NCBI RefSeq assembly: GCF_001939115.1
Contig: NZ_MQTZ01000014.1
Coordinates: forward strand, 1 to 33,570
Source: Leptolyngbya sp. 'hensonii'
GTDB taxonomy: Bacteria > Cyanobacteriota > Cyanobacteriia > GCF-001939115
Direction of reading: 5' to 3'
DNA length: 33,570 nt
The position numbers and the translations under genes were made by a program. The first letter of the stretch is position 1, and each line of letters opens with the position of its first letter. Under the pieces are notes generated by a model that was not told the origin of the DNA, made no database searches, and saw nothing but the letters and a program-made list of their open reading frames with translations. Below, piece by piece: positions 1-33,570 of the stretch.

Positions 1-224
1 CCAAGCCCCTACCCCTTACCCCCGCTGAGGAGAAAGTCTTCTGGGAAGTGATCCAGGGCTATACCAATAAGCAAATTGGAGACCATCTGTTTGTCAGCCC
101 TCGAACAGTGCAAACTCATCTCAGCAACATCTTGAATAAGTTAAAGCTAGAGAACCGTTCCCAGCTCGTTCGCTATGCATTCGAGCATGGCTACAAATTG
201 TCGGCAACCGAGGAAACCTCCTGA
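1..224 (+). CDS. LuxR/NarL-type DNA-binding protein, C-terminal part only
   Basis: The 5' part lies outside the window. The readable frame (codons from base 3, stop TGA at 222-224) gives 73 residues forming a complete LuxR-type helix-turn-helix: an LTPAEEKVF start, then the recognition region around TNKQIGDHLFVSPRTVQTHL, then a KLKLENRSQLVRYAF end. Such domains bind DNA and usually sit at the C-terminus of a response regulator. The receiver, if any, is not visible, so the signal cannot be stated. A pair of strong hairpins follows 20 bases after the stop. It is not the missing end of the regulator cut at the other edge of the window: joining the two ends puts the frames out of register and hits a stop at once. 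Confidence 0.9.
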   Translation, partial: KPLPLTPAEEKVFWEVIQGYTNKQIGDHLFVSPRTVQTHLSNILNKLKLENRSQLVRYAFEHGYKLSATEETS

Positions 225-243
225 TTGCCAGACGGAATTTCCT

Positions 244-288
244 CCCTGGGGGCATACCCCCAGGGGCCCTTCTCTTTACCAGAGAAGG
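244..288 (+). terminator. two back-to-back hairpins after the LuxR-type gene
   Basis: The first hairpin has a perfect 9-bp stem CCCTGGGGG/CCCCCAGGG (244-252 and 257-265) with a 4-base loop. The second has an 8-bp stem CCTTCTCT/AGAGAAGG (268-275 and 281-288) with a 5-base loop. They lie 20-64 bases after the stop codon of the upstream gene, which suits a 3' end or RNA-stability structure. No T-run follows either stem, so a classical intrinsic terminator is not proven. Confidence 0.4.
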
Positions 289-460
289 CCATCGAGGCAA
301 AATCGAGACTCTGAACATGGAGCTAAGACTTCGGCCTGCCCCAGGCATAATGGTTTGTTGCCAGACTTCAGTCGATTAGGATAGAAAATCCTCTAGAATT
401 CCTGTAGCGCCCGAACTGTACTCCAACCTGGGGTACATTGATAAATTGCTGCGATTTGAC

Positions 461-991
461 ATGAGTTCTTTTGCGACCGATCCGTCTAACACCCATCCAA
501 ATGCCCCACAGGCTAACCTTTCCCAGAACCCAGTTCCGCTTCTGAGCAATCGCGGTATTGACTACTGTCCTCTGAAAGAGCTCCTCGCTCAGCAAGACTT
601 TCAGGCTGCCGATCGGCTGACTTTGCAGAAACTATGCGAACTAGCCGGACCAGGGGCTCTGGAGCGCAAGTGGCTTTATTTCACAGAAGTCGCCAGTTTG
701 CCCGATCAAGATTTGCACACCATTGATGCCCTTTGGAAGTTTTACTCTGAAGGCAAATTTGGTTTTTCTGTCCAACGCCAGATCTGGCTAGGGGTGGGAA
801 AAAATTGGGAGAAATTTTGGCCTCGCATCGGCTGGCGATCGGGCAATAATTGGACCCGATATCCTCAAGAATTTATCTGGAACCTCACGGCTCCTGCAGG
901 ACACCTGCCCCTTTCCAATCAACTGCGAGGGGTACGAGTCATCGAAGCTCTGTTATGCCATACTGCCTGGACCTCCCCCCTTAGTTCCTAG
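461..991 (+). CDS. GUN4-domain protein
   Basis: A 176-residue soluble protein. After a polar N-terminus of about 30 residues, a GUN4-like domain covers roughly residues 32-165: a first segment with [18 protein letters not shown], a middle with [25 protein letters not shown], then FWPRIGWR and the end [13 protein letters not shown]4 proteins bind porphyrins and stimulate magnesium chelatase in chlorophyll synthesis. Cyanobacteria also carry several extra GUN4-domain proteins of unknown role, often fused to kinases or proteases, and this stand-alone copy may be one of those. An in-frame TTG at 446 is possible, but ATG 461 is the more usual start; no clear ribosome site precedes either. Identity of the domain is firm; a role in chlorophyll synthesis is not shown. 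Confidence 0.85.
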
Positions 992-1350
992 CCCTGTAGT
1001 TCCTGAGCCATAAGGCCTTACAGGATTCAAGTAACTACAGTTTAGGTCATGGTCTATGATCTAACCTAATACCAGTAGCAAGTATAGTCATGACACTTAA
1101 GTATTAGTACTGAGAAATGCCCATTCTTGGCCAATCTGGTTCAGGCATGATAATTTTTCCAACTATTACTCAAATTATGTTGATCACGTCTCAAGTTAGG
1201 GAATGCTGGGTGTAGATAATTACCAATCCAGTAAATCACCTAAAAGATTTGATCCCCCGTTGTTCTCCTCCCAAATAGTTTGGGCAGTTTTTACAAGCCG
1301 GATCGAGTCAAGCGTAATTTCTGTGACAACTAGGAACAGGAGTCGGGGAC
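992..1350. other. intergenic region with a dyad after the GUN4 gene
   Basis: No coding region is supported here. Just after the GUN4 stop, CTGTAGTT (994-1001) and AACTACAG (1033-1040) form an 8-bp inverted repeat enclosing the perfect palindrome TAAGGCCTTA (1011-1020); this could be a weak terminator. The remainder is AT-rich and probably holds the promoter of the gene at 1351, but I could not pick convincing -35 and -10 boxes. Confidence 0.4.
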
Positions 1351-2799
1351 GTGATGGTAAGGCCTGAGAATCGACTGCTTTATCCGTTCAATGAGACAAC
1401 CACAATGGACCGAGAGCAGCAGCGCCTGAAAGTTATAGCCGATCTGGCACTTCTAGATGCAACCAGCATCGCAGTATTTGAAGAAGCGACCCAGATGGCC
1501 GCCCACCTGCTGGACATGCCAGTATGCACCCTGGGCATTCTTGATCAGGAGCGGGAGTGGCTCAAATCTGCGATCGGGCTCTCCAGATTGGGCGTGATGA
1601 ATGAGATTGCAACTTCTCGCCAAATTCCCCGACAGGACTCCTTCTCTGTCTCCATTGTTAACAGTCATCAGGCTCTGGTGATTGGAGATGCAGCAACCCA
1701 CCCCGACTTTGCCCACAGTGCTCTGGTGCATCGCTATCGGATTCGATCCTATCTGGGGGTTCCCCTGCTCAACTCTGCAGGCTATTGTCTGGGTACCCTG
1801 GCCGTCATGGATCTGGTCCCTCGTACGTTTACTTCCAGAGATATTGGGTGTCTGGAGTTGGTTGCCCGGTGGAGCATGAGTGAATTTGAGCGCGATCGTT
1901 TGACCCACCAGCAACCTGCAGACCCTCCACCGCAGACCCTCGACCAGCAACCTGCTTCAGTGCCCCGTTCTGCAGAAGAGGCTCTCCCAGAGCAGTCTCG
2001 CCTGAATCTTATGCGGGTCAGGCTGCTGACCCATCTGACTCAGGAATTGAGAACCCCCCTGACCTCAGTCCTGGGCATGACCAGTGTGCTCCACCGCGAA
2101 GTCTATGGCCCTCTCTCTGATAAGCAAAAAGAATATCTGGACATCGTTTACCAGAGCAGTCAATACCTGCTTTCCCTGGTGAATGAGATTGTTGAACTTG
2201 GAGCACCGGATACCCATGGAGAAAATCTGACCCTCACTTCTGTGGATCTGGAGATGCTCTGCCAGCAGGTCCTCAATACTCTAGAACAGGCAGCCAGTCG
2301 TCGAGAACAGCAGATTCGGCTCTCGATCGAACCAGGCCCTCGAATCTGGACTTTAGACAAAAACAAGGTACGGCAAATTCTGTATCACCTGATCTTCAGT
2401 CTGGTGCAATCCTCGAATGCGGGTAGCGTGATTCGCCTCCATGTTTCACGCAAACAACAGCGGTTACAACTTTCAATCTGGGTTTCCAATCCCTGGCTGG
2501 GAGAGAGCTTACCCCTGTCAGACCTCTATGGTTTGAACGAAACTGCGGAGAATGACAATCTTCGCGATCGAGAATGGCAGTCCGACTCTTCTCCATCACC
2601 GCACCCAGCGGCCATGGGTTCCGCACCCGAGAAATCCCCAGCTTCCCTAGAAGCATCTCGCGATGATCTGGGTCTGGTGCTTAGCCGTCAGTTAGTCGAA
2701 ATGCATGGGGGGCAAATTTCACTGCAGGGTTCGGTTGAAGTGGGATATCGCTATGTCATCAGCCTGCCTCAAGTGACCCAGGCCGAGATGAGTAGCTAA
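1351..2799 (+). CDS. GAF protein with degenerate histidine-kinase core (probable pseudokinase)
   Basis: A protein of 482 residues (GTG 1351) or 481 (ATG 1354); AGGAG about 1339-1343 serves either. A GAF domain covers about residues 35-180, followed by a Pro/Gln-rich linker, a HisKA-like helix pair (222-282) and an ATPase-like region (295-475). The H-box reads LTQELRTPL, so Gln231 stands where the phosphorylated His should be. The N-box equivalent reads ILYHLIFSLVQ and lacks the Asn; the G2 box reads DDLGLVLS and lacks the usual GTG; about 60 polar residues are inserted between them. These losses argue against autophosphorylation and ATP binding. The overall fold, including the KQKEYLDI and QYLLSLVNEI helices, is well kept, suggesting selection for a non-catalytic role such as dimer partner or protein binding. 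The GAF has no conserved bilin cysteine. No membrane segment is visible. Confidence 0.85.
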   Translation: MMVRPENRLLYPFNETTTMDREQQRLKVIADLALLDATSIAVFEEATQMAAHLLDMPVCTLGILDQEREWLKSAIGLSRLGVMNEIATSRQIPRQDSFSVSIVNSHQALVIGDAATHPDFAHSALVHRYRIRSYLGVPLLNSAGYCLGTLAVMDLVPRTFTSRDIGCLELVARWSMSEFERDRLTHQQPADPPPQTLDQQPASVPRSAEEALPEQSRLNLMRVRLLTHLTQELRTPLTSVLGMTSVLHREVYGPLSDKQKEYLDIVYQSSQYLLSLVNEIVELGAPDTHGENLTLTSVDLEMLCQQVLNTLEQAASRREQQIRLSIEPGPRIWTLDKNKVRQILYHLIFSLVQSSNAGSVIRLHVSRKQQRLQLSIWVSNPWLGESLPLSDLYGLNETAENDNLRDREWQSDSSPSPHPAAMGSAPEKSPASLEASRDDLGLVLSRQLVEMHGGQISLQGSVEVGYRYVISLPQVTQAEMSS

Positions 2800-2980
2800 T
2801 CCACAAGAGGATACCGGGCAGCCCAGGGTAATCCGCAGGCCACTGGTTGACCCGATCCAAAGCCCTACTGTAGAGTCATGAAGGTTCGCTCAGCCTGTAT
2901 CAGGAAGGCCGAACTCTACCTGGATGGTCGAGATCGCCCTCTCCTAGCAGGATTCCTTCACCGTAAACGGCTGACCCTTC

Positions 2981-4387
2981 ATGGCTTCTGTTTGGCAACG
3001 ATTCACCCTGTCCGACTTACCCGATCCAGTCTGGCTTCAGACGAGCCATCTCTATGGTCTGATTGGCTCCCTCCAACTCTGGCGGCGCGGAAGCTGGCTC
3101 ATGCCCTGGGCAGACACGATCGGCCTGTTATTGCTCAGCCTAGTCTTTGGTTTGGCTCCCTTCGTCTCCAATGCCCTGATCGGGCTATTGCTGGTTGCCT
3201 GCGCCGGGTTCTGGCTCATCATCACCCTATCTGACGGGGAAGCAGGCAACCTGACCCGTAAACCTATCCATCTGCTCGTTCTGCTTTACTGGGGAATCGC
3301 CACCCTGGCCACTGCCCTCTCACCCGTCCGAAAAGCGGCATTGGTGGGCTGGGGCAAGTTAACTTTGTACCTCCTCCTGTTTGCGCTGATGGCCCAGATC
3401 CTAAGATCGGCCCGTCTGCGCTCCTGGCTCATTGGCCTTTATCTGCACATTGCCCTGATAGTCAGTGCCTACGGCATCCGGCAGTGGTTCGACCAAGTTG
3501 AGCCGCTAGCCACCTGGAATGATCCGAGCCTGCCTGCAGCCAATGTGACCCGCGTTTATAGTTATCTGGGTAACCCCAATTTGTTAGGGGGGTATCTCCT
3601 GCCCGCGATCGCCTTCAGCCTGGCGGCGCTCTTGACCTGGCGGCGATGGGGGCCAAAAGCGCTAGCACTGACCATGCTGATCGTCAACTGTTATTGCCTG
3701 CGCTATACAGACAGTCGGGGAGCCTGGATTGGCTTCGTGATTCTCATTTTTGTATTCCTGGTCCTGCTCTGGCTTTCCCAACTCAACCACCTGCCTCCTT
3801 TCTGGCAAACCTGGGCTCTCCCAATTGGCCTGGGGGCCTTGGTGGTCCTCCTAGCTCTAGCGATCGTCGCCATCGAACCTATTCGGAATCGTGTATTCAG
3901 CATCTTCTTTGGCCGAGGCGATAGCAGCAGCAATTACCGCCTGAATGTCTGGTCAGCGGTCATCGAAATGATTAAAAAACGTCCGATTCTGGGCATTGGG
4001 CCAGGAAATACAGCCTTCAACCAGATCTATCCCCTCTTCCAGCGCCCCCGCTACAGCGCCCTCAGCGCCTACTCAATTCTGCTGGAAGTTTCTGTAGAAA
4101 CCGGTTTCATCGGCCTATCCTGCTTCCTCTGGTTCCTGACCGTTACGTTCAATCAGGGGGTCAAGCATCTGGGAGAACTCCAGACCCGTGCCAATCCTCA
4201 GGGCTTCTGGTTAATTGGAGCCATGGCTGCCATGGCTGGCATGCTGGGCCATGGACTGGTTGATACCGTCTGGTATCGCCCTGAAATCAGTATGCTCTGG
4301 TGGCTGTCGGTAGCTGTTATTGCCAGTTATGGCCCCTTCAACTCTCCCAGTTCTGTATCGGAGAAGTCTGCTAAGGGAGCCGAATGA
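2981..4387 (+). CDS. ictB: IctB-family membrane protein (O-antigen ligase/polymerase superfamily)
   Basis: A 468-residue protein of the usual IctB length, with about ten hydrophobic segments, including SWLMPWADTIGLLLLSLVFG, the stretch after NLLGGYLLPAIAF, and one near the end around AMAAMAGMLGHGLVD. A long loop between membrane segments contains YSYLGNPNLLGGYL, and a later one SNYRLNVWSAVIEMIKKRPI and GIGPGNTAFNQIYP; these match the ligase-type periplasmic loops of the Wzy/WaaL superfamily. IctB was first proposed as a bicarbonate transporter from high-CO2-requiring mutants, but its family relationship points to glycan polymerisation or ligation in the membrane. The physiological role here cannot be decided from sequence. 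ATG 2981 is followed by an IctB-like N-terminus; an overlapping ORF starting at 2878 is in another frame and not real. The gene ends 41 bases from the convergent smpB. Confidence 0.88.
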   Translation: MASVWQRFTLSDLPDPVWLQTSHLYGLIGSLQLWRRGSWLMPWADTIGLLLLSLVFGLAPFVSNALIGLLLVACAGFWLIITLSDGEAGNLTRKPIHLLVLLYWGIATLATALSPVRKAALVGWGKLTLYLLLFALMAQILRSARLRSWLIGLYLHIALIVSAYGIRQWFDQVEPLATWNDPSLPAANVTRVYSYLGNPNLLGGYLLPAIAFSLAALLTWRRWGPKALALTMLIVNCYCLRYTDSRGAWIGFVILIFVFLVLLWLSQLNHLPPFWQTWALPIGLGALVVLLALAIVAIEPIRNRVFSIFFGRGDSSSNYRLNVWSAVIEMIKKRPILGIGPGNTAFNQIYPLFQRPRYSALSAYSILLEVSVETGFIGLSCFLWFLTVTFNQGVKHLGELQTRANPQGFWLIGAMAAMAGMLGHGLVDTVWYRPEISMLWWLSVAVIASYGPFNSPSSVSEKSAKGAE

Positions 4388-4428
4388 TACAGATCAGAGA
4401 CGGCGGGCGTTTTCCCTAGTTTTCGCCA

Positions 4429-4896
4429 CTAGTAATTCTTCATCGCCCGCTCCATCTGGCGCTTATCATCCCGCTTCTTAATGTCTTCCCGCTTATCGTG
4501 GAGCTTTTTACCACGAACTAGGGCAATTTCTACCTTGATCCATCCCCGCTTGAGGTACATTTTGAGGGGAACCAGGGTCAACCCCTGCTGTTCAACACGA
4601 CCAATCAGCTTACGAATTTCCATCCGGTTCAGCAAGAGCTTGCGTGTTCGTCGGGGATCGTGGTTGAAATATTGCCCTGTCGTGTTGTGGGGAGAAATAT
4701 GGACATTGAGTAGCCAGGCTTCCCCATCCCGAATTAACGCAAACCCATCCCGCAGATTTACTTTACCTGCACGAATCGATTTTACTTCCGTACCTGCCAG
4801 GGTCAGCCCAGCCTCATAGGTCTCCAGGACTTCGTATTGAAAGCGAACCTGCCGGTTATCGGCAACGACTTTGAATCCTTCGCCGCGATCGCTCAT
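4429..4896 (-). CDS. smpB: SsrA (tmRNA)-binding protein SmpB
   Basis: A 155-residue protein of the normal SmpB length. It shows the family features in order: KVVADNRQVRFQYEVLETYEAG at the start, the TEVKSIRAGKVNLRDGFA strand region, NVHISPHNTTGQYFNHDPRRTRKLLL, and the basic C-terminal tail (RGKKLHDKREDIKKRDDKR) that enters the ribosome decoding centre. SmpB delivers tmRNA to stalled ribosomes for rescue and tagging. No tmRNA gene is visible in this window. The start codon abuts a HIP1 site at 4885-4892. The 41 bases between this gene and ictB hold only a weak 5-bp dyad. Confidence 0.97.
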   Translation of the reverse strand: MSDRGEGFKVVADNRQVRFQYEVLETYEAGLTLAGTEVKSIRAGKVNLRDGFALIRDGEAWLLNVHISPHNTTGQYFNHDPRRTRKLLLNRMEIRKLIGRVEQQGLTLVPLKMYLKRGWIKVEIALVRGKKLHDKREDIKKRDDKRQMERAMKNY

Positions 4897-5074
4897 AGTC
4901 TACTGACCCATCCCCTGTGTCTCTATCGAGTGAACGAACATCGCGTCAAAGAACACAGTTCTTCTCTGCATCGTTCTTCCCCCATGATAACTAGAATTGA
5001 CCTGAGGCACCGGATATCCAGAGTTTGCCAGCCAGACTCAGACCCGCAAACCCCTTGAACGGGTTGACGAAGCG

Positions 5075-5398
5075 CTAGCTAGACGTTTCCAGGAGAGCCC
5101 GATCTTCCCCTGAAGCGGTAGATTGGGCCGGGTCTGGTGTAGCGGAAACATCATTCAAAAGGGCCGGGTCTGTACTTTTCACTGCCGGATCTTCCCGAAG
5201 TGCTGATGGGGGCCTTTGAGAAGCACCACAGAGCCGTTGGAGATTCAGGGTCGCCTGATTGGGCAGACGCATGTAGCAGATCGGCTCCGCGCTACGGGCC
5301 TTTGGACTTTTGGGGATCGGTTTCGCCACTGCAGGGAGGGTAGCCAAGGGCAGGATCACGATCGTCAGAGCAGTGGCCAGCGAAACAGAGTTGAACAT
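5075..5398 (-). CDS. small exported protein with paired cysteines, unknown function
   Basis: A 107-residue protein with a clear Sec signal peptide: a hydrophobic core (LATALTIVILPLATLP) and an AVA cleavage site near residue 25. The mature part carries the block CYMRLPNQATLNLQRLCG, with Cys41 and Cys57 placed for a disulfide, and then a disordered, Pro/Ser/Asp-rich tail. A CYM...NL..LCG block resembles one I associate with many small exported cyanobacterial proteins of unknown function. The first 180 bases upstream of its start contain no obvious promoter. It is transcribed away from the rfb genes and towards smpB, with a 178-base gap, so it is probably a separate unit. No function is offered. 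Confidence 0.7.
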   Translation of the reverse strand: MFNSVSLATALTIVILPLATLPAVAKPIPKSPKARSAEPICYMRLPNQATLNLQRLCGASQRPPSALREDPAVKSTDPALLNDVSATPDPAQSTASGEDRALLETSS

Positions 5399-6020
5399 AA
5401 ATCAATTCTCAAAGTTGTGTGGGTGGATTCAATCAGACTCAACCACCCCCAGCCGCAACAGTTCAGGTTCTTGACCTACAGAACAAACACACTGATTAAC
5501 CAAATCTCCTGGGAATCAATCCCCCACCCTGATCGTTGACTGTTCCTTCCAACGGAATAGAACCTTTGACTTGAACCCCAGTTGGTTTAATCTTCTAGTC
5601 TTAGAATTACCAGGCTCGCCCCACTCCCCGAAATCGAGGGTGTGCCAGTCTCTGCACTGGTGATGGAAACAACCTACCCCTGGAGTAAGATCCCGCTGCC
5701 AGGGCCACCCTGCCCCGAAAATAGAATGGGCCAGTTCAAGATCTGTCACGCTCCAATCTGGTTCCTTCCCCGCAGATGTCAGTCCTCCGGAAACAGCACC
5801 ATCCACCAGATACAGCTTGGGTCAGAAGCTTAGAACAATTCCAACGGATCAATTGCCGAGCCCAGGGAGGCTTTCTGACTCACCTCCGCCAAGCTTTGCA
5901 TGGACCAGCCCAAATGATTCCGTCAAACCAGGCCCATCCATTAAAGTCCTAATAGGATCAGAAACTGGGAGTCAGATAACCAGAGCCTCTTCAAACATTC
6001 ACGATTACAACGGCAGCAGC
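5399..6020. other. 622-base region without a recognised gene
   Basis: The rfbB frame stays open upstream to 5817, but the extra 68 residues (Pro/Ser-rich) do not look like any part of RfbB. A 96-codon open frame on the minus strand (5516-5806) also shows no recognisable motif and would need a GTG start. The base composition is close to that of the coding DNA, unlike the AT-rich gaps elsewhere in the window, so a decayed gene is possible. A weak -35-like TTGACC lies at 5471-5476. Otherwise I see nothing definable. Confidence 0.4.
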
Positions 6021-7088
6021 ATGAACCTATTTGTTACGGGCGGTGCGGGTTTTATCGGCGCGAACTTTATTTTGCAGGCTCGCCAGCAAGGTTGGGGCCG
6101 GGTGGTGAATCTGGATAAGCTGACCTATGCCAGTAATCTCCAGACCCTGGTAGACTTAGAAACCGATCCGGACTACACCTTTGTCCGGGGAGATATTGGC
6201 AACCTGGAATTGGTCAACCATCTGTTCGAGCAGTATCAACCGGATGCCGTCATCAACTTTGCGGCTGAAAGCCATGTCGATCGGTCGATTCTGAACCCCC
6301 AGGATTTCATTCAGACTAATGTGGTCGGGACTTTCCGCCTCCTGGAAGCAGCCCGCAACTACTGGCAGCATCTGGCCGCAACCCAACGCGATCGGTTTCG
6401 CTTCCTGCACGTCTCCACCGATGAGGTCTATGGATCTCTAGGCCCCTCTGATCCAGCCTTCCGGGAAGAGACTCCCTACGCCCCCAACAGCCCCTATGCT
6501 GCCTCAAAAGCGGCAGCCGACCATCTGGTGCGAGCTTACTACCACACCTATCACCTCCCCACCCTGACCACCCACTGTTCCAACAACTATGGTCCTCGGC
6601 AATTTCCGGAGAAATTGATTCCTCTGATCCTGCTGAATGCCCTGGAAGGGAAACCCCTACCAATTTATGGGGATGGCCAGAATGTGCGGGACTGGCTCTA
6701 TGTCACAGACCATTGTGAAGCCCTGTATCAGGTCCTGCGCCAAGGCCAGATTGGGGCAACCTACAACATTGGGGGTCAGAATGAGCAGACGAATCTGGCT
6801 GTGGTCGAGACGATCTGCACCCTCTTGGACAAACTAGTTCCCCAGGTCGGATTAAGCCGGTCTTCCCTGATTACCTTTGTCAAGGACCGTCCGGGGCACG
6901 ATCGTCGCTATGCGATCGATTGCAGCAAGATCAGCCGCGAACTGGGGTGGCAGCCCCGGGAAAACTTCGACAGCGGTCTAGCTAAAACCATTCAGTGGTA
7001 CCTTGACCATCCAGACTGGGTCGCCCAGGTGCGATCGGGAACTTACCAGACCTGGCTTAAACAAAACTATGACAACAGGGAAACTTAG
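6021..7088 (+). CDS. rfbB: dTDP-glucose 4,6-dehydratase
   Basis: A 355-residue extended short-chain dehydrogenase. The NAD-binding motif TGGAGFIG is at residues 6-13. The catalytic set is in place: Thr133-Asp134-Glu135 in STDEVYG, and Tyr159 with Lys163 in YAASK. AAESHVDRS, CSNNYGPRQFPEKLIP and GDGQNVRDWLYV are family signatures. The enzyme converts dTDP-glucose to dTDP-4-keto-6-deoxyglucose, the second step towards dTDP-L-rhamnose. The start at ATG 6021 puts the NAD motif directly at the N-terminus as usual; no Shine-Dalgarno sequence is visible. It is the first of three genes in pathway-related order, 64 bases ahead of rfbA; that gap holds a short CGGCG/CGCCG dyad. Confidence 0.96.
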   Translation: MNLFVTGGAGFIGANFILQARQQGWGRVVNLDKLTYASNLQTLVDLETDPDYTFVRGDIGNLELVNHLFEQYQPDAVINFAAESHVDRSILNPQDFIQTNVVGTFRLLEAARNYWQHLAATQRDRFRFLHVSTDEVYGSLGPSDPAFREETPYAPNSPYAASKAAADHLVRAYYHTYHLPTLTTHCSNNYGPRQFPEKLIPLILLNALEGKPLPIYGDGQNVRDWLYVTDHCEALYQVLRQGQIGATYNIGGQNEQTNLAVVETICTLLDKLVPQVGLSRSSLITFVKDRPGHDRRYAIDCSKISRELGWQPRENFDSGLAKTIQWYLDHPDWVAQVRSGTYQTWLKQNYDNRET

Positions 7089-7152
7089 ATCATGACTTAA
7101 AGGACGGCGCTGCAGACAACGCCGCTTCATCACCCTCCGCGAGAACTTCACC

Positions 7153-8082
7153 ATGAAAGGCATTATTCTGGCCGGTGGGGCAGGGACCAGACTTTATCCC
7201 CTGACCCAGGTTGTCAGCAAACAACTGATGGCCGTTTACGACAAGCCCATGATTTACTATCCCCTCTCCGTCCTGATGCTGGCTGGCATTCGCGACATTC
7301 TGGTTATCTCCACTCCCCTGGACCTGCCCATGTTCCAGCGTCTGCTCAAAGATGGCAGCCAGTGGGGACTCCAGTTCACATACATAGAACAACCCCGTCC
7401 AGAAGGACTGGCCCAGGCTTTTATTTTGGGGAAAGGCTTTATCGGAGAGGAGCCCGTATGCCTGATCCTGGGAGATAACATCTTCTATGGCCATGGTTTT
7501 GGTGAAATCCTGAGTCGGGCTGCCCAACTTCAGTCAGGGGGATTGGTCTTCGGCTATCAGGTCACCCAACCCCAGGCCTACGGCGTGATTCAGTTTAATG
7601 AGCAGGGGCAAGCGATCGGCATTGAGGAAAAGCCAGCCCGGCCCAAGTCCAAATATGCGGTCCCTGGCCTGTATTTCTATGATGCTCAGGTGGTTGAGAT
7701 TGCGGCCAGTCTGCAACCCTCAGCCAGGGGGGAACTGGAAATTACGGATGTGAATCTGGCCTATCTGCAGCGGGGGCAGTTGCAGGTGGAAGTACTGGGA
7801 CGGGGGTATGCCTGGCTGGATACAGGCACCCATGAATCCTTACACCAGGCCGCTAACTTCATTCAAACCCTGGAGGAGCGGCAGGGTTTGAAGATTGCCT
7901 GTATTGAAGAAATTGCCTATCGTCGGGGCTATATTGATGCTGCTCAATTAGAGCGTTTGGCCGCACCGATGGCCAAGAGCAGCTATGGTCGTTATTTGCT
8001 GGATATTCTGGAGGAGAGTCCGATCGACGCTCAGTTCCATCAGGGATATGCCGCACCCCCTAGCCCCCATTCAAACCTGTAG
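7153..8082 (+). CDS. rfbA: glucose-1-phosphate thymidylyltransferase
   Basis: A 309-residue nucleotidyltransferase. The N-terminus [18 protein letters not shown] contains the nucleotide-binding GGAGTR loop (residues 8-13), followed by [27 protein letters not shown] (metal-binding Asp) and the [21 protein letters not shown] segment, all typical of RfbA/RmlA. It makes dTDP-glucose from dTTP and glucose 1-phosphate, the entry step of the dTDP-rhamnose pathway. The C-terminal extension beyond RYLLDILEE is about 20 residues longer than a minimal RmlA and Pro-rich. The stop codon overlaps the ribosome site of rfbC, so the two are probably translated from one message. Confidence 0.96.
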
Positions 8083-8093
8083 AGGACGATGCG

Positions 8094-8660
8094 ATGACCA
8101 CCGTACCCGGAACGCTAACCATTATGGCCACCCCCATTCCCGATGTCCTCTTAATCGAGCCAAGAGTTTTTGGAGACGAGCGTGGTTTTTTTCTGGAAAG
8201 CTATAATGCCAAAGTCTGGCAGGCTGAAACAGGCCTCGCCGTCCCCTTTGTCCAGGATAATCATTCCCGATCGGCCCGCCATGTTCTCCGGGGGTTGCAT
8301 TACCAGATCCAGCAGCCCCAGGGTAAACTGATTCGGGTCATTCTCGGCTCCATCTTCGATGTTGCAGTGGATTTGCGCCGCAGCAGCATCACCTTTGGAC
8401 AATGGGTTGGGGCCACTTTAACTGCAGACAATAAGCAGCAATTGTGGATCCCACCAGGATTTGCCCATGGATTTCTGGTGCTATCCGACTTTGCAGAAGT
8501 CCTGTATAAAACGACCGAGTACTACGCCCCCGAGCATGAGCGATCGCTCCTCTGGAACGATCCCGATCTGGCGATCGACTGGCCTTTAGAAGAAGACCCT
8601 ATCCTCTCCAGTAAGGACAGGGCCGGGATTTCCCTCCAAGGTGCAGAAGTTTACCCTTAG
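8094..8660 (+). CDS. rfbC: dTDP-4-dehydrorhamnose 3,5-epimerase
   Basis: A 188-residue cupin epimerase. Features are [13 protein letters not shown], the active-site His69 in RGLHYQ, the substrate-binding [29 protein letters not shown], and catalytic Tyr138 in LYKTTEYY. It epimerises C3 and C5 of dTDP-4-keto-6-deoxyglucose. Start ATG 8094 has an AGAGGA ribosome site at 8081-8086 overlapping the rfbA stop. The final enzyme of the pathway (RfbD reductase) is not in this window, so it must be encoded elsewhere or the intermediate has another use. Its stop codon overlaps that of the convergent leuC: TTAG at 8657-8660 serves as both stops. Confidence 0.95.
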
Positions 8661-10060
8661 AGCAGCTCTCGCACATCGGAGACCACACCGGTCACCGCTG
8701 CCGCAACGACCATTGCCGGACTCATCAGTAAGGTACGGCCTGAGGCAGATCCCTGGCGACCCTTAAAATTCCGATTCGAAGAGGACGCACTCAACTGGCG
8801 ACCCTGCAGTTTGTCAGGATTCATCGCCAGACACATGGAACAACCCGGTTCGCGCCATTCAAACCCGGCAGCCTGAAAGATCTGGTCCAGTCCTTCAGCT
8901 TCGGCCTGTTGCTTGACCCGTTCCGAACCGGGCACAATGAATGCCTTCACCCCAGGTGCCACCTGCCTTCCCTGGGCAAAGCGAGCCGCTTCCCGCAGAT
9001 CACTGATGCGACCATTAGTACAACTGCCTACAAAGCAGACATCCACCTTCAAACCCTGAATTGAGGCACCCGGAGTTAAATCCATGTAAGAGTAGGCTTC
9101 TGCCGCGATCGCCTGCTCCTCTTCGGGCAGAGTCTCTGGCGTCGGCACCGGCTCATCCACGGCAATACCTTGACCGGGGGTAATCCCCCAGGTAACGGTG
9201 GGGGCAATATCAGCGGCATCAAACACGACCCGATCGTCATAAACCGCATCCCCATCACTGCGTAGTTGAGTCCACCAGGCGACAGCTCGCTCCCAGTCTG
9301 CACCCTTAGGGGCAAATTCCCGCCCCTGCAGATAATCAAAAGTGATCGGATCGGGATTGACATACCCACAACGGGCACCGCCCTCGATCGCCATGTTACA
9401 GACGGTCATCCGGGCTTCCATATCCATCTGGTCGAAGGTGGTGCCTGCAAATTCATAGGCATACCCCACCCCACCTTTCACCCCCAGTTTCCGGATGATA
9501 TGGAGAATCACATCCTTCGCATAAACACCGGGCCGCAGAGTTCCATCCACTTCTATGCGCCGGACTTTCAACTTGGCCAGAGCCAGGGTCTGACTGGCCA
9601 AGACATCCCGCACCTGGCTAGTGCCAATGCCAAAAGCGATCGCTCCAAACGCCCCATGGGTTGAGGTATGGCTATCGCCACAGGCAACCGTCATCCCCGG
9701 TTGGGTCAACCCCAATTCCGGCGCAATCACATGGACAATCCCCTGGCGGCCCGAACCAATGTTGTAGAAGGTAATGCCATAATCTTTGCAATTGCGCTCC
9801 AGCGCTTGAATCATCTCCTCAGCGAGGTGATCAAGAAACGGACGGGCCTGGTTTTCTGTCGGGACAATGTGATCAACGGTTGCGATCGTGCGCTCCGGGA
9901 ACAGCACCTGCAGATTCCGCTCTCGCAGGGCTGCAAAAGCCTGAGGGCTGGTCACTTCGTGAATCAGATGCAATCCAATCAAGAGCTGCGTCTGACCAGA
10001 AGGTAAAATTCCAACCGTATGCAAATCCCAAACCTTATCGAACAACGTTCCCTTGCTCAT
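8657..10060 (-). CDS. leuC: 3-isopropylmalate dehydratase, large subunit
   Basis: A 467-residue aconitase-family protein. The three 4Fe-4S ligands are Cys347 (VGSCTNGR), Cys407 and Cys410 (PGCSMC), in the same numbering as the E. coli enzyme. [23 protein letters not shown] and [18 protein letters not shown] are further signatures. With the small subunit LeuD, not present here, it isomerises 2- to 3-isopropylmalate in leucine synthesis. A purine-rich AAGGGCAG just before ATG 10060 can serve as ribosome site. The gene is separated from the upstream kinase by 87 bases on the same strand and is probably transcribed alone or by readthrough. It converges on rfbC with a 4-base stop overlap, leaving no room for a terminator between them. 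Confidence 0.97.
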
Positions 10061-10147
10061 CTCTGCCCTTCATTGATCCTTAGCTTAGTGGCACTACAGG
10101 CAAGTTCTAATCTTAGCGCATGGCCCATAGCACCCTATGCACAACTC

Positions 10148-12580
10148 TTACTCTAATGGTTTAAAGGGCAACTGCAGGATAAAGCAAGTTTGCTGATTAG
10201 CACTTTCCACCTCGATCGAGCCGCCCAATTGGGCTGCCATTTTCTTCACCAGGGCCAGCCCCAACCCCGTCCCCCCATGTCGCCAGGGATCACTACTGGG
10301 AATCCGATAGAACTTATCAAAAATATGGGCCAGCTCACTCGTAGGCAGCTCAATTCCACTATTACAAACACTAATTTGCAGCCAGACAGACGACAAAGAG
10401 ATCGCCCTAGAAGAACAAGGTAGGGTCGCGAGAGGACACTGTCCAGTTTCTGTGCTTTCCGGTTCCGACATCCCTGAGGGCTCTCGTTCGCGGGAACCCA
10501 ATCCCATCTCATCCAGCACTCTGACCGCAACGGTAATTTGCTCTCCTGCAGGCGTATATTTACAGGCATTATTCAAAAGCTCAGTCAGAATCCGTTCCAG
10601 GTATTTCAAGTCTGTCGTCAATAGGGGCAAGTCAGGTGGAATCTGGATCTGCAGGTGTTGTCGTTGACTGCCTGTTCGCTCCTCAAAAGGCTCTGCGATC
10701 GCGGGTATCCAAACCCGCAGGTCAACCTCCATCAGCATGATCGGCTCCACCTGAGCTTCCAGACGGGACAGATCCAGCAAATCATCGATCAGACTAATTT
10801 CTCGCTGGCACTCACTGTGCAAAATCTGAAAGTATTCAGCCGCCTGCTCACTAGACTCCAGAAGACCTGTTTTTTGCAAAATAACTCTCAGCATTTGAGC
10901 GGCCATTTTGATGCTGGACATTGGGGTCCGCAATTCATGGGAAATCGTACTGAGAAAGTCATCCTTCAAGCGGTGCAACCGTTCCAGCTCTCGCACCTGG
11001 GCCTGAGCAGCCTGATAGAGGCGGGACTGGCGCAGGGCGATCGCACATTGGTTCGCCACCTGCTGCACCAGTCGAATTTCCTGGTCGTTGAACCAGTCCT
11101 GCTGGTATCGAAATAGCCACATGTCTCCCAGAGACCCCTGATCATCGAACAGAGGGGAGGCCAGGATTGTATATTTGTGGACATTCAGTCGAGCACAGTC
11201 AGCCTTCAACGGGCAGAAGTGGCTGTACTGTCCTCGGAAAAGATGCTGGTAAATTGCTGGATCCGTCGATTCTGACAGCAGAAATTCCTGTCCCTTCTGG
11301 GGCAACAGGGCAGCATTATATTCATGCCGAATGGTTGAAGTCGTCAAGGCTGCATTGTAAAGCCCTACATCACAACAGAGAACCTGCAGACCAGCCCCCA
11401 ATTCGTCCACTGCCGTTTGCAAAATCTGGTTTTCGTCCAGGCTATCCCGCACCTTATCGGTAATCCGCTTTAGCAAAGCCTCGAAGTGAAGTGCCTGCCG
11501 CAATTCCTGCGTCCGCTGCTGCACCTGTTGCTCTAGCGCAATATTAAATTGCTGAATTTGTTGATAGAGCTGAGACTGATGGATCGCAACTTCCAGCGAA
11601 GTCGCCAGTTGTTTCAGCACCTCAATTTCCCAGGCTTGCCAGTGCCGAGGAGCCGAACAGTGGTGAGCAATCAACAATCCCCACAGGTGGGCTCCCTGAA
11701 GAATCGGGACAATCAGATTAGCCCTAACTTGAAAGTTCGCCAGCAAGGCCCGATGACAGGGAGCAATCTGAGCCCCATCCAGATCATCAATCGTCGTCAC
11801 CCGCCCCTGACGATAGGGTTCGACATAGGACTGCTGAAAACAAGGATCAACCACATGACTGCCCAAAATCGGCGACCAGTCTGGCGCTACCGATTCTGTC
11901 ACCACATCCCCACTCCAGTCTGGCGCAAAGCAGAAAATAATCACCCGATCGGTCTGCAGCAGTTGGCGCACTTCTGCAACGGTCGTATTCAGAATCTCCT
12001 TCAAATGCAGGGATTGGCGGATCCGCTGGACAATACTCATCAAGAGTTGTTCCCGCTCTATGCGCAGATGCAGCGCTGCTTCGGTCAGTTTCTGTTCAGT
12101 GACATCCCGAGCATTGATCACCATCCCTCGAACCACGGGTTCTGCCAGCAGATTGGTCAGAATGACCTCCAGAACTTTCCAGCAGCCATTTCTGTGTTTA
12201 ATCCGCCATTCCACACGAGACAGGCTCAACCCAGGCGACTGGATTGCCCGTTCCAGGGTTTGCGTGATCAGGGAACTGTCTTCCGGATGCACTAACTCGA
12301 AGACAGGTTTACCGACCACTTCCACAGGGGCATAGCCCAAAACCTTTTCTGCAGAAGAGCTGACAGATTGAACAACACCCTGAGTATCGAGAATGACAAC
12401 AATATCAGCGGAATTTTGAGTCAAAGCCCGAAAGCGGCGATCGTCCCTCGCTTCAACCGCTGTGGGAGACAGATCTCCATGCAGCTCCTGCTCAGCCGCA
12501 TCATGCGGGTTAGCACGATCTCGGATCACATCGGAGCAGGGCTGGAAGGGGTCCATAGGATGGTCAGCGGATGATATCAT
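10148..12580 (-). CDS. PAS-GAF-GAF histidine kinase with DXCF-type cyanobacteriochrome GAF
   Basis: An 810-residue soluble sensor kinase. A PAS domain (about 48-165) is followed by a first GAF (about 185-335), a short coiled linker, a second GAF (365-520), HisKA with His548 in SHELRTPM, and a HATPase domain (650-808) with Asn671 in LLNNACKYTP and GGTGLGLALV. The first GAF carries DPCF at 245-248 and PCH with Cys275-His276, followed by FQVRANLIVPIL and LWGLLIAHHCS. The two cysteines are 28 residues apart, as recalled for the DXCF cyanobacteriochrome TePixJ. In that class the first Cys reversibly attacks bilin C10 and the second holds the chromophore, giving blue/green-type photocycles. A polar insert of about 45 residues interrupts the ATPase domain after residue 690, and the G1 box has NSG in place of DxG. 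The kinase appears active by its His, Asn and G2 motifs. No partner response regulator is adjacent. Confidence 0.92.
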   Translation of the reverse strand: MISSADHPMDPFQPCSDVIRDRANPHDAAEQELHGDLSPTAVEARDDRRFRALTQNSADIVVILDTQGVVQSVSSSAEKVLGYAPVEVVGKPVFELVHPEDSSLITQTLERAIQSPGLSLSRVEWRIKHRNGCWKVLEVILTNLLAEPVVRGMVINARDVTEQKLTEAALHLRIEREQLLMSIVQRIRQSLHLKEILNTTVAEVRQLLQTDRVIIFCFAPDWSGDVVTESVAPDWSPILGSHVVDPCFQQSYVEPYRQGRVTTIDDLDGAQIAPCHRALLANFQVRANLIVPILQGAHLWGLLIAHHCSAPRHWQAWEIEVLKQLATSLEVAIHQSQLYQQIQQFNIALEQQVQQRTQELRQALHFEALLKRITDKVRDSLDENQILQTAVDELGAGLQVLCCDVGLYNAALTTSTIRHEYNAALLPQKGQEFLLSESTDPAIYQHLFRGQYSHFCPLKADCARLNVHKYTILASPLFDDQGSLGDMWLFRYQQDWFNDQEIRLVQQVANQCAIALRQSRLYQAAQAQVRELERLHRLKDDFLSTISHELRTPMSSIKMAAQMLRVILQKTGLLESSEQAAEYFQILHSECQREISLIDDLLDLSRLEAQVEPIMLMEVDLRVWIPAIAEPFEERTGSQRQHLQIQIPPDLPLLTTDLKYLERILTELLNNACKYTPAGEQITVAVRVLDEMGLGSREREPSGMSEPESTETGQCPLATLPCSSRAISLSSVWLQISVCNSGIELPTSELAHIFDKFYRIPSSDPWRHGGTGLGLALVKKMAAQLGGSIEVESANQQTCFILQLPFKPLE

Positions 12581-12843
12581 CCCAGGTTATGCTGAGGATT
12601 TTCCTGGGGCAGGCACTTTTTCAGGGTCAGGGGTTTATTCCAAGAGTCGCATACTGGTCCCAGGAGAGATGAATTTTATACAAAAATTGACTTCTTCTTC
12701 ACTGCCATACCGGCAAAAAAGCAACCCTGTCTACCCTGGATGACTGATGAGCAACTGGGATCCTGTGATCTAACAAATCACTGGGGATGGCAATATGTCA
12801 GAATTTATAGGATGTAAACGCCTGTCCCATCCTTCCTTGCCCC
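12581..12843. promoter_or_regulatory. divergent promoter region between the photoreceptor kinase and valS
   Basis: On the minus strand TATAAA (12675-12680 read in reverse) is a good -10 box for the kinase, about 95 bases before its ATG, but no clear -35 sits upstream of it. On the plus strand TATAGG (12806-12811) is a fair -10 for valS and would give a leader of about 26 bases. Neither is proven, and no riboswitch-like leader is visible. Confidence 0.35.
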
Positions 12844-15576
12844 ATGACTGCAACCCTTGCCAACCTGCCCAGCCAATATGAAGCCGCCACCACTGAAGCC
12901 AAATGGCAACGAATTTGGGAGGAGCAGGAAGTATTCAAAGCCCATCCAGAAAAGGGAGGCCAACCCTACTGCATTGTGATTCCGCCGCCCAATGTGACGG
13001 GCAGTCTCCACATGGGCCATGCCTTTAATACCGCCCTGATGGATGTGCTGGTGCGCTACCACCGGATGCAGGGCGATAACACCCTCTGCCTGCCGGGAAC
13101 TGACCACGCCAGTATTGCCGTCAGCACCATTCTGGATCGAGAGTTGCGGGCTCAGGGAAAACGACGACAGGATGTGGGCCGAGAGGCTTACCTGAAACGG
13201 GCCTGGGAGTGGAAAGCCCAATCCGAGGGGACGATCGTCGATCAACTCCGCCGTCTCGGCCTGTCGGCAGACTGGTCTCGGGAACGGTTCACTTTGGATG
13301 AGGGGCTGTCGAAGGCCGTGCTGGAAGCGTTCGTCAAACTCTACCAGGAAGGACTGATCTACCGGGGCAATTATCTGGTGAATTGGTGCCCAGCCAGCCA
13401 ATCCGCCGTTTCTGACCTGGAAGTGGAAAGTCAGGAAGTTAACGGCCACCTCTGGCACTTCCGCTATCCCCTCACAGATGGGTCTGGTTTCGTAGAAGTG
13501 GCCACTACCCGTCCCGAAACCATGCTGGGAGATACGGCGGTTGCCGTGAACCCCCAGGACGATCGCTACCAGCACCTGATCGGCAAAACCCTGACCCTAC
13601 CAATCATGAATCGGGAAATCCCCATCATCGGGGATGATCTGGTCGATCGGGAGTTTGGCACGGGCTGCGTCAAAGTCACCCCAGCCCATGACCCCAATGA
13701 CTTTGAAATGGGCTTGCGTCATCAACTCCCCTTTATCAACATCATGAATAAGGACGGCACCCTGAACGAGCATGCCGGTCCTTTTGCTGGGCAAGACCGC
13801 TTCGTGGCCCGCAAGAATGTAGTGGCCCGACTGGAAGCGGATGGGGTACTGGTGAGGGTGGAGGATTACCGCCATACCGTGCCCTATAGTGATCGGGGCA
13901 AAGTGCCAGTGGAACCCCTCCTGTCCACCCAATGGTTTGTCAAAATCGAGTCCCTGGCCGCTCGAGCCTTAACGTCCCTGGACCAGGACAATTCCCCTTA
14001 CTTCGTTCCAGAAAAATGGCTGAAGGTCTACCGGGATTGGCTGGTGCGCTTGAAGGATTGGTGCATCTCACGGCAACTCTGGTGGGGCCATCAAATTCCA
14101 GCCTGGTATGCCATCAGTGAAACGGGGGGGCAGATTACGGATGAAACTCCCTTTGTGGTCGCCCACCATGAGGCAGAAGCGCGGGAACTGGCGATCGCTC
14201 AATTTGGTCCTGACGTGCAACTGGAGCAGGATCCGGATGTGCTGGATACCTGGTTCTCGTCTGGTCTGTGGCCTTTCTCCACCCTGGGCTGGCCAGGGCA
14301 AACGGAAGACCTGACCCTTTACTTCCCAACCACGGTGCTCGTCACCGGGTTTGACATCATCTTCTTCTGGGTGGCCCGCATGACCATGATGGCCAGTCAC
14401 TTCACAGGCCAAATCCCCTTTCGGGATGTATATATCCATGGCCTGGTGCGGGATGAGAACAATAAGAAAATGTCGAAATCGGCGAATAACGGCATTGATC
14501 CCCTGCTGCTGATTAACAAGTATGGGGCCGATGCCCTGCGCTACACCCTGATCCGGGAAGTCACCGGAGCCGGTCAGGACATTCGCATGGAGTACAATCG
14601 CAAAACGGATGAATCCACATCGGTGGAAGCCTCCCGCAATTTCACCAACAAACTGTGGAACGCCTCCCGGTTTGTCATGATGAATCTGGATGGACAAACG
14701 CCAGCGCAGTTGGGGTCGCCCAATCCAGATACCCTGGATCTCAGTGATCGCTGGATTCTGTCTCGCTTCCATCAGGTTGCTCAGCAGACCTGTGACCAGA
14801 TTGAGCACTATGGCCTGGGAGAAGCCGCTAAAGGTCTATATGAGTTCACCTGGGGCGATTTTTGCGACTGGTACATTGAACTGGTCAAGTCGCGCCTGCA
14901 GGGAGACGACCCGACCTCTAGAAAAGCCGTGCAGCAAACCCTGGCCTTGGTCCTGGAGGGCATTTTGAAGCTACTGCACCCCTTCATGCCCCACATTACT
15001 GAAGAAATCTGGCATACCCTGACCCAGGCCAGTCCTGATCGCTATCTCGCCCTACAATCCTATCCCCAGGCAGAGGCCACCCTGATCGACCCGACCCTGG
15101 AGCGACAGTTTGAGCTCCTATTCGATACCATTCGCACCCTGCGAAACCTGCGGGCAGAAGCCGATATCAAACCAGGGACGAAGATTCGAGCCATTCTGCA
15201 AAGCGAGGCAGAAGACGATCGCACCCTCCTGGCCGCCAGTCAGGCTTATATGCAGGATCTGGCCAAGGTGGAGAATCTGACGATCGTGGCAGCGGCTGAC
15301 ATCCAGGAACAGGCGATTGTGGGGGTAACTGGCACCATCCAGGTGATTGTGCCCCTGGCTGGCGTTGTTGATGTGGCCGCCCTCAAAGCCAAGGTGGAGC
15401 GGGATTTGAAGAAAGTTGAAGGTGAGATTCAGGCCCTGACCGCCCGTTTGGGCAATGAGGGGTTCATCAGTCGGGCTCCCAAAGAGGTGGTGCAGAGTGC
15501 CCAGGATGCTCTGGCTGAAGCTCAGAAGCAGGCTGAGATTCTGCGCGATCGGCTGCAACAGCTTGATAATTTGTAG
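12844..15576 (+). CDS. valS: valyl-tRNA synthetase
   Basis: A 910-residue class I synthetase. The HIGH motif appears as HMGH at 56-59 within [14 protein letters not shown], and KMSKS at 542-546. [11 protein letters not shown], the editing-domain block [21 protein letters not shown] and [15 protein letters not shown], and [11 protein letters not shown] are present, and the C-terminus ends in the ValS-type coiled coil (about 850-910). It charges tRNA-Val and hydrolyses mischarged Thr in the editing domain. Length is normal. The gene ends six bases from the convergent C39-type peptidase gene. Long open frames on its opposite strand (for example 12805-13575 and 14068-14808) are shadows of its codon bias. 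Confidence 0.98.
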
Positions 15577-15582
15577 GCAGAC

Positions 15583-16365
15583 CTATTTGCGGATGTAGTG
15601 AACCCAAAGTTCCCCTGAGGCATCAGGGCCGCAGAGCCGCTGCATCAGGGCATAGGGATAAGTCAACCCGGCCCCACTGGCGTTGGTATCGTAGCCGGTC
15701 TCCAGCCACTCGCCATAGGGGTCATGCACAATCCAGCCTCGATCGTCGTAGCCAATGATGACCACGACATGCCCAAACCGGGTGAAATAGCCGTGGACAA
15801 TAGCAGGATAGCCCTTGACCAGCCAGAGTTTGACCTCTTCCCACAGAGCCCGACTTTGAAAGTCATCCTGATACCCGTAGGTTCGGATCAGATGGGCCAG
15901 ATCACGGGGATCATGACGGCTCAGCCCCCGCAACTCACAATATTTGTACAGCTCATCTTCCAGTTGCACCTGGGGTTGACTGGGTTTCAGACCCAGATAG
16001 GTCAGGCACATGGCTACCGCTGTAATATTACAGGCTTCATAAGGATTGTAGGCATTATCAAGCTGGCTCAGATAGGGGACTTTGAGGCGGACTGACATCG
16101 ATCGACCCTCAGGTAACAGCACCCCATCCTTAAACACATCCACATGATCGGCATAGACCCACCAGGTGTTCTTCTCTTTAAATCGATCAAGTAAAAAAGC
16201 CACCTTGAAGTGCTGGCGTGTCTGATCATAGGCAAAGCTATGCAACCGATAACGGCTACCGGCCCGCACCTCTTCCTTGTGATTCTGATCCTTAATTTGA
16301 TCGCTGGGAATAGGTTGCTGCTTGAGAACCGTATCTTGCACAATCTGGAGCACATACTCAGGCAT
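15583..16365 (-). CDS. C39-like cysteine peptidase with N-terminal SH3-like segment
   Basis: A 260-residue protein starting at ATG 16365 (MPEYVLQIV); the longer open frame upstream runs into the preceding gene and is Gly/Cys-rich nonsense. Residues 1-85 form a beta-rich segment that looks SH3-like. Residues 95-255 match the C39_2 papain-fold family: Cys112 in NPYEACNITAVAMCLTYLG, His199 in RFGHVVVIIGYDD and Asp215 in VHDPYG form the expected triad. The family cleaves peptides; the typical bacteriocin-transporter context is absent. There is no signal peptide or membrane segment, so it is predicted cytoplasmic. It starts 8 bases after the flavin reductase stop, so the two are probably co-transcribed. 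Substrate unknown. Confidence 0.85.
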   Translation of the reverse strand: MPEYVLQIVQDTVLKQQPIPSDQIKDQNHKEEVRAGSRYRLHSFAYDQTRQHFKVAFLLDRFKEKNTWWVYADHVDVFKDGVLLPEGRSMSVRLKVPYLSQLDNAYNPYEACNITAVAMCLTYLGLKPSQPQVQLEDELYKYCELRGLSRHDPRDLAHLIRTYGYQDDFQSRALWEEVKLWLVKGYPAIVHGYFTRFGHVVVIIGYDDRGWIVHDPYGEWLETGYDTNASGAGLTYPYALMQRLCGPDASGELWVHYIRK

Positions 16366-16373
16366 TGGACTGT

Positions 16374-16853
16374 CTAGCCCCCGTATTGCCAACCCGTACT
16401 CTCTAACAGAAGGGGGGCTCCTTCCCGATGAACAGCGGCGGCAATGACTTCCCCCACAAATACAGTGTGGTCCCCCTGTTCCACCCTGCCCACGACCCGG
16501 CATTCCACATATCCCAGGGCCTCCGAAATGATCGGACAACCCGTTTCCCCCAGATAAAATTCTACATCCTCGAACTTATTGCCCACTCGGCGCTGGGGTT
16601 TAAAGAACTTCTGGGCCAGATCTTTCTGCCCTGCTTCTAAAACACTGAGGGCAAACACCCCACTGGATTGAATCATGGCATGGGAGCGGGAGTCTTGCTT
16701 GACACAATTGACAACCAGGGGCGGCTGAAAGGACGCCTGCATAACCCAACTGGCCGTAAATCCATTCACTTCCTCGCCTTCTTTGACCCCACACACATAT
16801 AAGCCATGGGGAATTTTCCGCAGCATTGTTTTCTTGGCCTGTTCGTCCAGCAC
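16374..16853 (-). CDS. flavin reductase-like FMN-binding protein
   Basis: A 159-residue single-domain protein. The sequence KIPHGLYVCGVKEGEEVNGFTASWVMQASFQPPLVVNCVKQDSRSHAMI, read in parts, is typical of the FMN-binding split barrel, and it resembles the flavin reductase domain found at the C-terminus of cyanobacterial flavodiiron proteins; no diiron or flavodoxin domain is attached here. It likely binds FMN and reduces it with NAD(P)H. GTG 16853 is preferred over the internal ATG 16826 because AAAGGA lies at a proper distance upstream and the first nine residues look family-like. A 13-base palindrome lies 36 bases upstream. The C39-like peptidase follows after 8 bases, suggesting a shared transcript whose logic I cannot explain. 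Confidence 0.88.
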   Translation of the reverse strand: MLDEQAKKTMLRKIPHGLYVCGVKEGEEVNGFTASWVMQASFQPPLVVNCVKQDSRSHAMIQSSGVFALSVLEAGQKDLAQKFFKPQRRVGNKFEDVEFYLGETGCPIISEALGYVECRVVGRVEQGDHTVFVGEVIAAAVHREGAPLLLESTGWQYGG

Positions 16854-16888
16854 TGGGCACGTCCTTTGATGAAATTTGTAGCAGATTC

Positions 16889-16901
16889 ACACTGTCAGTG
16901 T
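16889..16901 (-). promoter_or_regulatory. 13-base palindrome upstream of the flavin reductase gene
   Basis: ACACTG-T-CAGTGT is a perfect dyad with a single central base, in the 92-base gap between cobM and the flavin reductase gene, 36 bases before the GTG start. Its size and place fit a repressor or activator site, but no clear -35/-10 pair was identified around it. Confidence 0.3.
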
Positions 16902-16945
16902 AGTTCAAAATTCCCCGACAAAAACGGCACAACCCCCTCCTGGCA

Positions 16946-17701
16946 TCAGGTCGATCGAAACAGTCGGCTGTACTCCGGATCGTAAAGCCGCGATCGGGCA
17001 AGCCCTGCCTGCAAGGCCGGGCTGATGATAAAGAGGGTCGTCCGCGTCAGATTTTCCCGCTGGGTGACAGCAGCCATCTGGGCCAGGGGCACCAAACAGA
17101 TCTGCTCCTCTGGCCAGCCCAGGCGAAAACAAATGGCCACGGGGGTTTCGCCTGGATAATGTTGCAGCAGTTGGGCCTGGGCTGTGTCCACATGGCGGGC
17201 ACTTAAATAGAGGCAGAGACTGGCTTGATGGGCCGCCAGACTGGCCAGTTCCTCCCGCTCTGGAACCGTCGTTCGACCACTGATGCGGGTCAGGATAATC
17301 GTTTGTACCAGGCCCGGCACCGTTAATTCCACCTGCAAACGAGCAGCAGCCAACTGAAAGGCACTGATGCCAGGAATGACTTCCAAGGGAATCTCGGCAG
17401 CCAACAGAGCCTGAATCTGTTCGTGCAGGGTACTGTAAAGACTGGGATCACCGGAATGGAGCCGAACTACAGTCTGGCCCGATCGCACCCGTGCCACCAT
17501 AATCGGCAGAATATCCTCCAGGGTTTTGTCCGCCGTTCGAATGATCTCTACCTCCGATCGCACATCCTGCAGGATTTGCTCCGGCACTAACGAATCCGCC
17601 ACCAGGATCACGGCTGCCTGGGACAGGATCTTTTGAGCTTTAACCGTCAGCAGCTCTGGATCTCCGGGGCCAGCGCCCACAATATAGACCTTTGCGGTCA
17701 T
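16946..17701 (-). CDS. cobM: precorrin-4 / cobalt-precorrin-4 C11-methyltransferase
   Basis: A 251-residue tetrapyrrole methyltransferase of normal CobM/CbiF length. The N-terminal VYIVGAGPGDPELLTVKA is the SAM-binding loop; VVRLHSGDPSLYSTLHEQ, IPLEVIPGISAFQLAAARL and QTIILTRISGR are the signatures that separate CobM from related methyltransferases. It methylates C11 of the corrin precursor in cobalamin synthesis, using S-adenosylmethionine. Other cobalamin genes are not adjacent and no cobalamin riboswitch is visible in the 119 bases upstream. Start ATG 17701 has GGAA a few bases upstream. It is followed after 92 bases by a flavin reductase gene; a link to cobalt reduction is imaginable but not supported. 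Confidence 0.93.
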   Translation of the reverse strand: MTAKVYIVGAGPGDPELLTVKAQKILSQAAVILVADSLVPEQILQDVRSEVEIIRTADKTLEDILPIMVARVRSGQTVVRLHSGDPSLYSTLHEQIQALLAAEIPLEVIPGISAFQLAAARLQVELTVPGLVQTIILTRISGRTTVPEREELASLAAHQASLCLYLSARHVDTAQAQLLQHYPGETPVAICFRLGWPEEQICLVPLAQMAAVTQRENLTRTTLFIISPALQAGLARSRLYDPEYSRLFRST

Positions 17702-17772
17702 TTTGTTCCCATTCCTTCCGGACGAAGTAGTGCACTTAAGAAGAGTGGTATGGTAGATGCACCCTGATCAGA

Positions 17773-17805
17773 CCCTGGAAGCTGGAATAGCTTCCGGGGC
17801 TTTTT
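17773..17805 (+). terminator. intrinsic terminator-like hairpin on the plus strand
   Basis: GGAAGCT (17777-17783) pairs with AGCTTCC (17789-17795) around a 5-base loop, and CCCT (17773-17776) extends the stem against GGGG (17796-17799) with one T-G pair. TTTTT follows at 17801-17805. This is a textbook intrinsic terminator read on the plus strand, yet both flanking genes (cobM and lgt) are on the minus strand, where it lacks a T-run. A TATGGT box at 17749-17754 could start a short plus-strand RNA ending here. Confidence 0.6.
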
Positions 17806-17820
17806 CATTGGAGCCGCCAG

Positions 17821-18705
17821 CTATTCTGCCTGGGTCGCCACCACATCTGGCAAGCGTCGCCGCCAGACATAGAGCCAGGCCAGACCAGCAATCCCAATCA
17901 GGATGGCCGTCAGGCTGACCACCTGAGCAATGCGCAGAGGCCCCAACATCAAACTATCGGTCCGCAGGCCCTCAATCCACACCCGGCCCGCACTATAGGT
18001 CACCATGTAAACCAGAAATAGAGTCCCCGGTTGTAACTGGGGTTTCCCTTTTAGACCACGAAAGAACAAGGCCAGCAGAAGACCAAACACCATCAGATTC
18101 CAGAGAGACTCGTACAGAAAGGTCGGGTGATAGTAAGCAATCTCCTGATAACCTCGGGGTCGCTGGGCTTCTGGGATAAACAGCTTCCAGGGTAAATCGG
18201 TGGGACTGCCAAAAGCTTCTGAGTTGAAGAAGTTACCCCAGCGCCCGATCGCCTGTCCCAAAATCAGGGATGGGGCCACCACATCTGCCAATTGCCAGAA
18301 AGACAGTTTTTGCAACCGGCAGAAAATCAAGGCTGCCAGCATTCCCCCCAAAATCGCCCCGTGAATTGCAATCCCGCCTTTCCAGATGGCAATAATATCC
18401 TGGGGATGGGAAGCATAAGCTTGCCACTCAAACAGCACATAGTAAAGTCGAGCCAATGGAATGGCCCCCACCACCAACCAGATCGCCGCATCCCCCACCA
18501 GATCGGGATTGATCCCACGGAGTTTGGCCAGCAACTGGGAGAGCAACACGCCTAACATCACCGCCGATGCAATCAGGAGGCCATACCAGCGCACCGTCCA
18601 ACTGCCTACCTGAAACACGATCGGCCCCGGAGAGGTGAATTCAAATGCCAGTGGCCCCCAGGTATTTCCAACCTGATCCAGTAGTGTAGAAATATCGATT
18701 AGCAT
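17821..18705 (-). CDS. lgt: prolipoprotein diacylglyceryl transferase
   Basis: A 294-residue integral membrane protein with about seven hydrophobic segments. [13 protein letters not shown] holds the conserved His115, and [13 protein letters not shown] (154-166) is the Lgt signature with its essential Arg and Asn; [12 protein letters not shown] and [13 protein letters not shown] complete the family pattern. It transfers diacylglycerol from phosphatidylglycerol to the lipobox Cys of prolipoproteins in the cytoplasmic membrane. ATG 18705 is chosen; the open frame extends to 18852 but those residues are not membrane-like and would overlap the rlmN start. It is divergent from rlmN across 145 bases. 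Confidence 0.96.
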
Positions 18706-18850
18706 AGTTATTCCCCGAAGCAAACAGCGTTGCCTCACTCGCAATGGCTTACGCCCATAATATTCTAGGGGGAAATCGGATTTTTCCTCGACTTGCCTCC
18801 CTACCCGCGACCATCCTGCCTCCAATTGCTGTGCTGCCAGGTTCTTCTCC

Positions 18851-19915
18851 ATGCCTCACCCTACGACCGCCGATCCCTCCCCCTCCGTCGCGCCTATCCC
18901 CCTGCTGGGTGCGTCTCTCCCAGAACTGACCCGTTGGGTACAGTTACAAGGACAACCGGCCTACCGGGGGCAGCAGTTGCATGAGTGGATTTATCGCCAT
19001 GGAGCCCGATCGCTGGCGGATATTTCAGTCTTTCCCAAGTCCTGGCGTGCCGGGTTGGCCAACATTCCTGTTGGTCGATCCCTTGTGCACCACCGATCTG
19101 CTGCACCCGATGGCACAGTGAAATACCTGCTGGAACTGGCCGATGGTTGCATTGTTGAAACGGTAGGCATCCCCAGCGGCAAGCGTCTGACGGTGTGCGT
19201 CTCCTCCCAGGTCGGCTGTCCCATGGCCTGCGATTTTTGTGCCACCGGCAAAGGCGGGTTTATCCGTAACCTGGAACGACACGAAATCGTCGATCAAGTG
19301 CTGACGGTGCAGGAAGATTTTCAGCAGCGGGTCAGCAATATTGTCTTTATGGGCATGGGTGAACCTTTGCTGAATACGGAGCAGGTCTTGCAAGCCATCC
19401 AGATCTTGAATCAGGATGTGGGCATTGGCCAGCGATCGATGACCCTCTCGACGGTTGGAATTCCCGGTCACATCCGACGACTGGCCAGCCACGAACTGCA
19501 GGTCACCCTGGCAGTCAGCCTACATGCCTCCAATCAGGCCCTGCGGGAACAGTTGATCCCCAGTGCCCACCATTACCCCCTGGAGGCATTGCTGGAGGAA
19601 TGCCGAGACTATGTTCAATTGACGGGCCGCCGGTTGAGCTTTGAGTATATTTTGCTGGCCGGGTTAAACGATCGGCCAGGACATGCCCTGGAACTGGCTA
19701 GCCATCTAAAAGGATTTCAGAGTCACGTCAATCTCATCCCCTACAACCCCATCAGCGAAGTAGACTACCAGCGGCCCACGCCCCAGCAGATTCAGGATTT
19801 TTTAGATACCCTGAAAAAGCGTCATGTTGCCGCCAGCGTTCGTCGCTCTCGCGGCCTAGTTGCTGATGCCGCCTGCGGTCAGCTCCGAGCTTCACAGGTT
19901 AAAGCCACTGGATAG
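18851..19915 (+). CDS. rlmN: dual-specificity RNA methyltransferase RlmN (23S rRNA A2503 / tRNA A37, C2)
   Basis: A 354-residue radical-SAM enzyme. The 4Fe-4S motif is CPMACDFC with Cys123, Cys127 and Cys130; the methyl-carrying Cys is expected at the C-terminal Cys342 (DAACGQL). [38 protein letters not shown] and NLIPYNPI are family blocks. RlmN forms 2-methyladenosine at 23S rRNA A2503 and at A37 of some tRNAs. The N-terminus before SLPELTRWV is a 20-residue Pro-rich extension whose exact start is uncertain. Its last 37 bases overlap, on the opposite strand, the end of the small Cys-rich gene at 19879-20103. Confidence 0.96.
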
Positions 19916-20103
19916 AGCTGACGCAATTTCAGCATACCTGTCCCCGGAGCATAGGACTCCAGCACTCTGCCTGTCAGAGAACAGGTGATCATCAGGTAAT
20001 CACAAACTTCACATTGCGTGCGCACGACATTACTGCTTGAGAGGTAATGGCGTTCCGCCAAACTGCCGCAATTGGAGCATCGAACCGTTTCAACCGTTTT
20101 CAT
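19879..20103 (-). CDS. small Cys-rich (zinc-ribbon-like) protein
   Basis: A 74-residue protein beginning [21 protein letters not shown]. CxxC pairs at Cys9/Cys12 and Cys31/Cys34 form a probable zinc ribbon, with an extra Cys41. The stretch [16 protein letters not shown] and the [10 protein letters not shown] ending resemble a small cyanobacterial protein that databases sometimes mislabel as PriA helicase; no helicase motif is present. AGAGG lies 6-7 bases before ATG 20103, deciding this start over the in-frame ATG at 20121. The C-terminal 12 residues are encoded opposite the end of rlmN. Function unknown. Confidence 0.75.
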
Positions 20104-20587
20104 CTTAAACCTCTCATCCATTAAATACCTGAGGGACCCCAAAACACCCAGACAACCGACATACACAACATCCCACCTGCAAAACCCCTGCCTGCACCCC
20201 CATACCAAAGCAATCCCTTGAGGTATTGGAGACAAGTCAAGAACCTTCACAAAAGTAAAAGTTGAGAAATAAAACTTAATAAAAATAACAGATTCAGCAA
20301 AATAGTTGAGTTGGAGCTCTTCTATTTCCTATTCAATTATTATGTCTAGATTTCTTCAAATTGACAATTTAACTTTAGAGAGGAACACATCATTAAGGGT
20401 CAGGGATCAACATAATCAATTGCATTCTCCTGATCTCAACTCATGATCATTACCACTTCAATAGATAGAAAGTTTGAATTCAGGCAGATTGAGACGCAAT
20501 AGAGCTTAAAAAAACATCTTCACATTTGATATGAATTTACTGGATTAAACCTTTGTTAATAAAAATCGGATCCTGGAGACCTTGCTG

Positions 20588-20617
20588 GATCACCGTGATC
20601 GATTCTGAATCGATCAC
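20588..20617. promoter_or_regulatory. two overlapping, mutually exclusive hairpins
   Basis: GTGATCGATTC (20595-20605) and GAATCGATCAC (20607-20617) form a perfect 11-bp dyad around one central T. The left arm's GTGATC also pairs with GATCAC just upstream (20588-20593). Only one pairing can form at a time. TTTT follows the longer dyad directly, so the RNA could be a terminator with an alternative fold. The sequence GATCGATTCA recurs at about 20663. Confidence 0.4.
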
Positions 20618-20790
20618 TTTTAGCTTTAAATCTTTAATCTTTTCTTTATATTTAAGTGTCCTGATCGATTCACTCCTGGAGGATTTCTCAGCAGGATGTT
20701 GACCAGGATTCTGGCAAGCATCCTCTCGGACAAGTTCGCATTCAAGCCCTGAAGAAGGTTTTTATGTCTATGCATCGGCATGGGCTACGG

Positions 20791-20796
20791 TATGAT
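20791..20796 (+). promoter_or_regulatory. -10 box upstream of the ferredoxin gene
   Basis: TATGAT matches the consensus in five of six positions and lies 29 bases before ATG 20826, giving a leader of about 23 bases. No acceptable -35 hexamer is found 16-18 bases upstream, so an activator may be needed if the box is real. Confidence 0.35.
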
Positions 20797-20825
20797 TTCA
20801 TCGCTGCAGTTTCCATCCAACCTCT

Positions 20826-21155
20826 ATGACTGTCTATCAGGTTCGTCTCATCAATCCTGCCTTAAATCTTGATCGCACCATCCCAGTTCCCGAAGATCAA
20901 TCCATCCTGGATGAAGCAGAAACTGCTGGGATCCGATTACCATCCGGATGTAAGCAGGGGGAATGCTCAGCCTGCGTCGCCAAAGTGATGGAAGGCCAGG
21001 TGGACCAGACTGAACAAAAATTCCTCCGTCCATCTGAAGCCATGGCAGGTTATGTGGTCACCTGTGTCGCTTACCCCCGATCGGACTGCACCCTCCTGAC
21101 CCATCAGGAGCAGGTTCTCTACCAGTCCTCCCTGTATGCCCAGCCAAAAAATTAA
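20826..21155 (+). CDS. plant-type 2Fe-2S ferredoxin
   Basis: A 109-residue ferredoxin. The cluster ligands are Cys42, Cys47, Cys50 (GCKQGECSAC) and Cys80 (VVTCVAYP), in the normal plant-type spacing. The loop has SGCKQGECSACVAKV rather than the photosynthetic PetF form (CRAGACSTC), and the C-terminus extends by about 15 residues after SDCTLLTHQE. This suggests one of the divergent cyanobacterial ferredoxins rather than the major photosystem I acceptor. It would carry single electrons in the cytoplasm; its partner is unknown. tldD follows after 63 bases with its own probable -10 box. Confidence 0.92.
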   Translation: MTVYQVRLINPALNLDRTIPVPEDQSILDEAETAGIRLPSGCKQGECSACVAKVMEGQVDQTEQKFLRPSEAMAGYVVTCVAYPRSDCTLLTHQEQVLYQSSLYAQPKN

Positions 21156-21171
21156 TCCTGTCAGGAATCGT

Positions 21172-21177
21172 TACAAT
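21172..21177 (+). promoter_or_regulatory. -10 box between ferredoxin and tldD
   Basis: TACAAT differs from the consensus at one position and lies 41 bases before ATG 21219. If it is used, transcription would begin near 21184, leaving the alternative GTG start at 21186 without a leader and supporting ATG 21219. Confidence 0.35.
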
Positions 21178-21218
21178 GGGAGGCAGTGATTCACGAATTC
21201 TTGCGGAACCGTCAACCC

Positions 21219-22703
21219 ATGACTCTAGCGATTTCTCCTCATACTCTGCTGCTTTCACGGGAACTGCCCACATTAGATTACAGTTCTGCGCCCGATCGCT
21301 TCGATGAAACCTGGGAAGCTCCCCTGTCCATCCTGTTGGGTCTGGGTCGAGCAGCCGGAGCTGATTTCGTAGAGTTTTTTCTAGAGAGAGTTAACTATAT
21401 CAGTTGTCTGGCAGAAGACGATGCGATCACCAGTATCTCTCCCCGATTGTCCAGAGGGGCTGGTGTTCGAGTCTTTCGGGGGAAGGCGGATTGCTACGTC
21501 AGCACCAATGATCTCAGTTTCACTGGGTTGAAAGCAGCTCTGGAAAAGGCATTGTCCATTCTGGGCCTCCATCTCCCAGCCCCCAATTCCTATGTTCCAG
21601 AAATTAACCTGGAACTCTTGCGAGACTATGCTGTCAAACGCAACAAAGACAACTGGCTAGCTCAATGTAGCTCCATGCGGGAAATGGGGGAGATCCTTCT
21701 GGAAGCTAACGATCGGCTCCAACAGCAAGCCAGCCATGTCCAGTCGCGGCGAGCAGCCTACTTCCGGGATTGGCAGGAGGTTCTGGTCGCAGCCAGCGAT
21801 GGCACCTTTGCCCGAGACATTCGCCTTACCCAATCTGTCGGCCACAATCTGCTCTGTGCTGATGGAGCCAACCGTTCTTCAATCGGAAAGCGCGTCGGGG
21901 ATACGGGTAATCCAAACTTCCTGCGAACCTGGCAGTACGAAACAGACGCAGCTGAAGTCTCTCAGGCCGCGGGTCAAATGCTGTATGCCGAATACGTGGA
22001 GTCGGGGACCTACCCTATTGTGATGGCGAACCATTTTGGGGGTGTGATTTTCCATGAAGCCTGCGGGCATTTGCTCGAAACCACGCAGATTGAGTATAAA
22101 ACCACCCCCTTCATCGATAAAAAAGGGGAGAAGATCGCCCACGAAAGTCTGACTGCCTGGGATGAGGGTCTGTCCACCGATGCGTTTGGGACGATCGACA
22201 TGGATGACGAGGGCATGCCTGCTCAGCGAACACTGTTAATCGAAAATGGCATTCTCAAAAACTTCCTCGCTGATCGGGCGGGCTCAGTCCGCACGGGTCA
22301 TCCCCGCACAGGGAGTGGTCGTCGTCAAAGCTACGCCTACCCGGCTGCCTCGCGCATGCGGAATACCTACATTGCACCGGGAGATTACACCATCGATGAT
22401 TTATTTGGCTCAATCGATCGGGGCATCTATTGCAAGAAGATGGGTGGCGGCAGTGTTGGGGCTACCGGTCAGTTCAACTTCGCCGTTGAAGAAGCCTACC
22501 TGATTGAAAAAGGTCGGCTGTCCAAGCCGCTCAAGGGTGCAACCCTGATTGGGGATGCCCAGGAAATCATGAACAAAATCTCCATGTGTTCCAATGATCT
22601 GGGTTTAGCCGCAGGCTTCTGCGGTTCCGTCAGCGGCAATATTTACGTGACGGTGGGTCAACCCCATCTCAAAGTAGACTCCATCACGGTTGGCGGTCGC
22701 TAA
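21219..22703 (+). CDS. tldD: TldD-family metalloprotease subunit
   Basis: A 494-residue protein with the TldD zinc site HEACGH (His279, Glu280, His284) in [14 protein letters not shown]. Further family blocks are [39 protein letters not shown], the C-terminal [17 protein letters not shown] and [20 protein letters not shown]. TldD is the catalytic partner of TldE; in E. coli the pair trims peptide substrates such as microcin B17 precursor and CcdA. An upstream in-frame GTG at 21186 has GGGAGG only two bases before it, too close for a ribosome site; ATG 21219 is chosen because the N-terminus [16 protein letters not shown] looks family-like. tldE follows with a 112-base gap, so the two form one unit. 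Confidence 0.95.
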
Positions 22704-22815
22704 CCCAGTTCCAGAACCTCTCAAGCGAACCCCAAACGCCATCCGCTCCACGAGAGGAGTACTGATTTTGAATTCATGCCTTCCCGATAGCACAGAACTT
22801 GAATTGAGGAATAGA

Positions 22816-24159
22816 ATGGTGCTGAACATTCAGACTCTGGCCGCTCAGGCCCAAACTACCGCTGCTAAGCTCGGCATTCAGAAGTTTGACATTTATGGGT
22901 CTTCAATCGACGAAACAAGTGCTCAAGTCGATCAGGGAGAGCCCAAGCAGGTAGAAGCGTCCAATCGCTCCAGTGTGATTGTGCGGGTCTGGAATGACGA
23001 TCGCACCATGGGCGTCACCAGCACCACCGATGTTGAACCAAATGGACTAGAACTGGCCTTTCAAACCGCCTATGAAGCCAGTTTCTTTGGGGTTAAGGAG
23101 CATGTGCCTGACTTCAGTCCGGAAGCAACTACCCCCATCCCAGCGCAGCCTCACCATCCAGTCGAGCAGGCTCCCGTTTCTGACCTAGTGGAAAAACTGA
23201 TTGCAGCAGAGAAAGCACTTCTGGCTGCCCATCCAGCCATTCAAGGGGTTCCCTACAATGGTCTGGCTCAACGAGATGTGGAGCGGTTTTACCTCAATAG
23301 TGAGGGGGCAGCCCGGAGTGAAGCCCGATCGATCACTTCTATCTATCTCTATACCAAAGCCGAAGAGGAAGGGAAAAAACCCCGTAGTGCCGGTTCCTTT
23401 CGGATTAGTGAAAACTTGGGTCAGCTAGATATCGAGGGTTGCCTGAAAGAGGCAGCTGAAAAAACAATTAGCCACTTAAACTACGCAAAAATCAAGTCTG
23501 GCAAATATCGGGTCGTATTTTCGCCAGAGGCATTCCTGAGTCTATTGGGAGCTTTCTCCAATATCTGGAATGCTCAAAATATTCTGGATCACCAGAGTCT
23601 CTCGACCCCAGAATCCTTGGGTCAGACGATCGCAGTTCCCTTGCTCTGCGTGGCAGACGATGCTCTCCACCCGGCTAATGTGGCTCAGGAAGCCTTTGAT
23701 GGTGAGGGCACCCCGACCCACCGTGTTCCTTTGATTACGAATGGCATCTTAACTGGCTTCCTCCATAGCGCTGGCACAGCCAAGCGTCTGAATGCCCAAC
23801 CCACTGGTCATGCCAGCATTGGGGCCAAAGTCAGTGTAGGTGCTCATTTCTACCATGTTTACTCGGAAGGTACTGAAAACCCAGACTACAACCTGGACCG
23901 AGCAGAGAATGTCATTTTCATTGATGACTTACACGCGCTGCATGCCGGTGTAAAGGCCTTACAGGGGTCCTTCTCCTTACCCTTTGACGGTTGGCTGATC
24001 CAGCAGGGGCAACGGACAAGCATTGAGGCTGCTACCGTTGCCGGTGATTTCCTGGAACTGTTGAAGTCGATCGTTTATGTGGAGAAGGAGGCTGAACTCA
24101 CGCCTGCTGGGGTTTGTCCCAGGGTCTGGGTTGAGGCCCTGTCCATTACAGGCGAGTAG
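22816..24159 (+). CDS. tldE: TldE/PmbA-family protease subunit
   Basis: A 447-residue PmbA/TldE-type protein without the HExxxH motif of TldD, as expected for the non-catalytic partner. SSVIVRVWNDDRTMGVTSTTD, QGVPYNGLAQRDVERFYLNSEG, GKYRVVFSPEAFLSLLGAFSN and DGEGTPTHRVPLITNGILTGFLHS are family blocks. ATG 22816 has GAGGA (22806-22810) five bases upstream and is chosen over the longer open frame from 22690, which overlaps the tldD end. The heterodimer with TldD forms a closed chamber that degrades unfolded peptides. The last 85 bases overlap the 3' end of a pentapeptide-repeat gene on the other strand. Confidence 0.94.
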   Translation: MVLNIQTLAAQAQTTAAKLGIQKFDIYGSSIDETSAQVDQGEPKQVEASNRSSVIVRVWNDDRTMGVTSTTDVEPNGLELAFQTAYEASFFGVKEHVPDFSPEATTPIPAQPHHPVEQAPVSDLVEKLIAAEKALLAAHPAIQGVPYNGLAQRDVERFYLNSEGAARSEARSITSIYLYTKAEEEGKKPRSAGSFRISENLGQLDIEGCLKEAAEKTISHLNYAKIKSGKYRVVFSPEAFLSLLGAFSNIWNAQNILDHQSLSTPESLGQTIAVPLLCVADDALHPANVAQEAFDGEGTPTHRVPLITNGILTGFLHSAGTAKRLNAQPTGHASIGAKVSVGAHFYHVYSEGTENPDYNLDRAENVIFIDDLHALHAGVKALQGSFSLPFDGWLIQQGQRTSIEAATVAGDFLELLKSIVYVEKEAELTPAGVCPRVWVEALSITGE

Positions 24160-24671
24160 CTGTCTAACTCACCCCGCTGCCGAATTTCAGCCAGGATTGG
24201 TTCCAGAGCAACTTCTAGCTGGGTTTTCCCATAGATTGAGCCGTCAGGCATCGTCGTTTGAGTCAGCTTGGCTCCAACTAAATTAGCCCCACTCAAATCT
24301 GCACCCTGAAGATTAGCCCCACTCAAATCCGCATTCTTAAAATCGACATCTCGCAGATCCGCACCCTGAAGATTCGCGCGGGTCAGACTGGCCCAGCTCA
24401 AATTCGCCCCTTTGAAGCTCACTTCACTTAAATTAGCACCACTCAAGCCAACGCCAGACAAGTTCGCCTGGGTGAAATTGGAGCGATGCAAATTTGAGCG
24501 ATGCAATCTTGCTCGCATGAAGTTCATGTGACTGAAATCTGCTTCGCTCCAATGGACTCCTGTGAAATCCAACCTAGAAAAGTCAGGTTGCATGGTCGGA
24601 TTCATTTTTCTCCAACGATTCCAGGAATTTGTGCCCTGTTGAAGTAAGCCAATATAATCTTCAATTTCCAT
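24075..24671 (-). CDS. pentapeptide-repeat protein
   Basis: A 198-residue protein. Residues 28-142 consist of about 22 consecutive A(D/N)LXX repeats, such as ANLQG-ADLRD-VDFKN-ADLSG, which fold as a right-handed quadrilateral beta helix. No signal peptide or membrane segment is seen; the N-terminus (MEIEDYIGLLQQGTNSWNRWR) is a helical cap common in cyanobacterial members. Roles are unknown for most; some protect DNA gyrase or act as scaffolds. The non-repeat C-terminal 55 residues are polar, and the last 28 of them are encoded opposite the end of tldE. No partner gene is adjacent. Confidence 0.9.
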   Translation of the reverse strand: MEIEDYIGLLQQGTNSWNRWRKMNPTMQPDFSRLDFTGVHWSEADFSHMNFMRARLHRSNLHRSNFTQANLSGVGLSGANLSEVSFKGANLSWASLTRANLQGADLRDVDFKNADLSGANLQGADLSGANLVGAKLTQTTMPDGSIYGKTQLEVALEPILAEIRQRGELDSYSPVMDRASTQTLGQTPAGVSSASFST

Positions 24672-24816
24672 ACATCACCCTCACTACCAAACCCCTATCT
24701 TGGCGGCCCATGTCACACCTCTTGAGATCGAGGCGATATCCGCAAAGATGTCACCCATAATAGTCAGTCCAGAGGCGGATCCACCACCTATTCCTATGAA
24801 TTCACCCGTAAATCAG

Positions 24817-24861
24817 AAAAAATGCCCAAAAGCGAACACCCTACCTTGCAAGATAGGGTGT
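24817..24861 (-). terminator. intrinsic terminator of the 66-residue gene
   Basis: ACACCCTA (24836-24843) pairs with TAGGGTGT (24854-24861), and the centre CTTGCAAG (24845-24852) continues the stem after one C/A mismatch. Read on the minus strand the stem is followed by CTTTTG and then TTTTTT (complement of 24817-24822). It sits 55 bases after the stop codon of the upstream gene on that strand. Confidence 0.65.
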
Positions 24862-24916
24862 AACCAGAAAATCAACATTTCTTGAAATGATCCACTACGT
24901 TGAACGTGCCCCGCAT

Positions 24917-25117
24917 CTAGCTCAGAGAAGCATGGCTACGATCGTAGGAACCCATAGCAGAAGAATGGGGTTTGCCCTGAATGTGATTCCAGAACTGAGG
25001 CACTTCAGCAGGGATACCCACTTCGGCAGCAGCGCGGCTCAGCATAGATTGCTGACGATTCTTGATCAGTTGATGATGACGGGTCATCAATGCCCGAGCT
25101 TGATCTTGAGTAGACAT
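24917..25117 (-). CDS. 66-residue conserved-looking protein, unknown function
   Basis: A 66-residue basic protein, MSTQDQARALMTRHHQLIKNR followed by a helix rich in Arg, Gln and Ala, then FWNHIQGK and a Ser-rich tail. GGAGG lies eight bases before ATG 25117, deciding this start over the in-frame TTG at 25132. It has its own promoter with an operator-like palindrome and its own terminator, so it is a single-gene unit. I have an impression of similar small cyanobacterial proteins but cannot name a family. The HH and RHH patterns are not a recognised metal site. A nucleic-acid-binding role is possible from the charge only. Confidence 0.7.
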   Translation of the reverse strand: MSTQDQARALMTRHHQLIKNRQQSMLSRAAAEVGIPAEVPQFWNHIQGKPHSSAMGSYDRSHASLS

Positions 25118-25158
25118 TTGCCTGTCCTCCAATTTTTTACCTGTTTCAGCCTTTCTTT

Positions 25159-25200
25159 TAATAAACTACCACAGAATTCTGTATCAAAAACTACAGAATT
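25159..25200 (-). promoter_or_regulatory. promoter with operator-like palindromes for the 66-residue gene
   Basis: On the minus strand TTGATA (complement of 25182-25187) and TTATTA (complement of 25159-25164) are spaced by 17 bases. The perfect 12-base palindrome ACAGAATTCTGT (25171-25182) lies in the spacer, touching the -35 box, and a third half-site ACAGAATT lies at 25193-25200 on the other side. A protein bound there would block RNA polymerase, so repression is likely. Confidence 0.5.
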
Positions 25201-25355
25201 GTATTTTTTACAATTTTTAATCCTATCTCGCTAGCATTGCCCACACCAGCATCCTGCCAAAGCGATGCATGCAAAATCTTTACGGGGGCATCCACTTCCA
25301 GCTCATGGTGCTGCGATCTTAGGATCACAGATTAAATTAAGTGAATTAGTGGGGT

Positions 25356-25381
25356 GCAGGGGTATTCCCCCAACCCCCTGC
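25356..25381 (-). terminator. GC-rich hairpin after the CHASE2-GGDEF-EAL gene
   Basis: GCAGGGG (25356-25362) and CCCCTGC (25375-25381) form a perfect 7-bp stem with a 12-base loop, 21 bases beyond the stop codon of the minus-strand gene. No T-run follows on that strand, so it may stabilise or slow the transcript end rather than terminate by itself. Confidence 0.35.
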
Positions 25382-25401
25382 TGAAATTAAATCCACGTTC
25401 C

Positions 25402-27972
25402 TTAGATGGATGGAACCGATGTGAAACGGATATCCTGCTCCAGGAGCACTGCTGCAGCAGTATTCGACAAAGGTTTAGCAAAGAAATATCCCTGGCCATA
25501 TTCACAGTTGAGTCTCTCCAGGCGATCTCGCTGAATCGCAGTCTCAATTCCTTCTGCCACCACATCCATGCCCAGGGTATGACCCAACACAATAATGGTC
25601 TGAACGATCGCTGCGTCTCCTGTTGCATCAATTTGATTGACAAAGGAGCGATCGACTTTGAGGGTATCGATCGGGAGGCGATGCAGATGACTGAGGGAAG
25701 AATAACCAGTGCCAAAATCATCCAGGCTAAGGCGTACATTCAACGCCTTCAAGCGCTGAAGTAGCACGATCGTGGCTTCAATATCTGACATGGCCATACT
25801 CTCTGTAATTTCCAGCTTCAGGCTACAGCCATCCAACCCGGTAGACCTGAGGGTCTGCTCCACATGTTCGACCAAACCCGGCTGGGTAAATTGCTGACTG
25901 GACAGATTAACGCTAACGACCAGGGGAGGATTGGGCTGAAATTGAGCCTGCCAGAGACTGATTTGATTGCAGGCAGCATGAATAATCCATTGCCCCAGCG
26001 GCACAATTAACCCAATTTCTTCAGCAACAGGAATAAATTCACTGGGCGGAATAAAACCTTCCTGGGGATGAGGCCAGCGCAACAACGCCTCAAAACCCGT
26101 TACTCTACCCGATTTCAAAACGACGATCGGCTGATAATGGAGCTGAAACTCCTGCTGCTCCAGGGCCCGGTGCAGCTCAGTTTCCAGTTGCAGGCGACGC
26201 ACAATCTGGGTCCGCATACCCACAGCAAAGACCTCGTGCCGGGATTTTCCTGCTGCTTTGGCCCGATACATCGCCGTATGAGCATCCCGAAGCAAGTCAT
26301 CCGCCTTACAGTCCTGGCCCATAGGGTTGAGGGCAATCCCCATACTGGCACTGGTAAAAATTTCCTGCCGCTGAATCAGGAAAGGAATGGTCATCTCTTC
26401 CGTAATTTGTTCAATCAGGTGAGGCAGTTCTGTGGCATCCTGGACTCCCGGTAGAGCAACAGCAAATTCATCCCCCCCCACCCGAGCCAGCAACGTAGAT
26501 TTTGGGAGGCAGGCTTTTAACCGCTGGCTGGCCTTGATTAACAGTTGATCACCAGCTTGGTGACCCATACTATCGTTAATCGCCTTAAATCGATCGAGCC
26601 CAATCAGTACAACGGCCAGCATAGAAGCTTGAGCCTGTTGCCCATCCCGTTCAATCGTCCCTTCCACCAGGTGCTTACCGGCTCGACGAGAATGGCGGAT
26701 CATCCAATGCAATCGCTGCAAGAAAAAAGCTCGATTCGGTAACCCGGAGAGCGCATCATGAAAGGCGTTATACAGCAGTTTGTAGGCCACAACCCCTGCT
26801 CCCGTAATCATCAGGGTTAGTGCTGGGGCAACCACAGGAACCCAACCGGACCGGGTAAAGATTATAAAGGAAAGGCATCCCAGACTGCCGAGAGCCACGA
26901 TTGTGACCAGTCCCAGAGCCACCGGGTGCTGTAATCGCCAGACCAGAATGCCACCGACTAAAGCCCAACCCCACATCCAAAGCAATTCCGCCCATTGCGG
27001 CCAGAACCAGAACAGCGGCTGTCCATCCAGAACTGTACTTAAAATCTGGCTGATCAGTTGGGCATGAATCGTGACCCCCGTCGCCATGTCGGTATTTTCT
27101 CGATCAGCTGCGCTGTAGGGTGTCGTGAACAAATCTTTGAGGCTGGGAGCTGTACTCCCAATCAGCACAATTTTGCCTCTGACCAGAGCTGGGTCAAAAT
27201 CCTGATTCAGCACCTGAGTCACCGAAACTTGGGGAGCCACTTGATGTCGCGATCGATAGGCCAGGAGAATTTGGTACCCCGAATTATCAATCTTCTGATA
27301 TCCACCAGAAGTTGGGTCCAAAGCTGTGAATGTGGTGTTGCCAATATAGAGGGCATGATCATCTGCTTTGAACGGATACTCACGTTCATCCAGATATTGC
27401 AGACTGATCCGCAGGGAAAAGGAGTACAGATCAGTTCTTTCCGCAGAGGTAAATAAAAAATTTCGTCGTATAACGTTATCGGGATCGTGGACCAGATCAT
27501 TAAAGCCAATGCGCTCTATGGGAAGACCTGGAATTGCCGGAACCCCATCCCCATTAGGATCACGTAACTTCTCAATGGTGATCACATTGGGAGCTTGCAG
27601 TTGCTGCAACAGTTCCTGGTGGCCTGGAGGTTGAGGAATATTACGGTACATGTCCAGACCGATCACTTTAGGCTGGTGCACCTGCAGATTTCGGATCAAC
27701 TTTGCCAGAGTTTCATCTTTCAGGGGCCACTGATTTTGGTTAATGTCTGATTCGGTCAGAGCGACAATCAAGAGACGGGAGTCAATCCCTTTGTCTGGCT
27801 GCGATCGCACCATTTGATCGTAGGCCAGTAGCTCTGCAGATTGCAGCATTCCCAATTGCTTGCCCCCTGCCACCAGACCAGTGACCAGCAGGCTAATGGC
27901 TATGATAGAGGGTCTGACCCCAGATACAACAGCCTGAAGATGACTCCACTTGAAGCGACGTTCTGTAGTCAT
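25402..27972 (-). CDS. CHASE2-sensor GGDEF/EAL protein (cyclic di-GMP turnover)
   Basis: An 856-residue membrane protein from ATG 27972 (an in-frame TTG at 28026 is possible). One N-terminal membrane helix (about 23-42) is followed by a periplasmic CHASE2 domain (about 45-310), three closely spaced helices (about 325-400), GGDEF (405-560) and EAL (580-835). GGDEF is intact (VGGDEFAVAL), but the RxxD inhibitory site is absent (PKST). The EAL domain keeps EALLRW, the Asn of NLSSQQF, Glu of LEITESM, DDFGTGYSSL, LKVDRSFV and VVAEGIET, so phosphodiesterase activity is likely. The protein could both make and break cyclic di-GMP, and the missing I-site suggests no product inhibition of the cyclase. 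CHASE2 senses an unknown extracytoplasmic signal. The gene is divergent from a small exported protein across about 250 bases. Confidence 0.93.
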   Translation of the reverse strand: MTTERRFKWSHLQAVVSGVRPSIIAISLLVTGLVAGGKQLGMLQSAELLAYDQMVRSQPDKGIDSRLLIVALTESDINQNQWPLKDETLAKLIRNLQVHQPKVIGLDMYRNIPQPPGHQELLQQLQAPNVITIEKLRDPNGDGVPAIPGLPIERIGFNDLVHDPDNVIRRNFLFTSAERTDLYSFSLRISLQYLDEREYPFKADDHALYIGNTTFTALDPTSGGYQKIDNSGYQILLAYRSRHQVAPQVSVTQVLNQDFDPALVRGKIVLIGSTAPSLKDLFTTPYSAADRENTDMATGVTIHAQLISQILSTVLDGQPLFWFWPQWAELLWMWGWALVGGILVWRLQHPVALGLVTIVALGSLGCLSFIIFTRSGWVPVVAPALTLMITGAGVVAYKLLYNAFHDALSGLPNRAFFLQRLHWMIRHSRRAGKHLVEGTIERDGQQAQASMLAVVLIGLDRFKAINDSMGHQAGDQLLIKASQRLKACLPKSTLLARVGGDEFAVALPGVQDATELPHLIEQITEEMTIPFLIQRQEIFTSASMGIALNPMGQDCKADDLLRDAHTAMYRAKAAGKSRHEVFAVGMRTQIVRRLQLETELHRALEQQEFQLHYQPIVVLKSGRVTGFEALLRWPHPQEGFIPPSEFIPVAEEIGLIVPLGQWIIHAACNQISLWQAQFQPNPPLVVSVNLSSQQFTQPGLVEHVEQTLRSTGLDGCSLKLEITESMAMSDIEATIVLLQRLKALNVRLSLDDFGTGYSSLSHLHRLPIDTLKVDRSFVNQIDATGDAAIVQTIIVLGHTLGMDVVAEGIETAIQRDRLERLNCEYGQGYFFAKPLSNTAAAVLLEQDIRFTSVPSI

Positions 27973-28178
27973 ACGCAGCAAAAACTTGAACGATCTGGTA
28001 TTTTGCGGAATACCAGCGGCAACCAATGTATTTGTATTAACACTAGCAGAGCCTTTATTTCCATTCGAGTCTTCATAAAGTTATCCGGAAGGTTCAGTAG
28101 CTCCCCCAGGACACAACTGCCAAGCTAGGGCGATTCTAATTTTTTCTATATACGTAATTTAGCGATTGTAAGAATGCT

Positions 28179-28191
28179 TGTCAGTCTGACA
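28179..28191 (+). promoter_or_regulatory. 13-base palindrome upstream of the small exported protein
   Basis: TGTCAG-T-CTGACA is a perfect dyad with one central base, 33 bases before ATG 28225. It overlaps a -35-like TTGTCA (28178-28183). It lies in the divergent region shared with the CHASE2 gene, so it may be a regulator site for either gene; no good -10 was found 17 bases downstream. Confidence 0.35.
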
Positions 28192-28224
28192 TGCTAATGA
28201 AGAGATCAGGCACTGGCATTCATT

Positions 28225-28473
28225 ATGCGTAAGGTAACTATGGTTAGACTGACAATTGCAGTTTCGTTCGCCGCTTTACTCCTCCCTTTATTGTCTCCAG
28301 CCGCTGAAGCAAAACGAGAAGGAGTGCCAAAAGGACGCAGTGGTGGTGGCACACGCTGGGCTACTCCACAACCTAAAGCAACTGTTTCTCTAAAGCAGAA
28401 GCTGAATGCAATGTCTTTTGCGTCGAGGAACAGTTTACCGACCAAGCTTAAGCTTAAAGTGATCTACGGCTAG
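28225..28473 (+). CDS. small exported protein, DUF928-like start
   Basis: An 82-residue protein with a strong signal peptide: basic start, the core LTIAVSFAALLLPLLSP and a probable cleavage after AEA at residue 29. The mature part begins KREGVPKGRSGGGTRW, which resembles the Gly/Arg-rich start of the cyanobacterial DUF928 family (exported proteins of unknown function), but the usual long domain is missing. It then continues with a basic, low-complexity tail, so it is either a truncated relative or an independent small basic protein. An internal ATG at 28240 has AAGG five bases upstream and would shorten the n-region; both starts are possible. Its function is unknown. Confidence 0.65.
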   Translation: MRKVTMVRLTIAVSFAALLLPLLSPAAEAKREGVPKGRSGGGTRWATPQPKATVSLKQKLNAMSFASRNSLPTKLKLKVIYG

Positions 28474-28661
28474 TCAACTGTCTCAAACCTGAGCACTGAC
28501 CCAGAATATATTGCAGGCGTTCAACCTGGAGAAAATACGGATCCCTGAGGGAAGGTGCTTCATGAGATCTTTATACAGAGCAGTTGCGCTTGCGTGAAGT
28601 TCAAACTTGTCGCCCTAAACATCAATGATTTGTTTGGAGGTAGATAACCTCTATTCAGGCG

Positions 28662-28703
28662 CATTATTTCATGCCCGTTATTTCAAGCCTATTATTTCAA
28701 GTC
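28662..28703. repeat. three tandem 14-base repeats
   Basis: The unit (C/T)(A/G)TTATTTCA(A/T)G(C/T)C occurs three times end to end at 28662-28675, 28676-28689 and 28690-28703, each copy differing from the next at two or three positions. A partial fourth copy starts at 28704. The unit is not a multiple of three and overlaps no supported gene; it lies about 50 bases after the stop of the minus-strand LRAT-like gene. Confidence 0.7.
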
Positions 28704-28750
28704 TATTTCTACTCAAATACTTCACTGCCCATGAGAAAAGATCAGGAAGA

Positions 28751-29452
28751 TTATGGTGGCAGTTCAGGAAGATCATAATGAAGCACAGTAGCGTTACGCT
28801 GAACCGTCTCCAGCATATCTTTGAGTTGGTTGAGCTGTACCTGTAGTGTATCTACCTGCTTACCCGCTTCATATTTACGCCTGAGCGCAGCCCGAGCCAG
28901 ATCTTCTCGCCCCTGTTGCAAGGCCGAACGAGCTACTCGCTGCCAACTATCCCGATCGTTTTTTGCCTGTTCATAGCGGGGTTGAATTTCTTGCCGAGCC
29001 GCCGCAATATTCAGCCATGCCTGACGAACCGTTTCAGGCACCTGCTCCTGATCAGCCGTAGTGATGGCCTGCCGTACCATATCATACAGGTCATAGCCAC
29101 CGACATGCCCCCGACCTAGTAGATAATCACGCACTTGCAAACTTTCATGCCGCCCGGTTTTACACCAGTTTGCGAAGTGCTCACAGTTATTGAAAATCAG
29201 GTTGTACTTCTGTTCACCCAGACGGCTCTCAGCCCTGTGAATAACCACATCAGGCACATAGCTGACATCATACTGTTTAACATAGAGTGAACGGTTACTG
29301 GAAAACACCGCCATGGAAGTGCGGGCGATCGTTTCCTTGCCCTTCTGATAGTGAATGACCGTGCCATCGCCACAATCAATCCCATGGTGTTCGTACAGAC
29401 CAGGAACATTGTAAAAATCTCGGATAGTGTAGATCTGGTCTCCTCTAGCCAT
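28751..29452 (-). CDS. LRAT-like NlpC/P60-fold protein with PspA/Vipp1-like coiled-coil tail
   Basis: A 233-residue protein. Residues 1-125 match the LRAT/H-REV107 group: MARGDQIYTIRDFYNVPGLYEHHGIDCGDGTVIHY (read in parts) contributes His22/23 and His34, and NNCEHFANWC contributes the catalytic Cys90. This circularly permuted papain fold acts as an acyltransferase, phospholipase or protease. Residues 140-225 are a charged coiled coil with AKNDRDSWQRVARSALQQGREDLARAALRRK, in parts very like helices of PspA/Vipp1 (typically AEADxWYxRAQLALQKGDEDLAREAL). Such helices bind membranes and polymerise. The fusion suggests an enzyme acting on lipids or proteins at a membrane surface. The FHA gene ends 11 bases upstream, so the pair is one transcription unit. 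No signal peptide or membrane helix. Confidence 0.85.
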   Translation of the reverse strand: MARGDQIYTIRDFYNVPGLYEHHGIDCGDGTVIHYQKGKETIARTSMAVFSSNRSLYVKQYDVSYVPDVVIHRAESRLGEQKYNLIFNNCEHFANWCKTGRHESLQVRDYLLGRGHVGGYDLYDMVRQAITTADQEQVPETVRQAWLNIAAARQEIQPRYEQAKNDRDSWQRVARSALQQGREDLARAALRRKYEAGKQVDTLQVQLNQLKDMLETVQRNATVLHYDLPELPP

Positions 29453-29463
29453 AATTGCAGGAG

Positions 29464-29910
29464 CTAGTCTTCCCGACGGGTTACATTTTCCTCAGGAGGA
29501 GCCGTTTGAGGCCGGGTGAGGAATGTGGGCGGCACCTTAAATGCTTCGCCTGTGCTGGATGGACTGGGTCGTTTCTCTGCATTGGCCTTGGTTTTCACGT
29601 CATGGGGTGCACTGCCAATTAAGATTTGAATCTTAGGACCGGAAGTGCCCAAACGAATCACCATCCCATCCAACACCTTAGTTTGGGTAATCCGTTCCCC
29701 ATTGACAAAAGTTCCATTCGTGCCGCGAGAAATCACCTCCCAGCCAAAAGTCTGTCGCTGCAACTCCACATGCAATCGAGAGACAACCGCACTGTGAACA
29801 ACAACCTCATTTTCCTTAGCTCGCCCAATACGGACCACAGATTCACTCTCAAAGGTCCAGCTTTGGACGGGAATGGGTTGGGTTGGATGTAGCAAGTTCA
29901 AGATAATCAC
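29464..29910 (-). CDS. FHA-domain protein
   Basis: A 148-residue protein from a GTG start at 29910. An FHA domain spans about residues 5-100 with the phosphothreonine-binding set: Gly29-Arg30 (RIGRAKENEVVVHSAVVSRLH, in parts), Ser44-Arg45-His47, and the loop TNGTFVNG with Asn65 and Asn70. A Pro-rich, disordered tail follows. FHA domains read phosphothreonine made by Ser/Thr kinases; no such kinase is in the window. The LRAT-like gene begins 11 bases downstream, a spacing that predicts translational coupling. The upstream aminopeptidase gene ends 79 bases away on the same strand. I see no transmembrane segment. Confidence 0.9.
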   Translation of the reverse strand: MIILNLLHPTQPIPVQSWTFESESVVRIGRAKENEVVVHSAVVSRLHVELQRQTFGWEVISRGTNGTFVNGERITQTKVLDGMVIRLGTSGPKIQILIGSAPHDVKTKANAEKRPSPSSTGEAFKVPPTFLTRPQTAPPEENVTRRED

Positions 29911-29988
29911 TGGGTCAGATATCCCTGAAAATTCTGTTGAGATCTGCTTGGACTGCCAACTGGGGAGCCTGATGCTCTAAGCCTAACA

Positions 29989-31869
29989 CTAAATTTTACA
30001 GGCTACTTCTAGCCAGGTTATCTCGCTGGAGTCTAGCTCTGGTGACAGTTTTTCGACAACCATCTCGTTGTAATTCTTCAACCACTCCTGCTGCCTGGAA
30101 TCCAAACAGCTTAAATCAATCAACTGCCGCTCAAAGGGGACATAAGTCAGCGGTTCAAATCCATACCACTTTATCGCAGCTGGATCGGACAGAGCCATAG
30201 CCTCAGGAGTCAAATCTCGAACAACATAGAGATTTTCGATCCGAATTCCACCCCAATCAGCCCTATAGTATCCCGGCTCAATACTCGTCACCATTCCCGG
30301 CTCCAAAGGCTCATTCACCCGTTTGCTGATCCCATTAGGTCCTTCATGCACGTTCAGGAAAGCCCCCACCCCGTGCCCAGTCCCATGACCATAATCCAAT
30401 CCTGCTCGCCAGAGATCTGAGCGGGCAATACCATCCAATTGACTCCCCGTCGTCCCCTTGGGAAATCGCTGCATCGCGCAGTTAATATGGGCTTTCAACA
30501 CCTCTGTATAACACTTAATTTGCTCTGGTGTGGGTTCTCCCACGATCGTGGTGCGGGTGTCGTCCGTTGTTCCCCCCATAAACTGACAGCCAGAATCCAG
30601 CAGCAAAAATTCTCTGGATTCCAGCCATCGCTGAGAATTCGGGGTGCCATAGTGAACGATGGAACTATTGGCCCCAGCGGCTGCGATTGTATTAAAACTC
30701 AGCCCCTGAAAACCTGGTTCAGCCGCATAAAACTGTTCAATCGTAGCTGCCACATCCGCTTCACTCAGGGGGTTGCCCAATGCCAGTTGTTCCGATAACC
30801 ACTTGAGCGTGCGCGTTTTGGCGCGACTGGCCTTCAAGTTAGCGGCCTGCATTTGTTCAATCTCAGTTTTATTCTTACGGGCCTTCAGCCCCTCGATCGG
30901 ATGGGTAGCTTCGACAATCTGTATCCCAGGTACAGTCAGCAATAATGCCTGAGTCCCCCGGGTAGTATGCCGACCATCCAGCAACACCCGCTGACCCGGT
31001 CGCGCCACCAGCGTCACCAGGGTCTCAGCATAGCGATCATAGGGCAGCAGATTCACCTGTTTCGACAGATCTGCAGCGATATCGGCGTTCACCCGCTCCA
31101 GATTGGTAAACAAGAATCCCTGATCTGGGGTCACGATCGCATAGGCGATAAACACCGGGTTATAGGGAATATCCCACCCCCGCAGATTAAATAGCCAGGA
31201 AATTTGATCCAGCCGGGTCACTGGTAAAATTTGGGCTCTAGCCTTCTGGAGGGCTGCTCGAACTCGCCGCAGTTTCTCACCTACAGACTCCCCTGCCAGT
31301 TCATCAGGGACGCTAAAGATGGCTGACTCCCCATAAGGAGGAAGGGTTTCCATCTCCGCCCAGGGACTTTGTTGCCGCACCCGATCCACCAGATTTTCAG
31401 CAACTGGGACCAGGTCAACACCCGCCAGTTTCAGTTTTCTCTCCAAATCCTGGTAATGCCCCATCGCCAACGTAAAGGGATCAAAGCCCAGGCGGAACAT
31501 ACGACCAGCCGCATCTGCCGCCTGCCCAAGACTTTCCAGCATTTCTTCCAGCGTCTTCTGCCCTTCCAAGCCCAATTTAGACACTTGGATCAGCGAACTC
31601 TCCACCTGCAGATCGGCCTGCTCGTGATAGCGTGAATCGACAAACAGCCAGGCCTGGTCCTGAGCAACCAGGAACTCCCCCGCCGATCCTGTAAACCCGC
31701 TCAGCCAGTCCCGACGTTGCTTCGCCTGCGGCACATACTCATTCAGATGCTCATCCGCAGAAGGGACGAGATAGCCATCCAGCCCATAGTCAGCCAGCAG
31801 CAACCGCAAAGCATCCAGGCGAGCAGCAGGGGAAAGAGTTTTATGGTGCAGAAGGTCCAGGGAAGTCAT
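29989..31869 (-). CDS. aminopeptidase P (Xaa-Pro aminopeptidase, M24B)
   Basis: A 626-residue protein of the long, three-domain aminopeptidase P type known mostly from eukaryotic cytosolic enzymes and found in many bacteria. Two creatinase-like N-terminal domains (about 10-310) precede the pita-bread catalytic domain. Metal ligands are visible: Asp in LLLDSGCQFMGGTTDDTRT (two), His in GHGTGHGVGAFLNVHEGP, Glu in SIEPGYY, and Glu in GIRIENLY. It removes the N-terminal residue ahead of proline. ATG 31869 is chosen; the frame is open to 31902 through a TTG. It may be transcribed with the FHA and LRAT-like genes, 79 bases downstream, though nothing shows they are functionally linked. Confidence 0.95.
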   Translation of the reverse strand: MTSLDLLHHKTLSPAARLDALRLLLADYGLDGYLVPSADEHLNEYVPQAKQRRDWLSGFTGSAGEFLVAQDQAWLFVDSRYHEQADLQVESSLIQVSKLGLEGQKTLEEMLESLGQAADAAGRMFRLGFDPFTLAMGHYQDLERKLKLAGVDLVPVAENLVDRVRQQSPWAEMETLPPYGESAIFSVPDELAGESVGEKLRRVRAALQKARAQILPVTRLDQISWLFNLRGWDIPYNPVFIAYAIVTPDQGFLFTNLERVNADIAADLSKQVNLLPYDRYAETLVTLVARPGQRVLLDGRHTTRGTQALLLTVPGIQIVEATHPIEGLKARKNKTEIEQMQAANLKASRAKTRTLKWLSEQLALGNPLSEADVAATIEQFYAAEPGFQGLSFNTIAAAGANSSIVHYGTPNSQRWLESREFLLLDSGCQFMGGTTDDTRTTIVGEPTPEQIKCYTEVLKAHINCAMQRFPKGTTGSQLDGIARSDLWRAGLDYGHGTGHGVGAFLNVHEGPNGISKRVNEPLEPGMVTSIEPGYYRADWGGIRIENLYVVRDLTPEAMALSDPAAIKWYGFEPLTYVPFERQLIDLSCLDSRQQEWLKNYNEMVVEKLSPELDSSEITWLEVACKI

Positions 31870-32158
31870 AGGCTTCAAGTGTACAGTGCAACGAAGCGGC
31901 AAATAATGAAAAAACCGGAATACCGCCAGCGAAATCAGACGAGATCATGCCCCAATGCAGCATGAGTCCATGATGACAACTGACGATACCAGAAATATTT
32001 ATATTTTAGAGATCCTGGTAGAGATTCTGGGATGAACCTGGTCATTTTTCCGGGTGAGATGCTAACCATTTTACCGATCGCGACTTCAGTTCCGCTGCGA
32101 CATCCTGAAGACAGACCGCATTCATGATTTTTCCCCATCCACAGCCTAGAGGAGCCCT

Positions 32159-33088
32159 ATGACCCCAGTGCCAGAGATATCCAGTGTTTTGGCCGCTTTG
32201 TCCGATCGGCTAGCCGACAGCATCGACAAAGCTGGCCATGCCCTTGTGGCAATTAATGCCCGTCGTCGCATTCCCTCCAGTGGCGTCATCTGGCAACCAG
32301 GCATCGTCGTCACCGCCGACCACACGGTTCGACGCGATGAGGAAATCGGCGTCACCCTGGCCAGCGGCCAAACGGTCACAGCGACTGTTCTGGGTCGAGA
32401 TCCGAGCACCGATCTTGCGGTGTTGAACGTGATGGAGGAAAGCCCGGCCACGATCGACCTGGGAGATCCGACCCAATTACGGGTGGGCCATCTGGCCTTA
32501 GCGGTGGGCCGATCAGCCGAACGGGGTCTGGGAGCCAGCCTGGGCATGGTCAGTGCCTTGGGAGGTCCCTGGCGCACCTGGAATGGCGGCGCGATCGACC
32601 AGTTGATCCGGTTGGATCTGAATCTCTACCCCCACCTGACGGGGGGTGCAATGGTCAGTCCAGAAGGGCAGATTCTTGGCATTGTGACTGCAGGTCCTCG
32701 GGATATTGTTTTGGTCATCCCCAAGCGCACAATCGATCGGGTCGTCCAGCAATTAACCCAACGGGGCCGCATCTCACGCGGGTATCTGGGGGTAGGCATG
32801 CAGCCAGTCCGTCTGCCCAACTCCCTGATCCAGACGTTGAATCTCTCCCATCCTGGGGGGGTCATCATTGTCACCCTGGAACCCGAAGGCCCAGCCGAAC
32901 AATCTGGCGTCTTAATTGGCGATATCCTGGTCGCACTGGCCGATCGACCCATTACAGATACTAGCGATGTTCAAGCAATGCTGGATTCCGATCGCATCGG
33001 TCAGCCTTTAATCGCTCGTATGATCCGGGGGGGCACCCTGACCGAAGTCACCTTGATCGTCGGGGAGCGTCCCTGCCGGGAGGGATGA
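32159..33088 (+). CDS. HtrA-like trypsin/PDZ protein with Thr at the nucleophile position
   Basis: A 309-residue protein with a trypsin-like domain (about 20-200) and one PDZ domain (about 208-302; GYLGVGMQPV, PAEQSGVLIGDILVALADRP). His55 (VVTADHTV) and Asp85 (DPSTDLAVL) of the triad are present. The nucleophile motif, normally GNSGGP, reads HLTGGAMV, putting Thr161 in place of Ser. Whether a Thr serves in this fold is unclear; loss of activity is the simpler reading. There is no signal peptide or membrane anchor, so unlike standard DegQ-type proteins it is predicted cytoplasmic. AGAGGAG (32148-32154) four bases before the ATG is a strong ribosome site. A NarL-type regulator starts 69 bases downstream on the same strand with no terminator between, so they are likely co-transcribed. 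Confidence 0.88.
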   Translation: MTPVPEISSVLAALSDRLADSIDKAGHALVAINARRRIPSSGVIWQPGIVVTADHTVRRDEEIGVTLASGQTVTATVLGRDPSTDLAVLNVMEESPATIDLGDPTQLRVGHLALAVGRSAERGLGASLGMVSALGGPWRTWNGGAIDQLIRLDLNLYPHLTGGAMVSPEGQILGIVTAGPRDIVLVIPKRTIDRVVQQLTQRGRISRGYLGVGMQPVRLPNSLIQTLNLSHPGGVIIVTLEPEGPAEQSGVLIGDILVALADRPITDTSDVQAMLDSDRIGQPLIARMIRGGTLTEVTLIVGERPCREG

Positions 33089-33157
33089 CATGCATCCCAA
33101 ACCCTTGGAAACGCCCCATAATTGGAGCCCCCAGCAGATCCTTTTCCGGGGGGACCC

Positions 33158-33570
33158 ATGGTCATTCGGGTTTTAATTGCTGCCGATTCTGCCATCAGCC
33201 GGGCAGGACTGGAAGCCATCCTCGTGGCTGAACCAGCCCTGACGGTAGTCGGTCAGGCGATAGAACCTGCTGCCCTGGTTCGCCAGATCGAGCAGTTGGA
33301 GCCCGATGTGATCTTACTGAGTCTGGGCCTACAGGAAGAGGAGCCTCTGGCCACCTGGCTCAATTTCAGCATTGGCGATGATCCGGCGATCGTCGTGCTG
33401 ACAGACGACCTCCAGGAACCCTGGATTGGCCAGGCCCTTCGCATTGGGCTACGGGCCGTACTGCCCCGGGAGGTGAATCCAGAAGCACTTCTTGCCGCAG
33501 TGATTGGAGCTGCCACTGGGCTAGTCATCCTCCATCCCAGCACCCTGGAAGTCTTCCTGCCTATAGCCCG
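33158..33570 (+). CDS. NarL-type response regulator with atypical receiver, N-terminal part
   Basis: The gene runs off the window; 137 residues are readable. They form a receiver domain of the NarL/FixJ type, starting MVIRVLIAADSAISRAGLEAI. Where a phosphorylated Asp is expected (PDVVLMD), the sequence is PDVILLS, placing Ser55 there. The acidic pair at the N-terminal pocket reads Ala9-Asp10, and the usual Lys is replaced (VLPRE). Thr82 is kept. Phosphorylation at the normal site is thus excluded, and the domain is best called a pseudo-receiver. A C-terminal HTH is expected beyond the window. GGGGG a few bases before ATG 33158 can act as ribosome site. It follows the HtrA-like gene after 69 bases. 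Confidence 0.85.
   Translation, partial: MVIRVLIAADSAISRAGLEAILVAEPALTVVGQAIEPAALVRQIEQLEPDVILLSLGLQEEEPLATWLNFSIGDDPAIVVLTDDLQEPWIGQALRIGLRAVLPREVNPEALLAAVIGAATGLVILHPSTLEVFLPIA

Follow-up and report, generated by a model that had tools for sequence, protein, structure and literature searches.

Background

DpxA of Fremyella diplosiphon, which we take to be a DXCF cyanobacteriochrome kinase, is one of the described systems with which the present locus may be compared. It is a teal/yellow sensor, absorbing at 495 and 567 nm, and represses phycoerythrin (PMC4937213). The typical DXCF protein converts PCB to PVB by isomerisation and has a blue/green photocycle (PMC11284453), and Phe residues on the beta2 strand and on helix alpha4 are used by teal-DXCF and red/green domains (PMC5240096). 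In TePixJ, the propionate contacts are His498 and Trp499 (PMC6955287). Hik2/CSK, a GAF kinase of cyanobacteria, senses redox state; its GAF domain has a conserved cysteine and holds a [3Fe-4S] cluster (PMC6949291).

The locus described here encodes a histidine kinase with a predicted DXCF sensor, followed by a cysteine-rich GAF domain and by a kinase region with an altered G1 box. The kinase half is considered to be of greater weight than the photoreceptor half.

Gene organization

The window (the whole stretch of DNA that was analysed, 33,570 nucleotides) is one contig of a 5.94 Mb genome. A single gene encoding 810 residues runs on the minus strand from the ATG at 12580 to the stop at 10148; since the stop-to-stop frame comprises only 812 codons, the start can shift by no more than two codons. 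Pfam domains are found in the order PAS (residues 49-112), GAF (193-333), a second GAF stretch, HisKA (539-609) and HATPase_c, in agreement with the PAS-GAF-GAF histidine kinase architecture proposed by the first-pass annotation, which had left the strand unstated.

10148-12580, minus strand: whole gene, PAS-GAF-GAF-HisKA-HATPase_c protein of 810 aa (ORF, translation, Pfam)
12086-12448, minus strand: PAS domain, about residues 45-165 (Pfam PAS, PAS_3, PAS_4 and PAS_9)

The gene is flanked by an aconitase-family gene (8657-10060, minus strand) and by a divergently oriented valyl-tRNA synthetase gene (12844-15576, plus strand). No response regulator is present among the adjacent genes, and the kinase is therefore classified as an orphan. 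The scan of the region upstream of the gene revealed no promoter or terminator, and the plasmid search produced merely distant matches, below 60% identity. A scan of genome contigs returned mainly generic kinases. The named relatives sharing the half composed of the second GAF domain (GAF2) and the kinase are cyanobacteria.

The first GAF domain

The features of the first GAF domain (GAF1) are the following:

11546-12058, minus strand: GAF1, DXCF cyanobacteriochrome domain, about residues 175-345 (PDB matches, TePixJ alignment, tree, AF2 model with VIA-align)
11840-11842, minus strand: Cys247, second Cys, within the DXCF motif (DPCF), equivalent to TePixJ Cys494 and predicted to form the C10 thioether (alignment)
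11756-11758, minus strand: Cys275 (PCH), canonical bilin-attachment Cys, equivalent to TePixJ Cys522 and followed by His276 (alignment)

The domain had been annotated as a DXCF cyanobacteriochrome on the basis of two bilin-type cysteines, DPCF Cys247 and PCH Cys275, set 28 residues apart as in TePixJ. Both residues were found exactly at these positions, and the PDB chain of TePixJ shows the same spacing of 28. The alignment to TePixJ, proposed as a check, was performed with a reference sequence identical, letter for letter, to PDB 2M7U, 4FOF and 6P58 over the stretch. It extends without gaps over 141 residues at 42% identity and matches both bilin cysteines, with Cys275 at the chromophore-attachment column and not displaced from it.

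A PDB search with GAF1 matched solved cyanobacteriochrome-type GAF domains with E-values from 1e-53 to 1e-27, the top match being the dual-sensor kinase 6OAP (E 8e-53), which has DQYF. A DXC[FL] motif and the canonical Cys occupy the same columns in many paralogues and relatives, and many of the 42 matches to GAF1 in its own genome show the two-cysteine pattern. Given the strong matches to solved domains and the recurrence of the same columns, the pattern is not attributable to chance.

AF2 models were produced for GAF1 and GAF2; they are based on few aligned sequences (6 and 2, respectively), with mean pLDDT of 62 and 63, and the fold alone was used. In the GAF1 model (pLDDT 62.7) Cys247 lies just ahead of one helix and Cys275 starts the next. 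Comparison by VIA-align with cyanobacteriochrome and phytochrome GAF domains gave Z scores between 14.8 and 13.4, and values of about 14-15 were obtained with Slr1393g3, JSC1g3 and TePixJ. In a tree of 101 GAF domains, GAF1 is placed among the DXCF domains, next to the weakly supported neighbours L091, a paralogue with DPCF/PCYR, and L130; TePixJ is not a resolved sister, and the forks are open. The second Cys was gained or lost at least 7 times on this tree.

GAF1 is a GAF domain of the cyanobacteriochrome type, with a canonical Cys followed by His (Cys275-His276) and a second Cys in DPCF. Its assignment to the DXCF cyanobacteriochromes is thus supported by alignment, fold and tree, bilin binding itself being predicted; attachment of the bile pigment through two cysteines is very probable, judging from the sequence. 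The photoreceptor half is ordinary, one more member of a known photoreceptor family, and as one more predicted DXCF sensor GAF1 would be of use mainly for colour-tuning rules.

Colour tuning

Two positions associated with colour were compared with reference domains, the NpR6012g4 letters being taken from the PDB alignment:

11903-11905, minus strand: Val226, at the beta2 position of the "trapped-twist" Phe; TePixJ likewise has Val, while NpR6012g4, AnPixJg2 and Slr1393g3 have Phe (alignment)
11732-11734, minus strand: Phe283, at the alpha4 position where the red/green references also carry Phe and TePixJ carries Leu (alignment)

The prediction of blue/green sensing, also made at first pass, is plausible. 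It is favoured by the TePixJ-like Val226 and by the full DPCF/CH pair, whereas Phe283 is kept and other DXCF colours exist. In addition, Ser251-Tyr252 are found in GAF1 where TePixJ has His498-Trp499. If a bilin is bound, a blue/green pair is the likelier outcome, by a modest preponderance, on the residues aligned here.

GAF1 might instead bind a bilin with a different colour response, either because a stable second linkage does not form or because its tuning is to teal, yellow or orange; other lineages of DXCF sensors provide examples. The retained Phe at alpha4, the absorption of DpxA (PMC4937213) and the behaviour of close relatives, which gain or lose the second Cys (the 7 changes counted on the tree), all point in this direction. 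Teal tuning is however disfavoured, because the beta2 position is occupied by Val226, as in TePixJ, so that the beta2 Phe is absent; the DPCF/CH pair is, moreover, as complete as in TePixJ. A colour response other than blue/green is possible, and the less probable outcome.

The kinase half

In GHKL ATPases the N6 of adenine is contacted by the Asp of the G1 box; replacing this Asp by Asn is a classic way of disabling Hsp90. The relevant features of the kinase half are the following:

10754-10966, minus strand: HisKA dimerisation and phosphoacceptor domain, residues 539-609, with His548 at 10937-10939 (Pfam PF00512; His in 118/118 relatives)
10160-10633, minus strand: HATPase_c ATP-binding domain, about residues 650-807, with Asn671 at 10568-10570 (Pfam PF02518)
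10361-10363, minus strand: Asn740, replacing the G1-box Asp (alignment to WalK/VicK-type chains; 117/118 relatives)
10349-10351, minus strand: Glu744, replacing the second Gly of DxGxG (alignment)

The kinase had been regarded as intact on account of His548 and Asn671. Both residues are in place, and the G2 box GxGLGL is kept (GGTGLGL from Gly769), but the claim fails at the G1 box, which reads N-S-G-I-E at residues 740-744 against the D-x-G-x-G of WalK-type kinases. A low-complexity insert, longer than in most relatives seen, separates the N box from the G1 box (residues about 684-730; window about 10391-10531, minus strand).

The conservation of these positions was evaluated on 118 GAF2-kinase relatives, mostly from the 43 genomes, out of 242 cyanobacterial ones, with a strong match; they were chosen by similarity to the window protein, and the figures describe its family rather than all kinases. 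His548, Glu667 and Asn671 are invariant throughout the set. The Asp column contains Asn in 117 of the 118 sequences, the sole exception resulting from an alignment shift (K-N-Q-A-E), and in 72 of 73 once the set is clustered at 60% identity; most relatives have Glu in place of the second Gly. Among 150 HATPase_c domains from the genome that contains the window, the G1 Asp is found in 133 and Asn in 17, 11 of which have N-x-G-x-E. Some of these N-x-G-x-E kinases, for instance L313 (C36), L333 (C12) and L314 (C41:9602), match the window protein over the kinase part only and do not carry GAF2, so that, as far as the sequences indicate, the altered G1 box probably extends beyond GAF2-bearing kinases. 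A narrow search of the open-access literature retrieved nothing on point about G1-box substitutions or an Asn-G1 kinase class.

With Asn740 and Glu744, the kinase half could be something other than an ordinary ATP-dependent kinase: it might bind ATP weakly, prefer another nucleotide, or serve chiefly as a phosphatase or as a partner in binding. The near-complete replacement of the Asp within the family, the Glu found at the second Gly in most members, the retention of Asp in most ATPase domains of the same genome and the Hsp90 precedent would agree with this. Set against them is the strong conservation of the His, N box, F box and G2 box across the class, which argues for selection on catalysis, and an Asn at this position may still serve as acceptor for the N6 hydrogen bond. 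Loss of ordinary kinase activity is considered unlikely. The Asn-for-Asp class, of which this genome has roughly twelve copies, would represent either a working exception to the rule by which active kinases are recognized or a large set of proteins of altered function.

The second GAF domain and bilin supply

GAF2 is rich in cysteines and carries none of the cyanobacteriochrome motifs:

11006-11488, minus strand: GAF2, about residues 365-525 (Pfam GAF in 2 stretches; 118-member alignment; low-confidence AF2 model with GAF fold)
11372-11374, minus strand: Cys403, Cys in 116/118 relatives (family alignment)
11213-11215, minus strand: Cys456, in a QFC motif, Cys in 109/118 relatives (family alignment)
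11156-11158, minus strand: Ser475, Cys in 102/118 relatives (family alignment)
11045-11047, minus strand: Cys512, Cys in 114/118 relatives (family alignment)

All four cysteines are present in 89 of the 118 relatives, the window protein having three of them, and in the strand region no residue other than Gly485 is better conserved than Cys403. The sequence has no strong relative in the PDB (best E 2e-4); the best matches of the model are phytochrome-type and other GAF domains, at Z of about 9-10, a likeness of fold only. By analogy with Hik2/CSK, the conserved cysteines suggest a functional thiol or metal site, and GAF2 may provide a redox or metal input; such a site would bring redox sensing and light sensing together in a single protein. 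Conserved cysteines can be structural too, as is shown by Cys673, in the N box, which is kept in 101 of the 118 relatives.

The GAF domain preceding GAF2 carries the canonical Cys in 57 of the 118 relatives, 42 of which also have the second Cys, these counts including a few doubtful alignments. Light input is thus not a fixed property of the GAF2-kinase module, about half of the relatives having no canonical-Cys GAF before GAF2. Ferredoxin-dependent bilin reductases are encoded by four genes of the genome. The copy at C51 reaches 362 bits with the PcyA profile (cut-off 206), and by its score the copy at C17:123212 is a PebB. From the presence of pcyA, phycocyanobilin should be available. That GAF1 no longer binds bilin, sensing being left to GAF2 alone, is very improbable: both cysteines are absent from some homologous GAFs preceding the same module, but GAF1 keeps both of them, the adjoining His and the surrounding DPCF and VRANLIVPIL sequences, in a genome with pcyA.

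Proposed mechanism

Taken as a whole, the protein is fairly likely to be a soluble orphan light-sensing histidine kinase, with a bilin on GAF1 and a signal transmitted via GAF2 to HisKA/HATPase_c. Phycocyanobilin would be bound covalently at Cys275 and probably isomerised by GAF1 to phycoviolobilin. In the dark, Cys247 would probably add to C10, giving a blue-absorbing form; light would break the Cys247-C10 bond, giving a green-absorbing form. From GAF1 the change would travel by a helical linker and GAF2 to the HisKA dimer, where it would alter the phosphorylation of His548 by ATP bound to HATPase_c, with a second input probably coming from the conserved cysteines of GAF2 (redox or metal). 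The sequences themselves give the order of the domains, the two bilin cysteines at their proper columns, the catalytic His and Asn, a pcyA gene and the Asn740/Glu744 substitutions; we infer that a bilin is bound, its colour, the way in which the signal runs, the use of ATP, a role of GAF2 as input and a partner response regulator. The replacement of His498-Trp499 of TePixJ by Ser251-Tyr252, the retained alpha4 Phe and the Asn in place of the G1 Asp count against this explanation, as do the other colours of DXCF-type sensors (PMC5240096, PMC4937213) and the many relatives whose GAF2 is not preceded by a canonical-Cys GAF.

A broader proposal is put forward tentatively, and with low expectation: the protein might belong to a class of histidine kinases, widespread in cyanobacteria, with a fixed N-x-G-x-E box and a four-cysteine GAF as last sensor, in which light is combined with redox or metal signals and the handling of nucleotides departs from the standard (ATP bound weakly, a bias towards phosphatase activity, or another nucleotide).

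Other genes in the window

A 482-aa GAF-HisKA protein, which looks like a pseudo-histidine kinase, is encoded at 1351-2799 (plus strand), beside GUN4 at 446-991. Its phosphoacceptor His is replaced by Gln (TQELRTP) and its ATP-binding motifs are eroded; the His is absent from most of its relatives (mostly Gln), and in several of them a GUN4-like gene lies within the retrieved flank. A CHASE2-GGDEF-EAL cyclic-di-GMP enzyme is encoded at 25402-28026 (minus strand). At 28751-29452 (minus strand) an LRAT-domain protein with a PspA/Snf7-like coiled-coil tail adjoins an FHA protein at 29464-29910.

Comparison with known systems

Membership in HrmK (NCBIfam NF038297) was rejected, the score being 114.6 bits against a cut-off of 725; the profile aligns over GAF2 and HisKA, residues 340-680. 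The Fe-S GAF kinases of the Hik2/CSK type resemble GAF2 by analogy only, GAF2 being known here from its conserved Cys columns alone. The dual-sensor histidine kinase PPHK (6OAP, 6OAQ and 6OB8) is the best PDB match to GAF1, at 52% identity, and likewise has a bilin GAF in a histidine kinase, but it shows DQYF, with no second Cys at the DXCF position. The blue/green DXCF domain of TePixJ (3VV4, 4GLQ and 2M7V) shares with GAF1 the DPCF and CH motifs at the same columns and spacing, 42% identity and the beta2 Val. It differs in having Leu at the alpha4 position of Phe283 and His498-Trp499 at that of Ser251-Tyr252, and in being part of a methyl-accepting protein, whereas GAF1 belongs to a histidine kinase.
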